Shown here: in pieces, positions 1 to 64,000 of the stretch | How the letters are laid out: the number at the start of each line of letters is the position of its first letter | Position numbering within the stretch: position 1 is the stretch's first letter | Assembly: GCA_027315315.1 (NCBI GenBank) | Contig: DAHUYG010000039.1 | Span: forward strand, 1-64,000 | Direction: 5' to 3' | Source of the DNA: Acidimicrobiaceae bacterium | GTDB lineage: Bacteria > Actinomycetota > Acidimicrobiia > Acidimicrobiales > RAAP-2 | DNA length: 64,000 nt | The notes under the pieces: model-generated | Seen by the model: the letters and a program-made list of their open reading frames with translations, nothing else | Database searches by the model: none | Told to the model about the DNA's origin: nothing | Position numbers and translations under genes: made by a program

Positions 1-1
1 C

Positions 2-739
2 CTAGCCGATCTTGGCCCCGAGCTTCTGGGCCAAGAAGGCCTCGCTCAGCCGGAACGCCTCGGGCGGGAGATCGCCGTGGCGCCCGGGGTGGGTGTAGAG
101 GCGCTTGTCCTCCACGCCGAAGGCGTCGAAGAGCTCGAAGGCGGACTGGCGGGGGAAGATCTGGTCGTCCCATTGGACGAGGAACAAGAGCGGGCAGGCG
201 AGCCGCGGCGCGTCCTCGGCGAAGCGCTCCCTCGTCGGACCGGTCAGGCCCATGAGGCCGAAGACGGCGGCCTCGATCCGCGGCTCGGCCGCGACGAGCG
301 GGAGCCCGATGATGGTCCCCATCGACACCCCCCACCACCCGACCCGCCCGTCGATCTGTCCGAGGGCGAGCAGCTCGTCGAGGACGGACCGCCAGTCCGC
401 GAGCATCTCGTCGATCATCGAGGGGTCCGAGGACCACACCTGGCAGAACTCGAGGAACGTGAGCTGCGAGTTGGACCCGCCGTCGGCCCGGCGCTCTCCG
501 TGCACCGGACCGTCGATCGCGGCGGCGGCCATCCCCCGACGGGCGAAGGCCCGCCCGAGCCCTGCGACGTAGTCGGCCCGCTTGTGGCCCGAGGCGCCGT
601 GCCCGATCAGCACGAGCCCGACGGCGGGGCGACCCTCGGGCGGGGTCCACAGCACCCCCGGGATCGTCCGCCCGCTGCGCTCGACGTCGAAGCGGCGCTC
701 GTCGACCTCGCCCTGGGATCGCTCCTCTCGCCACCTCAC
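2..739 (-). CDS. alpha/beta hydrolase, dienelactone-hydrolase-like
   Basis: A 245-residue cytoplasmic hydrolase of the alpha/beta fold. The nucleophile elbow GVSMG lies near residue 140. A possible acid Asp sits in WDDQIF near residue 193, and the likely catalytic His in GRHGDLP near residue 224. The N-terminal strand ends in the oxyanion-hole region IGHGASGHKR. The start is GTG and the gene is complete, with its stop at the left window edge. The substrate is unknown; family members act on esters, peptides or dienelactones. It lies upstream of a doxX gene on the same strand, 42 bases away, but nothing ties the two functionally. The fold assignment is firm and the substrate is open. Confidence 0.85.
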   Translation of the reverse strand: MRWREERSQGEVDERRFDVERSGRTIPGVLWTPPEGRPAVGLVLIGHGASGHKRADYVAGLGRAFARRGMAAAAIDGPVHGERRADGGSNSQLTFLEFCQVWSSDPSMIDEMLADWRSVLDELLALGQIDGRVGWWGVSMGTIIGLPLVAAEPRIEAAVFGLMGLTGPTRERFAEDAPRLACPLLFLVQWDDQIFPRQSAFELFDAFGVEDKRLYTHPGRHGDLPPEAFRLSEAFLAQKLGAKIG

Positions 740-781
740 GACCGCAGCGTACGGGCGCAGGGGTGGTGGCCCGGCGCCGCC

Positions 782-1306
782 TCAGGCGCCCGGTGGCCTG
801 CGCTCGGGACGCCAGAACGCCCCGAGCAGGGCGAGCGCGCCGCCCACCCCTGCGCCGAGCGCGATCCACAGCCCGGTCCAGCCGAGGATGTGGGCGTCGA
901 GCCCCAAGGCCCGGTCGAGGCTCCAGCCGCCCGGGCCGAGCATGGCGAGGGCGAAGCCGACGACGCTCAGGGTGAGGACGTACTCGTAGCCCTCCCCGGG
1001 CCGGAAGATGAAGAACCCGTGCTTCATGTGGTTGGTGACGAGCGCCACGAGCATGACGCCGATGACGCCGGCCGCCGCCACCGAGGTGAGGAGGCCGAGG
1101 ACGAGCAGTGCCCCGGCACCGATCTCGGTGAGGCTGGCGGTCCAGGCGTGCAGCCAGCCCGGCCGCATGCCGAGGCTCTCGAACCACCGCCCGGTGCCTG
1201 CGATCTTGCCCCCGCCCAAGACGTGGTTGATCCCGTGGGCGAGGAACACGCCGCCCACCATCACGCGGAGCGCCAAGAGCGCCAGGTCGATGCTGTGTGG
1301 GGTCAC
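782..1306 (-). CDS. DoxX family integral membrane protein
   Basis: A small membrane protein of 174 residues with four hydrophobic segments, around residues 8-28, 58-78, 83-103 and 119-140. This is the DoxX/DoxD-like pattern, including the N-terminal LFLAHG-like signature (here GVFLAHGINHV). The GTG start at 1306 was chosen because a strong GAGGAGG ribosome-binding site precedes it; a longer frame to 1351 lacks such a site. DoxX-like proteins have been linked to thiosulfate:quinone oxidoreductase and, in mycobacteria, to a membrane oxidoreductase complex with SodA. No such partner is nearby, so the role here is unassigned. Confidence 0.85.
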   Translation of the reverse strand: MTPHSIDLALLALRVMVGGVFLAHGINHVLGGGKIAGTGRWFESLGMRPGWLHAWTASLTEIGAGALLVLGLLTSVAAAGVIGVMLVALVTNHMKHGFFIFRPGEGYEYVLTLSVVGFALAMLGPGGWSLDRALGLDAHILGWTGLWIALGAGVGGALALLGAFWRPERRPPGA

Positions 1307-1407
1307 AACGTCCTCCTCAAAAGCGCGATGCGTCGCGAGACGTCGCGGCACGACGGCCCGATCCTAAGGGGGGAGTGCCTCCTACACTGGGCCCGAGCGA
1401 GCCCACG

Positions 1408-2244
1408 ATGCCCGAGCTTCCCGAGATGCAAGCGCTCTCCGAGCGCCTCGACACCCTGCTCTCGGGGAAGACGCTGACGCGGACCGACCTGCTCGGGTTC
1501 TCGAGCCTGAAGACCTTCTCCCCCACCCCCGAGGACCTCCACGGGAGCAAGCTCGACGGGGTCCGGCGGCGGGGGAAGTACCTCGTCTTCGCGTTCGCCG
1601 GCGGCCGCCGGATCCTCGTCCATCTCTCCCAGGGTGGCCGGATGGACCTCGAGTCGCCCCCGAAGACGACGAAGCCCCGCGGCTCGCTCGTCCGGCTGGT
1701 CTTCGAGGACACCGCGCTCCTCCTTCGCGAGCACGGCACCCAGCGCAAGGCCGGGTGGTGGGTACTCGAGCGCGGTGACGACGGGCCGCTCGCCACCCTC
1801 GGGCCCGAGCCCGACGATCCGGCGTTCGCCGCCCTGTTCATGGAGGGCGACAGCACCCGCCAGGTGCACACGCTGCTGCGGGACCAGCACTTCGTGTCGG
1901 GGGTCGGCCGGGGCTACGCCGACGACTCCCTCAACCGGGCCAAAATCTCGCCGTTCGCCTCGTTGCGAGGCCTGTCGCGCGCCGAGCGCGAGCTCCTGGT
2001 CGAGTCGGTGCGCTCGGTGCTCGCCGAGGCGCTCGAGCGCGAGCGGACCCGGGAGGGCGCGCTGTCCGAGGCCCGGCTCGGCGAGCGGTTCTTGGTCCAC
2101 AACCGGGCCGGGGAGCCCTGCCTCAACTGCGCCGAGACGCTCCGACACGTGAGCTTCGGGTCCCACGAGGTCGTCTACTGCCCCCGCTGCCAGACCAAGG
2201 GCAAGGTGTTGGCGGACCGGAGGTTGTCGCGGCTCTTGCGGTGA
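1408..2244 (+). CDS. formamidopyrimidine-DNA glycosylase family protein (Fpg/Nei)
   Basis: A base-excision repair glycosylase/AP lyase of 278 residues. The mature N-terminus reads MPELPEMQ, so the catalytic Pro2 and Glu3 of the Fpg/Nei family are present. A lysine in the GKYLVF stretch near residue 58 matches the conserved family Lys. The C-terminal zinc finger is present as CLNC, then CPRC about 20 residues later. The ATG at 1408 is fixed by the required P2-E3 terminus. The next gene is convergent, with one base between the stops. Family members remove oxidised purines or pyrimidines. The sequence does not tell Fpg from Nei or from the broader actinobacterial Fpg-like group. Confidence 0.88.
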   Translation: MPELPEMQALSERLDTLLSGKTLTRTDLLGFSSLKTFSPTPEDLHGSKLDGVRRRGKYLVFAFAGGRRILVHLSQGGRMDLESPPKTTKPRGSLVRLVFEDTALLLREHGTQRKAGWWVLERGDDGPLATLGPEPDDPAFAALFMEGDSTRQVHTLLRDQHFVSGVGRGYADDSLNRAKISPFASLRGLSRAERELLVESVRSVLAEALERERTREGALSEARLGERFLVHNRAGEPCLNCAETLRHVSFGSHEVVYCPRCQTKGKVLADRRLSRLLR

Positions 2245-2245
2245 T

Positions 2246-2698
2246 TCAGCCCGCGAGGATCAGGCGGTAGACGTTCGTCTCGCGACGCTCGAAGCCGAGG
2301 CGCTGGTAGAGACGGTTGGCGTCCTCCCGGTCCGGGCGGGAGGTCAGATCCACGGTCCGCGCCTCGGCCTTGCGGGCCAGCTCGACCGCCTCGCCCACGA
2401 GCGCCGAGCCGATCCCCCCGCCGCGCACCGCCGAGTCCACCACCACGTCCTCGATCCACGCCCGCACCCCGGTCGGCGTCCTGAACAGCGCTAGGGTCAG
2501 CGAGCCGATGATCTCGCCGCCGCCGTCGCGCGCGACGAACAGCGTCGTAGCCGGCGACTCGACGATGGTCTCGAGCTCGTAGGCGGTCGGACCCGGCGCG
2601 CTCGAGGAGAGCTGGGGCACGAGACGCGCCATGGCATGGTGCAGCTCGGGGTCGGCGGTGACGACGGCCTCGACACGCACGCGCCCCGGATCGATCAC
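2246..2698 (-). CDS. GNAT family N-acetyltransferase
   Basis: A 150-residue acetyltransferase. The acetyl-CoA binding motif A reads VRGGGIGSALVGEAV (residues about 91-105), preceded by the beta-strand WIEDVVVDSA. The NRLYQRLGF motif near residues 128-136 is the usual C-terminal GNAT signature. The GTG start at 2698 overlaps the TGA of the upstream Nudix gene in a GTGA arrangement, which fixes the start and suggests translational coupling. The acetyl acceptor cannot be predicted. Confidence 0.88.
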   Translation of the reverse strand: MIDPGRVRVEAVVTADPELHHAMARLVPQLSSSAPGPTAYELETIVESPATTLFVARDGGGEIIGSLTLALFRTPTGVRAWIEDVVVDSAVRGGGIGSALVGEAVELARKAEARTVDLTSRPDREDANRLYQRLGFERRETNVYRLILAG

Positions 2699-3414
2699 CG
2701 GCCGTCGGCCTCGCTCTCCCCCTCCGCGAGATTGCCGCGCCAGGTGGGGCGGCGGATCCGGTCGTAGAGCACCTCGCGCACCTCGCCGCGCAGCGCACCG
2801 AACACCGCGTCGCCCCACCGTTCCACGCCGACGAGGGGGTTCGGGAGGTTGTCGGGGGTGAACCACCCCACGTCGCTGCATTCGAGCGGGTGCGGCTGCA
2901 ACTCGCCCCCGGTGGCGCGGCAGTAGAAGATCAGCGAGTAGAGGGGGATCCTGGTGAAGCCGAGCCGGAGTCCGTCGAGCACCGCGATGAGGCGGACCGG
3001 CTCGGCCTCGATCCCGGTCTCCTCTTGGACCTCCTTGGCGGCGACCTCGGCGGCCGAGTAGCCGACGTCGCACCATCCGGTCGGGTACAGCCAGACCCCC
3101 GAGTCGGCCCGCCGGATGAGAAGGAGCTCGCCCTTGTCGTTGCCGACCGCCGCCCCGATCGCGACCTTCGGGGTGACGTAGCCCGGGATCCCCGGGACCA
3201 CCTCGCCCAGCCACTCCTCGACGAGCCCCTCGGCGTCCTCGACGCCCTCGAAGCCCTGGTTGGCGGCGACCCGGATGTCGGCCGCGACCCGCAGGATCTC
3301 CTCGAAGCGCTCCTTCTCGTAGAGGCTCTCGGTGAACCCGAGCCCGGTCCGGGCGATCCCCGACAATGCCTCGCTCCAGCGGAGCAGGACCTTGTGCGGG
3401 ACGTCGTCGGCCAC
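2695..3414 (-). CDS. Nudix hydrolase with N-terminal helical domain
   Basis: A 239-residue Nudix hydrolase. An N-terminal helical region of about 80 residues resembles the NUDIX hydrolase N-terminal domain often found in front of this fold. The Nudix box spans about residues 118-140: GYSAAEVAAKEVQEETGI. It matches G-x5-E-x7-R-E-U-x-E-E-x-G except that the usual Arg is Lys. Family members hydrolyse nucleoside diphosphates linked to a variable group. The start is GTG. The gene is coupled to the downstream GNAT by a 4-base overlap. The substrate is unknown. Confidence 0.87.
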   Translation of the reverse strand: MADDVPHKVLLRWSEALSGIARTGLGFTESLYEKERFEEILRVAADIRVAANQGFEGVEDAEGLVEEWLGEVVPGIPGYVTPKVAIGAAVGNDKGELLLIRRADSGVWLYPTGWCDVGYSAAEVAAKEVQEETGIEAEPVRLIAVLDGLRLGFTRIPLYSLIFYCRATGGELQPHPLECSDVGWFTPDNLPNPLVGVERWGDAVFGALRGEVREVLYDRIRRPTWRGNLAEGESEADGR

Positions 3415-3471
3415 AGGTTGACGCTAGCCCCCGCGTCGGATCAGGGCGGCCGGTGCAGCACAATGGTGGGG

Positions 3472-3666
3472 ATGGGCGTCTACGAGGACTGCCGCCACTA
3501 CGTCATGCAGACCACCCGTTCGGGCGACAAGCTCGAGCGTTGCAAGGTCGACGCCAACGAGCCGCTCCCCTTCACCTGCCCGCAGGGCTGCGTCTTCTAC
3601 GAGGCCAGGCGGACCTCGTCGGCCGGCTGGCACGTCCCGAAGCCGAGGGACCCCGAGAGCAGCTAG
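3472..3666 (+). CDS. small cysteine-rich protein, possible zinc-binding
   Basis: A 64-residue product beginning MGVYEDCRHY. Cysteines fall in the pattern C-x2-H, then a Cys in ERCKVD, then TCPQGC, which suggests a small zinc-binding domain. An in-frame ATG nine bases upstream (3463) is an alternative start. It stands alone between two minus-strand genes, and the length, clean start and GC3-rich codons support a real gene. I have a weak impression that similar short proteins occur in related actinobacteria. No function can be assigned. Confidence 0.65.
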   Translation: MGVYEDCRHYVMQTTRSGDKLERCKVDANEPLPFTCPQGCVFYEARRTSSAGWHVPKPRDPESS

Positions 3667-3672
3667 TCGCCC

Positions 3673-3921
3673 TCAACCCTCGAGGACGTCGCCCAGCAGG
3701 TCGACGCCGACCCCCTCGCCCCGGAGCCACTCGACGGCGGCCTCGATGGCCCCGGCCTCGCCGACCAGCTCGCAGACGATCCACCCCTCGTGCTCGCCGA
3801 CATTGGCGCGCCGGATGTTGGGGTCGACGTCGAAGGTCCGGGTCAGCCGGGCCAGCATCGGCACCCGGATGAGACCCTCGGGGAACGTGAGCTTGACGCG
3901 CACCTCTATCGGCGCACTCAC
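3673..3921 (-). CDS. NIL domain protein
   Basis: An 82-residue protein resembling a stand-alone NIL domain, the ferredoxin-like fold found at the C-terminus of methionine ABC-transporter ATPases and in some ferredoxin-type proteins. The order is a strand (VRVKLTFPEG), a helix, the strand region IRRANVGEHEGWIVCELVG, and a helix ending in a hydrophobic tail. The GTG start overlaps the larE stop as GTGA, making it the last gene of a coupled hemQ-larE-NIL run. In ABC transporters NIL domains sense or bind small ligands such as methionine. A role with LarE in sulfur chemistry is only an inference from position. Confidence 0.7.
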   Translation of the reverse strand: MSAPIEVRVKLTFPEGLIRVPMLARLTRTFDVDPNIRRANVGEHEGWIVCELVGEAGAIEAAVEWLRGEGVGVDLLGDVLEG

Positions 3922-4721
3922 CGGGCCAGCACCTCGTTCATCGAGCCCGAGCGGAACCCGGCGAGGTCCACGGTGACGTAGGTGTAGCCGGCGGCGCGCA
4001 CGGCGTCTACGACGGCCTCCCGCTGTGCCAGGACGGCGCCGAGCGCGTCGAGCTCCACCTCGATGCGGGCCACCGCACCGTGGTGGCGGACCCGCAGCTG
4101 TGCGAAGCCGAGCGCGCGCAGCTGCGCCTCGGCCTGCGCGATCGAGCGCAGGGAGCCGAGGGTGACCGGCGTGCCGTAGGCGATGCGCGACGACAGGCAG
4201 GCCGCGGCGGGCTTGTCCCAGGTCCGCAATCCGAGCCGGCGCGACCACTCCCGCACCGACGCCTTGTCGAAGCCCGCCTCGACGAGCGGGAACCGGGCCC
4301 CGAGCGCGCTCGCGGCCTCCTGGCCCGGGCGGTGGTCCCCCAGGTCGTCGAGGTTGACCCCGAGGACCACGGTGGCCGACTCGGAGGCCGCGATCGGCAC
4401 GAGCGCCTCCATGAGCGCGCCCTTGCACCGGGCGCAGCGGTCGGGACCGTTCGCGACGTAGTCGGGGTCCTCCATCTCCCGGGTGGCGACGCCCATCCAC
4501 CGCAGCCCCCACTCCCGGGCGATGCTGCGGCAGTCGGCCTCCTCGTCGGGGGCGAGCGACGGCGAGATGGCGGTGACGGCGAGCGCCCCGCCGGGGCCGA
4601 GCGTGTCGTGCGCCACCTTGGCCAAGAAAGCGGAGTCGGCGCCCCCGCTGAAGGCGACGACGACGCGCCCGAGGCCGGCGATGTGCCCGCTCAGCTCGTC
4701 GAGCGAAGCGACCGGGCTCAC
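3918..4721 (-). CDS. larE: ATP-dependent sacrificial sulfur transferase LarE-like
   Basis: A 267-residue PP-loop ATPase. The SGGADS P-loop lies at residues 25-30. A C-x2-C pair (RCARCK, Cys96 and Cys99) and the signature PAAACLSSRIAYG (Cys175) are characteristic of LarE. In Lactiplantibacillus LarE the matching cysteine donates its own sulfur during synthesis of the nickel-pincer nucleotide cofactor. LarB and LarC are not in this window, so the product may serve that pathway from elsewhere in the genome or a different thiolation. It is coupled on both sides by 4-base overlaps, to hemQ upstream and a NIL protein downstream. Confidence 0.88.
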   Translation of the reverse strand: MSPVASLDELSGHIAGLGRVVVAFSGGADSAFLAKVAHDTLGPGGALAVTAISPSLAPDEEADCRSIAREWGLRWMGVATREMEDPDYVANGPDRCARCKGALMEALVPIAASESATVVLGVNLDDLGDHRPGQEAASALGARFPLVEAGFDKASVREWSRRLGLRTWDKPAAACLSSRIAYGTPVTLGSLRSIAQAEAQLRALGFAQLRVRHHGAVARIEVELDALGAVLAQREAVVDAVRAAGYTYVTVDLAGFRSGSMNEVLAR

Positions 4722-5410
4722 CGGGGCGCCCCGGCCTCGAGGACGGCGCCGAGTTCGCCGACCATCCCGGTGTAGAAGGGACCGAAGTCTGCGTAGAGCG
4801 CCGAGGCCTCGTCGAAGCGCATCTCATAGACACAGGCCTTCAGGTCGTCGGGCCGGCGGCCGAAGAGGGTCACGCCCCACTCCCAGTCGTCGAGCCCCGT
4901 CGATCCGGTGATGAGCTGCACGATGCGGCCCCGGTAGTTGCGCCCGACGAGGCCGTGGCCGAGCATCAGGCGCTTGCGCTCCTCGAAGTCCAGCGCGTAC
5001 CAGTTGTGCGACTCGCTCCGGCGCTTGGACATCGGATAGAAGCAGAACGCCGGCATGCCCTCGGGCGGCAGCCTCGGATAGAGGCGGGCCTGGCGCATCT
5101 CCTCAGGCAGCCCGGCCGCATACTCGGAGAGCTCGGTCAGCGAGACGTAGGAGGAAGAGGCGGCCAGCCCCGCCGACGCGCAGGCCCGCTGGAACGCCCA
5201 CAGGGGGCGCATGTCGGGGCACAGGGCCACGAACCCGACGTCGGCCTTGTGGCCCACGATCGCGGCCGTGACGAGTTGGCCACCCTCGTTCACCAGGTGT
5301 TTCTCGGCGTCCTGCACCGCCGAGGCATCGGTCTCATGGGTCAGGTGGCAGAAGAGGTGCAGGACGCAGATGCCCTCGGAGGGCACCACGGCCCCGGACG
5401 GAGCGCTCAT
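4718..5410 (-). CDS. hemQ: coproheme decarboxylase HemQ (ChdC)
   Basis: A 230-residue protein of the chlorite-dismutase superfamily in its coproheme-decarboxylase form, the last step of coproporphyrin-dependent haem synthesis. The signature block AFCFYPMSKRR holds the probable catalytic Tyr125. The axial haem-ligand His152 lies in LMLGHGLVGR, followed by the conserved TGSTGLDDWEWGVTLF. The ATG at 5410 is preferred over a longer in-frame extension that would cross the upstream terminator. The gene lies downstream of groEL and leads the hemQ-larE-NIL run. Other haem genes are not in the window. Confidence 0.93.
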   Translation of the reverse strand: MSAPSGAVVPSEGICVLHLFCHLTHETDASAVQDAEKHLVNEGGQLVTAAIVGHKADVGFVALCPDMRPLWAFQRACASAGLAASSSYVSLTELSEYAAGLPEEMRQARLYPRLPPEGMPAFCFYPMSKRRSESHNWYALDFEERKRLMLGHGLVGRNYRGRIVQLITGSTGLDDWEWGVTLFGRRPDDLKACVYEMRFDEASALYADFGPFYTGMVGELGAVLEAGAPR

Positions 5411-5440
5411 CGCGCCCAGTCTAGGAAACGGCGAGCTGCC

Positions 5441-5470
5441 GTCCCGGGGGCGGGCTCCCACCCCCGGGAC
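5441..5470 (-). terminator. perfect 10-bp hairpin downstream of groEL
   Basis: The arms GTCCCGGGGG (5441-5450) and CCCCCGGGAC (5461-5470) are perfectly complementary around a 10-base loop. The hairpin lies 10 bases past the groEL stop and 31 bases before the hemQ start. There is no T-tract, which is common in GC-rich actinobacteria. It probably ends or attenuates groEL transcription. Confidence 0.7.
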
Positions 5471-5479
5471 CGACGGGCT

Positions 5480-7199
<1,720 letters not shown>

Positions 7200-7244
7200 C
7201 AGCAAACCACGCCGAGGAGGGCGCCGCAAGGGGGCCCACGAGGG

Positions 7245-7520
7245 CTATCCCCCGGCGACCGCCGGGACGATGGAGACAGTCTGACCTGGGGCGATGGGGG
7301 TGGCGAGGCCCTCGAGGAAGCGGACGTCCTCCTCGGCCAGGAAGACGTTGACGAACCGCCGGAGTTGCCCCTGCTCGTCGAAGAGCCGCTCGGCGAAGCC
7401 GGGGTGCGTGGCGTCCAGGGCCTTCAGCGCCTCGCCCACCGTCGTCGCCTCCACCTCCACCTCGCCGGCCCCCCCGGTCAGGGTGCGCAGCTGGGTCGGG
7501 ACCCGCACCGGCACGCTCAT
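7245..7520 (-). CDS. MoaD/ThiS-family sulfur carrier protein
   Basis: A 91-residue ubiquitin-like protein ending in the double glycine (VPAVAGG) that such carriers use as a C-terminal thiocarboxylate. The MoaD-like order is visible: an N-terminal strand VRVPTQLRTLTGG, a central helix VGEALKALDATHPGF, and FVNVFLAEEDVRFLEGLATPI. The ATG overlaps the stop of threonine synthase as ATGA, so the two are almost certainly made together. In mycobacteria a similar carrier (CysO) feeds sulfur to the PLP enzyme CysM. Pairing with a threonine-synthase-type enzyme suggests a related sulfur-transfer role, which is inference. A molybdopterin role is less likely because no moa genes are near. Confidence 0.85.
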   Translation of the reverse strand: MSVPVRVPTQLRTLTGGAGEVEVEATTVGEALKALDATHPGFAERLFDEQGQLRRFVNVFLAEEDVRFLEGLATPIAPGQTVSIVPAVAGG

Positions 7521-8767
7521 CGGCCGGACCCCGGGTCCAGGTCCTCGCCCACCACCGCGTCGAAGGCGGCGAGCGTCGGGACGATCGTGGCGGTCGGCTT
7601 CACGGTGCCCGACAGCGCCTCCACGGTCTTCAGCCCGTGCCCGGTCACGAGGGCGACCACCCGCTCGTCGTGGCGCACCTCGCCGGCGGCAGCCAGCTTG
7701 GCCAGGGTGGCGATCGTCACCCCGCCGGCCGTCTCGGCGAAGATCCCCTCGGTCCGGGCCAGCAACCTGATGCCCTCGAGGACCTCGTCGTCGCTGACTG
7801 CGGCGCACGAGCCGCCCGAGCGACGGATCGTCTCGAGCGCGTACCACCCGTCTGCCGGGTTCCCGATCGACAGGGACTTGGCGATGGTGTTGGGCTTCAC
7901 CGGCGCGATGGCGTCGGCCCCGGTGGCGAAGGCGGTGGCGACCGGCGAGCACCCGGCCGCCTGCGCGCCCGACACGCGCACCGGAGACGGCTCGATCAGG
8001 CCGACCCGGGCGAGCTCGCCGAAGCCCTTGGCCACCTTGGTGAGCTGGCTGCCCGAGGCGATCGGGACGACCACGTGGTCGGGCGCACGCCAGCCCAGCT
8101 GCTCGGCGACCTCGAAGGCTAGGGTCTTGGAGCCCTCCGAGTAGTAGGTGCGCACGTTGACGTTGACGAAGGCCCACGAGGGGTGCTCGCTCGCCAGCTC
8201 TGCGCACAGCCGGTTCACGTCGTCGTAGCTCCCCTCCACGGCGACGACGGTGCCGCCGTAGACGGCGGTCATCGTCACCTTGGCCGCCTCGAGGTCGTGG
8301 GGGATGAGGACGATCGACGCCATGCCGGCGCGTGCGGCGTGAGCCGCCACCGAGTTGGCGAGGTTCCCGGTCGACGCGCACGCCGCCACCTTGAAGCCGA
8401 GCTGCCGGGCCTTGGTGAGGGCCACCGAGACCACCCGGTCCTTGAACGAGCCGGTCGGATTGGCCGTGTCGTCCTTGATCCACAGCTCGCCCAGGCCGAG
8501 CTCGGCGGCCAGTCGGTCGGCTCGGTGCAGCGGGGTGAACCCCGCCCCGAGGTCGACCGGGGCGGCGTCGTCGACGGGCAGGAGATCCCGGTAGCGCCAG
8601 ATCGAACGGGGACCGGCGGCGATGCTGGCCGCCGAGACGACCTGGGCGATCTGCTCGTAGTCGTAGTCCACCTCGAGCGGGCCGAAGCAGAAGTCGCAGA
8701 CGTGCAGCGCCTCGGTCGGGTACCGGCGCCCACATTCCCGACAGCGCAGCCCTGTGACGAAACTCAT
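7517..8767 (-). CDS. thrC: threonine synthase (PLP fold type II)
   Basis: A 416-residue PLP enzyme that converts O-phosphohomoserine to threonine. The N-terminal zinc-ribbon-like segment has CRECGRRY and CDFCF, typical of the thrC clade with an N-terminal Cys cluster. The PLP lysine lies in NPTGSFKDR near residue 111, where SFKDR rather than SIKDR favours threonine synthase over cysteine synthase. ASTGNLANS binds the cofactor phosphate region. The ATG at 8767 is preceded by GAGGAGG at ideal spacing. An in-frame ATG 45 bases upstream would add a Cys-rich extension and is less likely. It is coupled to a sulfur-carrier gene. Confidence 0.9.
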   Translation of the reverse strand: MSFVTGLRCRECGRRYPTEALHVCDFCFGPLEVDYDYEQIAQVVSAASIAAGPRSIWRYRDLLPVDDAAPVDLGAGFTPLHRADRLAAELGLGELWIKDDTANPTGSFKDRVVSVALTKARQLGFKVAACASTGNLANSVAAHAARAGMASIVLIPHDLEAAKVTMTAVYGGTVVAVEGSYDDVNRLCAELASEHPSWAFVNVNVRTYYSEGSKTLAFEVAEQLGWRAPDHVVVPIASGSQLTKVAKGFGELARVGLIEPSPVRVSGAQAAGCSPVATAFATGADAIAPVKPNTIAKSLSIGNPADGWYALETIRRSGGSCAAVSDDEVLEGIRLLARTEGIFAETAGGVTIATLAKLAAAGEVRHDERVVALVTGHGLKTVEALSGTVKPTATIVPTLAAFDAVVGEDLDPGSGR

Positions 8768-8952
8768 GAGGACCTCCTCATCGATCGGGCATTGGCACCT
8801 GGTGCATTGCACTGGTTGCCGCGGCGTCGCAGGGCCCGTCCCTCAGCCGCTCTGGATGATGGCCTCCATGCTGGTCGATGGCGGCCCCCACGTCAATGCA
8901 TGCCGGCCGCCGGCCGCCGCCGGGGACTTCGGGGGGCCCGACGGGGGATGCG
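8768..8952. other. divergent intergenic region thrC / gpgS
   Basis: These 185 bases separate two divergent genes and must hold both promoters. I see the strong thrC ribosome-binding site at the left edge. I found no clear -10/-35 pair, riboswitch or attenuator. Confidence 0.4.
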
Positions 8953-9741
8953 ATGATGCCCCCGGTGGGGAACGTCCGCACGTACGGCGAGGGCAGCTTC
9001 GGGCTGGAGCAGGTCCTGGGGGCCAAGGGCGACCGGCGGATCTCGGTCTGCCTGCCCGCCAGGGACGAGGAGCCCACGATCGCCCGGGTGATCGGCTCGG
9101 CCGTGATGCCGCACTTCGGGCCGGGCTCCTCGGGCCTCGTCGACGAGCTGGTGGTGCTCGACGACGGGTCGTCCGACCGGACGGCCGAGGTCGCACGGGA
9201 GGCGGGCGCCAGGGTCGTCTCGAGGCGCCCCGGCGGGGACAAGGGAAGGGCCATGGCGGCCGCGCTCGAGTCCTCGTCGGGGGACATCGTCGTCTTCCTC
9301 GACGCCGACGTGGAGAACGCGAGCGCCCGGTTCGTGCCGCGGCTCGTGGGCCCACTCGTGGCGGACGACGCCGTCCTCGTGAAGGCCTTCTACGACCGCC
9401 CCATCCACGGCCGGCCCTCGGGGGGAGGGCGCGTGACAGAGCTTCTCGCCAAGCCGCTCCTCGACCTGCTCTTCCCGTCGCTCTCGTGCGTCCTCCAGCC
9501 GCTGGCCGGCGAGACGGCGGCCCACCGCTGGGTGTTCGAGAAGGTCGGCTTCGCCGAGGGCTACGGCGTGGAGATCGGCCTCCTGATCGACGTGGCGCGC
9601 GCGCTCGGGGCGGACTCGATCGCGCAGGTCGACCTCGGGGTGCGGGTGCACCGGAACCGCCCCCTCGCCGAGCTGCGGCCCCAGGCCGACGACGTGCTGC
9701 GGACCGCACTGGCCCGGGCCGGGCTCGCCGAACGGGCCTGA
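8953..9741 (+). CDS. gpgS: glucosyl-3-phosphoglycerate synthase-like glycosyltransferase
   Basis: A 262-residue glycosyltransferase of the GT81/GT2-like fold. Motifs in order are LPARDEEPTIARVIGSA, the nucleotide-binding DDGSSDRTAEVA, GGDKGRAMAAAL, the metal-binding FLDADVEN, and GYGVEIGLLIDVAR near the acceptor site. GpgS transfers glucose from an NDP-glucose to 3-phosphoglycerate, the first step to glucosylglycerate and methylglucose polysaccharides. The tandem ATGs at 8953 and 8956 make the exact start ambiguous by one codon. It is followed on the same strand by otsA, so the two may form a compatible-solute unit. Confidence 0.85.
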   Translation: MMPPVGNVRTYGEGSFGLEQVLGAKGDRRISVCLPARDEEPTIARVIGSAVMPHFGPGSSGLVDELVVLDDGSSDRTAEVAREAGARVVSRRPGGDKGRAMAAALESSSGDIVVFLDADVENASARFVPRLVGPLVADDAVLVKAFYDRPIHGRPSGGGRVTELLAKPLLDLLFPSLSCVLQPLAGETAAHRWVFEKVGFAEGYGVEIGLLIDVARALGADSIAQVDLGVRVHRNRPLAELRPQADDVLRTALARAGLAERA

Positions 9742-9799
9742 GCGGCGGCGCGGGACGCTCACCCGGGGGTCCCCGGGGCGCACCGCTAGCGTCGGTGCG

Positions 9800-11188
9800 A
9801 TGACCGACATCGTGGTGGTCTCCAACCGCGGGCCAGTGTCCTTCCGGTTGGAGGGGGGCAGGCCGGTCCCCTCGGCTGCCGGCGGCGGGCTGGCGGGGAC
9901 GCTGCGCCCGCTGCTCGCCGGGTCCGGGACCACCTGGGTCGCCGCCATGCTCGGGGAGGGCGACCGGGCGGCGGCCGCTGAGGGGCTCATGGAGACCGAC
10001 GGCATCCGAGTGGTGCCGGTCGACGTCGAGCCCGCCGCGTACCAGATGGCCTACGACGTCATCGCCAACGGGACCCTGTGGTTCGCCCACCACCACCTGT
10101 TCGACCTGGCCCGGCGCCCGCGCTTCGACTGGCACTGGCACGAGGCCTGGGCCGGGTTCCGCCGATACAACCGGGAGTTCGCCAACGCCGTCATCGAGGG
10201 GGCGCCGGAGGGCGCGACGGTCCTCGTCCAGGACTACCACCTCTCGCTCCTCGGCTCGATGCTCGCCGATGCGCGGCCCGACCTCTCGACCGTCCACTTC
10301 CTCCACACCCCCTTCGCCGAGCCCGACATGCTGGGCGTGCTCCCCGCCTCGGCGTCGGGCGAGCTGCTCGGCGGCCTGGCCGGCTTCGGGGCCTGCGGCT
10401 TTCACACCGAGGCCTGGGCGTCGTGCTTCCGCCGGGCCTTCGAGGACCCCGCGCTGGCCGAGGCGGCCGGGGGCACCCACGCGCCGCGCACCTTCGTGGC
10501 TCCGCTCGGGCCGGCCCCCGGGGCGCTCGCCGCCTCGGCCCGGGACGGGGCGACCAGGGCCGCTCTGAAGCGCCTCGAGGAGGCCGTCGGCGGCCGGCGC
10601 ATCGTCGCCCGGGTGGACCGCATCGAGCTGTCGAAGAACCTGCTCCGCGGGTTCCAGGCCTTCGAGGAGCTGCTCGAGACCCGGCCCCGGTGGCGGGGCG
10701 AGGTCGTGTTCGTAGCCTTCGTGTACCCCTCGCGCGAGTCGCTCGCCGAGTACACCGGCTACCGCTCGGAGGTCGAGCACGCAATCGAGCGCATCAACGA
10801 GCGCTTCGGGACCGCCGAGTGGACGCCGATCCTCTACGACCCGGCCGACGACTACCCGCGCTCTTTGGCCGCGCTCGTCTCCTACGACGTCCTGCTCGTG
10901 AACCCGGTGCGCGACGGGATGAACATGGTCGCGAAGGAGGGCGCGCTCGTGAACGAGCGTGACGGCGTCGTGGTGCTCTCCCGTCGCGCCGGCGCGTGGG
11001 ACGAGCTCTCGGGCTCGGCCCTCGGGGTCAACCCCTTCGACATCACCGGCACCGCCGAGGCGCTCGAGGTCGCGCTCTTGATGCGCCCCGAAGAACGCAG
11101 GGCGCGCGCCGAGGGGCTCTCGGCGGCGGTGCGGGCCCGGACCGCCACCGACTGGCTCGACGACCAGCTCGCGGCGGCGCGCCGTTAG
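9800..11188 (+). CDS. otsA: alpha,alpha-trehalose-6-phosphate synthase (GT20)
   Basis: A 462-residue GT20 enzyme that joins UDP-glucose (or another NDP-glucose) to glucose-6-phosphate. N-terminal VVVSNRGPVSF is the family signature, followed by GGGLAGTLRP. VQDYHLSLL and HFLHTPFAEPD line the acceptor site. RIELSKN and the C-terminal NPVRDGMNMVAKE bind the donor. Length is typical. Its stop overlaps the convergent otsB stop by three bases. Together OtsA and OtsB make trehalose. Confidence 0.94.
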   Translation: MTDIVVVSNRGPVSFRLEGGRPVPSAAGGGLAGTLRPLLAGSGTTWVAAMLGEGDRAAAAEGLMETDGIRVVPVDVEPAAYQMAYDVIANGTLWFAHHHLFDLARRPRFDWHWHEAWAGFRRYNREFANAVIEGAPEGATVLVQDYHLSLLGSMLADARPDLSTVHFLHTPFAEPDMLGVLPASASGELLGGLAGFGACGFHTEAWASCFRRAFEDPALAEAAGGTHAPRTFVAPLGPAPGALAASARDGATRAALKRLEEAVGGRRIVARVDRIELSKNLLRGFQAFEELLETRPRWRGEVVFVAFVYPSRESLAEYTGYRSEVEHAIERINERFGTAEWTPILYDPADDYPRSLAALVSYDVLLVNPVRDGMNMVAKEGALVNERDGVVVLSRRAGAWDELSGSALGVNPFDITGTAEALEVALLMRPEERRARAEGLSAAVRARTATDWLDDQLAAARR

Positions 11189-11964
11189 GCGCGGGCGAGG
11201 GCCCGCAGGACCTCGAGCGCGCCCGCCGGCCCCTCGACCACCAGGTCGGCCGAGGCCAGCAGCGACCGGGGTGTCGCCTCGTCGCGCACAGCGACCCGGG
11301 CGACGTGGCGGCCCTGGCGGGCGAGGTCGTCCATCGCCTTGAAGGTGGCGAGGTCCCCGAGGTCGTCGCCGAAGCAGCACGCCGCCTGGCAGCGGCCGGC
11401 CAGCGCCCGCGCGACCGAGCCCTTGTCGACGTCGATCCCGGGTCGCAGCTCGACCGCCATCCGGCCCCGCTGCACGACGACCCCGTCGCGGTCGGCAGTC
11501 TGCGCCGCGTAGGCCTCGACCCAGGGCCCGCGCTCGGGCGCCTCGCGGTAGTGCAGGGTGAACCCGAGCCCCTTTTCCTCGATCGAGACGCCCTGGGGGA
11601 CCTCCCGGGCGGCCCGGGCGGCCAGCGCCGCCATCAGCGGGGCCCACCGCTCGACCTCGGCGGCCTCGACGGTCGGCCCGGCCACCGAGCCCACCTCCTC
11701 CAGGCCGTAGAGGCCGACCAGCCGGACGCCGGTCGGGTGGCCGAGGTGCTCGCCCAGGAACCCGGCGGGGCGCCCCGAGAGGACCGCGACCACGCCGAAG
11801 CGGGCCCCGAGGGCGACGAGGAGGTCGACGACGCCGGGGAGCGGCCGGGCGCTCGCCGGATCGGTGACGATCTCGGCCAGCGTCCCGTCGAAGTCGAGCA
11901 GGACCGCCGAGGTGTCGGGGCGCGCGGCGATGGGAGCGAGGACGCCGGGGATCGCGAGGCTCAG
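11185..11964 (-). CDS. otsB: trehalose-6-phosphate phosphatase (HAD), non-canonical start
   Basis: A HAD-superfamily phosphatase of about 259 residues. The nucleophile motif is LLDFDGTLAE and motif II is VLSGRP. The cap carries IEEKGLGFTLHYRE, and GIDVDKGSVARAL and FGDDLGDLATF give the metal-binding motif. This is the TPP/OtsB pattern. No ATG, GTG or TTG lies in frame between the upstream stop region and the DFDGT motif. The best candidate is CTG at 11962-11964, two bases past the upstream gene's stop and about 9 bases after GAGGG. Function is firm; the start is inferred. Confidence 0.85.
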   Translation of the reverse strand: MSLAIPGVLAPIAARPDTSAVLLDFDGTLAEIVTDPASARPLPGVVDLLVALGARFGVVAVLSGRPAGFLGEHLGHPTGVRLVGLYGLEEVGSVAGPTVEAAEVERWAPLMAALAARAAREVPQGVSIEEKGLGFTLHYREAPERGPWVEAYAAQTADRDGVVVQRGRMAVELRPGIDVDKGSVARALAGRCQAACCFGDDLGDLATFKAMDDLARQGRHVARVAVRDEATPRSLLASADLVVEGPAGALEVLRALARA

Positions 11965-11966
11965 TG

Positions 11967-12551
11967 CTACCCGGCCCTCGTAGTGGTGGTGGTGTTGCGC
12001 ACCCTGGTCGTGGTGGTCGTCGGCGGAACGGTCGACGGTGGCGTCTTGGCCGCGAGGTCCGCCCCGACGACCAGCACGACGTCGGCGCCGGTGGTGCTGG
12101 CGACCGGCGTCGCCGGGCTGAGCGGAAAGACCTCCGAGGCGGGGAGACCGAGCGCCGCCGCCAACGCGTTGGCGTCGGCCCGCTTGTTCGGCGCGTAGTA
12201 GACGGCGCTGGTCGAGCGGGGCGGGGGCTTGCCGTTCGTCGGGGGGAGCAGCGACCAACCGGCCTGCTGGAGCACCGTCGTGTACCCGCCGGCCACCCCG
12301 TTGGTGGTGGAGTCGTTGGCGACGAGCACCTTGACGCTCGAGCGGGCGGCCACCGGTGCGGTCGTGGTCGTCGTGGACGAGATCGTGGTGCTCGTCTCGG
12401 GCGGCGTCGCCGCGTTGGAGGCATTGGGGGTCGAGCGGAGTGCGAGGACCCCGACCAGGATCGCCACCACGATCACCACGATGCCCCGGCCGAGCGCGAG
12501 CTGATGGCCCCCCGGGGCACCGCCCGAGGGCTCGGCGTCGGGTCGGTCCAC
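11967..12551 (-). CDS. membrane-anchored LytR C-terminal domain protein
   Basis: A 194-residue protein. A cytoplasmic N-terminus of about 20 residues precedes one transmembrane helix (residues about 23-40), then a low-complexity Thr/Ser linker. A LytR_C-like domain follows (VKVLVANDSTTNGVAGG, then VYYAPNKRADANALA and ADVVLVVGAD), and the tail is Thr-rich. LytR_C domains accompany cell-wall ligases of the LytR-CpsA-Psr group or occur alone, as here, and probably sit outside the membrane. The stop is two bases before the likely CTG start of otsB, suggesting coupling. Its role is not known. Confidence 0.82.
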   Translation of the reverse strand: MDRPDAEPSGGAPGGHQLALGRGIVVIVVAILVGVLALRSTPNASNAATPPETSTTISSTTTTTAPVAARSSVKVLVANDSTTNGVAGGYTTVLQQAGWSLLPPTNGKPPPRSTSAVYYAPNKRADANALAAALGLPASEVFPLSPATPVASTTGADVVLVVGADLAAKTPPSTVPPTTTTTRVRNTTTTTRAG

Positions 12552-12813
12552 CGCGCCAGACTGCCAACGGGAAACCGTCCACGCAACCGGGGCGCGACTC
12601 GGTCCGGCGGCTGGTCGCCCCGCCGGGCCGCCATCGCCCCCTCGACTCCGGCGCGGCCCGGCTCGAGGCCCGGGCGACTTGGCACCGCGGTGGAGACCCG
12701 TGGATGTCGAGCGCCCGACTCGGACTGGGCCCCCGCACCCTCCGCTCAGCCCGAGATGCCCTTGTGCGAACCTGTGGACGGCCGGAGGCGGCGGGTGCCG
12801 GCTCGCATCTCCA
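12552..12813. other. intergenic region before tRNA-Thr
   Basis: About 260 GC-rich bases lie between the divergent LytR_C gene and the tRNA. I recognise no gene and no convincing promoter hexamers; promoters for both sides must lie here. Confidence 0.3.
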
Positions 12814-12887
12814 GCCTGGGTAGCTCAATGGCAGAGCGTCCGCCTTGTAAGCGGTTGATGGGGGTTCGATTCCCCCCCCGGGCTCCA
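12814..12887 (+). tRNA. tRNA-Thr (anticodon TGT), CCA encoded
   Basis: A 74-base cloverleaf. The acceptor GCCTGGG pairs with CCCGGGC with one G-T pair. The D-arm is GCTC-AATGGCA-GAGC. The anticodon loop CTTGTAA has TGT at positions 34-36, reading ACA. The T-arm is GGGGG-TTCGATT-CCCCC. The 3' CCA is encoded, unlike in the second tRNA-Thr at 42703. Confidence 0.93.
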
Positions 12888-13015
12888 TGGGGCCGTGGCG
12901 GATCGGGCGACGGTTGCACGGGGCGCCCGCCGCCGGGGTCTCCCACGATCCTGCGACATGCCGTGCCCGGAATCCCGAGACCGCCTACCGGCGCCCCACG
13001 AGCAAAGGGGGCCCG

Positions 13016-13486
13016 ATGCAACTGAAGAGCGGGCTCGTCGCCGGCCGGTGCGGCCCGGAGCGAGCGGCCGAGGTCCACGCGCTCACCCGCGCCGCCTTCG
13101 CCTCCCAGGCGGCGCTCGACCCTCCGAGCGGCGCGGTGCGCGAGACGATCGAGGTGGTGCGGGCCGACCTGGCGGCCGGGTGCGGGGTCCTCGCGTTCCT
13201 CGACCACCGTCCGGTGGCGGCGGCCCGACTCCTCTTCGAGGACGCGCACACGGTCGTCCGGCGTGTCGCCGTCGACCCCGCGCATCAGAGAAGGGGTGTC
13301 GGTCGCGCGCTCATGGAATGGATCCACGGGGACCTGGCTCGCGCCGGGGCGCGGGAGGTTCGCCTGGGCGTGCGCAAGGCGCTCGCCACCCAGCGCGCCT
13401 TCTCCGAGCGCCTCGGCTACGAAGAGGTCTCAGACGAGGGGTTCTGGGTGTGGCTGGGCCGGCCGCTCGCGCCGCCGGCCACCTAG
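13016..13486 (+). CDS. GNAT family N-acetyltransferase
   Basis: A 156-residue acetyltransferase. Motif A is VDPAHQRRGVGRALMEW near residue 88, and the C-terminal QRAFSERLGYEEV gives the second acetyl-CoA motif. The ATG at 13016 follows AAAGGGGG. The stop abuts the convergent rlmB stop with no gap. The substrate is unknown. Confidence 0.88.
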   Translation: MQLKSGLVAGRCGPERAAEVHALTRAAFASQAALDPPSGAVRETIEVVRADLAAGCGVLAFLDHRPVAAARLLFEDAHTVVRRVAVDPAHQRRGVGRALMEWIHGDLARAGAREVRLGVRKALATQRAFSERLGYEEVSDEGFWVWLGRPLAPPAT

Positions 13487-14341
13487 CTATCGCGAGGGGG
13501 TCGCCGGGCCCCGGGGCGCGGCGCGGCGCCGCGCGATCTCGAAGCAGGCGACCGTCCCGGCGGCCGCGACGTTGAGCGACGCCACGCCGCCGCGCTGGGG
13601 GATGGCCACGACCTCGTCGCAGCGACGCCGGACGAGCGGGGGGAGGCCGCGCTCCTCACCGCCCACCACGAGCGCGACCGGCTCGTCGTCCAGTGCGAGG
13701 TCGTAGAGGGAGCGCCCGGCCTCGGCGGCCAGGCCGACGGTGAAGAGCCCGGCCCGTTGGAGCGCATGGAGCGCCGTCGGAATGCCACCGACGAGCGCGA
13801 AGGCGAGATGCTCGACGGCGCCCGCCGCCACCTTGACCACCGAGGGCGAGAGGTGCGCCGAGCGGTGCCGGGCCAGCACGACGCCGGTGACCCCGGCGCC
13901 GGCTGCGCTCCGGAGCAGCGCGCCGAGGTTCTGGGGGTCGGTCACGCCGGCCACGACCAGCAAGAACGGTGGCCGGCCCCTCGGACGGGCCAGGCGCTCG
14001 AGGTCGACCGGGCGGACCGGCTCGGCGATCGCCACGACGCCCTGGGGGGCGAAGGTCCTCGCCTCGGTGTCGAGGCGAGCCCGGGGCACCGTCTCGAGGG
14101 GGACCCGCCGGCCGAGCGCGAGGCGCTCGATCTCGTCGAGCTGGGGCGAGGGGTCTTGGCCGTCGGCCACGTGGATGCGCCGCACCCGCCGCCGGCCGGC
14201 CGAGAGCAGCTCGAGGACGGCCCGGCGACCCTCGACCTGGTCGCCCCCGAGCGGGTCCACGGCGCGGCGCTGCGGGCCGGCCTCGCGCGACGGGCGCGCT
14301 CGTCGGGGCGGGCGGGGACGCCCCCGGGCCGGCGGGGTCAC
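13487..14341 (-). CDS. rlmB: 23S rRNA 2'-O-ribose methyltransferase, TrmH/SpoU family
   Basis: A 284-residue SPOUT methyltransferase. A basic, probably disordered N-terminus of about 38 residues precedes the substrate-binding domain (GRRAVLELLSAG) and the catalytic trefoil-knot domain. Knot motifs are VTDPQNLGALLRSAAGAG, VVGGEERGLPP and IPQRGGVASLNVAAAGT. RlmB methylates the ribose of G2251 in E. coli 23S rRNA. The GTG start overlaps the ispF stop as GTGA. In many actinobacteria the order is carD-ispD-ispF-cysS-rlmB; cysS is absent here. Confidence 0.88.
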   Translation of the reverse strand: MTPPARGRPRPPRRARPSREAGPQRRAVDPLGGDQVEGRRAVLELLSAGRRRVRRIHVADGQDPSPQLDEIERLALGRRVPLETVPRARLDTEARTFAPQGVVAIAEPVRPVDLERLARPRGRPPFLLVVAGVTDPQNLGALLRSAAGAGVTGVVLARHRSAHLSPSVVKVAAGAVEHLAFALVGGIPTALHALQRAGLFTVGLAAEAGRSLYDLALDDEPVALVVGGEERGLPPLVRRRCDEVVAIPQRGGVASLNVAAAGTVACFEIARRRAAPRGPATPSR

Positions 14342-14811
14342 GGCTCGAGCGGTGCGAGGAGCACGACGGCGAGGCACGCGATGCCCTCGGCGCGGCCGAT
14401 CGCGCCCATGCCCTCGCCCCGGGTCGCCTTCACCGAGACCGGCGCCCCGAGCCGCTCGGCCAGGCGCCCGGCCATCGAGGGGGTGTGGGGGGCGAGGCGG
14501 GGCTCCTCGGCCAGGATCGTGCAGTCCGCGTTGACCGGGCCGAGGCCGGCGCCCCGGGCCATCGCCACCGACCGGGCCAGGAGCTCCAGGCTGTCGGCGC
14601 CGGCGAGGGCGGGGTCGGTGTCGGGGAAGTGGGTCCCGATGTCCCCGAGCCCGGCGGCGCCGAGGACGGCGTCGGCGAGCGCGTGGGCGACGACGTCGGC
14701 GTCGCTGTGTCCCTCGAGCCCCCGGCCGTCGATCCGGACGCCGCCGAGCACGAGGCGCCGGGAGGGGTCGGCCGAGAAGCGGTGCACGTCGAAGCCCTGG
14801 CCGATCCGCAT
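14338..14811 (-). CDS. ispF: 2-C-methyl-D-erythritol 2,4-cyclodiphosphate synthase
   Basis: A 157-residue zinc enzyme of the MEP isoprenoid pathway. The N-terminal RIGQGFDVHRF holds the zinc ligands Asp8 and His10, and GHSDADVVAHALADA the third. HFPDTDP and ATRGEGMGAIGRAEGIA complete the active site. Length is typical. It lies one base downstream of ispD and is coupled to rlmB. IspD and IspF carry out steps 3 and 5 of the pathway. Confidence 0.96.
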   Translation of the reverse strand: MRIGQGFDVHRFSADPSRRLVLGGVRIDGRGLEGHSDADVVAHALADAVLGAAGLGDIGTHFPDTDPALAGADSLELLARSVAMARGAGLGPVNADCTILAEEPRLAPHTPSMAGRLAERLGAPVSVKATRGEGMGAIGRAEGIACLAVVLLAPLEP

Positions 14812-14812
14812 C

Positions 14813-15463
14813 TCAGGACACCACCAGCCGCTCGGCGCGGGCGAGGTCGGCCGGCGTCGTGAGCTTCAGGTTGTCGGGGTCGCCCGGGACGACCCGGACC
14901 TTCAACCCGAGGGACTCGACCAGCGCCGCGTCGTCGGTGGCCTCGGGCGCGTTCTCGTGGGCACGTCGGAGCGGGCCCGCCCGGAAGGCCTGCGGCGTCT
15001 GCACCGCGACGAGCGACGAGCGATCGAGCGTCTCGGCGACCCGGGTCCCGCGCCCGTCGAGCTCCACGCGCTTCACGGTGTCGCTCAGCGCGACCGCGCA
15101 GATCGCGCCCGCCGCGTCCTCGTCATCGCGAAGGGCGTCGAGCACCGAGGAGAAGAGCGACGGCGAGGCGAGCGGGCGGGCCGCGTCGTGGACGACGACG
15201 ATCTCCGCCGAGCGATCCACCGCTGCGAGCCCGGCGCGCACCGAGTCGGCCCGGGTCGCCCCGCCGCTCACCACGACGTCGGCCCCGTGGTCGCCCCCAG
15301 TGGCCCCGGCCGGCACCACGAGGACCACGGCGTCACAGACGCTCCGACACGACGCCACGGCGCGCGCCGCGACCGGTCGCCCGTCGAGGAGGAGGAACTG
15401 CTTCAGCTCGCCGAAGCGGGAGCCGGACCCGCCGGCCACGACGATCCCCCACACGCCGCCCAT
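14813..15463 (-). CDS. ispD: 2-C-methyl-D-erythritol 4-phosphate cytidylyltransferase
   Basis: A 216-residue cytidylyltransferase. The N-terminal VVAGGSGSRFGELKQFLLL is the glycine-rich CTP-binding loop with the conserved Arg and Lys. VVHDAARPL is the substrate motif and TPQAF the C-terminal signature. ATG start. It lies 8 bases downstream of carD, so carD, ispD, ispF and rlmB are probably one transcript. Confidence 0.95.
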   Translation of the reverse strand: MGGVWGIVVAGGSGSRFGELKQFLLLDGRPVAARAVASCRSVCDAVVLVVPAGATGGDHGADVVVSGGATRADSVRAGLAAVDRSAEIVVVHDAARPLASPSLFSSVLDALRDDEDAAGAICAVALSDTVKRVELDGRGTRVAETLDRSSLVAVQTPQAFRAGPLRRAHENAPEATDDAALVESLGLKVRVVPGDPDNLKLTTPADLARAERLVVS

Positions 15464-15471
15464 GGCGAAGG

Positions 15472-15963
15472 CTAGGGAAGTGCTTCGTTCAGGCGCTGCT
15501 CGGCGGTCTCCTCGTCGACCGCGAGGGCGAAGGTGAGCTCCGAGACGAGGATCTGGCGGGCCCGCGACAGCATGCGCTTCTCGCCGGCGGAGAGGCCCTT
15601 GTCCTTGTCCCGGATCGAGAGGTTCCGCACCACCTCGGCCACCTGGTAGATGTCGCCCGAGCGCAGCTTCTCGGAGTGGTTCTTGTAGCGCCGCGACCAG
15701 TTGGTCGGCATCCGGGCCTCCTTCTTGCGGAGCACCGCGAACACCTCCTCCACCTCCTCGTCGTTGATCACCTCGCGCAGCCCGACGCCCTCGGTGTTGT
15801 CGGCCGGGACCATGAGGGTGAGGTCGCCGTAGGCGAGGCGCAGCACGAGGTACTCGCGCTTCTCGCCGAAGGCCTCCTTGGTCTCCCGCTTCTCCACCAC
15901 GGCGGCGCCGTGGTGCGGGTAGACGACCTTGTCCCCGACCTTGAACTTCGACTTGACGGCCAC
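15472..15963 (-). CDS. carD: CarD family RNA-polymerase-binding regulator
   Basis: A 163-residue protein. The N-terminal RNA-polymerase interaction domain has [17 protein letters not shown] and [16 protein letters not shown]. The C-terminal helical DNA-binding domain includes [17 protein letters not shown] and [17 protein letters not shown]. CarD stabilises promoter open complexes and is essential in mycobacteria, where it tunes rRNA and stress transcription. GTG start. It leads the isoprenoid run; a leader with an inverted repeat lies upstream. Confidence 0.95.
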
Positions 15964-16104
15964 GGCACTCCTTCGAGCAGGGTTCGACGGTCAGCGCCCG
16001 CGGCGAGACGGCTCCGGCAGGTGGTCTCGCGGCTCGCTGCCCGGTGTTTCTCGGGCGAGGGAACGAACCATTCTACATGACGGCCTCCTCGATCCCGGCC
16101 GAGG
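15964..16104 (-). promoter_or_regulatory. carD leader with inverted repeat and candidate -10
   Basis: On the minus strand TAGAAT (16070-16075) is a plausible -10 box about 107 bases from the carD start. In the leader, GCGAGAC (16003-16009) and GTCTCGC (16024-16030) form a perfect 7-bp stem with a 14-base loop. No -35 match was seen. The hairpin may be structural or regulatory. Confidence 0.4.
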
Positions 16105-16467
16105 TCAGGACGCTGCGACGAGCTCGAGCCGGTTCCCGAAGGGGTCCCGCACGTAGCAGCGCCCGACGCCGGGGATGGTGTCGTCCCATTCGACCTCGAA
16201 CCCCTCCCCCGCGAGCCGGGCCACCAGGGCCTCGAGGTCGGCCGCGACGAAGGCGGGGTGGGCCCGGCGGGCCGGGCGGAACTCGGCGTCGGCGCCGAGG
16301 TGGAACCGGACCGGTCCCGAGCGGTACCACCGGCCGCCGCGCGCCGCGAGGACCGGGGGCTTCTCCTCGGTCTCAAAGCCGAGGATGCGCACGTAGAAGC
16401 GGTCGGCGTCCTCCTCCCGGCCCGGCGGGAGGGTGAACTGGACGTGGTCCAGCCCGACGATGTGCAC
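16105..16467 (-). CDS. VOC family (glyoxalase/dioxygenase-like) protein
   Basis: A 120-residue single-domain protein of the vicinal oxygen chelate fold. It starts VHIVGLDHVQFTLPPG, with a conserved His in LDHV, and ends FEVEWDDTIPGVGRCYVRDPFGNRLELV, the usual DPxGNxxEL terminus. The GTG start at 16467 is fixed by the first strand. Members include lactoylglutathione lyases, dioxygenases and drug-binding proteins; the substrate is unknown. Confidence 0.87.
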   Translation of the reverse strand: MHIVGLDHVQFTLPPGREEDADRFYVRILGFETEEKPPVLAARGGRWYRSGPVRFHLGADAEFRPARRAHPAFVAADLEALVARLAGEGFEVEWDDTIPGVGRCYVRDPFGNRLELVAAS

Positions 16468-16552
16468 GGTGGCATGTTGGCACGCGGCGGGGCCGGGGGG
16501 TCGTGGGTGGGCCGGGGCGGGCTGGTAGACAGGACCGTCGGGGAGGTGCGCC

Positions 16553-17314
16553 ATCACGAACGCACAGGGGCGGGGCACCGCCGTCGTCACGGGGGCCTCG
16601 AGCGGCATCGGCGCGGCGAGCGCCCGGCGCCTGGCCGAGGCCGGCTTCTCGGTCGTGCTCGGGGCGCGCCGCGTCGAGCGCCTGGAGGAGGTGGCGAGCG
16701 GGCTGTCCGGCGCGAGGGCCCTCCCCCTCGACGTCGCCGACGCCGCCTCGGTCGAGGCCTTCTGCTCGGCGGTCGACGAGTGCCGGGTGCTCGTCAACAA
16801 CGCCGGCGGTGCGCTCGGGCTCGAGCGGATCGCCGAGGCCGACGAGTCACACTGGCGACAGATGTGGGAGAGCAACGTGATGGGCACGATGCGCGTGACC
16901 CGGGCGCTGCTCTCGAAGCTCGTCGCCTCGGGCGACGGCGTCGTCGTGAACATCGGTTCGGTCGCCGCCTTCGAGCGCTACGTCGGGGGCGCCGGCTACC
17001 ACGCGGCGAAGGCCGCCGAGCGCGCGTTCACCGACGTGCTGCGCATGGAGCTGCTCGGTGAGCCGGTGCGGGTGAGCGAGATCGACCCCGGGATGGTGGA
17101 GACCGAGTTCTCCCTCGTCCGCTTCGGGGGCGACGCCGAGCGGGCCGGGGCCGTCTATGCGGGGGTCGAGCCGCTCCTCGCCGACGACATCGCGCAGTGC
17201 GTGGTCTTCGTGGTGACGCGACCAAGCCACGTCGACATCGACGAGATGGTCGTCCGCCCCCGCGACCAGGCCCGGGTGCACATGGTCCATCGCAGGTCCG
17301 AGCGCTCGAGCTGA
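16553..17314 (+). CDS. short-chain dehydrogenase/reductase, apparent ATC start
   Basis: A 253-residue classical SDR. The nucleotide-binding glycine motif is TGASSGIG near residues 13-20, then LVNNAG. The catalytic Ser lies in NIGSVAA and the YxxxK motif in YHAAKAA. The Rossmann start fixes the protein N-terminus at or near 16553. The only suitably placed codon there is ATC, six bases after GGGAGG; an in-frame TAG at 16526 rules out a longer start, and the next in-frame GTG (16655) would delete the cofactor site. The substrate is unknown. It converges on clpC. Confidence 0.85.
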   Translation: MTNAQGRGTAVVTGASSGIGAASARRLAEAGFSVVLGARRVERLEEVASGLSGARALPLDVADAASVEAFCSAVDECRVLVNNAGGALGLERIAEADESHWRQMWESNVMGTMRVTRALLSKLVASGDGVVVNIGSVAAFERYVGGAGYHAAKAAERAFTDVLRMELLGEPVRVSEIDPGMVETEFSLVRFGGDAERAGAVYAGVEPLLADDIAQCVVFVVTRPSHVDIDEMVVRPRDQARVHMVHRRSERSS

Positions 17315-17338
17315 GCCCGGGAACCCCCGGGCCCAGCT
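17309..17338. terminator. bidirectional terminator between SDR and clpC
   Basis: GCCCGGG (17315-17321) and CCCGGGC (17326-17332) form a 7-bp stem with a 4-base loop. AGCT on each side (17309-17312 and 17335-17338) extends the fold. It lies exactly between two convergent stops, fitting a shared terminator. Confidence 0.65.
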
Positions 17339-17347
17339 GAGGGCGGT

Positions 17348-19849
<2,502 letters not shown>

Positions 19850-19881
19850 GGACCGCCTCCATCTCGGCTCTGGTCGGGGAG

Positions 19882-19924
19882 CCTCAGACGGTCTGAGGAC
19901 CCGTTGTCGAGCAATCGAAGTCTA
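19882..19924 (-). promoter_or_regulatory. clpC upstream region: -10 box and 17-bp palindrome
   Basis: On the minus strand TAGACT (19919-19924) is a likely clpC -10 box. Between it and the start lies CCTCAGAC-G-GTCTGAGG (19882-19898, read on the plus strand), a perfect 8-bp inverted repeat with a one-base centre. It would fall just downstream of the transcription start, fitting an operator. It matches neither the CtsR heptad repeat nor the ClgR site as I know them. Confidence 0.5.
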
Positions 19925-20025
19925 CCCGGGGCGCCCCTTCGAACCCGACGCACCACCCCGGTGGGCGGGCCCCCGTCGGCTTTGCCCGGGGACGGGGTGT
20001 CGGGCGGCGCGGGGCGTCGCCTATC

Positions 20026-21009
20026 GTGGCCATGGTGAACGCCGTGCGCCTGCTCGGTCTTCCCGGCCTTGACCAGGACCTGCAGCGGGTGGAACCGATG
20101 CTGGTCTCGGTGGTCTCGGCCGGCGACCCCTTCCTCGACGAGGTCGCCACCCACCTGATCCAGGCCGGCGGCAAGCGGCTGCGCCCGACCCTCGCCCTCG
20201 CCGCGGCCACCCGGGGCGTGCGCAGCGCGAGCGAGGAAGACCTCCTCGGCTCGGTCTCCGTCGAGCTCGTGCACCTCGCCTCCCTCTACCACGACGACGT
20301 CATCGACGAGGCCACCATGCGCCGGGGCGTGGAGAGCGTGAACGCCCGCTTCGGCAACCTGATGGCGATCGTCGGCGGCGACTACCTGCTCGCACGGTCC
20401 GCCGAGATCGCAGCCGGCCTCGGCACCGAGGTGGCCGGGCTGCTCGCCACCACCCTCGGGCTCCTGTGCCGGGGCCAGGTGTCCGAGGTGAAGACGGCGT
20501 TCTCCACCTCGCGCACCGTCGAGCAGTACCTGGAGGCCGTCTCGGGGAAGACCGCCGCGCTCATGGCGACCTCGTGCCGCGTCGGGGCCATCACCGGCGG
20601 CGCCAGCCGGGCCGAGATCGAGGCGCTGAGCGAGTTCGGCCGCAACTTCGGCATGGTCTTCCAGCTGCGCGACGACGTGCTCGATGTGACCGCGGTCAAC
20701 GGCGAGCTCGGCAAGCCGCCCGGCCAGGACCTGGCCGAGGGCGTCTACACCCTGCCGGTGCTCCACGCGCTGGCCGACCCCGAGATCGGGCCGGAGCTCT
20801 CGCTGCTCCTCGGCCAGCCGCTGGCCCAGCCCGAGCGGGACAAGGCCCGGGCCATGGTCGCGGCGTCCCGGGGGGTGGCCGAGACGATGGCGGTCGGCCG
20901 TCGCTTCGCCGCGGAGGCCGCCCGGGCCCTCGAGGGCGTGGCGTCGGGCGACCTGGCGGCGGCGCTCGGGGCCCTCACCGAGACGCTCTTCGCCGATCTA
21001 CCCGGCTGA
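20026..21009 (+). CDS. polyprenyl diphosphate synthase (trans-prenyltransferase)
   Basis: A 327-residue all-trans isoprenyl diphosphate synthase. The first Asp-rich motif is [15 protein letters not shown] (about residues 88-102). The second is [11 protein letters not shown] near residue 214. GGKRLRP lies near residue 49. It makes long prenyl chains from IPP, probably for menaquinone. The GTG at 20026 or the ATG at 20032 could start it; neither has a clear ribosome-binding site. The stop overlaps the convergent lysS stop by 12 bases. Chain length cannot be read with confidence. Confidence 0.9.
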
Positions 21010-22422
21010 GTCGCCCCCCGCCCGCTCGGGTCGCAGCGTCGGGAACGCGATCACCTCGCGGATGTTGGCCGTGTCGGTGAGCAGCATCGCCAGGCGGTCG
21101 ATCCCGATGCCGAGCCCGGCCGTGGGCGGGAGGCCGTAGTCCATGGCCCGCAGGTACTCCTCGTCGAGGACCATCGCCTCGTCGTCGCCCGCGGCGCGCC
21201 GGCGGGCCTGCTCGACGAAGCGCGCCCGCTGGTCGTCGGGGTCGATCAGCTCGCTGAAGGCGTTGCCGAGCTCGCGCCCGCCGAGCACCGGCTCGAAGCG
21301 CTCGACGAGGCCGGGCCCGGCGCGGTGGCGACGGGCGAGCGGCGACACCTCCTCGGGGTAGTCGAGGACGAAGACCGGGCCCCAGAGCGCGCCCTCGGTC
21401 GTCTTCTCGTAGTACTCGGCCATGAGCTTGCCGGTGCCCCAGGAGGGGTCCACCGCCGCCCCGGTCTCGGCCAGGAGCGCCGCCAGCTCGTCGCGCTCCA
21501 TGCCCACATCCACCGCGTGGCCGGTCTGCTCCAAGATGAGCTCGGCCATCGTCGCCCGGCGCCACGGCGGCGTGAGGTCGAGCGGGCGGCCCTGGTAGGT
21601 GAGGCGGGCGGTGCCCACCACGTCGCTCGCGACCCCGGCCACCAGCTCCTCGACGAGCCCCATCATGTCGAGGTAGTCGGCGTAGGCCCAGTACAGCTCG
21701 AGGGTGGTGAACTCGGGGTTGTGCCGCGGCGAGATGCCCTCGTTGCGGAAGGACCGCCCGATCTCGAAGACCCTCTCGAACCCCCCGATCACCAGGCGCT
21801 TCAGGTAGAGCTCGGGCGCGACGCGCAGGTACAGGTCGGCGTCGAGCGCGTTGTGGTGGGTGACGAAGGGCCGGGCCAGCGCGCCGCCGGGAATGGGGTG
21901 CAGGATCGGCGTCTCCACCTCGACGAAGCCCCCTGCCCACAGCCGCTCTCGCATCGCCCGGACGATCTCGCTGCGCACGAGGAGGTGCGAGCGCGTCGAC
22001 TCGTTGGCCCACAGGTCGACCTCGCGCTGGCGCGAGCGGGTCTCGGTGTCGGTGACGCCCCGCCACTTGTCGCCGAAGGAGCGCCTGGCCCGGGCGAGCA
22101 GCGTCCAGGTGCGCACCCTGACCGACAGCTCGCCGCGCCGCGTCCGCACGACCTCGCCGCTGGCCCCGATCCAGTCGCCGAGGTTGAGGCGAACGAAGTC
22201 CTCGAGGTCCTCGGTCGCGCCGGCCTGCGCGAACAGCTGGATCGACCCGCTCGAGTCGCGCAGCTCGCCGAAGGCGACCTTGCCCTGGGTCCGCAGCAGC
22301 ATCACCCGGCCGGCCACCGAGACGACGTCGCCGGACTCCTCGCCCGCCGAGAGGCCCCCCCAGCGCTGCGCGATCTCGGACGCCGCGTGGGTCACCTCGA
22401 AGCGGTACGGGACCTCGCTCAC
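20998..22422 (-). CDS. lysS: lysyl-tRNA synthetase, class II
   Basis: A 474-residue class II aminoacyl-tRNA synthetase. The N-terminal OB anticodon-binding domain spans about residues 35-125 ([21 protein letters not shown]). Motif 2 is [20 protein letters not shown] and motif 3 is [13 protein letters not shown] near the C-terminus. The GTG start overlaps the coaX stop as GTGA. In mycobacteria lysS also lies close to coaX and clpC, so the order is conserved. Confidence 0.96.
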
Positions 22423-23264
22423 CGCCGACCGCCCACGTTGCGGTCGTAGAGGACCCGGAGGCCCTCGAGGGTCAGCCACGGCTCGACGTGCTGGACGAGC
22501 TCGCTGTAGGGGGCGATCAGCTCGGCCAGCCCGCCGGTCGCGATGATCGTGGCCGACTCGCCGAGCTCGCCACGGATCCGCCGGCAGAGGCCGTCGACCT
22601 GCGCTGCGAAGCCGAAGAGGACCCCCGACTGGATCGACTCGGCAGTCGAGCGCCCGATCACCGCCCGGGGCTCGACGAGCTCGACGCGCCGCAGCGCCGC
22701 CGCGTGCTGGAAGAGCGCCTCGAGGCTGATGGCGACGCCCGGGGTGATCGCCCCACCGAGGTACTCGCCGGCCGCCGAGATCGCCTCGAAGGTGGTCGCG
22801 GTCCCCAAGTCGACGACGAGCGACGGGCCGCCGTAGAGATGGAAGGCCCCGAGGGCGTTGGCGATGCGGTCCGGCCCGACCTCGCGCGGGTCGTCGTAGA
22901 GGATCGGCATGCCACTGCGCACCCCGGGGCCGACCACCACGAGCGGCACGCCCGAGAACCACCGCAGCGCCATCTGGCGCAGCGCTGCGGTCATGGCGGG
23001 CACCGAGGAGCACACCGCGATCCCGCTCAGCGAGGAGTGGATGTCGAGCCCCTCGAGGTCCAAGAGCTGGGTGAGGAGCACGGCGTGCTCGTCGGGGGTC
23101 CGGTCGGGCACCGAGGAGAGCCGCCAGTGGTAGCGCAGGCCCCGCAGCGGGTCGTTCTCAAGACCGATCCCGAAGCCCCCCTGCTCGTCGGCGGCCACCT
23201 CGCCCTCCGCCGCGTAGAGCCCGACGACCGACTCGGTGTTGCCGACGTCGATGGCGAGCAGCAT
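22419..23264 (-). CDS. coaX: type III pantothenate kinase
   Basis: A 281-residue ASKHA-fold kinase making 4'-phosphopantothenate, the first step of CoA synthesis. The phosphate-binding loop is [26 protein letters not shown] is the pantothenate-site signature, and [13 protein letters not shown] the second phosphate loop. An insertion of roughly 20 residues (about 19-45) separates the first loop from the HWRLSS strand. Its ATG shares one base with the nadC stop (TGATG). PanC, two genes further upstream past nadC and nadB, makes its substrate. Confidence 0.94.
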
Positions 23265-24154
23265 CAGGGGGCCACCGCGCCCGGGCGCCCGAGGTCGAGG
23301 CCGAGGTCGAGGACGCTCGCCGAGTGGGTGAGCGCGCCGACCGAGATGAGGTCGGCGCCGGCCGCCGCATAGCGCGGCGCCGACTCGAGCGTCACCCCGC
23401 CCGACACCTCGACCAGCATGGACCCGTCGGGGCGCAGGCCCCCCACGAGCTCGACGCACGCCGCGACCTCGCTCGGGGTCATGTTGTCGAGGAGCACCGC
23501 CGAGGCACCGGCGCGGCAGGCCTCCTCGACCTGGCCGATGCGGTCGCACTCGATCTCGACGCTGCGCCCGGGCCACATGCGCCGCGCCGTGCCGACCGCG
23601 TCGGCGATGCCGAGACCGGCCAGGTGGTTGTCCTTGACGAGGATGCCGTCGGAGAGCCCGAAGCGGTGGTTGTGCCCGCCCCCGGCGCGCACCGCCGCCT
23701 TCTCAAGCGCGCGGAGCCCCGGCGTCGTCTTGCGGGTGTCGAGGACCCGCGTCGAGGGGTTGGCCGCCTCGACCGCCTCGACGTAGCGCCGGGTGAGCGA
23801 GGCGACCCCCGACAGCCGGCCGAGGAAGTTGAGCGCGGTGCGCTCAGCTGTGAGCACCGAGCGGAGCGCGCCCGAGACCTCCGCCACGACCTGGCCCGGG
23901 GCGACGGGCGAGCCGTCCCCGAGGTGCCAGCGCACCTCGAGGGAGGGGTCCACCAGCGCGAAGGTGGCCCGCGCGCAGCGCTCGCCGGCGAGGACCCCCG
24001 CGGCGCGAGCCACGATCGAGAGCGAGGCGTTCGCCGACGCCGGCACCAGCGCCGCACTGAGGTCGCCAAGGCCGCCCAGGTCCTCCTCGAGCGCGGCGGC
24101 GACGGCTCGGCGCACCGCGCCCTCGGGCGGATGGGGGTCGTGCGGCGTCGACAT
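23264..24154 (-). CDS. nadC: nicotinate-nucleotide pyrophosphorylase (carboxylating)
   Basis: A 296-residue quinolinate phosphoribosyltransferase making nicotinate mononucleotide. Motifs include ALNFLGRLSGVAS, DTRKTTPGLRALEK, GGGHNHRFGLSDGILVKDNH and VEIECD, all substrate-binding. The C-terminal VEVSGGVTLE and GADLISVG complete the barrel. It lies 12 bases downstream of nadB. nadA, the usual partner, is not in this run. Confidence 0.96.
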   Translation of the reverse strand: MSTPHDPHPPEGAVRRAVAAALEEDLGGLGDLSAALVPASANASLSIVARAAGVLAGERCARATFALVDPSLEVRWHLGDGSPVAPGQVVAEVSGALRSVLTAERTALNFLGRLSGVASLTRRYVEAVEAANPSTRVLDTRKTTPGLRALEKAAVRAGGGHNHRFGLSDGILVKDNHLAGLGIADAVGTARRMWPGRSVEIECDRIGQVEEACRAGASAVLLDNMTPSEVAACVELVGGLRPDGSMLVEVSGGVTLESAPRYAAAGADLISVGALTHSASVLDLGLDLGRPGAVAP

Positions 24155-24166
24155 CGGTGCGCCGGT

Positions 24167-25795
24167 CTAGCCGCGCCCAGCCGGGCCGGCGTGGATCAGG
24201 CGGAGTCGCCAGGCGGGGTCGGTGCCCGGATGGTCCGAGCGGGTGTGCGCGCCGCGCGACTCGGTGCGCAGCCGGGCCGACGCCAGCAGCGCCGCGGCCA
24301 CGGTGAGCAGGTTGCGGAGCTCGCCCGACGCGACCCCGTCGCGGGCCTCCGAGCCCGCCCAGGCCCCGGCCAGCTCGGCCAGCTGCGCCTCGGCGGCGTC
24401 GAGCGACCCGGCCGAGCGGACGACGCCGGCCCCCGCGGTCATGGCCGCCTGGAGGCGGACCCGGCCCTTCGCCGGATCCTCGCCGGCGGCGGGCGGCGCG
24501 TCCTCGGGCCGCAGCGACGGGACCGGGCCCACCGGGCGTCCGGGTATCTCCTCGTCGGGGCCGCCGAGCACCGTGCGCATCGCGCCTGTGGCGGCGGGGC
24601 CGTCGATGCCCGCGACCATGGCCTCGGCGGCGCGGGCCCCGAAGACCATGCCTTCGAGGAGGGAGTTGGAGGCCAGGCGGTTGGCGCCGTGGACGCCGGT
24701 GCACGCCGCCTCGCCGGCCGCCCACAGCCCCCCGAGCGCGGTCGCGCCGTGGAGGTCGGTGACCACCCCGCCCGAGAGGTGATGGGCCGCCGGCGCGATC
24801 GGGAGCCAGTCGACCGCCGGGTCGAGCCCGACCTCGGCGAGCGAGGCCGCGATGGTCGGGAACCGCACCGAGAAGGCCTCGAGGCCGGTGGCGTCCAACC
24901 ACAGGTGGTCGGTGCCGTCGCGGCGCATCCGCTCGGCCATGGCCCGGCTCACCACGTCGCGGGGGGCGAGCTCGTCGACGAAGCGCTCCCCGCGCCCGTC
25001 CCGGAGCAGCGCGCCGTGGCCCCGGAGGGCCTCCGAGAGGAGGGGCCGGGGCATGGCTGGGTGGTGCAGAGCGGTGGGGTGGAACTGTACGAATTCCACG
25101 TCGGCCACGGGCACGCCGGCCCGCAGCGCCATGGCCAGGCCGTCGCCGGTCGCCTCGGGGGGGTTGGTGGTGACCGCGAAGAGCTGCCCGGCGCCGCCGG
25201 TCGCGAGCAGCACGTGCTCGGCGCGGATCTCGAGCTCGCCGCCGGCGGGTGGCCGGGCCACCACGCCCCGGCAGCGGCCCGCCTCCACGAGCAGGTCGAG
25301 GGCGAACCAGCGCTCGAGGACCGCCCCGGCCGAGGCCCTGGTCGCTTCGACGAGCGCCCGCTCGACCTCGGCGCCGGTCGCGGCACCGCCGGCGTGCACG
25401 ATCCGGGCCCTCGAGTGCCCACCCTCCCGGGCGAGCGAGAGCACGCCCGAGGCCTCCCGGTCGAACGCCGCGCCCATGGCGATCAGCTCGTTGACCCGGG
25501 CGGGCCCCTCGTCGACCAGCGCGCGGACGGCGTCCACGTCGCACAGGCCCGCCCCCGCCCCCAGGGTGTCGGCCAGGTGCAGGTCGGTCGAGTCCTCGTC
25601 GCCGCCCAGCACCGCTGCGACCCCGCCCTGGGCCCAGCGCGTCGCCGACTGGGAGAGCTCGCCCTTCGTGAGCACGCCCACGTGCAGCCGTCCGGGCCCC
25701 TCGGCCAGCCGGACCGCCGCCGAGAGCCCGGCGACGCCGCTGCCGACGATGAGGACGTCGAAGGGGCCGGCCGCCGCGCCGGCGCCGGGGGTCAC
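24167..25795 (-). CDS. nadB: L-aspartate oxidase
   Basis: A 542-residue flavoprotein oxidising L-aspartate to iminoaspartate for quinolinate synthesis. The FAD-binding Rossmann start is VLIVGSGVAGLSAAVRLAE, followed by LLATGGAGQLFAVTTNP. HHPAMPRPLLSEALRG and AHHLSGGVVTDLHGAT are succinate-dehydrogenase/fumarate-reductase family motifs. CTGVHGANRLASNSLLEG is typical of NadB, and a helical C-terminus follows. GTG start. Confidence 0.95.
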   Translation of the reverse strand: MTPGAGAAAGPFDVLIVGSGVAGLSAAVRLAEGPGRLHVGVLTKGELSQSATRWAQGGVAAVLGGDEDSTDLHLADTLGAGAGLCDVDAVRALVDEGPARVNELIAMGAAFDREASGVLSLAREGGHSRARIVHAGGAATGAEVERALVEATRASAGAVLERWFALDLLVEAGRCRGVVARPPAGGELEIRAEHVLLATGGAGQLFAVTTNPPEATGDGLAMALRAGVPVADVEFVQFHPTALHHPAMPRPLLSEALRGHGALLRDGRGERFVDELAPRDVVSRAMAERMRRDGTDHLWLDATGLEAFSVRFPTIAASLAEVGLDPAVDWLPIAPAAHHLSGGVVTDLHGATALGGLWAAGEAACTGVHGANRLASNSLLEGMVFGARAAEAMVAGIDGPAATGAMRTVLGGPDEEIPGRPVGPVPSLRPEDAPPAAGEDPAKGRVRLQAAMTAGAGVVRSAGSLDAAEAQLAELAGAWAGSEARDGVASGELRNLLTVAAALLASARLRTESRGAHTRSDHPGTDPAWRLRLIHAGPAGRG

Positions 25796-25852
25796 CGCTC
25801 CGGGCGCGCCGGTGCTGTGCCGCCCGCCCCGACTGCGCCGATCATCGGACCA

Positions 25853-26773
25853 CTATGCCCCGGTCGCAACTCCGACGAGCCCGGGGAGGGCGTCGCGGCG
25901 GGCCGAGCGGAGGGCGACCTCGGCCGGGGCGTTGTCGATGAGCCGCACCGGTCCCACCTCGGCCGCGATCAGCAGCCGGAGCGGCCGGTGGCCGTCGAGC
26001 ACGGCCGGGACGCGCAGGTCCCTCGCGTCAACCACGGCGCCGTAGTCGAGAGCGACGAGCGGCTCGGAGCCGACCACCGAGGCCATGAGCGTGGCGACCG
26101 CCGAGGGTCGGCGCTCCCCGGAGGCCACCGCGACCTGGGCGCTGGTCAGGGCCCGCCACAGTACGGCGGCGGCCCGACGCTCCTCGGCCGACAGCCGGAC
26201 GTTGCGGCTCGAGAGCGCGAGGCCGTCGGGCTCCCGCACGGTCGGGCACCCGACGATCTCGACGGCGAAGCCCAGGTCAGAGGCCATGCGACGGACCACC
26301 GCGAGCTGCTGGAAGTCCTTCTCGCCGAAGTACGCCCGACACCGGCCCGACAGGGCGAAGAGCTTGGCCACGACCGTGGCCACGCCCTCGAAGTGGCCCG
26401 GGCGCGACGCCCCCTCGAAGGGGGCAGCCTCGGCGCCGACCCGCACGACCGTCGAGGGCGCCTCGGGCCAGTCCGGGTACATCTCGGCGACGCCGGGGGC
26501 GAAGACCGCGTCGACGCCGTGCCCGGCGAGCAGCTCGAGGTCGGCGTCGAGGGTGCGCGGGTAGCGCTCGAGGTCGGCGGGGTCGCCGAACTGGAGGGGG
26601 TTGACGAAGATCGACACGGCGGTCACGTCGCACTCCGCCCGGGCCCGGACGACGAGCGACTCGTGCCCGGCGTGGAGCGCGCCCATCGTCGGGACCAGCC
26701 CGACGCTGCGTCCCGACGCCCGGGCCGCATCGAGCCGGTCGCGCCACGCTGCGGTGGTGGTCAGGACCTCCAC
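25853..26773 (-). CDS. panC: pantothenate synthetase (pantoate-beta-alanine ligase)
   Basis: A 306-residue ligase joining pantoate and beta-alanine. VPTMGALHAGHESLV holds the HxGH motif. SIFVNPLQFG, YFGEKDFQQL and SSRNVRLSAEER are conserved active-site blocks. GTG start, one base past the upstream gene. panD, which often follows panC in actinobacteria and supplies beta-alanine, is absent here. Confidence 0.95.
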   Translation of the reverse strand: MEVLTTTAAWRDRLDAARASGRSVGLVPTMGALHAGHESLVVRARAECDVTAVSIFVNPLQFGDPADLERYPRTLDADLELLAGHGVDAVFAPGVAEMYPDWPEAPSTVVRVGAEAAPFEGASRPGHFEGVATVVAKLFALSGRCRAYFGEKDFQQLAVVRRMASDLGFAVEIVGCPTVREPDGLALSSRNVRLSAEERRAAAVLWRALTSAQVAVASGERRPSAVATLMASVVGSEPLVALDYGAVVDARDLRVPAVLDGHRPLRLLIAAEVGPVRLIDNAPAEVALRSARRDALPGLVGVATGA

Positions 26774-26774
26774 C

Positions 26775-27557
26775 TCAGACCCCGCTCGGCACCCGGGGCC
26801 CGCGGGCCCGGCGACCCTCGACCGGGGCCGTCGCGATCCCGGGCCGGTGGTCCTCGGCCAGGCGGTGGGCGAGCGCGACGCCGGCGTTGTAGCCGGGCCG
26901 CTCCTCGGGGGCGAGCGCCCGCCGGTGCGCCTCGAGCGTGGACCAGTCGCCGCGGGCCGCCGGGCCGGTCAGCGCGCCGGCCGGGCCGAGGCGCTCGACG
27001 TCTTCGATCGCCGCGCGCGACAAGGCCAAGAACGCGTCGACGCCGAGGCCCGCCGACTCGGCTATCCGCTGGACCTGGCCGAGCAGGGCGACGACGTGGT
27101 TGGCGGCGACGCACGCCGCTGCGTGATACGCGGCGCGCTCGGCGTCGTCGACCACGAACGGTCGCCCGCCGAGCGACGCGGCGAGCTCGTCGGCCACCGG
27201 GTCCCCCGCCACCGCGAACGCGATGCCCGAGCCCAACCGATGCGCCCCGATCTCGGCGTTCGGGAGCGGCACGAGCGGGTGCAGCGACGCCCGCCGGGGA
27301 TGGGGGCCGAGGACGTCGAGCCCGAGGGAGGCCGCGAGGTGCACGACGACGCAACCCGGCGACGGCTCGACGCCCGCCGCGACCGCCGCCACGGCGTCGT
27401 CGGGCGTGGCCAGGACGAGGACGTCGACCCCGCGCGCGGCGTGGCGCTGGTCGTCGTGGCGTCCGAGGATGCCCTCCACCCGGTGCCCCGCGGCGGCCAG
27501 GGCGAGCGCCATGGAGCGACCGGCCCGCCCGGGGCCGATCAGACGAACGGATCTCAC
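26775..27557 (-). CDS. Rossmann-like / DUF2520 oxidoreductase family protein
   Basis: A 260-residue protein with an N-terminal Rossmann domain (RLIGPGRAGRSMALALAAAGH) and a C-terminal DUF2520-type helical domain (AYHAAACVAANHVVALL). This resembles ketopantoate and prephenate dehydrogenase architecture. The GTG at 27557 follows GGAGGAGG at 7 bases. The family lies next to panC in many actinobacteria, so a role in pantothenate supply is a fair guess, not shown. The NADP-like dinucleotide site is visible, but no substrate is known. Confidence 0.85.
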   Translation of the reverse strand: MRSVRLIGPGRAGRSMALALAAAGHRVEGILGRHDDQRHAARGVDVLVLATPDDAVAAVAAGVEPSPGCVVVHLAASLGLDVLGPHPRRASLHPLVPLPNAEIGAHRLGSGIAFAVAGDPVADELAASLGGRPFVVDDAERAAYHAAACVAANHVVALLGQVQRIAESAGLGVDAFLALSRAAIEDVERLGPAGALTGPAARGDWSTLEAHRRALAPEERPGYNAGVALAHRLAEDHRPGIATAPVEGRRARGPRVPSGV

Positions 27558-27603
27558 GAAGGACCTCCTCCGGCGATCCAACCCCCTCGGGGTGTCGGTC
27601 GCC

Positions 27604-28110
27604 TCAGCGATCGGATCTCGTGACCGAAGTCGCGAACCGCGTCAGTGTACCCACCGGCCTCACCCGGCCGACAGCCGAGGCGAGGGCGTCCGGGGGGACC
27701 AACCCCGGGGCGAGCTCGGCCAGCGGGACCAGCACGAAGCGCCGCTCGTACATGCGGGGGTGGGGGACGACGAGGTCGGGCTCGTGCACCCTCTCGTCGC
27801 CGACCAAAAGGACGTCCGCGTCGAGCGTCCGCGGGCCGAAGGCGACGGTCCGGACGCGCTGCGCGTCGTCCTCGAGCGCCCGGCAGCGCTCGAGGAGCCG
27901 GTGGGGCGAGTCCGAGGTGGACAGCTCGATCACCGCGTTGAGATAGGGGCCCTGCTCGGGGCCGCCGACCGGCTCGGTCTCATAGACCGAGGAGGCCGCC
28001 ACGACGTCGCCCGGCGCCGCCAGCAGCTCGGCGGCGCGCTCGAGGTGCTCGAGACGGTCCCCCAGGTTGGAGCCGAGCCCGACAAAGGCCCGGCGCGCCC
28101 CGGGGCTCAC
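27604..28110 (-). CDS. folK: 2-amino-4-hydroxy-6-hydroxymethyldihydropteridine pyrophosphokinase
   Basis: A 168-residue folate enzyme. FVGLGSNLGDR opens the fold. SSVYETEPVGGPEQGPYLNAV binds the pterin. The ATP-site signature FGPRTLDADVLL, then VPHPRMYERRFVLVPL, identify HPPK. The GTG start overlaps the folB stop as GTGA. FolK makes the diphosphate used by FolP. Confidence 0.94.
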   Translation of the reverse strand: MSPGARRAFVGLGSNLGDRLEHLERAAELLAAPGDVVAASSVYETEPVGGPEQGPYLNAVIELSTSDSPHRLLERCRALEDDAQRVRTVAFGPRTLDADVLLVGDERVHEPDLVVPHPRMYERRFVLVPLAELAPGLVPPDALASAVGRVRPVGTLTRFATSVTRSDR

Positions 28111-28496
28111 CCCGCCGGTCGGTCCCGCCGCCGCGTGACCCGCACGCCGACCGAGCCGAGGTCCTCGGGGATCGGGGGCCGGAGCTTGCGCACCACCACG
28201 TGGGCCGCCTCGACCCGCTCGTCGAGCGCCACCATCGCGCCGGCCAGCGCGCCGGCCAGCGCCTCGAGCAGCGCGAAGGAGCTCGACCGCACGAGAGCGG
28301 CGGCAGCCTCCACCGCGGCGCCGTAGTCGACCGTGTCGGCGAGGCCGTCGCTCTGCGCCGCCGGGGCGGTGTCGAGGTCGAGGTCGATGTCGAGCTCGAA
28401 GGGCTGGGGGCGCTCGCGCTCTTCGGGCAGGGCGCCGTGGGTGCCGACGACCCGCAGGGAGCGGATCTCGATGCGACCGGGCTCGGACCCGCTCAC
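28107..28496 (-). CDS. folB: dihydroneopterin aldolase
   Basis: A 129-residue aldolase/epimerase of the tunnelling fold. IRSLRVVGTHGALPEERERPQPF carries the N-terminal signature in two blocks, with the conserved Glu after GALP. TVDYGAAVEAA and LLEALAGALAG follow. VVVRKLRPPIPED includes the catalytic Lys. The start is GTG. It makes the hydroxymethylpterin consumed by FolK, to which it is coupled. Confidence 0.92.
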   Translation of the reverse strand: MSGSEPGRIEIRSLRVVGTHGALPEERERPQPFELDIDLDLDTAPAAQSDGLADTVDYGAAVEAAAALVRSSSFALLEALAGALAGAMVALDERVEAAHVVVRKLRPPIPEDLGSVGVRVTRRRDRPAG

Positions 28497-28506
28497 CGCG
28501 CCCCGC

Positions 28507-29022
28507 TCACCCGGCGAAGCGCGGCGCAGGCCCCTCGAGCGCGACCACGAGCTCGCGTCCGGCCGGCCCCATCTGGCGGCCCATCATGCGCTCGACGGTC
28601 GCCACGGCCTGGGGGACCACCGGGATCCGCCCCGACCACACGAGGAAGCCGGCCACGACCCCCATCACCCGGTCGCCCAGCTCCTCTTGGTGCAGCAGCA
28701 CCCGCTGTCCGTTGGCGAGCGAGTTGCGCAGGTCGGCGTAGCACTCCTCGAGGACCGCCCGCGGGTCGGTGCCCGAGGGGAGCGGGTAGTGGGCCCACAC
28801 GAGCTCCCCCTCGTCGTACGCATGGAGGTTGTGGGGGGACGGGAGCAGCGAGATGACCCGGTCGAAGCCCTGGACCCGCAGCCAGATGATCTCCTCCTGG
28901 CGGCGCACCCGGCGGTGGTTGGGCGCGAAGCCCCCGGGGCGCTCGCTCACCGCGAAGCGGTCCCGCAGCACCCAGGTGAAATTGCGCGGCTCGATGCCCG
29001 CCGCCCACTTGCCCTTCACCAC
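28507..29022 (-). CDS. tyrosine-phosphatase-like protein lacking the catalytic cysteine
   Basis: A 171-residue protein inside the folate run. Its layout resembles a small dual-specificity phosphatase: a strand (GFDRVISLL), a loop (YDEGELVWAHYPLP), a helix, then VLLHQEELGDRVMGVVAGFLV. The last block sits where HCX5R should be, but reads His111-Gln112-x5-Arg118, so the nucleophilic Cys is Gln. It would therefore be inactive as a cysteine phosphatase. The GTG at 29022 follows GAGGG. A binding or scaffold role, or a different chemistry, are options. I do not recognise a named family. Confidence 0.75.
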   Translation of the reverse strand: MVKGKWAAGIEPRNFTWVLRDRFAVSERPGGFAPNHRRVRRQEEIIWLRVQGFDRVISLLPSPHNLHAYDEGELVWAHYPLPSGTDPRAVLEECYADLRNSLANGQRVLLHQEELGDRVMGVVAGFLVWSGRIPVVPQAVATVERMMGRQMGPAGRELVVALEGPAPRFAG

Positions 29023-29032
29023 GGCCTGGCCC

Positions 29033-29854
29033 TCATCGTCCCGGGCCCGGCCCGGCCCGGCCCACCAGGCGCGCCGCGTGCAGCGCCGAGACCACATCGT
29101 GCACCCGCACCATCTGGACGCCCCGGGCCATCGCCCAGGTGCTCGACGCGATGGTGCCCTCGAGGCGCTCCTCGGCCGGGAGCGGCTCGCCGCCGGCGGC
29201 GCCGACGTGGCCGAGGAACGACGTGTTGGACGTCCCGACGAGCACCCGGGCCCCGATGCGCTCGGCCGCCTCGACCAGTTCGCCCACGTGAGCGAGGAGG
29301 GTGAGGTTGTGCGCGGCAGTCTTGGCGAACCCGATGCCCGGGTCGACCCACACCTCCCCCACCCCCGCCGAGCGCGCCCGGCGGGCCAGGTCGAGCACGT
29401 GGGCGTGCACCTCGGCCACGACGTCGTCGTAGTGCACCCGCGCCTGCATGTCGGCCGGCGTGCCCCGGGAGTGCATCGCCACCCACCCGGCCCCCGACTC
29501 GGCGGCGACCCCGGCGAGCGTCCCCGAGACGTCGTTCACGATCCCCGCACCGGCGGCGAGCGCGGCGCGGGCCACGGCCGGCTTGACCGTGTCGATCGAG
29601 ACCGGCCCGATCGACGCCCGCGCCTCGAGCACCGGGAGCACCCGGCGGAGCTCCTCGGCCTCCTCGACGGGCCGGGCGCCCGGCCGGCTCGACTCGCCGC
29701 CGACGTCGACCACGTCGGCCCCCTGCTCGAACATGGCCTGGCCCCGCACAATCGCGGCCTCGGCCGTCAGGTAGCGCCCACCGTCGAAGAACGAGTCGGG
29801 GGTCACGTTGAGCACCCCCATCACCAGGGGACGATCGACGCCCTCGCCCGTCAT
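29033..29854 (-). CDS. folP: dihydropteroate synthase
   Basis: A 273-residue TIM-barrel enzyme joining p-aminobenzoate to the pterin. GVLNVTPDSFFDGGRY, DVGGESSRPGARPV, SIDTVKP, IVNDVSG, DPGIGFAK and RVHDV are all present, so pterin-binding residues are kept. The loop that normally reads S-R-K-x-F reads S-N-T-S-F (209-213), so the conserved Arg and Lys are missing. A weaker or altered pABA site is possible. It lies between folE and the phosphatase-like gene. Confidence 0.92.
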   Translation of the reverse strand: MTGEGVDRPLVMGVLNVTPDSFFDGGRYLTAEAAIVRGQAMFEQGADVVDVGGESSRPGARPVEEAEELRRVLPVLEARASIGPVSIDTVKPAVARAALAAGAGIVNDVSGTLAGVAAESGAGWVAMHSRGTPADMQARVHYDDVVAEVHAHVLDLARRARSAGVGEVWVDPGIGFAKTAAHNLTLLAHVGELVEAAERIGARVLVGTSNTSFLGHVGAAGGEPLPAEERLEGTIASSTWAMARGVQMVRVHDVVSALHAARLVGRAGPGPGR

Positions 29855-29909
29855 CGCCTGGAAGCGTAGGCGAATGGTTCGGCCGCGGCGCCGGGTTCAG
29901 GCCGAATTC

Positions 29910-30479
29910 TCAGCGCCCGTGGACGAACTGCATGGCCTCGGCGCGCGTGGCCGGGTCCCGGCGGAACAGCCCCCGCACGGCCGAGGTCACCGTGAGGGTC
30001 CCGGGCTTCTTCACGCCGCGCATCGACATGCACAGGTGCTCGGCCTCCACCACCACGAGGACGCCCCGGGGGTCCAGTGCGCCCTCGATGGCGTCGGCGA
30101 TCTCGGTGGTCAGCCGCTCTTGGACCTGCAGGCGCCGGGCGTAGCCCTCGACCAGGCGGGCCAGCTTGGAGAGGCCGGTGATCCGCCCGTCGGCGCTCGG
30201 GATGTAGGCGACGTGGGCCCGCCCGATGAAGGGCACGAGGTGGTGCTCGCACAGCGAGGCGAAGGGGATGTCGCGCACCATCACCATCTCGTCGTGGCCA
30301 GCCTCGAAGGTGACCGTGAGGTGGCGCCCCGGGTCGTCGGCGAGGCCCGAGAAGAGCTCCTCGTACATTGCGGCGACCCTGGCCGGCGTTTTTGTGAGCC
30401 CGTCTCGCGAGGGGTCCTCGCCGATGGCCTCCAGAATCTCCGCGACCGCCTTCTCCACGCGCGCGATGTCGACCGCCAC
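29910..30479 (-). CDS. folE: GTP cyclohydrolase I
   Basis: A 189-residue enzyme making dihydroneopterin triphosphate, the entry to folate. Zinc ligands lie in [12 protein letters not shown] and [33 protein letters not shown] and TVTSAVRG are standard. GTG start. In many actinobacteria ftsH separates hpt and folE; here the gap to tilS/hprT is only 6 bases. Confidence 0.96.
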
Positions 30480-30485
30480 GCCGCC

Positions 30486-31991
30486 TCAGCGCCCCTCGGG
30501 GGGCCGGTAGAGGTGGACGGCCCGGAGGTTGCGGTACCGCTCGTCGACGTCGAGCCCGTAGCCGACGACGAAGGCCGAGGGGATCTTGAACCCGACGTAG
30601 CGCAGGTCGAGGGGCACCCGCTGCTCGCCCTCCTTCACCAAGAGCGCGCACACCTCGAGGCTGGCCGGCCGGCGGGCCTGGAGATAGCGGCGCAGGTAGT
30701 TGAGCGTGAGCCCGCTGTCGATGATGTCCTCTACCACGAGCACGTGGCGGCCCTCGAGGTCGGCGTCGAGGTCCTTCACGATGCGCACGACGCCCGAGGT
30801 GCGCGTGGCGCTCCCATAGGAGGACACCGCCATGAAGTCGACGTCGACGGGGAGGTCGATGGCGCGGGCCAGATCGCTCATGAAGATCATGGCGCCCTTC
30901 AGGACCCCGACGAGCAGCGGCGCGTCCTGCGCGTAGTCGGCGGTGATGGCGGCGCCCAGCTCGGCCACCCGTTCGGCCAGGGCCTCGGCGGTGACCACCG
31001 GCTCGCCGACCTCGGCGAGGCCCCAGCGCGGCACCGACGAAGCGGCACGCTCCGTCTTCACCGGCGGAACCTTACCGGAACGCCCCTCGAGGGCCAGGCG
31101 GCGCTCCGAGCGGCGGACGCGGCGGCCCCCGGCGAGCTCGGTCGCGACGCGCGCCCCCGACGCCACCTCGAGCACGCGGGCCACCTCGGCGGCGCTCGGC
31201 GGGTGTCCCCCCGGCGACCCGGGGCTGGCGAGCCACTGGCGGACGGCGCGGCGCGCGAGGGCCAGCGGGGCCGCGCTGAGCGCCCTCGCGTCGGTCGGAT
31301 CCGGCACCGCGCCGGGGACGAGCGCCCCGAGGAGCTCCGACTCGTCGCGCAGGAGCTCGGCCTGGCGCGCCAGCACCGGCACGACGTCGCGACGGGCGAT
31401 CGCCGCACAGAGCGGCAGCAGCTCGTGGCGGACGCGGTTGCGGAGGTGACGGGGGTCGTCGTTGGAGGGGTCCCGGACCGGGTCGAACCCCATGGCGGCG
31501 CACAGCTCCTCGGTCTCGCGCCGGCGCAGCCCGAGCATCGGGTGCCGGGAGCCCGGCGCCATCCCCGAGAGCCCGTCGAGTCCGGCGCCGCGCAGCAGGT
31601 TGCACAGCACCGTCTCGGCCTGGTCGTCCATCGTGTGGCCGGTGGCAACGTCCGCCGGCAGGAGCGCGTAGCGCGCCGCCCGGGCCCTCGCCTCGAGGTT
31701 CGGGCCGTCGCCGAGCGAGGCCGACTCAGCCCGGAAGGACGCGCCTAGGCGTTCGGCGGCCGAGCGGACCACGTCGGCCTCGGCGTGCGAGCCGGGGCGC
31801 AGCCCGTGATCGACATGGATCGCCGTCACGGCGCATCCGGCCGCCACCGCCAGGGCGAGGAGGGCGAGAGAGTCCGGGCCCCCCGACACCGCGCACGCGA
31901 GCGGGACGCCGGGGGCGGGGAAGGTGCAGCGGGCGAGGAGCCCGGGAACCGAGCCGGGCCAGTCGCCGGGCCCGGCCGGGCCGGGGCTCAC
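30486..31991 (-). CDS. tilS/hprT: fused tRNA(Ile)-lysidine synthetase / hypoxanthine phosphoribosyltransferase
   Basis: One open frame of 501 residues with two enzymes. Residues 1-305 are TilS: the PP-loop is CAVSGGPDS (34-41), then GHTMDDQAETVL and RDPSNDDPRHLRNRVRHELLP split over two motifs. Residues about 325-501 are HPRT: the PRPP loop is VLVVEDIIDSGLTL (417-430), with GVLKGAMIFMSDLA before it. TilS modifies the tRNA-Ile wobble base; HPRT salvages purines. No stop lies between them. An internal GTG (31061, residue 311) might also give free HPRT. The GTG start overlaps the zincin stop. Confidence 0.92.
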   Translation of the reverse strand: MSPGPAGPGDWPGSVPGLLARCTFPAPGVPLACAVSGGPDSLALLALAVAAGCAVTAIHVDHGLRPGSHAEADVVRSAAERLGASFRAESASLGDGPNLEARARAARYALLPADVATGHTMDDQAETVLCNLLRGAGLDGLSGMAPGSRHPMLGLRRRETEELCAAMGFDPVRDPSNDDPRHLRNRVRHELLPLCAAIARRDVVPVLARQAELLRDESELLGALVPGAVPDPTDARALSAAPLALARRAVRQWLASPGSPGGHPPSAAEVARVLEVASGARVATELAGGRRVRRSERRLALEGRSGKVPPVKTERAASSVPRWGLAEVGEPVVTAEALAERVAELGAAITADYAQDAPLLVGVLKGAMIFMSDLARAIDLPVDVDFMAVSSYGSATRTSGVVRIVKDLDADLEGRHVLVVEDIIDSGLTLNYLRRYLQARRPASLEVCALLVKEGEQRVPLDLRYVGFKIPSAFVVGYGLDVDERYRNLRAVHLYRPPEGR

Positions 31992-33118
31992 CCCGCCAGA
32001 GCGGGGGGCGAGACCCTGCGGACCCACGCCGCCGGGTCCCTGATCTCGGCGAGCGAGGGCAGCCACTCGGGTCCCTGCCACACCCGGTCGAACAGCCGGC
32101 GGCCGCCCGCCTCCTCGACCGAGCGCACGAACTTCTCGCCCTCGGCGTACTGGCGGAACTTGGCCTCGAGCCCGAGGATCTGCTGGAGGAGCCGGGCGGC
32201 GCCCTTGGCCTGCTCCCGGCGCTGCTGGAGCACCGCGCTGAAGTGGGCGGCCCCCGGGACCGCCTCGGCCCCGGCCCGGTCCATGGTCACGTCGCCGTGG
32301 CCCTCGAGCAGGCTCATGAGGGCCTGGATCCGCTGGAGCGCCTCGAGCTGCTCGTCGGTCGCGACGAGCCCGATCACCCCGGTGTCGCGCAGCGGGCTGC
32401 GCCCGGCCCGGATCTCCTGGGCCGCCCGGCGCACTGCCTCGAGCATCTGGCGGGGGTCCGAGCCGAAGGGCTCGAGGCCGCCCTGCACGAGGGAGAGGAA
32501 GTAGGAGCGCAGCCACGGCACCGCCATGAACTGCGCCCGGTGGGTGACCTCGTGGAGGGCGAGCCACAGGCGGAACTCGGAAGGCTCGAAGCCGTGGCGG
32601 GCCTCGATCGCCGCCACGTTGGGCCCGACGTAGTACACGACGTCCTGGTGCTCCTCGTCGACGCCGTCGGTCAGGAGCAGGTCGTACTGGCCGAGCACCC
32701 TCGTCGACATCCACGCCAGGACGAGGGCCAGCTGGGCCCCGTTCATCGAGCGCGAGGCCCCGGCCAGGTGCCGGGAGAGCCCGGGGGCGACCCCCGAGAG
32801 CGGCGAGGCCGGCTTGCGCTCGGCCAGCTTGGACAGCGTGGGGCCGAGCAGGCGCTGGAACGAGGCGACGTTCGCGCTCACCCAGTCGGCCCGGTCGATG
32901 ACCCGGCCGCGCGCCTTGGTGGGGACGACGAGGCCGGTGGCCACACCGACCAGGGACTCGGCCCGCTCGGTCATCTCGTCGAAGTCGCGCTGCATGGCCG
33001 CCGGGCGGTACGAGGCGGGGGTCGCCGTGCGACCGGCCGCCCACCGGGCGACCCGATCGGCGATGGCCCAGTCGACGACGGGCGGCTGCTCGGCGCGCTC
33101 GCCTTGGTCGTCGCTCAC
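31988..33118 (-). CDS. zincin-like metalloprotease family protein (DUF2342 type)
   Basis: A 376-residue protein with a zinc-binding HExxH motif (LALHEVTHRAQF, near residue 175) and a second conserved block SLLEGHGDVTMDRAG that can supply the third ligand. Homologues lie beside tilS in mycobacteria and have been annotated as coenzyme F420 biosynthesis-associated, without proof. The GTG at 33118 comes 25 bases past rsrA. It has no signal peptide, so it is likely cytoplasmic. Substrate unknown. Confidence 0.87.
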   Translation of the reverse strand: MSDDQGERAEQPPVVDWAIADRVARWAAGRTATPASYRPAAMQRDFDEMTERAESLVGVATGLVVPTKARGRVIDRADWVSANVASFQRLLGPTLSKLAERKPASPLSGVAPGLSRHLAGASRSMNGAQLALVLAWMSTRVLGQYDLLLTDGVDEEHQDVVYYVGPNVAAIEARHGFEPSEFRLWLALHEVTHRAQFMAVPWLRSYFLSLVQGGLEPFGSDPRQMLEAVRRAAQEIRAGRSPLRDTGVIGLVATDEQLEALQRIQALMSLLEGHGDVTMDRAGAEAVPGAAHFSAVLQQRREQAKGAARLLQQILGLEAKFRQYAEGEKFVRSVEEAGGRRLFDRVWQGPEWLPSLAEIRDPAAWVRRVSPPALAG

Positions 33119-33143
33119 GCCGGCCGGCCCGGGCGCGGGCCCC

Positions 33144-33437
33144 TCACGCGTCGCCCACCCGCTCGGCCTCGATGAGATCGGCGATCTTCTGGCGGAGCGA
33201 ATCGGGCACGTGGTCCTTGCAACGGTCGGCGATGACCCGGCGCAGCTCGGTCTCGAAGCCAGCCGCGCCGGCGCACGGACCGCAGTAGTCGAGGTGGTCG
33301 GCGATCTGGGTCCGGCGCTCGTCGGTGAGCTCGCCGTCGAGGTAGTGGTAGAGCTGGTGGATCGCCGAGCCACAGTCGACCTGTGCCGCCCCGAAGAGGG
33401 GATCGTGCGAATCCATCCGATCGTGACCTTCGCTCAT
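33144..33437 (-). CDS. rsrA: zinc-containing anti-sigma factor, RsrA type
   Basis: A 97-residue ZAS-family protein. The redox-zinc motif is HLDYCGPC (His48, Cys52, Cys55), with an upstream Cys22 in QVDCGSAIH. In Streptomyces RsrA, disulfide formation between such cysteines frees SigR under thiol stress. The ATG overlaps the sigma-factor stop as ATGA, fixing start and partner. The pair implies a mycothiol-type thiol-stress circuit. Confidence 0.92.
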
Positions 33438-34012
33438 TCGGACCGCCCCGGTGCGGAACTCACCAAGCCCCGTGACTCGGCGAAGTCGTGCAACGCCTTC
33501 TGCAGGGCCCTTCTTCCCCGGTGGATCCGGCTCATCACCGTGCCGATGGGCACGTCGGTGATCTCGGCGATCTCCTTGTAGGAGAACCCCTCGACGTCGG
33601 CCAGGAGGACGGCGATCCGGAAGGCGTCGGGCAGCGACTCGATCGCCGACTTCACCTCGTCGTCGGTGAAGCTGGCGAGAGCCTCCTCCTCGGCGCTCCG
33701 GCTCGAGGCGCCGTTGGCCGGCGACAGGCGCTTGTAGAGGTAGAGGTCCTCCACGTCCTCGACGTCGGCGACCTCGGGCCGGCGCTTCGCCGCCCGGTAC
33801 GAGTTGATGTAGGTATTGGTGAGGATGCGGTACAGCCACGCCCGCAGGTTCGTCCCCTCGGTGAAGCCCCCGAACCCCCGATAGGCGCGCAGGTAGGTCT
33901 CCTGGACGAGGTCCTCGGCGTCGCTCGGATTGCGCGTCATGCGCAGCGCCGCGCTGTACAGCGCCGGCATGTGCTCCATGGCGAGCTCGGTGAAACGAGC
34001 CTGATCGGCCAT
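33434..34012 (-). CDS. sigR: ECF sigma factor, SigR/SigH type
   Basis: A 192-residue ECF sigma factor. Region 2 spans about residues 12-80, with [17 protein letters not shown] and [18 protein letters not shown]. Region 4 has [17 protein letters not shown] and [18 protein letters not shown]. The length, the short linker and the coupled RsrA support SigR/SigH. Typical targets are thioredoxin, mycothiol and protein-quality-control genes. I found no GGAAT/GTT autoregulatory promoter directly upstream. Confidence 0.93.
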
Positions 34013-34079
34013 GGGGTCACGATAGCCAGCCCTAACCGGGCGCCGGCCCCGGGGGTCGCTCCACTAACGTGACCGCCGG

Positions 34080-34925
34080 ATGACCCCATCGGAATCCCGT
34101 GTCAGCGGCGGCCCCCACGGTCCCACCGGCCTGGTCGAACGGGACGGGGCCGACGTCGCCACCTGGGGCATCTTCGAGGGTCGGGGGCTCGAGGCGGTGG
34201 TCACGACCCGGGACGGCGGCGTCTCGGAGGGGCCGTTCGCCTCGCTCAACCTGGCGCTCCACGTGGGCGACGAACCCGACCGGGTGCTCGAGAACCGGAG
34301 GCGCGCCCTCTCGCTCCTCGGGGCCGGGCTCGAGGAACTGATCGTCGCCGAGCAGGTCCACGGAGCCCACGTCTCGGTGGTCGGGGCGGCGGAGCGCTCA
34401 CGCGGGGCGCGCTCGACGGCCGACGCGATCGGGGCGACCGACGCGCTCGTCACGAGCGAGGGGGGCGTCGTCGTCTCGATCCTGGTCGCCGACTGCGCTC
34501 CGGTCGCGCTCTTCGACCCCGCATCGCGGGTCCTTGGCTGCGCGCACGCGGGATGGCGCGGCGCGACGGGGGGCGTCATCGAGGCGACGATCGGCGCGAT
34601 GGCCGCGCTCGGGGCCCGGCCGGGCCGCGTGCTCGCCGGCATCGGCCCCTGCGTCGGCGAGCACGCCTACGAGGTCGGGGGCGAGGTCCTGGACGCGGCC
34701 CGACGCCATCTCGGTGCCGCGGGGCCCTGGGCGAGGCCGGGGCGCGCCGGGCACTTTTGGTTCGACCTCGCCGGGTATCTCGAGGTCCTCCTCCAGCGCG
34801 CCGGGGTCGCGGCCGGGCACATCGAACGCTCGGCACTCGAGACCGGCCCGCCCGGGCCGTTCTTCAGCGCGCGGGCCGAGGGAACCTGCGGCCGTTTCGG
34901 ACTGCTGGCCCGGATCGAACCGTGA
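34080..34925 (+). CDS. pgeF: peptidoglycan editing factor PgeF / YfiH-YlmD family
   Basis: A 281-residue member of the multicopper-oxidase-like laccase (YfiH) family. VAEQVHGAHV, VADCAPVALFD and CAHAGWRGATGG hold the His/Cys zinc ligands. GIGPCVGEHAYEVG and the C-terminal GTCGRFGLLARI complete the pattern. E. coli PgeF cleaves wrongly made UDP-MurNAc-L-Ser; other members act on purine nucleosides. The stop overlaps murL as GTGA. That neighbourhood favours the cell-wall editing role. Confidence 0.9.
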   Translation: MTPSESRVSGGPHGPTGLVERDGADVATWGIFEGRGLEAVVTTRDGGVSEGPFASLNLALHVGDEPDRVLENRRRALSLLGAGLEELIVAEQVHGAHVSVVGAAERSRGARSTADAIGATDALVTSEGGVVVSILVADCAPVALFDPASRVLGCAHAGWRGATGGVIEATIGAMAALGARPGRVLAGIGPCVGEHAYEVGGEVLDAARRHLGAAGPWARPGRAGHFWFDLAGYLEVLLQRAGVAAGHIERSALETGPPGPFFSARAEGTCGRFGLLARIEP

Positions 34926-36238
34926 GCGGGCCGTCCTTCCGCTACGCCGGCCACGAGCTCGACGCGTCCGACGGCGTGCTCAGGTGCCGCTACGCGCTCG
35001 GCGACCGGTCCTTCGCCGAGGTCCTCGAGCTCGGTGAGGGCGACTGGGACACCCCCGCCGCTATCGAGGCGGCCCGGCTCGTCTACCTGCTGGCCGCCGT
35101 CTCGTACTACAAGACGGCGGCGCCCCGTCGCGTCGAGCTCGACGTCGCGCTGCGCCCGGCCGAGCGCGACGCGCTCGTTGAGCACTACGTGCGCGGCCTC
35201 GGCGAGTTCGCCCACCACAACGGCATCGACCTCGGACGCGTCGAGTTCGCAGCGGAGACCCGCGACGCGCCCGGCGCCGACTACGTGCCGCGCACCGCCG
35301 CCCCGCTCGTCCCCTTCGGCGGGGGCATCGACTCGATCGTGACCGTCGAGTCGCTCAAGGGGCGCCACCCGGGCGCGACCCTCTTCGTGGTCGAGCCCCA
35401 CACCGAGCCCTTCGCCGCGATCGAGGGCGTCGTCCCCATCACCGGGCTCCCCGTCGCCCGGGTGCGCCGGAGCATCGACCCCCAGCTCTTCGAGGACCCC
35501 GCGATCTCGGGCTTCTTGCAGGGCCACGTGCCGGTGACCGGGATCATCACCGCGCTCGCCACCCTCGTCGCGATCGGGCGGGGCCTCGACGCGGTGGTGA
35601 TGTCCAACGAGTGGTCGGCGTCCGTCGGCAACCTGGTGGTCGGGGGTCGGGTCGTCAATCACCAGTACTCGAAGAGCCAGGACTTCGAGGAGCGCTTCGC
35701 CCGGATGGTGCGCGACGCCTTGGGCGACCGCATCCGCGTCTTCTCCTTTCTCCGCCCCTACAGCGAGCTGTGGGTGGCCGAGCGGTTCGCGCGCATGGGC
35801 GAGTACCACCGGGCCTTCCGCAGCTGCAACCGCGCGTTCCCGATCGACCCCGCCAGGCGCCTCGAGCACTGGTGCGGCGAGTGCGACAAGTGCTGCTTCA
35901 TCGACCTGGTGCTCGCCCCGTTCATGGCCCGGGTCGAGCTCGAGGCGGTGTTCGCCGGGCGCGAGCCGCTGGCTCGGCCCGAGCTCGCCGACCGCTTCGA
36001 GCGCCTGGTCGGCCTCTCGCCGGACCCGAAGCCCTTCGAGTGCGTGGGTGAGGTCGGCGAGTGCCGGGCCGCCGCCGCGCTCGGCGCGGTGCGCGGCGAC
36101 CGAAACGAGACGGCCCTGCTCCAGGCGCTGGCCGCCCGGCTGCCGGCCGTCTCCCCGGCCGAGGTCGCCATGCTCCTCGCACCCCATCGCCCGAACGACG
36201 TCCCCGATGACTACGCGACCGAGGATCAGCTGGTCTGA
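34922..36238 (+). CDS. murL: MurL-type UDP-MurNAc-L-Ala-L-Glu epimerase
   Basis: A 438-residue protein. An N-terminal domain is followed by the PP-loop-like PFGGGIDSIVTVE (131-143), then MSNEWSASVGN (228-238), NHQYSKSQDFEERFARMV and a Cys cluster WCGECDKCC (317-325). These fit the MurL family, which in Xanthomonas epimerises the terminal L-Glu of UDP-MurNAc-L-Ala-L-Glu to D-Glu in an ATP-dependent reaction. The GTG start is set by the GTGA overlap with pgeF. The following murD-type gene is the expected partner. Assignment rests on motif memory and context. Confidence 0.85.
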   Translation: MSGPSFRYAGHELDASDGVLRCRYALGDRSFAEVLELGEGDWDTPAAIEAARLVYLLAAVSYYKTAAPRRVELDVALRPAERDALVEHYVRGLGEFAHHNGIDLGRVEFAAETRDAPGADYVPRTAAPLVPFGGGIDSIVTVESLKGRHPGATLFVVEPHTEPFAAIEGVVPITGLPVARVRRSIDPQLFEDPAISGFLQGHVPVTGIITALATLVAIGRGLDAVVMSNEWSASVGNLVVGGRVVNHQYSKSQDFEERFARMVRDALGDRIRVFSFLRPYSELWVAERFARMGEYHRAFRSCNRAFPIDPARRLEHWCGECDKCCFIDLVLAPFMARVELEAVFAGREPLARPELADRFERLVGLSPDPKPFECVGEVGECRAAAALGAVRGDRNETALLQALAARLPAVSPAEVAMLLAPHRPNDVPDDYATEDQLV

Positions 36239-37556
36239 CCTCGCCGGGGCCACCGTCGGCGTGTGGGGCCTCGGCGTCGAAGGCGGGGCCAACCTGCGCA
36301 AGCTGCGCTCCCTCGGGGTAACCCCGGTCATCGCCGACGACCACCCGACCGTCGAGGACATAGACGGCATCCCGGTCCGCCCGACGGCGGCCGGGGGCTG
36401 GGACGCGCTCCAAGCGTGCGAGGTCGTGGTGAAGACGCCGGGCATCAGCCGCTACCGGCCCGAGGTCGTCGCGCTGGAGGACCACGGCGTGGCGGTCGTG
36501 GGCGGGCTCGGCCTCTGGCTGGAGGAGACCGACCGCACCAGGGTCGTCTGCGTCACGGGGACCAAGGGCAAGAGCACGACGACCTCGGTCCTCGGACACC
36601 TCCTCTCGGGTCTCGGGCGCCCCTGCCTCGTCGCGGGGAACATCGGCCGGCTCCCCTACGACCCCGAGGTGCCCGGCGGGCACGAGTTCACCGCGCTCGA
36701 GATCTCGAGCTTCCAGGCCACCGACCTCGCTTGCGCGCCACCGGTCGTCGCGCTGACCTCGCTACACCCCGACCACCTGGACTGGCACGGGAGCGTCGAG
36801 CGCTACTACGCCGACAAGCTCTCCATCTGCTCGCGGCCCGGCGCCGACCTCACCATTGCGAACGGGGAGAGCGCCGAGCTGCGCGCCGAGGCCCGGTGGC
36901 TGGGCGAACGCATCGAGTGGGTCGAGGACGGGCCCGCACCCTGGGCGGCGCCCCTCGGGCTGCCCGGGCGGCACAACCGGCTGAACGCACGGGTCGCCCG
37001 GGCCTGCATGGTGGCGCTCGGGATCGAGGAGGCCGACGACGAGGACGCGCTCGGTGCCGCGGCGCGAGGGTTCGTCGCGCTCGACAGCCGCCTGAGCGAG
37101 ATCGGATCGGTCGGCGGGGTGAGCTTCGTCGACGACAGCCTCTCGACGAACGCGCTCGCCACCATGGCGGCGCTCGACGCCTTCGCCGGCCGAGCGGTCG
37201 CCCTCATCGTGGGCGGCGCCGACCGGGGCATCGACTACGGACCCCTCGCCCGCCAGTTGGCCCGCCGCGCCGAGCCCACCTTGATCGTCACCCTGCCGGC
37301 CAACGGCCCGCGGATCCACCGGGCCATCGACGAGGCGAGGGGCACCGGGGGCGGCGGCGAGGTGCGCGACACGGGCGACCTCGACGCGGCCGTCGAGCTC
37401 GCCCTGCGCTGGGCGGCGCCCGGCAGCGTCGTGCTGCTCTCACCGGCCGCCGCCAGCTTCGGGCAGTTCAAGGACTACAAGGAGCGGGCCCGGGCGTTCC
37501 GGCGGGCCATGGAGGCGCACCGGCCCGACGACGACGAGGGGTCAGCCGCCGAGTAG
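36207..37556 (+). CDS. murD2: MurD2-type UDP-MurNAc-L-Ala-L-glutamate ligase
   Basis: A 449-residue Mur ligase. The N-terminal Rossmann part has VGVWGLGVEGGANLRKL. The central ATP site is VCVTGTKGKSTTTSVLGHL, with HPDHLDWHGSVERYYADK. The C-terminal domain has DDSLSTNALATMAAL and ALIVGGADRGIDYG. It is MurD-like, but beside murL it probably adds L-Glu rather than D-Glu. The ATG at 36207 overlaps murL by 32 bases. Its stop overlaps a convergent gene by 15 bases. Confidence 0.86.
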   Translation: MTTRPRISWSDLAGATVGVWGLGVEGGANLRKLRSLGVTPVIADDHPTVEDIDGIPVRPTAAGGWDALQACEVVVKTPGISRYRPEVVALEDHGVAVVGGLGLWLEETDRTRVVCVTGTKGKSTTTSVLGHLLSGLGRPCLVAGNIGRLPYDPEVPGGHEFTALEISSFQATDLACAPPVVALTSLHPDHLDWHGSVERYYADKLSICSRPGADLTIANGESAELRAEARWLGERIEWVEDGPAPWAAPLGLPGRHNRLNARVARACMVALGIEEADDEDALGAAARGFVALDSRLSEIGSVGGVSFVDDSLSTNALATMAALDAFAGRAVALIVGGADRGIDYGPLARQLARRAEPTLIVTLPANGPRIHRAIDEARGTGGGGEVRDTGDLDAAVELALRWAAPGSVVLLSPAAASFGQFKDYKERARAFRRAMEAHRPDDDEGSAAE

Positions 37557-38903
37557 CACGCTCGGGTTGAGGACCCCGTCGGGATCGAGCGCGGACTTGA
37601 TCGCCCCGAAGACGGCGAGCTCGGCGGGGCTGCGGCTCAGATGCAGCCACTTGCGCTTGGCGATCCCGATGCCGTGCTCGGCGCTGACCGAGCCCCCGAG
37701 GCCCGAGGCGAGCTCGAACACCGCAGCGTCGAGCGCGTCGTCCTCGGGTGCCACGCCGGTCACGTTCACGTGCACGTTGCCGTCGGCGGCGTGGCCGAAC
37801 AGCCACACCTCGGCCCCGGGCGCGACGTCCCGCACCACGCCGGGCACCCGGTCCACGAACTGCGCGATCGCACCCATCGGGACGGCGACGTCGAGCTTGT
37901 GCGGGGTGCCGCGGCGGTTGATCGCCTCGGTGTGCGCCTCCCGGTAGCGCCACAGCTCGCCGGCGCGCGTCGCATCGAGCGCGACGGCCACCTCCTCGAC
38001 GCCCCCGAGTGCGTCGACCGCCTCGGAGAGCTCGGTCGTCGGGTCGTCGTCGGCCGACGCCTCGACCAACAGGTAGGCGCCGTGGGGGCGCTCGAAGGGG
38101 TCCGGCAGCCCGGTGTGCCCACGCACGAGGGCGAGGCCGGGGGCGAAAAAGAGCTCGACCGCGGACAAGGAGGCGAGCCCGCGTCGCAAATCCGAGGCCG
38201 CCTCGATCGCGGCGTGCGCGTCGCGCAACGCGAGCAGCGCGACGACCCGCTCGGGGCTCCGCCGCACGAGGCGCAGGCGGGCCTCGGTCAGCACCCCGAG
38301 GGTCCCCTCGCTGCCGCACAGGAGGCTCGGGAGGTGATAGCCGGTGTTGTCCTTGACGAGGCCCGACATGTGCGAGACCGTCTCCCCCGAGCCGAGGACC
38401 GCGCTCACCCCGAGCAGCTGCGCCCTGGTGTCGCCGTGGCGCAGCACACGGATGCCCCCGGCGTTGGTGGCGACCGTCCCCCCGACCGTGGCGCTGGCCC
38501 GGCTGGCCAGGTCCACCCCGTAGGCCCATCCGGCACGCTCGGCCGCGGACTGGAGCGCCTCGATGCGCACACCCGCCCCGGCGCTCGCCTGCCCCGACAG
38601 CGCGTCGACCTCCAGGTCCCAGAGGCGCACCAGGCTGCAGACCACCTCGCCCTCGAGCGGGACGGTGCCCCCCGACAGGCTGGTCGCACCGCCCTGCAGC
38701 GCGAGCGCGACGCCGTGGCGGCGGCACAGCTCGACGAGCGCCGCGACCTGCTCGGTCGAGCCGGGTCGGAGGACCCCGGGCGAGGAGCCCGAGAAGCGCC
38801 CCGTCCAGTCCACCGTGTAGCCGGCAACCACGTCGGCGTCGCGGAGCACGTGCTCGGGACCCACGATCGAGACGGCCTCGTCGAAGAAGGCGGGATCGAC
38901 CAC
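37542..38903 (-). CDS. FAD-linked oxidase, GlcD / D-lactate dehydrogenase type
   Basis: A 453-residue flavoprotein. The N-terminal PCMH FAD domain has ALQGGATSLSGGTVPL and ATVGGTVATNAGGIRVLRHG. The C-terminal domain has PHKLDVAVPMGAIAQFVD, FGHAADGNVHVNV and SAEHGIGIAKRKWL, the signature of glycolate/D-lactate dehydrogenases. The GTG at 38903 keeps it clear of the divergent GT87 gene; a longer GTG at 39005 would overlap it. The electron acceptor and 2-hydroxyacid are unknown. Confidence 0.88.
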   Translation of the reverse strand: MVDPAFFDEAVSIVGPEHVLRDADVVAGYTVDWTGRFSGSSPGVLRPGSTEQVAALVELCRRHGVALALQGGATSLSGGTVPLEGEVVCSLVRLWDLEVDALSGQASAGAGVRIEALQSAAERAGWAYGVDLASRASATVGGTVATNAGGIRVLRHGDTRAQLLGVSAVLGSGETVSHMSGLVKDNTGYHLPSLLCGSEGTLGVLTEARLRLVRRSPERVVALLALRDAHAAIEAASDLRRGLASLSAVELFFAPGLALVRGHTGLPDPFERPHGAYLLVEASADDDPTTELSEAVDALGGVEEVAVALDATRAGELWRYREAHTEAINRRGTPHKLDVAVPMGAIAQFVDRVPGVVRDVAPGAEVWLFGHAADGNVHVNVTGVAPEDDALDAAVFELASGLGGSVSAEHGIGIAKRKWLHLSRSPAELAVFGAIKSALDPDGVLNPSVLLGG

Positions 38904-38976
38904 GACACGATGGTCGCACGCCGCGGGGTCCCGGCCGAAAGGGGCGGTGCGATCGACCCGTGGCGTATGGTCCAGG

Positions 38977-40170
38977 ATGGCCGAGACCAAGGCGGCTCGC
39001 GTCACCCTCGCGTCCGACGAGCGCTGGCTGTTCGCCCTGGCCTGCGCCGGGTGGGCGGCCGTCGCCTTCTACCTGGCCCACTGGGGGACCGACTGGGCGC
39101 TCGACCTGCGCGTGTACCGGGCCGCCGGCCACAGCCTCTACAGCGGCGGCCATCCCTACAGCGAGCAGTTCACCGTCCACCAACTCGCATTCACCTATCC
39201 GCCCTTCGCGCTCCTCGTGCTGAGCCCCCTGTCGGTCGGCCCCCTGCCGGCGATGAAGGCGCTCTGGTGGTTCTTGAACGAGGCGGCGCTCGTCGCGCTG
39301 ATCGAGGTGGTCGTGGCGCGGCTGTTCTCCCTATCCCCGAGGCGTGCGCTCCTCGTCGCGGCCGCGACGGCCGCCGTCGGGACGTTGGCCCTCGAGCCGC
39401 TGCGCAGCAACCTCGACTACGGCCAGATCAACGTGCTGCTCATGGTGCTGGTGGTCCTCGACGTGCTGAAGGTGCGGGGCCCGGGCCGCGGGGTGCTCTG
39501 CGGGATCGCCGCCGCGATCAAGCTCACCCCGCTCGTCTATCTCGCCTTCTTCCTCGTGCAGCGCGACCTGCGATCGACCGCTCGGGGCATCGTCACGTTC
39601 TTCGGCCTGAGCGCGCTCTCGTGGATCGTGCTGCCGTCAGGCTCGTCGCGCTACTGGCTCCACGAGGCGTTCTCACCCTCGCGCACGGGGCACCCCGGGC
39701 TCGTCTCGAACCAGTCGTGGTACGGCATCGTGCACCGGGTCCCGTTCCATGCCGGGGCGGCCGGCGTCGCCCTGTGGGCGGGCGCGTTCGTCATCACCGT
39801 GGCGCTCGGGGTGCTCGCCGCCCGGTGGCTCATCGCCCTCGGTCGCCCGGTCGACGCGCTGGTCGCGCTCACGATGACCGAGCTGTTGATCAGCCCGATC
39901 TCGTGGTCCCACCACTGGTCATGGGTGATCCTCGCCCCGCCGCTCGTGGTCAAGCGGTGGCGGAGCGACCGGGCACTCGGAACGGCGCTCGGCGTGCTGA
40001 TGGTGCTCGCCCTGGCCGCCCCCTACTGGTGGTCGGTGCACGGATGGCCGGGCGCACTGCTCGCCGACTCGCTCACCCTTGGGGGCGCGGCGCTCCTCGT
40101 GGTCCTGGCCCGGCGGGCCCGGGTCGAGATCCGAGCGGCGGGCCGCCCGCCCGCCGTGGTGCCGGCGTAG
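38977..40170 (+). CDS. GT87-family (DUF2029) polyprenyl-phosphate-dependent mannosyltransferase-like membrane protein
   Basis: A 397-residue integral membrane glycosyltransferase with about ten hydrophobic segments. Family marks are DLRVYRAAGHSLY, TYPPFALLVL, SNLDYGQINVLLM, AAIKLTPLVY and PISWSHHWSW. Related mycobacterial enzymes (PimE and others) use polyprenyl-phosphate mannose on lipoglycans outside the membrane. The ATG at 38977 was chosen over an upstream ATG that would overlap the divergent oxidase. The acceptor is unknown. Confidence 0.87.
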   Translation: MAETKAARVTLASDERWLFALACAGWAAVAFYLAHWGTDWALDLRVYRAAGHSLYSGGHPYSEQFTVHQLAFTYPPFALLVLSPLSVGPLPAMKALWWFLNEAALVALIEVVVARLFSLSPRRALLVAAATAAVGTLALEPLRSNLDYGQINVLLMVLVVLDVLKVRGPGRGVLCGIAAAIKLTPLVYLAFFLVQRDLRSTARGIVTFFGLSALSWIVLPSGSSRYWLHEAFSPSRTGHPGLVSNQSWYGIVHRVPFHAGAAGVALWAGAFVITVALGVLAARWLIALGRPVDALVALTMTELLISPISWSHHWSWVILAPPLVVKRWRSDRALGTALGVLMVLALAAPYWWSVHGWPGALLADSLTLGGAALLVVLARRARVEIRAAGRPPAVVPA

Positions 40171-40182
40171 GGGGCCGGCACC
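40158..40182. terminator. bidirectional hairpin between GT87 gene and ABC permease
   Basis: GGTGCCGGC (40158-40166) and GCCGGCACC (40174-40182) form a perfect 9-bp stem with a 7-base loop over the GT87 stop codon. It lies between convergent genes, fitting a shared intrinsic terminator. Confidence 0.65.
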
Positions 40183-40188
40183 GGCGAA

Positions 40189-41079
40189 TTACGAAAGGAC
40201 GCGGCGGCGGAAGTTGCGCAGCCCGATCGCGAGGAACAGCGCCCCGAACGCCGCCACGACCGGATAGATGACGTAGAGGTGCATGTGGGGCGCTGCGGTG
40301 AACACCGCCCGCATCCCCTCGTTCACGTAGATGAGCGGGTTGATGAGCACGAGCGTCTGAAGCCAGTGCCAGCCGCCGACCCGCACCGGCGAGAGGGTCG
40401 TCCAGCCGTAGTAGGTGCCCCCGAGGAACGTGATCGGCAGGATGATGAAGCCGAACATGAGTCCGATGTTGCGGGGCTCGAAGCTCGTGCCGAGGAGGAG
40501 CCCGAGCCCGGCCATGGCCACGCTGGCCAGCGGGACGAGGGTCACGATCAACGCCCAGTGCAGCTGGAGGTGGGCCTCCACCCCCGCCGCATGGACGACC
40601 GAGGCGATCGGCAGCACGATGGCGGCCGAGATGATCGACTGGGCGGTGCCCGAGAGCACCTTGGCCATCGCCACCAGCCAGATCGGGCACGGGGCCTGGA
40701 CCCGGTCCTCGATCTCCCGGGTGAAGCCGAACTCCTGGGACATCGCGAGGGCGATCGACTGCACGCCCTGAAACATGACCGAGATCCCGACGACGCCCGG
40801 CACGAGGACCGTGGCGAAGTCCGACTGCTGGGCCGAGCCGTGGCCGCCGATGCCCTGGCCGATCTTCGGGAACACATAGAGGAACACGAAGCAGAGGAGG
40901 AACGGCTGGATCAAGGTGCGCAGCACGAACTCCCAGATGTGCTTGTACAGCACCACCAGGTCGCGCAGGAGGAGCCCCCCGAGCGCGATCCAGCTCGCCG
41001 AGACGACCGAGCGCAGGCCGGGCGGAGCGGTGCCCGCTCCCCCCTCGACGCGTTCGGTGACGAGCGTGGCGTCGCTCAC
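40189..41079 (-). CDS. ABC-2 type transporter permease
   Basis: A 296-residue membrane protein with six hydrophobic segments (about 55-75, 95-115, 140-165, 170-195, 205-225 and 265-285). FGFIILPITFLGGTYYGW and INPLIYVNEGMRAVF are ABC-2 permease signatures shared with DrrB/NodJ-type exporters. The GTG start overlaps the ATPase stop as GTGA, so it forms a two-gene exporter. The substrate is unknown. Confidence 0.9.
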   Translation of the reverse strand: MSDATLVTERVEGGAGTAPPGLRSVVSASWIALGGLLLRDLVVLYKHIWEFVLRTLIQPFLLCFVFLYVFPKIGQGIGGHGSAQQSDFATVLVPGVVGISVMFQGVQSIALAMSQEFGFTREIEDRVQAPCPIWLVAMAKVLSGTAQSIISAAIVLPIASVVHAAGVEAHLQLHWALIVTLVPLASVAMAGLGLLLGTSFEPRNIGLMFGFIILPITFLGGTYYGWTTLSPVRVGGWHWLQTLVLINPLIYVNEGMRAVFTAAPHMHLYVIYPVVAAFGALFLAIGLRNFRRRVLS

Positions 41080-42068
41080 TCGCGCAGGTCCTTGCCGGTG
41101 AGGTTGATGAAGACGGTCTCGAGGGTCGGCTCCGAGATGCTGAGATCGACGATCGGGAACCCGCCGCGCTCGGCGAGCGTGACGAGCCTCGGCACGATCC
41201 GGTCCTCTCCCTGCACGTGCAGCTCGACCACGCCGTGCTCCGCCACCCGGTGCCGCGTCACCCCTTCGAGCTCCCGGCCCAGCAGCTCGGCCAGCTGCGC
41301 CGCGTCTCCGGTCGTCTGGACGGTGACGACGGTGTCGGCACCGACGCTGCGCTTGAGGGCGGCGGGGGTGTCGAGGGCGAGGATGCGCCCGTGGTCCATG
41401 ATGGCCACCCGGTCACAGAGGCGGTCCGCCTCCTCCATGTAGTGCGTCGTCAGCATGATCGTCTGCCCCTGAGCGTGCAGCCGGCCGAGGAGGTCCCAGA
41501 GCACGAGCCGGCTCTGGGGGTCGAGGCCGGCCGTCGGCTCGTCCAAGAAGAGGACGGTCGGGCGGTGGAAGATCGCGCGGGCCACCATGAGCCGCTGGGC
41601 CATCCCGCCCGAGAGCGCGTAGACCGACGCCTTGGCCCACCGCGTGAGCTGGAAGTCCTCGAGCAGTTCGTCGGCGACCGCCCTCGAGGTGCGCGCCCCC
41701 ATGCCGAACAGGCGCCCGTGGAAGTAGAGGTTCTCCCAGACGGTGAGCTGGCGGTCGAGCGTGTTCTCCTGGGACACGATGCCGCAGATCTGCTTGACGA
41801 GGGCGGGGTGCCTCGCCACGTCGATCCCGGCCACGAAGCCACGGCCCGAGGTGGGCACCACGCGCGTGGTGAGGATGCCGGCCGTCGTCGTCTTCCCGGC
41901 GCCGTTCGGCCCGAGCAGGCCGAAGATCTCACCGGCGCCCACGTCGAGGTCCAGGTGGTCGACGGCGGCGAAGTCGGTGCCCGGATAGACCTTGGTGAGC
42001 TGCTCGGTGTGGATGACCGCGCCTCCCGCCGTCCCGGCCACCGCCGGTTGCGCCTGTGCCGTCGTCAC
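41076..42068 (-). CDS. ABC transporter ATP-binding protein, DrrA type
   Basis: A 330-residue ABC ATPase. Walker A is GLLGPNGAGKTTTAGIL, the signature LSGGMAQRLMVARA, and Walker B VLFLDEPTAGLDPQ; the switch His lies in TTHYMEEADRL. The C-terminal 90 residues are the accessory domain typical of daunorubicin-resistance-type exporters. The start is GTG. It is coupled to a GNAT gene upstream and to the permease downstream. Confidence 0.94.
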   Translation of the reverse strand: MTTAQAQPAVAGTAGGAVIHTEQLTKVYPGTDFAAVDHLDLDVGAGEIFGLLGPNGAGKTTTAGILTTRVVPTSGRGFVAGIDVARHPALVKQICGIVSQENTLDRQLTVWENLYFHGRLFGMGARTSRAVADELLEDFQLTRWAKASVYALSGGMAQRLMVARAIFHRPTVLFLDEPTAGLDPQSRLVLWDLLGRLHAQGQTIMLTTHYMEEADRLCDRVAIMDHGRILALDTPAALKRSVGADTVVTVQTTGDAAQLAELLGRELEGVTRHRVAEHGVVELHVQGEDRIVPRLVTLAERGGFPIVDLSISEPTLETVFINLTGKDLRE

Positions 42069-42559
42069 CCGTCGGATCGTAGGCCACGGCCTCCCGGGCG
42101 GCCGACGTCGACGACGAACCGGATGGCCTCGTGGCCCCCGCCGCTGAAGGTGCCGCGGGCCTCGGCGCCGAGGGCCCGGGCGACGCCCAGGGAGGCCACG
42201 TTGGCCGGGTCGATCACGAGGCTGGCCGTCGTGCAAGCGGTGTGCTCCGAGAGGTGCGCGAGGAGCAGGCGCAGCGCCCGGAGCGCGTAGCCACGCCGGC
42301 GGTGCGGCCGAAAGACGCTGTAGCCGAGGTTCACCCCTCCGGGCTCCAACCATCCAGGAGAGGGATCGGCGTCGACCCAGCCCACAAGTTCCTCGCCGGC
42401 CAGGATCACCGCGCTCGGCTCGGGGTGGTCGCTCCCCGGGCCGAGCCAGCGCTCCCATTCGGCATCCCGGCCGGCGATTAGGAGCCGATCCTCGCCGGGC
42501 GCCGGCGGGCGGATGGCGACCACACCGTCGCTGCGGGGCCAGGCTTCCCCTCCTGTCAC
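42065..42559 (-). CDS. GNAT acetyltransferase, RimJ/RimL-like
   Basis: A 164-residue acetyltransferase. NLGYSVFRPHRRRGYALRALRLLL gives the RimJ/RimL-type motif A in two parts, and VIDPANVASLGVARALGA the second motif. The start is GTG. It is coupled to the ABC exporter by GTGA, so it could modify an exported compound; that is only context. Confidence 0.85.
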   Translation of the reverse strand: MTGGEAWPRSDGVVAIRPPAPGEDRLLIAGRDAEWERWLGPGSDHPEPSAVILAGEELVGWVDADPSPGWLEPGGVNLGYSVFRPHRRRGYALRALRLLLAHLSEHTACTTASLVIDPANVASLGVARALGAEARGTFSGGGHEAIRFVVDVGRPGGRGLRSDG

Positions 42560-42702
42560 GTTTGACGAACCAAGACGAGACCCCCTGCGCTCACCGACGC
42601 CACGTCTTCATTCTTCGGGGGCGCCAATAGGCGGTGCGCCCACCTCGGGGCGGTTGCCGTCGGAACTCGGGCCGGGCGCGGTCGTGGACTCGGGCGTGAG
42701 GG

Positions 42703-42775
42703 AGCCTGGGAGGAGACTCGAACTCCTGACCTGCGCATTACGAGTGCGCTGCTCTACCGGCTGAGCTACCCAGGC
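42703..42775 (-). tRNA. tRNA-Thr (anticodon CGT), no encoded CCA
   Basis: A 73-base cloverleaf on the minus strand. GCCTGGG pairs with CCCAGGC. The D-arm is GCTC-AGCCGGTA-GAGC. The anticodon loop CTCGTAA has CGT, reading ACG. The T-arm holds GTTCGAGTC. The base after the discriminator does not begin CCA, so the tail must be added after transcription. Confidence 0.93.
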
Positions 42776-42823
42776 GGATCGGCGACGCACCGCGCGCCGA
42801 GCGCCGTATCGTAGGCCGCCCGC

Positions 42824-43918
42824 TCAGCCCTCCGTCCCCAGCCTGAGGAGCAGGGACTCCACCATGAGCGACTCGTTGGGATTGCGCTCGAGGGAGAGGG
42901 CGGCGGCCGTGATCGCCTCGGTGGCCCGTGCGCAGCGCTCGACCTCGCCCCCGGGGTTGGTGCCCGCCGACAGCGCTCCGGCCAGCCGGTCCCGGTACGC
43001 CCTCGCCAGCACGCCGAACCCGGCCCGGATCTCGTCGGTCCGCCAGCGCCGCTCCTCGCGGTGGTGGCGCTCGACGATCTCGCGCCGGCGGGGGACGCTG
43101 CGCTCGGCCAGGCTCTCGGCCTCGGCCTCGAGCTCGCGCAGCTCCTCGGCGTGCTGTTCGCGCAGGGGGGCCACCGCCTGCTCGGCCGCCGCGAGCAGCT
43201 CGCGGGCGAGCTCGGCCGCCACCGCACCGTCGCCGTTCAGGCGGCCCGGCACCGAGCGCCAGAGCTCGTGGCGCTCCACGTAGCCATCGTCCTCGGCGAG
43301 CAGGCGGGCCCGGTCGACCTCGCCGCCCGCACCGTCGGCGACGACCCGGGCGCGGCCGGGCTCCACCCCGCGCGACACGAGCCACTGCGCGAGCACCCCG
43401 GGGGGGACCGGTGGGAACCGGACCTCGACGCAGCGACTGGCGATGGTGACGAGCTCGGGTGGCACGGTGTCGCAGAGGAGGACGAAGACGGTGGCGGGCG
43501 GCGGCTCCTCGACCGTCTTCAAGAGCGCCGGGGCCGATCGGATGGCCAGATGGACATCGGCCACCACGAGCACCTGGCGCTCGGCCTCGTAGGGCCTGCG
43601 CTGCGCGAGGAGCGAGATCCGCCGGGCGTCGTCCACCGCGAGGGCGGCGCCGGAGCGCTCGACCACGACGAGGTCGGGATGGGTCCCAGCCAGCGCCCGC
43701 CGGCAGGTGTTGCACGCGCCGCAACCCCCCGAGGGGCACAGCAGGGCGGCGGCGAACGCGCTCGCCGCCGGCCGCACCCCCGAGCCCGAGGCGCCGAGGA
43801 ACAGGTACGCGTGCACTGGGCGGCGAGCCGACCGGCGCAGCGTGGCGACTGCCGGGGCCTGGCCGACGACGCCCTCGAAGAGCGCGGCGACCGGTCGCTC
43901 GTCGGGGGCGAGCGTCAC
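42824..43918 (-). CDS. holB: DNA polymerase III delta-prime subunit
   Basis: A 364-residue AAA+-fold clamp-loader subunit. VVGQAPAVATLRRSA opens it, a zinc module is CPSGGCGACNTC (about residues 61-72), and ALLKTVEEPPPATVFVLL carries the usual family block. The P-loop position reads GASGSGVR, lacking the Lys-Ser/Thr, so it should not hydrolyse ATP. E. coli delta-prime is also ATPase-inactive. A long Arg/Glu-rich coiled segment precedes the C-terminus. Coupled to tmk by GTGA, an arrangement common in bacteria. Confidence 0.9.
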   Translation of the reverse strand: MTLAPDERPVAALFEGVVGQAPAVATLRRSARRPVHAYLFLGASGSGVRPAASAFAAALLCPSGGCGACNTCRRALAGTHPDLVVVERSGAALAVDDARRISLLAQRRPYEAERQVLVVADVHLAIRSAPALLKTVEEPPPATVFVLLCDTVPPELVTIASRCVEVRFPPVPPGVLAQWLVSRGVEPGRARVVADGAGGEVDRARLLAEDDGYVERHELWRSVPGRLNGDGAVAAELARELLAAAEQAVAPLREQHAEELRELEAEAESLAERSVPRRREIVERHHREERRWRTDEIRAGFGVLARAYRDRLAGALSAGTNPGGEVERCARATEAITAAALSLERNPNESLMVESLLLRLGTEG

Positions 43919-44541
43919 GACGGGGGCCCGAGGCGACCGAGGACCGCTGCGGCAACCGACCGCGCCACCTGCTCGACGCTCCCCTCGCCCTCCACCCGCA
44001 CCCAGTGCCCGGGGTCCCCGGCGGCGAGCGTGCGGTAGCCCTCGGCCACCCGCCGGTGGAAGCCCGCGTCGAGGCGCTCAAGGCGGTCGGCCGCCGCCGC
44101 GCCGATCCGGCCGCGCGCCACCCCGAGGGGGACGTCGATCAGGACCGACAGGTCGGGATCGAGGCCTCCGGTGGCGAACGCCAGCAGCCCTTCGAGCCGC
44201 TCCCGGTCGAGCCTCCGGCCGAAGCCCTGGTAGGCGAGCGTCGAGCCGTTGTAGCGGTCCGTCACGACCCAGCGGCCAGCGACGAGTGCCGGCTCGAGCA
44301 CCTCCTCGACGTGCAGCGCCCGGTCGGCAGCGACGATGAGCGCCTCGGCCCGGGGCGACATCGCGCCCTCGGAGTGGAGCATCAGGTGGCGAAGCCCCGA
44401 TCCGACGGCGGTGGCACCGGGCTCGAAGGTGAGCAGTGCGCCGAGCGAATCCGCGAGGAGCCGGGCCTGGGTCGACTTGCCGCAGCCGTCGACGCCCTCG
44501 AGCGCGATCAAGCGCCCCCTCCGGGTCGCCGTGTGCTCCAC
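43915..44541 (-). CDS. tmk: thymidylate kinase
   Basis: A 208-residue dTMP kinase. The P-loop is LIALEGVDGCGKSTQARLL, the DRY motif is VVTDRYNGSTLAYQG, and the LID region is RGRIGAAAADRLERLD. The GTG at 44541 is set by the P-loop distance and a GAGAGGTG site. It lies 23 bases past topA and is coupled to holB, so DNA topology and replication genes share a run. Confidence 0.93.
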   Translation of the reverse strand: MEHTATRRGRLIALEGVDGCGKSTQARLLADSLGALLTFEPGATAVGSGLRHLMLHSEGAMSPRAEALIVAADRALHVEEVLEPALVAGRWVVTDRYNGSTLAYQGFGRRLDRERLEGLLAFATGGLDPDLSVLIDVPLGVARGRIGAAAADRLERLDAGFHRRVAEGYRTLAAGDPGHWVRVEGEGSVEQVARSVAAAVLGRLGPPS

Positions 44542-44564
44542 CTCTCTATTGTGCGGGCTCGCCG

Positions 44565-47432
44565 CTACCCCTCGTCCCGGCCCTCGGCGGCCGGGCTCTT
44601 GGCGGCCGGGCTCTTGGCCGGGGCCCGCTTCTTGGCCGGGGCCTTCTTCGCCGCCTTCTTGGCCGGTGCCCGCTTCGTGGCGGCCGCCTTCTTGGCCGGG
44701 GCCTTCTTCGCCCCCCGGCGCTGGCTCGGGCCGGCGGCGCGGCGCTCGGCGAGCAGCTCGGAGGCCCGCTCGATCGTGATGGATTCGACGTTGTCGCCCC
44801 GGCGGAGCGAGGCGTTCGTGGTCCCGTCGGTGACGTAGGGCCCGAAGCGTCCGTCGCGGACCACCACCGGGAGGTCGGTGTCCGGGTCGGTCCCGAGCTC
44901 GCGCAGCGGCCCCGCCGGCGTCCGGCCCCCCCGGCGCGTCTTGGGTTGGGCGAAGATCGCCACCGCCTCGTCGAGGCCGATCGTGAGGATCTGGCTCTCC
45001 TCGTTCAGGCTCCGGGTGTCCTGGCCCCGCTTGAGATAGGGCCCGAACCGCCCGTTGTGGGCGACGATCTCCTCGCCGGTGGCCGGGTCGGTGCCCACGG
45101 TCCGCGGGATCGAGAGGAGCTCGAGGGCCTGCTCGAAGGTGAGCGTGGCGGGCTCCATCGAGGAGAACAGCGAGGCCGTGCGGGGCTTGGCCTGGCCGTC
45201 GACCACCTCGCCCAGCTGCACGTAGGGGCCGAAGCGGCCGGCCCGCACCGAGACGTCGAGGCCCGTCTCGGGATCCGTGCCGAGCACCCGGTCGCCCGAG
45301 GGGGCGTCGAGCAACTCCTCGGCCTTGGCCTCGGTCAGCTCGTCGGGGGCGAGGTCGTCGGCGATCGACGCCCGGTCCTCGCCGCGCTGGAGGTAGGGGC
45401 CGTAGCGGCCGACCCGTACGACGATCGGCTCCCCGTTGGAGTCGGCTCCGATCGGGATCGAGTTGATCTCCCGTGCGTCGATCTCGGCCAGATGGAGCGC
45501 GACTGCCCGCTTGAGGCCCAGGCGCAGCGTGTCGCCGCCGAGGCCGCCATTCGCCTCGTCCCCGCCCGGGCGGTCGGCCGCCGCCCCGTTGGACCCGTTG
45601 GACCCGTTGGCGTCGTGGTGCGCCTCGGGACCGCCGAAGTAGAAGCGGGTGAGCCACGGCAGGGTCTCCTCGCGACCCGAGGCGATCTCGTCGAGGTCGT
45701 TCTCCATTGAGGCGGTGAAGCCGTAGTCGACCAGCTCGCCGAAGTGGCGCTCGAGCAGCGCGACGACAGCGAAGGCGGTGAAGCTCGGCACGAGGGCCGA
45801 GCCCTTCTTCCACACGTAGCCCCGGTCCACGATGGTGGAGATGACCGAGGCGTAGGTGGAGGGGCGGCCGACGCCCAGCTCCTCCATCGCCTTCACGAGC
45901 GACGCCTCGGTGTAGCGGGCCGGCGGCTGGGTGCTGTGCGCGCCGGGCTCGAGGCCGAGGGCGGCGACCGACTGACCCTCGGCGAGGCGGGGCAGCATCA
46001 CCTCGCGGTCGGCCAGCTCGGCCTCTGGGTCGTCCTCGCCCTCGACGTAGGCCCGGAGGAACCCCGGGAAGGTGATGACGCGGCCGGTGGCGGAGAACTC
46101 CGCCTCCTCCCCGGCCACGTGCGCGGTGCCCTCGGGGACCGTGGCGACCAGGCGCACCTGGGCGCTCGTTCCCGTGGCGTCCTGCATCTGGGAGGCGACC
46201 GTCCGCTTCCAGATCAGCTCGTAGAGGCGCAGCTCGTCGCCGCTGAGCGTGCGGGAGGCCTGCTCGGGGGTGCGGAAGGTGTCCCCGGCTGGCCGGATGG
46301 CCTCGTGGGCCTCCTGGGCGTTCTTCACCTTGCGCTCGTAGCGGCGGGGGACCGTCGGGACGTAGTCGGGGCCGTAGAGCTCGGTGGCCTGCGTGCGGGC
46401 GGCCGACAGCGCCTCATCGGAGAGCGTCGTCGAGTCGGTGCGCATGTAGGTGATCCAGCCCTGCTCGTAGAGGCGCTGGGCCACCTGCATGGCGCGCTGC
46501 GCGCTGAAGCGCAGCTTTCGGCCGGCCTCCTGCTGGAGGGTCGAGGTCATGAACGGCGGGGCGGGCGAGCGCCGGAACGGCCGCTCGGTGACCGACCGGA
46601 CGGTGAAGTCGCGCCCCTCGAGCCCGGCCGCCAAGGCGCCGGCGACCTGCTCGTCGAGCACCCGGACGGCGCCGCTCGAAGCGACGTCGCCGTCGGCGTT
46701 GAAGTCCCGTCCCGTCGCGATGGCCACGCCGCCCAGCGACACCAGATTGGCGGTGAAGCTCCGCGGCGAGGTCGAGTCCTCCTCGGAGCCCTCGGGCGCC
46801 GCGAGGGTGGCCTCGACGCCCCACCAGGTCGCGGTGCGGAAGTGCATCCTGGCCCGCTCGCGCTCGACGATCATCCGGGTGGCCACGCTCTGGACCCGCC
46901 CGGCCGACAGCCGCGGCATGACCTTCTTCCAGAGCACTGGCGAGACCTCGTAGCCGTAGAGGCGGTCGAGGATCCGCCGGGCCTCCTGGGCGTCGACCAG
47001 GCGACGGTCGAGCTCCCGGGGCTGCTCGACGGCCCGCTGGAGCGCTGCCGGGGTGATCTCGTGGAAGACCATGCGCTTCACCGGGATCTGCGGCGAGAGC
47101 ACCTCGAAGAGGTGCCAGGCGATCGACTCGCCCTCGCGGTCCTCGTCGGTCGCGAGATACAGCTCGTCGGCCTGCTTCAAGAGCCGCTTCAGGTTGGCCA
47201 CCACCGACTTCTTCTCCGGCGAGACGATGTAGAGCGGCTTGAACCCGTTGTCGACGTCGACGCCGAGGCGCGACCACTCCTCGCCCTTGTAGGCGGCGGG
47301 GATCTCATCGGCGCCCCGCGGCAGGTCGCGGATGTGGCCGACCGATGACTCGACGACGAAGTCCGGGCCGAGCATGCCCGCGATGGTTCGCGCCTTGGCC
47401 GGTGACTCGACGATGACGAGTGCCCTAGGCAA
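44565..47432 (-). CDS. topA: DNA topoisomerase I
   Basis: A 955-residue type IA topoisomerase. The Toprim domain starts LVIVESPAKARTIAGMLG and has LATDEDREGESIAWHL. The catalytic Tyr lies in GWITYMRTDSTTLS. The C-terminus has four repeats marked GRYGPYLQ, GRFGPYVQ, GRFGPYLK and GRFGPYVT, then a Lys/Ala/Pro-rich tail of about 45 residues resembling histone-like tails in actinobacterial TopA. The start is TTG with GAAGGAG 7 bases upstream. Confidence 0.96.
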   Translation of the reverse strand: MPRALVIVESPAKARTIAGMLGPDFVVESSVGHIRDLPRGADEIPAAYKGEEWSRLGVDVDNGFKPLYIVSPEKKSVVANLKRLLKQADELYLATDEDREGESIAWHLFEVLSPQIPVKRMVFHEITPAALQRAVEQPRELDRRLVDAQEARRILDRLYGYEVSPVLWKKVMPRLSAGRVQSVATRMIVERERARMHFRTATWWGVEATLAAPEGSEEDSTSPRSFTANLVSLGGVAIATGRDFNADGDVASSGAVRVLDEQVAGALAAGLEGRDFTVRSVTERPFRRSPAPPFMTSTLQQEAGRKLRFSAQRAMQVAQRLYEQGWITYMRTDSTTLSDEALSAARTQATELYGPDYVPTVPRRYERKVKNAQEAHEAIRPAGDTFRTPEQASRTLSGDELRLYELIWKRTVASQMQDATGTSAQVRLVATVPEGTAHVAGEEAEFSATGRVITFPGFLRAYVEGEDDPEAELADREVMLPRLAEGQSVAALGLEPGAHSTQPPARYTEASLVKAMEELGVGRPSTYASVISTIVDRGYVWKKGSALVPSFTAFAVVALLERHFGELVDYGFTASMENDLDEIASGREETLPWLTRFYFGGPEAHHDANGSNGSNGAAADRPGGDEANGGLGGDTLRLGLKRAVALHLAEIDAREINSIPIGADSNGEPIVVRVGRYGPYLQRGEDRASIADDLAPDELTEAKAEELLDAPSGDRVLGTDPETGLDVSVRAGRFGPYVQLGEVVDGQAKPRTASLFSSMEPATLTFEQALELLSIPRTVGTDPATGEEIVAHNGRFGPYLKRGQDTRSLNEESQILTIGLDEAVAIFAQPKTRRGGRTPAGPLRELGTDPDTDLPVVVRDGRFGPYVTDGTTNASLRRGDNVESITIERASELLAERRAAGPSQRRGAKKAPAKKAAATKRAPAKKAAKKAPAKKRAPAKSPAAKSPAAEGRDEG

Positions 47433-47638
47433 CGTGTGCTCCTTCGCCGGACGGCGCGCTCAGGTGACGGGCGGGGGTTCCCGACGGGACACGATCTCGG
47501 GCCGGCGACGGCCCTGTCAATACCCTCCCCCCCGAGACGGGCAAACGGTCCTGGTCACGGGACCCGAAGGGGTCGGGCGACCGGCGTCGGTGAGCGGCCC
47601 TTCCGCTCGCGGGGGTGGCCAGCAGCAGGGGCTCTCCT

Positions 47639-49963
47639 CTACTCGGCGACCACCGCCGGCGTGACCTCGGGCGTCGGTTCGCCGCCGGACATCATGCTCT
47701 GGGTCTTGCGCTTCGAGAAGGCGATCGCCGCCAGGAGCACGAGGAGGGCGATGCCGGCGATCGCGAAGCGGGCCCCGTTGTTGTGGCGCAGCGTGATCAC
47801 GGCCGGCAGGATCAGGAGCGAGACGAGGTTCATCACCTTGATGAGCGGGTTGAGGGCGGGTCCGGCGGTGTCCTTGAAAGGGTCGCCGACCGTGTCGCCG
47901 ATGACCGCCGCCTTGTGGGTCTCGGATCCCTTGCCACCCTCGTAGCCGTCCTCGATGAACTTCTTCGCGTTGTCCCACGCACCGCCCGAGTTCGACAGCG
48001 TGTTGGCCATCAGCTGGCCGGTCAGGATCGCCGCCGCCAGGAAGGCGCCCAGGGCCTTGTAGTTGATGCCGAAGCCGACGATGGCCGGGGTGAGGACCGC
48101 GAGCAGGGCGGGGGTGGCGAGCTCTCGCTGCGCGGCTGCGGTGCAGATGGAGATCACCCGGCCGTACTCGGGGGTCTCGGAGTAGTCCATGATCCCGGGA
48201 TGCTCGCGGAACTGGCGGCGGACCTCCTGGACCACCGTCCCCGCCGAGCGCCCGACGGCCCGGATCGCGAGCGAGGAGAACAAGAAGGCCACCGAGCCAC
48301 CGATCAGGAGCCCGATGAAGATGGTCGGGTTGGCCACGTTGATCTGGGTGGCCGCCGCGCTGAACAGCGCGCTCCCGCTCACGTGCAGGTTGAGCTGGCT
48401 CCCGATGGTCTCGACGAAGGAGGCGAAGAGGGCGACGGCGGCGATCACCGCCGACCCGATCGCCACACCCTTGGTGATGGCCTTGGTGGTGTTGCCCACC
48501 GCGTCGAGGCTCACCATGATCCGCTCGGCCTCGCCGGTGAACTCGCCCGACATCTCGGCCACGCCCGCCGCGTTGTCCGAGACGGGCCCGAAGCTGTCCT
48601 CCGAGACGATCATGCCGGTCGTCGCGAGCAGGCCGATGCCGATCAGCGCGACGAGGTAGAGGGAGAACTCGATGTTGCCGCCCCCGAGCCCGACCGCAAC
48701 GGCGATCGCGATCGCGATCGCGATGATCGCCCACACCGAGGACTCGAGCCCGATCGAGATGCCCGAGAGCACGGTGGTCGCCGGGCCGGTGCGGGCCGAC
48801 TCGGCGATCTCACGCACCGGTCCGCGCTCGGTCGAGGTGAACTGCTCGGTGATCTGGCTGGCGACGAGCGACAGGATCACGCCGGTGAGCACCGCGTAGA
48901 AGACCTTCAGGTCGTGCACGTAGTACTGGGCCACGAAGAACGCACCGATCACCGTGATCACGGCCGCGCTCCAAAAGCCCCGGTTGATCGCGCTGAGGGC
49001 GTTGCGGTCCTTCGCCCGTGAGCGCACGATCAGCACGCCGAACAGCGAGGCCAGGATCCCGATGGCCGGGACGATAAGGGGGAAGAGCACGGCCGGCGTC
49101 GGGTTGTGGTGGATCGTGCGGAACGCCGCGTAGCCCAAGATGAGCGACGAGATGATCGTGATGATGTAGGACTCGAAGAGGTCGGCAGCCATCCCAGCGC
49201 AGTCGCCGACGTTGTCGCCCACGTTGTCGGCGATCGTGGCCGCGTTGCGGGGGTCGTCCTCGGGGATCCCCGCCTCGACCTTGCCCACCAGGTCGGCCCC
49301 CACATCCGCGGCCTTGGTGAAGATCCCGCCGCCGACCCGCATGAACAGGGCGAGGAGCGACGCCCCGAAGGCGAACCCGACGAGGACCGCTGTGGCCGTG
49401 TTCTGGAAGATGAAGACGATGGCGGTCGCCCCCAGGAGGCCGAGGCCGACGCAGAGCATCCCGGTCACCGCACCCGAGCGGAAGGCGACCCGCAGCGCAC
49501 CGGGTAGCTTGCCGCCGGTGGCGGCGGCCGCCGTCCGGACGTTGCCCCGCACGGCGATGCTCATCCCGATGAACCCGGTCAGCCCGGAGAAGGCCGCACC
49601 GAAGAGGAAGCAGACAACCCGGAGGATCCCCGCCTCGGGGAAGCTGAAGGCGATCGAGCCGTTCGGGCGGGTCACCTTGGTGGCGGTGAAGAAGATCAGG
49701 ATCGCCAGCGGCACCACGATGATGGCGATCACCTTGAACTGGCGCCGAAGAAAGGCCTCGGCGCCCTCTTGGATCGCCTTCGCGATCTCGCGCATCTTGA
49801 CCGACCCCTGGTCGGCCCGGAGGACGCCCCGCATGAGGGCGAGCCCCGAGAGGATCCCGATCAGGCCGGCCACGAGTGCGAGGACCAGCCAGACCTTGTC
49901 GGTCCCGCCGAGGTGGAAGTTCTGGTAGCTGCCCTCGGCGGCAAGTTGGGTCACGGCTGGCAT
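47639..49963 (-). CDS. hppA: membrane-bound proton-translocating pyrophosphatase, K+-independent type
   Basis: A 774-residue pump with about 16 membrane segments that couples PPi hydrolysis to H+ export. The substrate motif DVGADLVGKVEAGIPEDDP and the block DNVGDNVGDCAGMAADLFES are complete, as is GDTVGDPFKDTAGPALNPL. GNTTKAITKG has Lys and Thr at the two positions that mark the K+-independent type. ATG start. Two tandem 21-bp repeats lie 29-71 bases upstream. A short GACCC/GGGTC hairpin lies about 65 bases past the stop. Confidence 0.95.
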   Translation of the reverse strand: MPAVTQLAAEGSYQNFHLGGTDKVWLVLALVAGLIGILSGLALMRGVLRADQGSVKMREIAKAIQEGAEAFLRRQFKVIAIIVVPLAILIFFTATKVTRPNGSIAFSFPEAGILRVVCFLFGAAFSGLTGFIGMSIAVRGNVRTAAAATGGKLPGALRVAFRSGAVTGMLCVGLGLLGATAIVFIFQNTATAVLVGFAFGASLLALFMRVGGGIFTKAADVGADLVGKVEAGIPEDDPRNAATIADNVGDNVGDCAGMAADLFESYIITIISSLILGYAAFRTIHHNPTPAVLFPLIVPAIGILASLFGVLIVRSRAKDRNALSAINRGFWSAAVITVIGAFFVAQYYVHDLKVFYAVLTGVILSLVASQITEQFTSTERGPVREIAESARTGPATTVLSGISIGLESSVWAIIAIAIAIAVAVGLGGGNIEFSLYLVALIGIGLLATTGMIVSEDSFGPVSDNAAGVAEMSGEFTGEAERIMVSLDAVGNTTKAITKGVAIGSAVIAAVALFASFVETIGSQLNLHVSGSALFSAAATQINVANPTIFIGLLIGGSVAFLFSSLAIRAVGRSAGTVVQEVRRQFREHPGIMDYSETPEYGRVISICTAAAQRELATPALLAVLTPAIVGFGINYKALGAFLAAAILTGQLMANTLSNSGGAWDNAKKFIEDGYEGGKGSETHKAAVIGDTVGDPFKDTAGPALNPLIKVMNLVSLLILPAVITLRHNNGARFAIAGIALLVLLAAIAFSKRKTQSMMSGGEPTPEVTPAVVAE

Positions 49964-49992
49964 ACGCGGACTGGTTCCCTTCCCGTTGCTGT

Positions 49993-50034
49993 TCTATTGA
50001 TGCTGTCTCGTGCTCTATTGATGCTGGCTCGTGC
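49993..50034 (-). repeat. two tandem 21-bp direct repeats upstream of hppA
   Basis: Two adjacent copies (49993-50013 and 50014-50034) share a core CTATTGATGCTG and differ at one base (T at 50006, G at 50027). Their period of 21 bp is two helical turns. They lie in the hppA 5' region and are less GC-rich than the surroundings, which fits a tandem operator or promoter element. Confidence 0.6.
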
Positions 50035-50167
50035 CCAGGGCCCCGGAGATCGATACCGGCCATTTCCCCTGCGGCGGCGACCGGTGGCGCTTCCCTCTGA
50101 CGTGCTCGGTCGACCGCGCCCGGCAGGAGCTGGAGTGCGGTGCAGCGCGGTCCCCGGCCCCTTCATG

Positions 50168-50197
50168 GGCGGGTGGAGGTTAGCGACCCCACCCGCC
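50168..50197 (-). terminator. 9-bp hairpin downstream of the APC permease gene
   Basis: GGCGGGTGG (50168-50176) and CCACCCGCC (50189-50197) form a perfect stem with a 12-base loop, about 30 bases past the permease stop. A smaller stem, AGCCC/GGGCT, overlaps that stop (50210-50226). They probably end its transcript before the hppA promoter. Confidence 0.55.
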
Positions 50198-50225
50198 AAA
50201 GGGCAAGGAAGCCCCGGGGGCGGGC

Positions 50226-52736
50226 TCAATCGCCGTCCGGATCGTCGTCGCCCGCCCCGGCCCCGGCGACCAGCTCGTAGTCGGGGTTGAGGATTGCAAG
50301 CCGGCGGTCCCAGGACCCCGCCATGCCCGAGGCGACCAGGCGGGCCCCGGTCTCGATGCCCGGGATCCTGGGCCGGCCCTGGAAGACGAGGAGGATGGCC
50401 CCGGTGTCGTCGACCAGGACGCACTCGAGGTTGGAGGTCCCGCCGCGGGGCTGCACCCGCACAGAGTGGACCCGGCCGGCCACCCGCACGCGGTGGCGCC
50501 ACTGGACCGCGCCGATCGGGACCGTGCCCCCCGCCCGCCGGGCGAGGGCGGCGTCGGGGGCGCTCAGGGTCCTCGTCTTGCCGGAGGTCTCGGGCACCGG
50601 CGGCTCGCCGGAGCCGACCACCCGGCGGGCGGCCGAGCGGAGCCGCTGGTGGCGCCCCGAGACGATGTCCCCGACGTTGAACGGGACGATCGTGGCGCTC
50701 ACGTGGGGCACCGGGCTCAGCCCGGCGGCGATCCGCTCGGCCGTGCGGTCGTGGAGCAGGCGCTTCCAGCCCGAGCTGAAGCTGCGCCTCGGGAGGAGCA
50801 CCGTGCACTCGGTCTCGCCGTCGGCCACCACCCCGGCCACGAGCTCGACGGTCGCCCGGGTGAGGCGGCGGTCGCGACACTCGACGATGTCGAGGGGCAG
50901 CCTCGAGAGGCCGAGGCGACCCCAGTCCCGCTCGAGCTGGCGGGCCCGCCTGGAGTCGATGTCGAAGTGGACGGCCCGGAGGCTGTCGGGGGCGAGGCCC
51001 CTCGCGTACTGCAGCGCCCGCGCGGTGGCGAGGTCGAGGTTGTCGACGAGGACGATCACCGCGTGGCGGCTGCGGATGGGCGCCTCGGTCACCTGCACGG
51101 CGCCGATCTCGAGGAGCTGGTCCTCGGCCACGTACTGGCGGTGGAGGCGGATCAGGCCGATGAAGAGGAGCGGCCCGACGACCACCACCACCCACGCGCC
51201 CTCGGTGAACTTGGCCAGGGTGAAGATGAGGACGACGGTGGCCGACAGGAAGGCCGCGAACCCGTTGATGGCCAGGCTCCTGCGCCAGTGCCCCTCGCGA
51301 TGGGTCAGGTGGTGCTTGACCATGCCCGCCCCCGCCATGGCGAACCCGGTGAACACGCCGATCGCGTACAGCGCGACGAGCGCGCTCACCTTGGAGCGGG
51401 TGACGAGCAGCAGGGTCACCGCCACCGCCGCCAGGACGAGGATGCCGTTGGAGAAGGCGAGCCGGTGCCCGCGCCGGGTCAGCTGGCGGGGCAGGAACTG
51501 GTCCCCGGCGACGAAGCTCGCGAGGTAGGGGAACCCGTTGAAGCTCGTGTTGCCCCCGGTGTAGAGCACGAACAGCGTGGCGGCCTGGACGATGTAGAAG
51601 AGCGCCTTCCCGACCCAGGTCGAGCCGAGGACGTAGCGCACCTCCTGGGAAAGCACCGTGGGCGAGCCCGCCGCATAGGGCACCGCGTGGGTCCAGCGGG
51701 CGAGGAGGGTCACGCCGAGCAACAAGAAGGCGAGCACGCTGCTCATGAGCACGAGCGTGCGCCGGGCGTTGAAGGCCTCGGGCTTGCGGAAGCTGGCCAC
51801 GCCGTTGGAGATCGCCTCGAGCCCGGTGAGCGACGAGCCGCCGTTCGCGAAGGCCCGCAGGAGGGTGATGAAGGCGAGGCCCATGAGGAGGCCCGAGCCG
51901 CGATGGCCGAGCTGGCCGCCCACGAGGAGCGAGGTGGGCGGGAGCGGGTGGGCATGGATGTCGCCCAGGGCCGCCTTGACGTAGCCGACCACGATGACGG
52001 TGGAGACCGAGAACACGAAGAAGTAGGTCGGGAAGGCGAAGAGCTTGCCCGCCTCCCTGATCCCCCGGAGGTTGCCGTATACGAGGACGAGCACCACGGC
52101 GACCGAGATCGGGACCGAGTAGGGGATGAGCTTCGGGAACGCGCTCGTCAGCGCGTCGGTGCCCGCCGCGGTCTGGACCGCGACGGTGACCGTGTAGTCG
52201 ATCAGGAGCGCGACCGCAGCGATCTGGGCGATCTTCGGGCCGAAGTTGTCCCGGGCGACCACGTACGCGCCGCCCGCCCTCGTGTAGCGCTGGATGACCT
52301 CGAGGTACGAGAGCGTGACGAAGAACAAGACGCCCAGGATCGCGAGCATGATCGGGACGACGAGGGTGAAGGCCGCCAGCCCGACCGCCGGGACGAGCTG
52401 GGTCAGGGTCTCCTCGGTGCCGTAGGCCGACGACGAGATGCAGTCGGGGGCGAGCACGCCGAGCGCCAGGGGTCTCGAGAGCCGCTCGGTGGTGAGCTGC
52501 TCGGTGACGAGTGGCGGCCCGAGGAGCCGGTTCTTCAGGCGGTACGAGAAGGTCTCGGGAATCTGGGCCGCGGCGTCGATCGCCATGGCCGGCGGCGCGC
52601 TCGGGGGTGGCGCCGGGCGCGGCGGCAGGCGCGAGGGCGCCTCGCCGCCGCTGACCCCCGGTGCCGTCCCCAGGTCACGGGGGGCCTGACCGCTCACCGG
52701 CTCAGCGTAAGGCAGCGCGACGCCCCACGTTTTCAT
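50226..52736 (-). CDS. APC-superfamily permease (KimA-like) with C-terminal OB-fold domain
   Basis: An 836-residue protein. A Pro-rich cytoplasmic N-terminus (about 1-70) precedes about 12 membrane segments (residues 90-530), with DCISSSAYGTEETL near the first. Then come a cytosolic UspA-like domain (RSRHAVIVLVDNLDLATARAL) and a C-terminal OB-fold (about 740-820; VRVAGRVHSVRVQ and CVLVDDTGAILLVFQG). Family resemblance is to KimA-type K+ importers, which fits the divergent trkA pair. Later starts (GTG 52697, ATG 52586) are possible. The fusion is unusual. Confidence 0.87.
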   Translation of the reverse strand: MKTWGVALPYAEPVSGQAPRDLGTAPGVSGGEAPSRLPPRPAPPPSAPPAMAIDAAAQIPETFSYRLKNRLLGPPLVTEQLTTERLSRPLALGVLAPDCISSSAYGTEETLTQLVPAVGLAAFTLVVPIMLAILGVLFFVTLSYLEVIQRYTRAGGAYVVARDNFGPKIAQIAAVALLIDYTVTVAVQTAAGTDALTSAFPKLIPYSVPISVAVVLVLVYGNLRGIREAGKLFAFPTYFFVFSVSTVIVVGYVKAALGDIHAHPLPPTSLLVGGQLGHRGSGLLMGLAFITLLRAFANGGSSLTGLEAISNGVASFRKPEAFNARRTLVLMSSVLAFLLLGVTLLARWTHAVPYAAGSPTVLSQEVRYVLGSTWVGKALFYIVQAATLFVLYTGGNTSFNGFPYLASFVAGDQFLPRQLTRRGHRLAFSNGILVLAAVAVTLLLVTRSKVSALVALYAIGVFTGFAMAGAGMVKHHLTHREGHWRRSLAINGFAAFLSATVVLIFTLAKFTEGAWVVVVVGPLLFIGLIRLHRQYVAEDQLLEIGAVQVTEAPIRSRHAVIVLVDNLDLATARALQYARGLAPDSLRAVHFDIDSRRARQLERDWGRLGLSRLPLDIVECRDRRLTRATVELVAGVVADGETECTVLLPRRSFSSGWKRLLHDRTAERIAAGLSPVPHVSATIVPFNVGDIVSGRHQRLRSAARRVVGSGEPPVPETSGKTRTLSAPDAALARRAGGTVPIGAVQWRHRVRVAGRVHSVRVQPRGGTSNLECVLVDDTGAILLVFQGRPRIPGIETGARLVASGMAGSWDRRLAILNPDYELVAGAGAGDDDPDGD

Positions 52737-52794
52737 GGGCCCCGCGACCGAGAGCGTTCTTTACAACCCCGCGGGGGGCGTGTTGCATTGTGCG

Positions 52795-53475
52795 ATGCAC
52801 GTCGTCATCGTCGGTTGCGGCCGGGTCGGCTCCGGGCTGGCGATGGCGCTCCAGCGTGACGGCCACACCGTGGCGATCCTCGACCTCAACGTCCGGGCCT
52901 TCCGCCGGCTCCCCGAGGCCTTCGGTGGCCAACGCCTCGTGGGTTCGGGCTTCGACCGCGACGACCTGGAGGCGGCCGGGGCCGTCGAGGCGGACGCGCT
53001 CGCGGCCGTCACGAGCGGCGACAACACGAACATCTTGACGGTCCGCATCGCGCGGGAGAACTACGGCATCGCGCGGGTGGTCGCCCGCATCTATGACCCG
53101 CGGCGGGCCGAGATCTACAAGCGCCTCGGCATCCCGACCGTCGCCACGGTGCCCTGGACGATCGACCAGGTCCACCGGAGCCTGGTCCACGACGGCCAGT
53201 CGGCCGAGTGGGTCGACGCCACGGCCAGGCTCGTGCTGGTCGAGCGGCGCCTCCCCGAGGGGTGGGCGGGCCGGACCCTGGTGGACGTCGAGGAGAACAC
53301 CCGCATCAAGCTCGTCGCGGTGGTGCGCGCCGGGAGCCCGCGTCTCGACGTGCACGACCTCGTCGGCCAGGAGGGCGACGTGCTCCACATCGCAGCGACG
53401 AAGGACTCCCTCGAGTTGCTCGCCGAGCGGCTCGGCCCCGTCCACCCGGTCGGCGCACAGGAGCGCCCCCGATGA
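52795..53475 (+). CDS. trkA: TrkA/RCK potassium-channel regulatory protein (first copy)
   Basis: A 226-residue cytoplasmic protein. The RCK-N Rossmann domain starts HVVIVGCGRVGSGLAMAL, with acidic ILDLN at the end of strand 2 and VTSGDNTNILTVRIAREN. A C-terminal TrkA-C domain follows from about residue 140. It gates K+ transport in response to NAD(H) or ATP. It is coupled to a second copy by ATGA, the arrangement called ceoB-ceoC in mycobacteria. Confidence 0.92.
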   Translation: MHVVIVGCGRVGSGLAMALQRDGHTVAILDLNVRAFRRLPEAFGGQRLVGSGFDRDDLEAAGAVEADALAAVTSGDNTNILTVRIARENYGIARVVARIYDPRRAEIYKRLGIPTVATVPWTIDQVHRSLVHDGQSAEWVDATARLVLVERRLPEGWAGRTLVDVEENTRIKLVAVVRAGSPRLDVHDLVGQEGDVLHIAATKDSLELLAERLGPVHPVGAQERPR

Positions 53476-54134
53476 GGGTCGCCATCTGCGGTGGCGGCAG
53501 CGTGGGCACGACGATCGCCGGCGACCTGCACGCGAGCGGCCACGAGGTGCTGGTCCTCGAGCGCGACCCCGACGTCGTCGAGCGCCGCCGCAAGGAGCTC
53601 GACGTGACCTGGATCGCCGCCGACGCGTGCGAGGTGGCCTCGCTCGACGCGGCGGGCCTCGCCACGGTCGACGTGGTCGTTGCAGCGACGGGCGACGACG
53701 AGGACAACCTGGTCATCTCGCTGCTCGCCAAGCAGGAGTTCGCGGTCCCGAGGGTCGTCGCCCGCGTGAACCACTCGAAGAACCAGTGGCTCTTCAACGA
53801 GGGCTGGGGCGTCGACATCTCGGTCTCGACACCCCAGCTCATCACCGCCATCGTCGAGGAGGCCGTGTCGGTCGGCTCCCTTGTGAGGCTGCTGCAGTTC
53901 GAGGGGGGCGGCGCCCACCTGGTCGAGGTGACGCTGGCCCCCGAGTCGCCCGCGGCGGGCAACGAGCTCGCCAGGCTCGGGATCCCCCGTGAGGCCGCCA
54001 TCGTGGCCATCGTGCGCGACGACCACCTCGTCGTGCCGCGGCCCGAGGTGGTCCTCCAGAGCGGCGACGAGGTGCTCGTGATCGTCACCCAGGACGCAGA
54101 GCCCGAGGTTCGCAGCGTCCTCGTCGGCGAGTAG
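53472..54134 (+). CDS. trkA: TrkA/RCK potassium-channel regulatory protein (second copy)
   Basis: A 220-residue protein. RVAICGGGSVGTTIAGDL is the nucleotide loop, with VLERD at the end of strand 2 and VVAATGDDEDNLVISLLAKQ. The TrkA-C domain ends GDEVLVIVTQDAEPEVRSVL. The ATG overlaps the stop of the first copy. The two probably assemble into one ring on a membrane partner; the divergent permease is the nearest candidate. Confidence 0.92.
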   Translation: MRVAICGGGSVGTTIAGDLHASGHEVLVLERDPDVVERRRKELDVTWIAADACEVASLDAAGLATVDVVVAATGDDEDNLVISLLAKQEFAVPRVVARVNHSKNQWLFNEGWGVDISVSTPQLITAIVEEAVSVGSLVRLLQFEGGGAHLVEVTLAPESPAAGNELARLGIPREAAIVAIVRDDHLVVPRPEVVLQSGDEVLVIVTQDAEPEVRSVLVGE

Positions 54135-54228
54135 CCCGGCGGCCGGGCGACCGCCGCCGGGTCTGCGCACCGGGCGCACCGGCGGTCCATGCGCGGAGCG
54201 CCGGTGGGGCCGCCCGTAGCATGGTGGC

Positions 54229-55059
54229 GTGGAGAGCGCTGCGTTCTTCGACCTGGACAAGACGGTGATCACGAAGGCCTCGGTCGCCGCGTTCAGCCAC
54301 CACTTCCGCCGCGACGGCCTCATCACGAGGCGGACCGTGGCGCGCGCCATCGGCTCGCAGTTCCTCTACGTGCAGCTCGGGGCGGGCGAGGAGCGGATGG
54401 CCAAGATCCGCGAGTCGCTCCTCGCGCTCACCAAGGGCTGGGACCGGGACCGGGTGCGCCAGATCGTGCGCGAGCGCCTGCTCCAGACCGTCGAGCCGCT
54501 CATCTACGCCGAGGCGCTCGAGCTGATGGCGAGCCACCACCTGGCCGGCCAACGGGTCTTCCTCGTCTCGACCTCCCCCGAGGAGATCGTCCTGCCGATG
54601 GCCGAGCTGCTCGGCGCCGACGGGACGATCTGCTCGCGCGCCGAGGTCGACGAGGAGGGCCGCTACACGGGCAAAATGGCCTACTTCGCCGACGGCGAGC
54701 ACAAGGCCCAGGCGATCGCCGAGCTCGCAGAGGAGCTCGGGCTCGATCTCAGGGCCTCGACCGCCTACTCGGACTCGGCCACCGACGTGCCGATGCTCGA
54801 GCTCGTGGGGCGGCCGGTGGCCGTCAACGCCGACCGTAAGCTCGCCCGCCTGGCGCGCGAGCGGGGATGGGAGTCGACCCACTTCACCAAGCCGGTCCGC
54901 CTGCGGGACCGGGCCGCCACCGCGGCCCCGGTGCTCACGAGCCTCACGGTGGCCGGAGCGGCGGTCGTGCTCGGGTTCTGGGGTCGGCGCCGCAACGCGG
55001 CAACCCTCGAGCGCGAGGGCACGACGGGCCCCGAGCGCCGGACGGCGCTCGTTCCCTAG
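54229..55059 (+). CDS. HAD-IB phosphatase with C-terminal membrane anchor
   Basis: A 276-residue SerB-like HAD-IB hydrolase. Motif I is FFDLDKTVI, motif II LVSTSPEE, motif III the Lys of DGEHKAQAI, and motif IV YSDSATDVPML. A single hydrophobic segment near residues 237-252 suggests a membrane anchor. GTG start. Similar proteins with acyltransferase partners occur in phospholipid metabolism; none is here, so the substrate is unknown. Confidence 0.87.
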   Translation: MESAAFFDLDKTVITKASVAAFSHHFRRDGLITRRTVARAIGSQFLYVQLGAGEERMAKIRESLLALTKGWDRDRVRQIVRERLLQTVEPLIYAEALELMASHHLAGQRVFLVSTSPEEIVLPMAELLGADGTICSRAEVDEEGRYTGKMAYFADGEHKAQAIAELAEELGLDLRASTAYSDSATDVPMLELVGRPVAVNADRKLARLARERGWESTHFTKPVRLRDRAATAAPVLTSLTVAGAAVVLGFWGRRRNAATLEREGTTGPERRTALVP

Positions 55060-55070
55060 AGGACCTCGGG

Positions 55071-55148
55071 CTAGGCCTCGCGCAGGCGGCGGGCGGCGAT
55101 ACCGCCCACCACGGCGAGCAACAACACGACGAGCAGCAGCTTCTTCAT
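55071..55148 (-). CDS. 25-residue membrane micropeptide downstream of sigma factor
   Basis: An ATG-initiated frame reading MKKLLLVVLLLAVVGGIAA, then RRLREA. It starts four bases past the sigma-factor stop, ends in TAG, and follows GTGTGAG. A positive start, one hydrophobic helix and a basic end are typical of small single-span membrane peptides. It faintly recalls the actinobacterial DLW-39 peptides, but lacks their DLW end. Its position suggests coupling to the sigma gene. Confidence 0.5.
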   Translation of the reverse strand: MKKLLLVVLLLAVVGGIAARRLREA

Positions 55149-55152
55149 CGAC

Positions 55153-56091
55153 TCACACCGTCAGCAGGTCTCGGGCGCCGGTGTCCGAGGACGGGTGGCG
55201 CAGCTTGGACATGGCCCGGGCCTCGATCTGGCGGATCCGCTCCCGGGTCAGGTTGAAGTGCTCGCCCACCTCCTCGAGCGTGCGGGGCTCGCCGCGGTCG
55301 AGGCCGAAGCGCAGCCGGAGGATCTCGCGCTCGCGCTCGTCGAGCGGGGAGAGGAGCCGACCGATCTCCTCGGGGAGGAGGGACACCGCCGCCACCTCGA
55401 AGGGGGACTCGGCCGAGCGGTCCTCGACCACGTCGCCGAGCTCGGCGTCGCCGTCCTCGCGCAGCGGCTCGGAGAGCGAGAGCGGCTCGGCCCGGAACCG
55501 GAGCGCCTCGACGAGCTTGTCCGCGGGCATCTCCACCTCGACCCCGAGCTCGGCGAGCGTCGCCGGCCGGCCCAGCTTGAGCTCGAGGCGAGCCTGGGCC
55601 TTCTGGACCCGGGCGAGGGTGTCGCCGGCGTGGACCGGGAGGCGGATGGTGCGGCCCGTGTTGGCGATGCCCCGGGTGATCGCCTGGCGGATCCACCACG
55701 TGGCGTAGGTGGAGAACTTGAAGCCCTTGCGCCAGTCGAACTTCTCGACGGCATGCATGAGGCCGAGGTTCCCCTCCTGGATGAGGTCGAGCAACGGCAG
55801 CCCGGAGGCCTGGTATTTCTTCGCGATCGAGACGACCAGGCGGAGGTTCGACTGCACGAAGGTCTGCTGGGCCTGCTCGCCATGGATCACCGCCCGGCGC
55901 AGCTCCCGGCGCTTGGAGGTGGTCGTCCCCTTGGGCGCCTTGCGCAGCTCGCCCTCGGCGTCCCGGCCGCACTCGATGGCCTGGGCCAGGCGGACCTCGT
56001 CGTCCTTCGTGAGGAGGGGGTACTGACCGATGTCGGTCAGGTACAGCCGTACGAGGTCCTCGTCGTCCCGTTCAATCCGTTCCTTGGCCAA
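55153..56091 (-). CDS. sigma-70 family factor, primary/HrdB-like (group 1 or 2)
   Basis: A 312-residue sigma factor with regions 1.2 to 4 but no long region 1.1. LVRLYLTDIGQYPLLTKDDE is region 1.2. Region 2 has SNLRLVVSIAKKYQASG and FKFSTYATWWIRQAITRGI. Region 4 has TLEEVGEHFNLTRERIRQIE, the -35 recognition helix. The short N-terminus favours a group 2 (SigB/HrdD-like) factor, but a primary one is not excluded. The start appears to be TTG at 56091. A micropeptide follows. Confidence 0.9.
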   Translation of the reverse strand: MAKERIERDDEDLVRLYLTDIGQYPLLTKDDEVRLAQAIECGRDAEGELRKAPKGTTTSKRRELRRAVIHGEQAQQTFVQSNLRLVVSIAKKYQASGLPLLDLIQEGNLGLMHAVEKFDWRKGFKFSTYATWWIRQAITRGIANTGRTIRLPVHAGDTLARVQKAQARLELKLGRPATLAELGVEVEMPADKLVEALRFRAEPLSLSEPLREDGDAELGDVVEDRSAESPFEVAAVSLLPEEIGRLLSPLDEREREILRLRFGLDRGEPRTLEEVGEHFNLTRERIRQIEARAMSKLRHPSSDTGARDLLTV

Positions 56092-56222
56092 GGTCCGCTC
56101 TATCCCTCCGTGCCCGATGGCATCACCCTGGCGCCATGGCTCGGGGTCAACTGCCTGGTCCGCCGCCGATTCGCCCCGGCGTGACGATCGTGTGCTGTTA
56201 GTCTACCGGCGCCGTCAACCCC

Positions 56223-56801
56223 TCAGACCGGCCAGGGGACGATCCCGGGAACGATCCCGCCCAGGGCGAGGCGGCCCTCGAGGTCGACCACCGTGGCCCC
56301 GGCCGCCCGCACCGCCTCGGGCGTGCCCAGGACCCGCTGCACGAGGCTCTCCCCCGCCACGAGCTCGTCGGTCTCGTCGCGCACCACGAGATGCAGGGCC
56401 CTCGCGACCGGTGCGTCGGCCGCCGCCGAGGTCTGCGAGGCGTGCCTCGAATAGGAGACCACCAGCCTCGGCAGGAGCACCCGGAACAGCCCCGCCAGCC
56501 GCTCGAGCGGCCCGAGGGGCCCGAGCGCGCCGAAGACCTCCTCGACCGGGGCGGGCAGGACCACCAGGGCCTCCGCGTCGATCGCGGCGGTGCGCGGCAG
56601 GCGGTCGGCCCACAGCTCGGCGTGCCAGGCGTGCTGGTGGCTCACGGCGTCGAGATAGAGCTGGATCTCGGGCGGATAGGCCTCCTCGGCCGCCATCGAT
56701 CCGGTCGTCTCGAAGAGGCGGTGCTCGATGGCGCAGTAGGCCCCGAGCATCGCGCCCGAGGCGTGCAGGTCCAGACCGCCCGGCGCGGGCGCCTGGCTCA
56801 C
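56223..56801 (-). CDS. ferritin-like helical protein of unknown function
   Basis: A 192-residue helical protein. The segments AYCAIEHRLFETTG, EIQLYLDAVSHQHAWHAELW and a later HLVVRDETDELVAGESLV place Glu and His residues at heptad-like spacing, recalling the ferritin-like four-helix metal site. The GTG start overlaps the nadE stop as GTGA. I do not know a named family. A di-metal site is an inference from pattern. Confidence 0.65.
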   Translation of the reverse strand: MSQAPAPGGLDLHASGAMLGAYCAIEHRLFETTGSMAAEEAYPPEIQLYLDAVSHQHAWHAELWADRLPRTAAIDAEALVVLPAPVEEVFGALGPLGPLERLAGLFRVLLPRLVVSYSRHASQTSAAADAPVARALHLVVRDETDELVAGESLVQRVLGTPEAVRAAGATVVDLEGRLALGGIVPGIVPWPV

Positions 56802-58579
56802 GGGGACCCGCCCGGGGTCGGCGCGGGCGGGGCCTCGGCGCGGTAGCGGTTGGTGATCGGCACCCGGCGATCCTTGCCGAACGCCTTGGCGGTGATGCGC
56901 ACGCCGGGGGGGAGCTGCCGGCGCTTGTACTCGGCCGTGTCGACGAGCCTGAGCACCGCGTCGACCACCTCGGGCGCGAAGCCCTCGGCCAGCATCTCGG
57001 GCTTCGTGCGGTCCCGCTCGACGTAGGCCTCGAGCACCGGGTCCAACAGCTCGTAGGAGGGCAGGCTCTGGTCGTCGCGCTGCTCGGGCCGCAGCTCGGC
57101 GGAGGGCGCCTTCTCCAGCACCGAGGAGGGGATCGGGTCGACCGGGCCCGGGCCGGCCCGGTCGTTGCGGTACCGGCACAGCTCGTAGACCTGGGTCTTC
57201 GCGATGTCCTTGATGACGGCGAAGCCGCCGACGGCGTCGCCGTAGAGGGTGAAGTAGCCAGTCGCGATCTCGCTCTTGTTCCCGGTCGTGAGCACGATCC
57301 AGCCCTTGGCGTTCGACACGGCCATGAGGATCATCCCCCGCAGTCGTGACTGGAGGTTCTCGTCGGTCAGGCCCGACGGCGGGGCCCCGAGCACCGGGGT
57401 GAGCACGTCGCTCAGCGTCACGTGGGCCGGATCGATGGGCACCACGCGCACGTCGATCCCGAGCCGGCCGGCCAGCGCCAGGGCGTCGCCGATGGAGCCC
57501 GGGCTCGAATAGCGCGAGGGCATCGAGAGGGCGTGGACGTGCTCGGGACCGAGGGCGTCGGTGGCGATCGTCGCCACCAGGGCCGAGTCGATCCCGCCCG
57601 AGAGCCCGACGACCGCGTCGGTGAACCCGTTCTTCGCCAGGTAGTCCCGGGTGCCGAGGACGAGGGCCCCGTAGACCTCGGCGGTCGGCTCGAGCGGCGA
57701 GTGGATCGTCGGCGCGACGAGCGGCGAGCGCAGTTCGACGGCGTCGCTCACCGGCACGACGCGGAGGGCCGAGCTGCGCGAGCCGTTCGCGCTGGCGACG
57801 GCCACCTCGAGGACCACCAGCTCCTCGGCGAACTGCCGGGCCGCCGCGAGCACCGACCCGTCGGCGCCCACCACCACGCTCCCCCCGTCGAAGACCAGCT
57901 CGTCCTGGCCGCCCACGAGGTTGCAGTACGCGATCGCGGCACCGCCCAGCGCGACGCGCTCGCGGAGCATGGCCAGGCGCTCGCCCCAACGCCCCTCGGA
58001 GAACGGCGAAGCGTTGATGTTGACCACCACCTCGGCGCCGCCCCGGCCGAGCTCGACCACCGGCCCCTCCGGCGACCAGACGTCCTCGCAGATGGAGATG
58101 CCGACCGCCACCCCGGCCACCTCGTAGAGGACGTGGGGCTCGGTGCCGGGGCTGAACCACCGGCGCTCGTCGAAGACCCCATAGTTGGGCAGGTCCCGCT
58201 TGTGGTAGCTCGCGATCACCCGACCGCCGGCGCACAGGGCGGCGGCGTTCCACAGGCGCGCCGGGGGCCTCGTGCCACCCCCGTCGCCCATCTGCTCGCC
58301 GCTCGGATGCTCGTCGGTCTCCACGTAGCCCACGACCGCGGCGGTGCGCCGGGTCGCTGCCGCGACCTCGCGCATGGCCGCCGTGGTGTCGGCGAGGAAG
58401 CGTGGCTTCATGAGCAGGTCCTCGGGCGGGTACCCGGTGATCGCGAGCTCGGGGAACAGGCACAGGTCCGCCCCCGCCTCCTCGGCCCGCTCGAGCGCGT
58501 CGACGATGCGGGCGACGTTGCCGGAGAGATCGCCCACGACGAGATTGAGCTGGGCCATCGCCAGCCGGAGCGCAGGCAC
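56798..58579 (-). CDS. nadE: glutamine-dependent NAD+ synthetase
   Basis: A 593-residue enzyme of two domains. The N-terminal nitrilase-like glutaminase (residues about 1-270) has LFPELAITGYPPEDLL (Glu), YHKRDLPNYGVFDE (Lys) and GISICEDVW (Cys). The C-terminal synthetase has the PP-loop VVGLSGGIDSALVATI and TTGNKSEIATGYFTLYGD. The GTG at 58579 matches the usual N-terminus; an ATG 21 bases later is possible. It completes NAD synthesis begun by NadB and NadC. Confidence 0.95.
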   Translation of the reverse strand: MPALRLAMAQLNLVVGDLSGNVARIVDALERAEEAGADLCLFPELAITGYPPEDLLMKPRFLADTTAAMREVAAATRRTAAVVGYVETDEHPSGEQMGDGGGTRPPARLWNAAALCAGGRVIASYHKRDLPNYGVFDERRWFSPGTEPHVLYEVAGVAVGISICEDVWSPEGPVVELGRGGAEVVVNINASPFSEGRWGERLAMLRERVALGGAAIAYCNLVGGQDELVFDGGSVVVGADGSVLAAARQFAEELVVLEVAVASANGSRSSALRVVPVSDAVELRSPLVAPTIHSPLEPTAEVYGALVLGTRDYLAKNGFTDAVVGLSGGIDSALVATIATDALGPEHVHALSMPSRYSSPGSIGDALALAGRLGIDVRVVPIDPAHVTLSDVLTPVLGAPPSGLTDENLQSRLRGMILMAVSNAKGWIVLTTGNKSEIATGYFTLYGDAVGGFAVIKDIAKTQVYELCRYRNDRAGPGPVDPIPSSVLEKAPSAELRPEQRDDQSLPSYELLDPVLEAYVERDRTKPEMLAEGFAPEVVDAVLRLVDTAEYKRRQLPPGVRITAKAFGKDRRVPITNRYRAEAPPAPTPGGSP

Positions 58580-58676
58580 GACGTGCAGCCTACCGGCGCT
58601 CCCACCACGGACTTCGTGGCCCGCGGGCTGGCCGAGCCGACCGGGGCGGCCCTCCGGGGGTGCGACAATCGGCGGC

Positions 58677-59102
58677 GTGAACGCGCTCGAGGAAGGCACC
58701 GCCGCCCGCATCGACTTCGAGAAGATCCGGAGGGCGGCCGCGAGCCCCCAGGGTCTCATCCCCGTGGTCCTCCAGCACGCGGAGAGCCGCGAGGTGCTCT
58801 TCGTGGGCTACGCGAACGAGCTCGCGCTCGCCGAGACGCTCGCCACCGGCAAGGCGGTGCTCTGGTCGGCGTCCCGCGACGAGCTCTGGCGCAAGGGGGC
58901 GACCTCGGGCGACGAGCTCGAGCTCGCCGAGGTCCGGGTCAACTGCGAGCAGAACGCCCTCTTGTACCTGGTGCGGCCGGTGACCGGCGGGGTCTGCCAC
59001 ACGACCGGCCCCTCGGGTGCGGCCCGCCCGACCTGCTTCTACCGCCGGCTGATCTCGACCGGCGAGCTCGAGTTCGTAGAGGGATCCTCCCCGTCGGGGT
59101 GA
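58677..59102 (+). CDS. divergent HisI-like (phosphoribosyl-AMP cyclohydrolase family) protein
   Basis: A 141-residue protein of the HisI fold. The conserved blocks LFVGYANELALAETLATGKAV, WSASRDELWRKGATSG and TCFYRRL are present. Yet the acidic metal motif D-C-D-x-D reads N-C-E-Q-N, the His after TSG is Asp, and about six residues are inserted between the second and third cysteines (VCH and TCF). It stands alone, without his genes. It may be a paralogue with other chemistry; canonical HisI activity is doubtful. GTG start. Confidence 0.72.
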   Translation: MNALEEGTAARIDFEKIRRAAASPQGLIPVVLQHAESREVLFVGYANELALAETLATGKAVLWSASRDELWRKGATSGDELELAEVRVNCEQNALLYLVRPVTGGVCHTTGPSGAARPTCFYRRLISTGELEFVEGSSPSG

Positions 59103-59533
59103 CCGTCCGGGACTCAGAGGTCGTGGATCCAGTTCGGCAGGGCTCTGACCAGGAACGTCTCGCCAAAGTGACGATCTGACGTTGGAAACTCCAAACTCTC
59201 GTTGACGCGACCACTTGGCGCGCTTGTTCAGGCCGCACTCCCGAGTCGCACTGCGGGTCGTCCCTGTTCGCGCCCCGCGGCGGTGACGCCGGCGCCCCAG
59301 CCGGGTGCGCGTCCGTTGTCGGGCGGAGTCCCTGCCACGCCGCCGAGGCCTGCCTTTGCCAGGAGCCAGGACACCACGGAGTTGGAGGTCCGCATCTCCC
59401 CGCAGCCCCTGTTGCGGGACACCATCTGCCATTCGCTGCGGATTGCCTGGAGGACGTCCAGGTGCGCGGCACGTCGGGCGCGGCCCGCACGGAGAGCCGG
59501 GCCATGGGGACGACCCGGTCCTCCCATTTCGGT
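59103..59533. other. gene-poor stretch with no recognised gene
   Basis: Open frames here lack convincing protein character or known motifs. A short A/T-richer patch near 59177-59205 contains the inverted repeat TTGGA-AAC-TCCAA. Together with the broken genes that follow, the stretch looks like decayed accessory DNA. Confidence 0.5.
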
Positions 59534-59762
59534 ATGCCGTTCGAGCGGATCTCGGTGGACCCCGGACCATGGGTGGGGTGCCCTGCATCCGGGGCACCCG
59601 GATCCCCGGCGGCCACGGTTGTGGGCATGGTGGCCCACAACATGACGACCGAGGAGATCTTGGCGACCTTCCCCATCTCTCGGCCGAGGACATCCACGGA
59701 GCCCTGCCTACGCCGCGATCGTCGTCGACGAACGCGAGCTGCCCCTGTGCTCCACATCGTGA
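59534..59762 (+). pseudogene. frameshifted DUF433 (VapB-like) antitoxin remnant
   Basis: Pieces of a DUF433 antitoxin can be read only by changing frame. MPFERISVDPG comes first, then MGGVPCIRGTRIP in a second frame. ATVVGMVAHNMTTEEIL returns to the first frame. LSAEDIHGAL and AYAAIVVDERELPL lie in two further shifts. At least four single-base indels are needed, and the total length is not a multiple of three. DUF433 proteins neutralise DUF5615 toxins. The final stop overlaps the start of the toxin remnant as GTGA, so the original operon layout is preserved. Confidence 0.85.
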
Positions 59763-60136
59763 GCTTCCCGGTCGACGCGTCTCTGTCGGACCGCGTCCCG
59801 GCCCTCCTCTGCGTCGCGGATCACGACACCGTCCATGTCGAAGACCGGGGCCTGTTCGGCGCCGAAGACACTCAGGTGACGGGCGGCTGCAGCGGCTGAG
59901 CACCCGGGTCCTCGTTTCGTCAGACGCGGACCCGGGGCGAGCTTCTGGCTCTGGACCGGCAACCCGGGCCAAGCGTCGTGCTGCTGTGGCAAGCACCGCG
60001 GCGCCCCGAAGCTCAGCTGGGACTCCTTCTTGCCAACGTCGAGTCGGCCGAGAGCGAACCGGAGCGAGGCGCCGTGCTGGTTCTTACGCCTGGCCGGGCG
60101 CGCCTCGGGGCGCTCCCGATCGAGCGGCACTCCTGA
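59759..60136 (+). pseudogene. frameshifted DUF5615 (PIN-like) toxin remnant
   Basis: The toxin can be pieced together across frames. It starts VSFPVDASLSDRVPALL, then HDTVHVEDRGLFGAEDTQV, which runs into TGA at 59897. RVLVSSDAD follows in another frame. GELLALDRQPGPSVVLL, RRPEAQLGLLLANVES and RGAVLVLTPGRARLGALPI follow in a third, up to the TGA at 60134. DUF5615 proteins are PIN-fold, VapC-like putative RNases with the D-x-D pattern seen in SSDAD. Several indels make it inactive as written. Confidence 0.83.
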
Positions 60137-60262
60137 CCACGGTCAGTGACCAACGAGTGGCCGCGCCGACGGCCGGGAGGAAGCCCGCGAGATCGTCTGA
60201 CGGCCCCACGACGGCCCAAGACCCGCTCTCGAGAGCAAAGCCCCGGTCAGAGCACCTATTCC

Positions 60263-61684
60263 CTAGATGTCGTAGTAGAGGACGAACTCGTAGGGGTGAG
60301 GGCGCAGCCGCACCGCGTCGCCCTCCTCGAAGCGCTTGTACTCGAGCCACGTGTCGATCAGGTCGTCGGTGAAGACGCCGCCGACGGTCAGGAACTCGCG
60401 ATCGGCCTCGATGGCCTCGAGCGCCTCTTCGAGCGAGCCCGGGGTGTGGGCGATCTGCGCCAGCTCGGCGGCCGGAAGGTCGAAGAGGTCCTTGTCGACC
60501 GGCGCCGGCGGCTCGATCTTGTTCTGCACCCCGTCGAGCCCGGCGAGGAGCATCGCCGAGAACGCGAGGTAGGGGTTGCAGGCCGGGTCGGGGCAACGGA
60601 ACTCGATGCGCTTGGCCTTGGGGCTCGACGAGTAGAGCGGGATGCGGCAGGCCGCCGAGCGGTTCCGCTGCGAGTACACCAGGTTGACCGGCGCCTCGTA
60701 GCCGGGCACGAGGCGCTTGTAGGAGTTGGTGGTCGGCGCCGCGAACCCGAGGATGGCCCGGGCGTGCTTGAGCAGGCCCCCCACGTACCAGCGACCGATG
60801 TCCGAGAGCCCGCCGTAGCCATCGCCGTAGAAGAGCGGCTCGCCGTCCTTCCAGAGCGACTGGTGGCAGTGCATCCCCGAGCCGTTCTCCTGGAACAGCG
60901 GCTTGGGCATGAAGGTGGCCGAGTACCCGTTGGCGTACGCGACGTTCTTCACCACGTACTTGTAGAGGGTCAGCTTGTCGGCCATGGTCGCCATGGTGTC
61001 GAAGCGCATGTCGATCTCGGCCTGGCCGCCGGTCGCCACCTCGTGGTGCTGCACCTCGATCTCGATGCCCATGCTCTCCATGGTGAGGATCATCTCGCTG
61101 CGGAGGTCCTGGAACTTGTCGTTGGGCGGGACCGGGAAGTAGCCCTCCTGGCTCCGGAGCTTGTAGCCCTGGTTGGGGAACTCGGGGCTCGGCATGTTCC
61201 AGTGCCCCTCGACCGAGTCGACGCGATAGGTGGCGAAGTTGGTGCCCTGCCCGTACTCGACGTGGTCGAAGATGAAGAACTCGGCCTCGGGACCGAAGTA
61301 CGCGACATCGGCGATGCCGGTCGAGCGCAGGTAGTCCTCGGCCTTGCGCGCGATGTGGCGCGGGTCGCGCGAGTAGGGCTCGAGGGTGACCGGGTCGTGG
61401 ACGAAGCAGTTGATGTTGAGCGTCTTGTGCTGCCTGAAGGGGTCGAGCACGGCGGTGTTGGAGTCCGGGAGCAGGATCATGTCGGACTCCTGGATCTCCT
61501 GGAACCCGCGAATCGAGGAGCCGTCGAAACCGAACCCCTCGCTGAACTTCTCCTCGGTCAGCTCGTGGGCGGGCACCGAAAAGTGCTGGGTCATGCCCGG
61601 GAGGTCGACGAAGCGGATGTCGACGATCTCGACGGCCTCGTCCTTGAGGAGCTTCAGCACCTCCGATGGGGTGCGCTTGATCAC
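60263..61684 (-). CDS. glnA: glutamine synthetase type I, adenylylation Tyr replaced by Phe
   Basis: A 473-residue GS. The N-terminus has [29 protein letters not shown] and [15 protein letters not shown] are metal and substrate motifs, and [17 protein letters not shown] includes the flap Glu. The long internal segment [16 protein letters not shown] fits the GSI-beta form usually controlled by adenylylation. The site that normally reads NLYDLPPEE is DLFDLPAAE: Phe401 replaces the modified Tyr. GTG start with AGGAGG. Confidence 0.95.
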
Positions 61685-61798
61685 GTTTCCTCCTGACTGA
61701 CCCGGACTCGCCGGGCAATTCGTTGCGACCGCCGGCTGCGTGCGAACGCGGTTCGTCCGGCCGGGTGGGGCCCTCGCCCGAGAGTCTGGTGGCGCTCG

Positions 61799-61842
61799 GT
61801 TTCCTCGCTGTTGCCCGTGTGTAAACGGAGCGTGAACTCCTC
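61799..61842 (+). promoter_or_regulatory. four-unit 11-bp repeat array, GlnR-box-like
   Basis: Four successive 11-mers start with GT: GTTTCC (61799), GTTGCC (61810), GTAAAC (61821) and GTGAAC (61832). The exact 11-bp spacing and the GTnnnC half-sites match the alternating a/b sites known for GlnR. The array lies between the divergent glnA genes, 77 bases before the right one, and a GlnR-like gene follows. A joint nitrogen operator is likely. Confidence 0.65.
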
Positions 61843-61919
61843 GGCCAAAGGCGCTGGGCTGGGGCTCGGCGGACGCTAACCCATTCCGGGCCCCCTTTGC
61901 GACCTGGAAGAATGGGGCG

Positions 61920-63260
61920 GTGCAGGACCGCCGGGACTACGTGTTGCGCACCGTCGAGGAGCGGGGCATCCGCTTCGTGCAGCTCTGGTTCACCGACGTG
62001 CTCGGCACCCCCAAGACCTTCAACATCACCCCCGCCGAGCTCGAGAACGCGCTCGACGAGGGCATGACCTTCGACGGCTCGGCCATCGACGGCTTCAGCC
62101 GGGTCCAGGAGTCCGACGTCCTGGCCCGACCGGACGCCAACACCTTCCAGCTCATCCCGTGGCACGGCCACGCCGAGCCGGTCGCCCGGGTGTTCTGCGA
62201 CATCTTCAACCTCGACCAGACCCCCTTCGAGGGCTGCCCGCGCCACGCGCTTCGCCGCACGCTCGAGCGGGCCAGCAGCGCCGGCTACACGTTCTTCGCA
62301 TCGCCCGAGGTCGAGTACTTCTACTTCGCCGGCGCGGATCTCGAGGCGACCCGGCCGCCCCAGCCGATCGACGCCGGCTCGTATTTCGACCTGACCGGGG
62401 CCGACCTCTCGAGCGACCTTCGCCGGCGCAGCGTGCTCGTCTTGGAGGAGATGGGCATCCCCGTCGAGCACGCGCAGCACGAGGACGCGCCCGGACAACA
62501 GGAGATCGACCTCCGCTACACCGACGCGCTCACCATGGCCGACACTGTCATGACGGTGCGCCTGGTCGTGAAGGAGCTGGCCCGTCAGGACGGGGTGCAC
62601 GCGAGCTTCATGCCCAAGCCCCTGGCCGGCGTGCAGGGCTCTGGGATGCACACCCATCTCTCCCTCTGGCAGGGGGAGCGCAACGCCTTCAGCGACCCCG
62701 AGGACCCCTACGGGCTCTCGCCGGTCGCCAAGCACTTCATGGCGGGCCTGCTGCGCCACGCCCGCGAGATCACCGCGATCACCAACCAGTGGGTGAATTC
62801 CTACAAGCGCCTCGTCCTCGGCTACGAGGCCCCCATCCACGTGAGCTGGGCCCGCAACAACCGCAGCGCGTTGGTGCGGGTACCCGTCGTGAAGCGGGGC
62901 AAGGTGGAATCGACCCGCGTCGAGTACCGGGCACCGGACTCCGCGTGCAACCCGTACCTCGCGTTTGCGGTCGTGCTCGCCGCCGGCCTGCGAGGGATCG
63001 AGGAGCGCTACGAGCTGCCCCCCGAGGCCGACGCCAACCTCTACGACCTCTCGCCCGAGGAGCTCGCGGCCAACCACATCGGCTCGCTGCCGATCAGCCT
63101 GAACGACGCCGTCGACGAGATGGAGCGCTCCAAGCTCCTCCTTGACACCCTGGGCGACCACGTCTTCGAGTGGTTCTTGCGCAACAAGCGCGCCGAGTGG
63201 ACGGCCTACCGCGCCGAGGTCACCCCCTTCGAGCTCAAGCGCTACCTGCCGGTGCTCTGA
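61920..63260 (+). CDS. glnA2: glutamine synthetase type I, GlnA2-like
   Basis: A 446-residue GS-family enzyme. [18 protein letters not shown] opens it, and [18 protein letters not shown] follows. [20 protein letters not shown] and [18 protein letters not shown] hold metal, ammonia and flap residues, and [17 protein letters not shown] the nucleotide site. It lacks the long internal insertion of the other copy. [10 protein letters not shown] keeps a Tyr (375). It resembles GlnA2 of mycobacteria and may be a true GS. GTG start after GGAAG. Confidence 0.92.
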
Positions 63261-63261
63261 G

Positions 63262-64000
63262 ATGGCGCCCGGCATGCTCTCGCGCCGCCTCGTCAAGGTG
63301 GCCCGCGGCGTCGAGCCGCTGCTCTGCTACCCCGACCCGCTGCCGGCCGAGTGGGCCCGGCCCCTGCGCGAGGCGGGGTACGACCTCGTCTGCGTCCCCA
63401 ACACCGCTGCGGCGGCGACCCTCGAGCGCTCCGGCGAGGCCGCCTGGACGGGCGCGGTGGTGTGCGCGACCGACGACATGGCCGAGGCCATGGCCCTGTG
63501 CCGGTACCTGCGCCGGCGCGAGGAGCCGGTCGCCCCGCTCCTCTTGATCGTCGCCCGCCACGAGGTGCACGAGCTCCGGCTGCGCAACGACCTGTTCGAC
63601 GACTTCTGCGTCGCTCCGCTGCACCCCGGCGAGCTCGGGGCACGCATCCAGCACCTCTACTGGCGCAGCGGCGAACCCGCCGACCACGCGGTCGTCGAGC
63701 ACGGTCCCCTCGTCCTCAACCTCGAGACCTACCAGGCCGGGATCGCGGGCCGGACGCTCGACCTCACCTACATGGAGTACCAGCTGCTGCGGTTCCTCGC
63801 GACCCACCCGGGCAAGGTCTTCACCCGCGAGACGCTGCTCAACCAGGTCTGGGGCTACGAGTACTACGGCGGTGCCCGCACGGTGGACGTGCACGTCCGG
63901 CGGCTGCGGGCCAAGCTCGGCGAGGAGCACGCCCACCTCATCCAGACCGTCCGCTCGGTCGGCTACCGGCTGGGGCAGACCGCCTGGGCCGGGGCCCAGC
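63262..64000 (+). CDS. GlnR-like winged-helix regulator with degenerate receiver, partial
   Basis: The visible 246 residues run off the right edge. The N-terminal domain (about 18-133) has receiver size, but the phosphoacceptor region reads GAVVCATDDM and the usual K-P pair reads CVAPLHPGEL, so phosphorylation is unlikely. The C-terminal OmpR-type wing has YMEYQLLRFLATHPGKVFTR, LLNQVWGYEYYGGARTVDVH and VRRLRAKLG. It starts one base after glnA2. GlnR, the atypical nitrogen regulator, fits form and position. Confidence 0.83.
   Translation, partial: MAPGMLSRRLVKVARGVEPLLCYPDPLPAEWARPLREAGYDLVCVPNTAAAATLERSGEAAWTGAVVCATDDMAEAMALCRYLRRREEPVAPLLLIVARHEVHELRLRNDLFDDFCVAPLHPGELGARIQHLYWRSGEPADHAVVEHGPLVLNLETYQAGIAGRTLDLTYMEYQLLRFLATHPGKVFTRETLLNQVWGYEYYGGARTVDVHVRRLRAKLGEEHAHLIQTVRSVGYRLGQTAWAGAQ

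Follow-up and report, generated by a model that had tools for sequence, protein, structure and literature searches.

A predicted dual-specificity phosphatase-fold pseudophosphatase, mostly encoded beside folate genes, is an order-wide core gene of Acidimicrobiia

Introduction

To our knowledge, pseudoenzymes of the protein tyrosine phosphatase (PTP) fold have been studied almost only in eukaryotes. STYX and MK-STYX, both eukaryotic, have the dual-specificity phosphatase (DSP) fold and have lost the catalytic Cys. STYX is described as carrying Gly in its place and as regaining activity when this Gly is changed to Cys (PMC8269279). Folate gene clusters are also reported to contain odd phosphohydrolases, FolQ (Nudix) and FolQ2 (HD), at the dihydroneopterin triphosphate (DHNTP) step, and the same report describes the gene for DHNTP pyrophosphatase as missing in most bacteria and ascribes removal of the last phosphate to a non-specific phosphatase (PMC1971073). 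Among the matches listed in our search of the open-access literature on bacterial pseudophosphatases and inactive bacterial DSPs, there was no account of this protein family.

Here we describe an ORF within a folate gene cluster in the window (the whole 64,000-nucleotide stretch of Acidimicrobiaceae DNA analysed), whose product is best regarded as a bacterial form of DSP pseudophosphatase, spread through an entire order, in which the conserved site has shifted. The original prediction had proposed a phosphatase-like protein with Gln for the catalytic Cys and a tie to folate synthesis; the absence of the catalytic Cys from a DSP fold is borne out by our analysis, and the functional tie is not.

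The locus and its neighbouring genes

The ORF starts with GTG, encodes 171 amino acids and is separated by 10 bases on each side from the stop of folP and the start of folB (Table 1), in agreement with its earlier placement between the two genes within 11 bases. TilS and hypoxanthine phosphoribosyltransferase (HPT) are encoded upstream in one 852-aa frame without a stop (30486-33044, minus strand), and so may be fused. An F420-associated DUF2342 protein (31988-33373, minus strand) and a SigH/SigR-like sigma factor (33434-34012, minus strand) precede tilS, and a DUF2520 protein near the ORF, like the four Fol proteins, was recognised by a Pfam match over the cut-off.

Table 1. Features of the locus, with positions in the window.
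Feature	Position	Strand	Basis
DSP-fold pseudophosphatase	28507..29022	-	ORF; AlphaFold2 model; Foldseek/VIA; order-wide presence
Degenerate P-loop H111-Q-E-E-L-G-D-R118 in place of HCx5R	28669..28692	-	Alignment to active DSPs; column counts, 144 sequences
Near-invariant strand-loop-helix E27-R28-P-G-G...H36-R37..R40-R41-x-E43-E44	28891..28944	-	Column counts; alignments A1-A3
folP, dihydropteroate synthase, upstream neighbour	29033..29854	-	PF00809; TIGR01496
folB, dihydroneopterin aldolase, downstream neighbour	28107..28496	-	PF02152; TIGR00525
folK, HPPK	27604..28110	-	PF01288; TIGR01498
folE, GTP cyclohydrolase I	29910..30479	-	PF01227; NF006826
tilS-hpt, one open frame	30486..31898 (5' bound approximate)	-	TIGR02432 and TIGR01203 matches

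No Pfam or NCBIfam family matched the 171-aa protein at E 1 or better, no PHROG family did, and a plasmid search with the protein gave no match. When 23 relatives were searched, the best of the weak hits was PF22785, a DSP-PTPase family of polymorphic toxin systems, found for 3 of the 23 with a best E of 0.0072; this hit and those to PF18645, PF12621 and NF005244 were set aside as chance or echoes of the fold.

A DSP fold with a degenerate P-loop

An AlphaFold2 model built from 66 alignment rows (mean pLDDT 87.5, pTM 0.84) predicts a DSP fold for the protein, with a central sheet and with the P-loop flanked by a strand on one side and a helix on the other. The top Foldseek match of this model was DUSP23/VHZ (E 2.5e-8, probability 1.00), among 239 matches at E 0.001 or better, and VIA alignment superposed 145 residues on DUSP23 (2img) with Z 18.6 and rmsd 2.2 and gave Z 15.3 for the pseudophosphatase STYX (2r0b). 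Searching the PDB with the single sequence returned one match, the DSP family protein 25xa_A (E 1.8e-4), which aligned its HCRAGYGR to HQEELGDR; with a 41-row profile the same entry rose to E 2e-8, placing HCx5R over HxEELGDR, and archaeal and reconstructed PTPs ranked behind it. The profile match to DSPs of the PDB, together with the predicted fold, shows that VLLHQEELGDR is no chance motif. The original prediction had read it as HCx5R with Gln for Cys, preceded by the expected strand and followed by a helix, and both elements are found in the model, with His111 in a predicted strand at 108-112 and the predicted helix at 117-129. A fold unrelated to PTPs, which would have spoken against the original prediction, was thus not what the model returned.

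We aligned all collected members to a profile, which reduced 183 loci to 144 distinct sequences, a set biased to the relatives of the ORF because most of the loci fetched were the best-scoring ones. Within this set the position of the catalytic Cys is occupied by 11 residue types (Q 78, R 16, G 15, H 9, E 6, A 5, M 4, N 4, C 4, S 2 and K 1), so the suspected fixed HQx5R signature did not hold: the position accepts many residues besides Gln, which is typical of the ORF's relatives and no rule of the family. Cys and Arg occur together in none of the 144 distinct sequences, and no relative has an intact HCx5R, so the second outcome that would have spoken against the original prediction did not arise either; the four members with Cys read HCEEVSDK, HCDRANEW, HCDRISEW and HCDRVSEW. 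The Gly of HCxxGxxR is likewise present in 0 of 144, and Arg118 is retained in 109 and lost in 35. By sequence the protein is thus a pseudophosphatase, from a family that has lost the Cys, the Gly and often the Arg of HCxxGxxR. The members sampled, having neither Cys with Arg nor the Gly of HCxxG, would all be inactive as PTPs.

The loop has kept other residues. His111, which is also the structural His of active PTPs, is present in 144 of 144 sequences, residue 117 is always acidic (D in 133, E in 11) and residue 113 is E or D in 136. Active PTPs and DSPs also carry a general-acid Asp, in the loop ahead of the helix that leads to the P-loop. The candidate for it here, D86, lies in a stretch of low similarity; it is more than 90% conserved in alignments A1 and A2, and some distant members are without it.

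DUSP23/VHZ, KAP, Tk-PTP and other small single-domain DSPs share with this protein the fold, the succession of strands and helices along about 145 residues, the signature His and the helix after the loop, but the protein described here differs in having no Cys with Arg and no Gly of HCxxG, in its acidic loop and in a family-specific SERPGG...HRxVRRxEE stretch. The closest solved relative by sequence, 25xa_A, matches over residues 13-147 and has a similar start, W-V/I-x3-LA-S..PGG, but it possesses the intact HCRAGYGR loop that is lacking here. STYX and MK-STYX are alike in having a DSP fold that has lost the catalytic Cys. STYX, however, is described as regaining activity on a Gly-to-Cys change (PMC8269279), whereas in the family described here drift has affected the entire loop and there is no constraint on the Cys position; moreover, the gene here is a bacterial core gene.

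Conservation outside the catalytic residues

A different set of residues is under strong purifying selection. At least 140 of the 144 sequences share each of E27, R28, G30, G31, H36, R37, R40, R41, E43, E44, W47, S58, Y69, H111 and G121, with counts of 143 for E27, 140 for R28, 144 for G30, 144 for R37, 143 for R40, 141 for R41, 143 for E44 and 144 for W47, and R156 is found in 138. The most conserved part of the family is 27-44, which in the AlphaFold2 model runs from the end of the second strand through a loop into the first long helix; in known DSPs the corresponding loop borders the active-site pocket. Seven pairs gave dN/dS values of about 0.07-0.28. Across the 72 loci that have all five genes, the median identity to the window's own copy was 65.5% for the ORF protein, vs 58.7% for FolP, 54.6% for FolB, 60.8% for FolK and 77.8% for FolE.

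Distribution in the order

The gene is an order-wide core gene of Acidimicrobiia. Relatives at E 0.001 were found in 366 of the 397 genomes of the order and in 273 of the 292 cleaner ones, nearly always as a single copy. Searching a named collection returned 537 related stretches, and of the best 80, which were kept, nearly all are titled as Acidimicrobiaceae, Acidimicrobiales or Actinobacteria/Actinomycetes metagenome-assembled genomes and two as Acidobacteriota. One copy (L080) is from Aciditerrimonas ferrireducens. One contig (G301:C50) carries two equal-scoring copies both of the gene and of FolK in mirror order (33159-33635, minus strand, and 34736-35212, plus strand), which is probably an assembly palindrome.

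Presence and absence with the folate genes

In the 80 closest loci, the nearest of the window's genes upstream is FolP in 78 and downstream is FolB in 78, on the same strand as the ORF's homologue. In the two loci without FolP, 0 and 145 bases of contig precede the gene; of the two without FolB, one contig ends after 109 bases and the other has no FolB hit in 912 bases. This strong synteny weakens in more distant relatives. A set of 30 loci drawn from 28 families has FolP as the next gene upstream in 20 cases and FolB as the next one downstream in 22, and elsewhere TilS, HPT, FolK or nothing was found beside the gene; neighbours were sought by tblastn with genes of the window, a procedure in which diverged and lost neighbours look the same.

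The family f7 departs from this arrangement. In six of its loci, read over 11-16 kb, the gene adjoins TilS and has no fol gene as a neighbour, and a SigR-like sigma factor gene lies beyond TilS in 5 of the 6, so that the sigma-tilS block stays beside the pseudophosphatase. Five of the 17 f7 genomes (G064, G161, G186, G321 and G354; 96-99% complete, G321 being a single contig) gave no FolB, FolK or FolE hit and have the gene, with the key residues kept in all four of the copies read (L119, L123, L124 and L184). The Pterin_bind hits of the five genomes are in frames of more than 1,100 aa, as in MetH, or score only about 98-102 bits. A further f7 genome, G370, is without FolB and FolK and has FolE. 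In several f7 genomes the FolB and FolK matches fall in one frame of 286-420 aa (for example G006:C1:2326201-2326956 and G134:C1:1883299-1884057), with a shorter Pterin_bind protein nearby and the pseudophosphatase far away, which suggests a FolB-FolK fusion.

The opposite pattern was found in f32, which keeps the folate operon without the gene. With the distant profile A3 at E up to 1, the gene was absent from 11 f32 genomes, which are 91 to 98 or 99% complete, and from two f50 genomes; several other genomes of that search are fragmentary assemblies, and the single match among its 20 genomes, a 44-residue piece at E 0.196, was taken as chance. Eight f32 and f50 genomes whose folP regions were read (G032, G082, G117, G148, G199, G242, G050 and G125) have FolP with FolK downstream in all and FolB between them by tblastn in five, and in G032 and G148 a Pfam FolB match also lies between FolP and FolK. 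Over the order, FolK was found in 373 of 397 genomes; of the 24 without it, 20 were listed, 14 with the gene and 6 without, and of these six, five are 76-80% complete or similar assemblies and one is 89% complete.

These patterns do not support a functional tie to folate synthesis of the kind first proposed: the gene is kept in five near-complete f7 genomes without FolE, FolB and FolK hits, is absent from f32 genomes with fol genes, and in 10 of the 30 loci does not have FolP as the nearest upstream one of the genes searched for. Presence and absence in both directions indicate that each of the two, gene and pathway, can persist where the other is gone, so sharing a tight operon is no proof of sharing a pathway.

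Possible roles

That a dead fold is kept by almost every member of the order, mostly beside folate genes, points to a protein that probably works by binding rather than by phosphate removal. With moderate confidence, we favour as the whole explanation that the order-wide family is a catalytically dead DSP-fold protein with a binding or regulatory role, neither required for folate synthesis nor dependent on it. A conserved face made up of E27-R28-PGG-x4-H36-R37-x2-R40-R41-x-E43-E44, His111 and the acid at 117 would surround the old active-site pocket, as the corresponding segments do in DSPs. Its ligand would be a small anionic molecule or another protein, and binding would regulate that partner. 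Judging from spacing and strand, the gene would be co-transcribed with tilS-hpt-folE-folP-folB-folK, in what may be an inherited gene order. A bolder version, which we consider unlikely though worth stating, is that the entire order relies on the dead phosphatase: a DSP would have become a core-genome sensor or adaptor, with a new pocket (ERPGG...HRxVRRxEE with His111 and the invariant acid) for a central metabolite or for a translation or nucleotide enzyme such as TilS-HPT, the upstream neighbour that persists most, linking tRNA modification, purine salvage and folate supply.

The gene order itself suggests a different role, as a dihydroneopterin (tri)phosphate phosphatase between FolE and FolB or as a scaffold or regulator of Fol enzymes, since the tight synteny with folP and folB on the same strand (78 of 80 loci for each) also fits a functional link. 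The DHNTP step is reported as open in most bacteria (PMC1971073), which leaves a hole of that kind in the pathway. Such a role is nevertheless improbable, given that the five nearly complete f7 genomes without FolE, FolB and FolK hits keep the gene, that f32 genomes and two f50 genomes with FolP and FolK do without it, and that none of the 144 sequences conserves the PTP nucleophile with its Arg; the missing dihydroneopterin-phosphate phosphatase was dropped as the main reading because of this presence and absence both ways and the free Cys position. A gene kept where the pathway is missing cannot encode an obligate enzyme of folate synthesis, but a part in folate handling, for example salvage, would still fit. 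The absence of the gene from six of the 20 listed genomes without FolK speaks against the reading we favour, though several of these six assemblies are incomplete. FolQ and FolQ2, whose folds are unrelated to that of DSPs, are likewise extra genes of folate clusters at the DHNTP step, but they differ from the protein described here, in which catalytic residues are missing and whose gene outlives the pathway.

New chemistry in the old pocket, in which His111 and the acid at 117 would act with the Arg/His/Glu cluster and no Cys would be needed, is somewhat easier to entertain than a folate role but still doubtful. The positions that vary least have charged or polar residues (E27, R28, H36, R37, R40, R41, E43, E44, H111 and D/E117), as an active site would, and a gene that is single-copy nearly everywhere and is surpassed in conservation by just one of its four Fol neighbours would suit an enzyme; however, His111 is the structural His of active PTPs as well, a charged patch suits binding too, and the protein belongs to no Pfam, NCBIfam or PHROG family. 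A phospho-binding role like that of STYX, in which the old P-loop would bind a phosphorylated protein or metabolite and shield it, agrees with the STYX fold match and the retention of Arg118, and STYX is described as acting with Gly for Cys (PMC8269279). The acidic loop (positions 113 and 117), the missing Gly and the loss of Arg in 35 sequences make it very improbable all the same. A decaying pseudogene or a mis-called ORF would account for the absent catalytic residues, but dN/dS well below 1 in seven pairs, a median identity of about 65% across 80 loci and presence in 366 of 397 genomes refute it, leaving it practically no weight.

The protein, on the reading we prefer a catalytically dead one with a binding role, is encoded by a single gene in nearly all genomes of a bacterial order. 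It is better conserved than the neighbouring FolP, FolB and FolK, and its invariant residues have shifted off the nucleophile. Its relatives form a clean set in which to study why a dead phosphatase is retained, and its locus is a caution that a tight operon does not imply a shared pathway.

Relatives outside the order

Of 296 genomes of the phylum, 29 gave a match: 21 belong to the order, 5 lie outside it in the same class, none with an E value above 5.1e-40, and 3 are members of the family f80 in another class, at E of about 1e-20. An active ancestor with HCx5R was not found in these 296 genomes or in 119 genomes of the class of f80, and among the relatives seen, the PDB entry 25xa_A is the nearest whose loop is intact. 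The HC of the signature is kept in most members of f80, where W replaces the Arg of the P-loop (VHCDR..EW or nearly so), and others have VHVDR..EW or VHVNR..EW; this W for R indicates that f80 is dead too. The copy of the distant family in genome G472 seems to lose its frame after the P-loop, and its C-terminus was left out. Three of the f80 loci (L140-L142 and L200-L215) have, as judged by eye, a thioesterase-like ORF nearby and are without fol genes.
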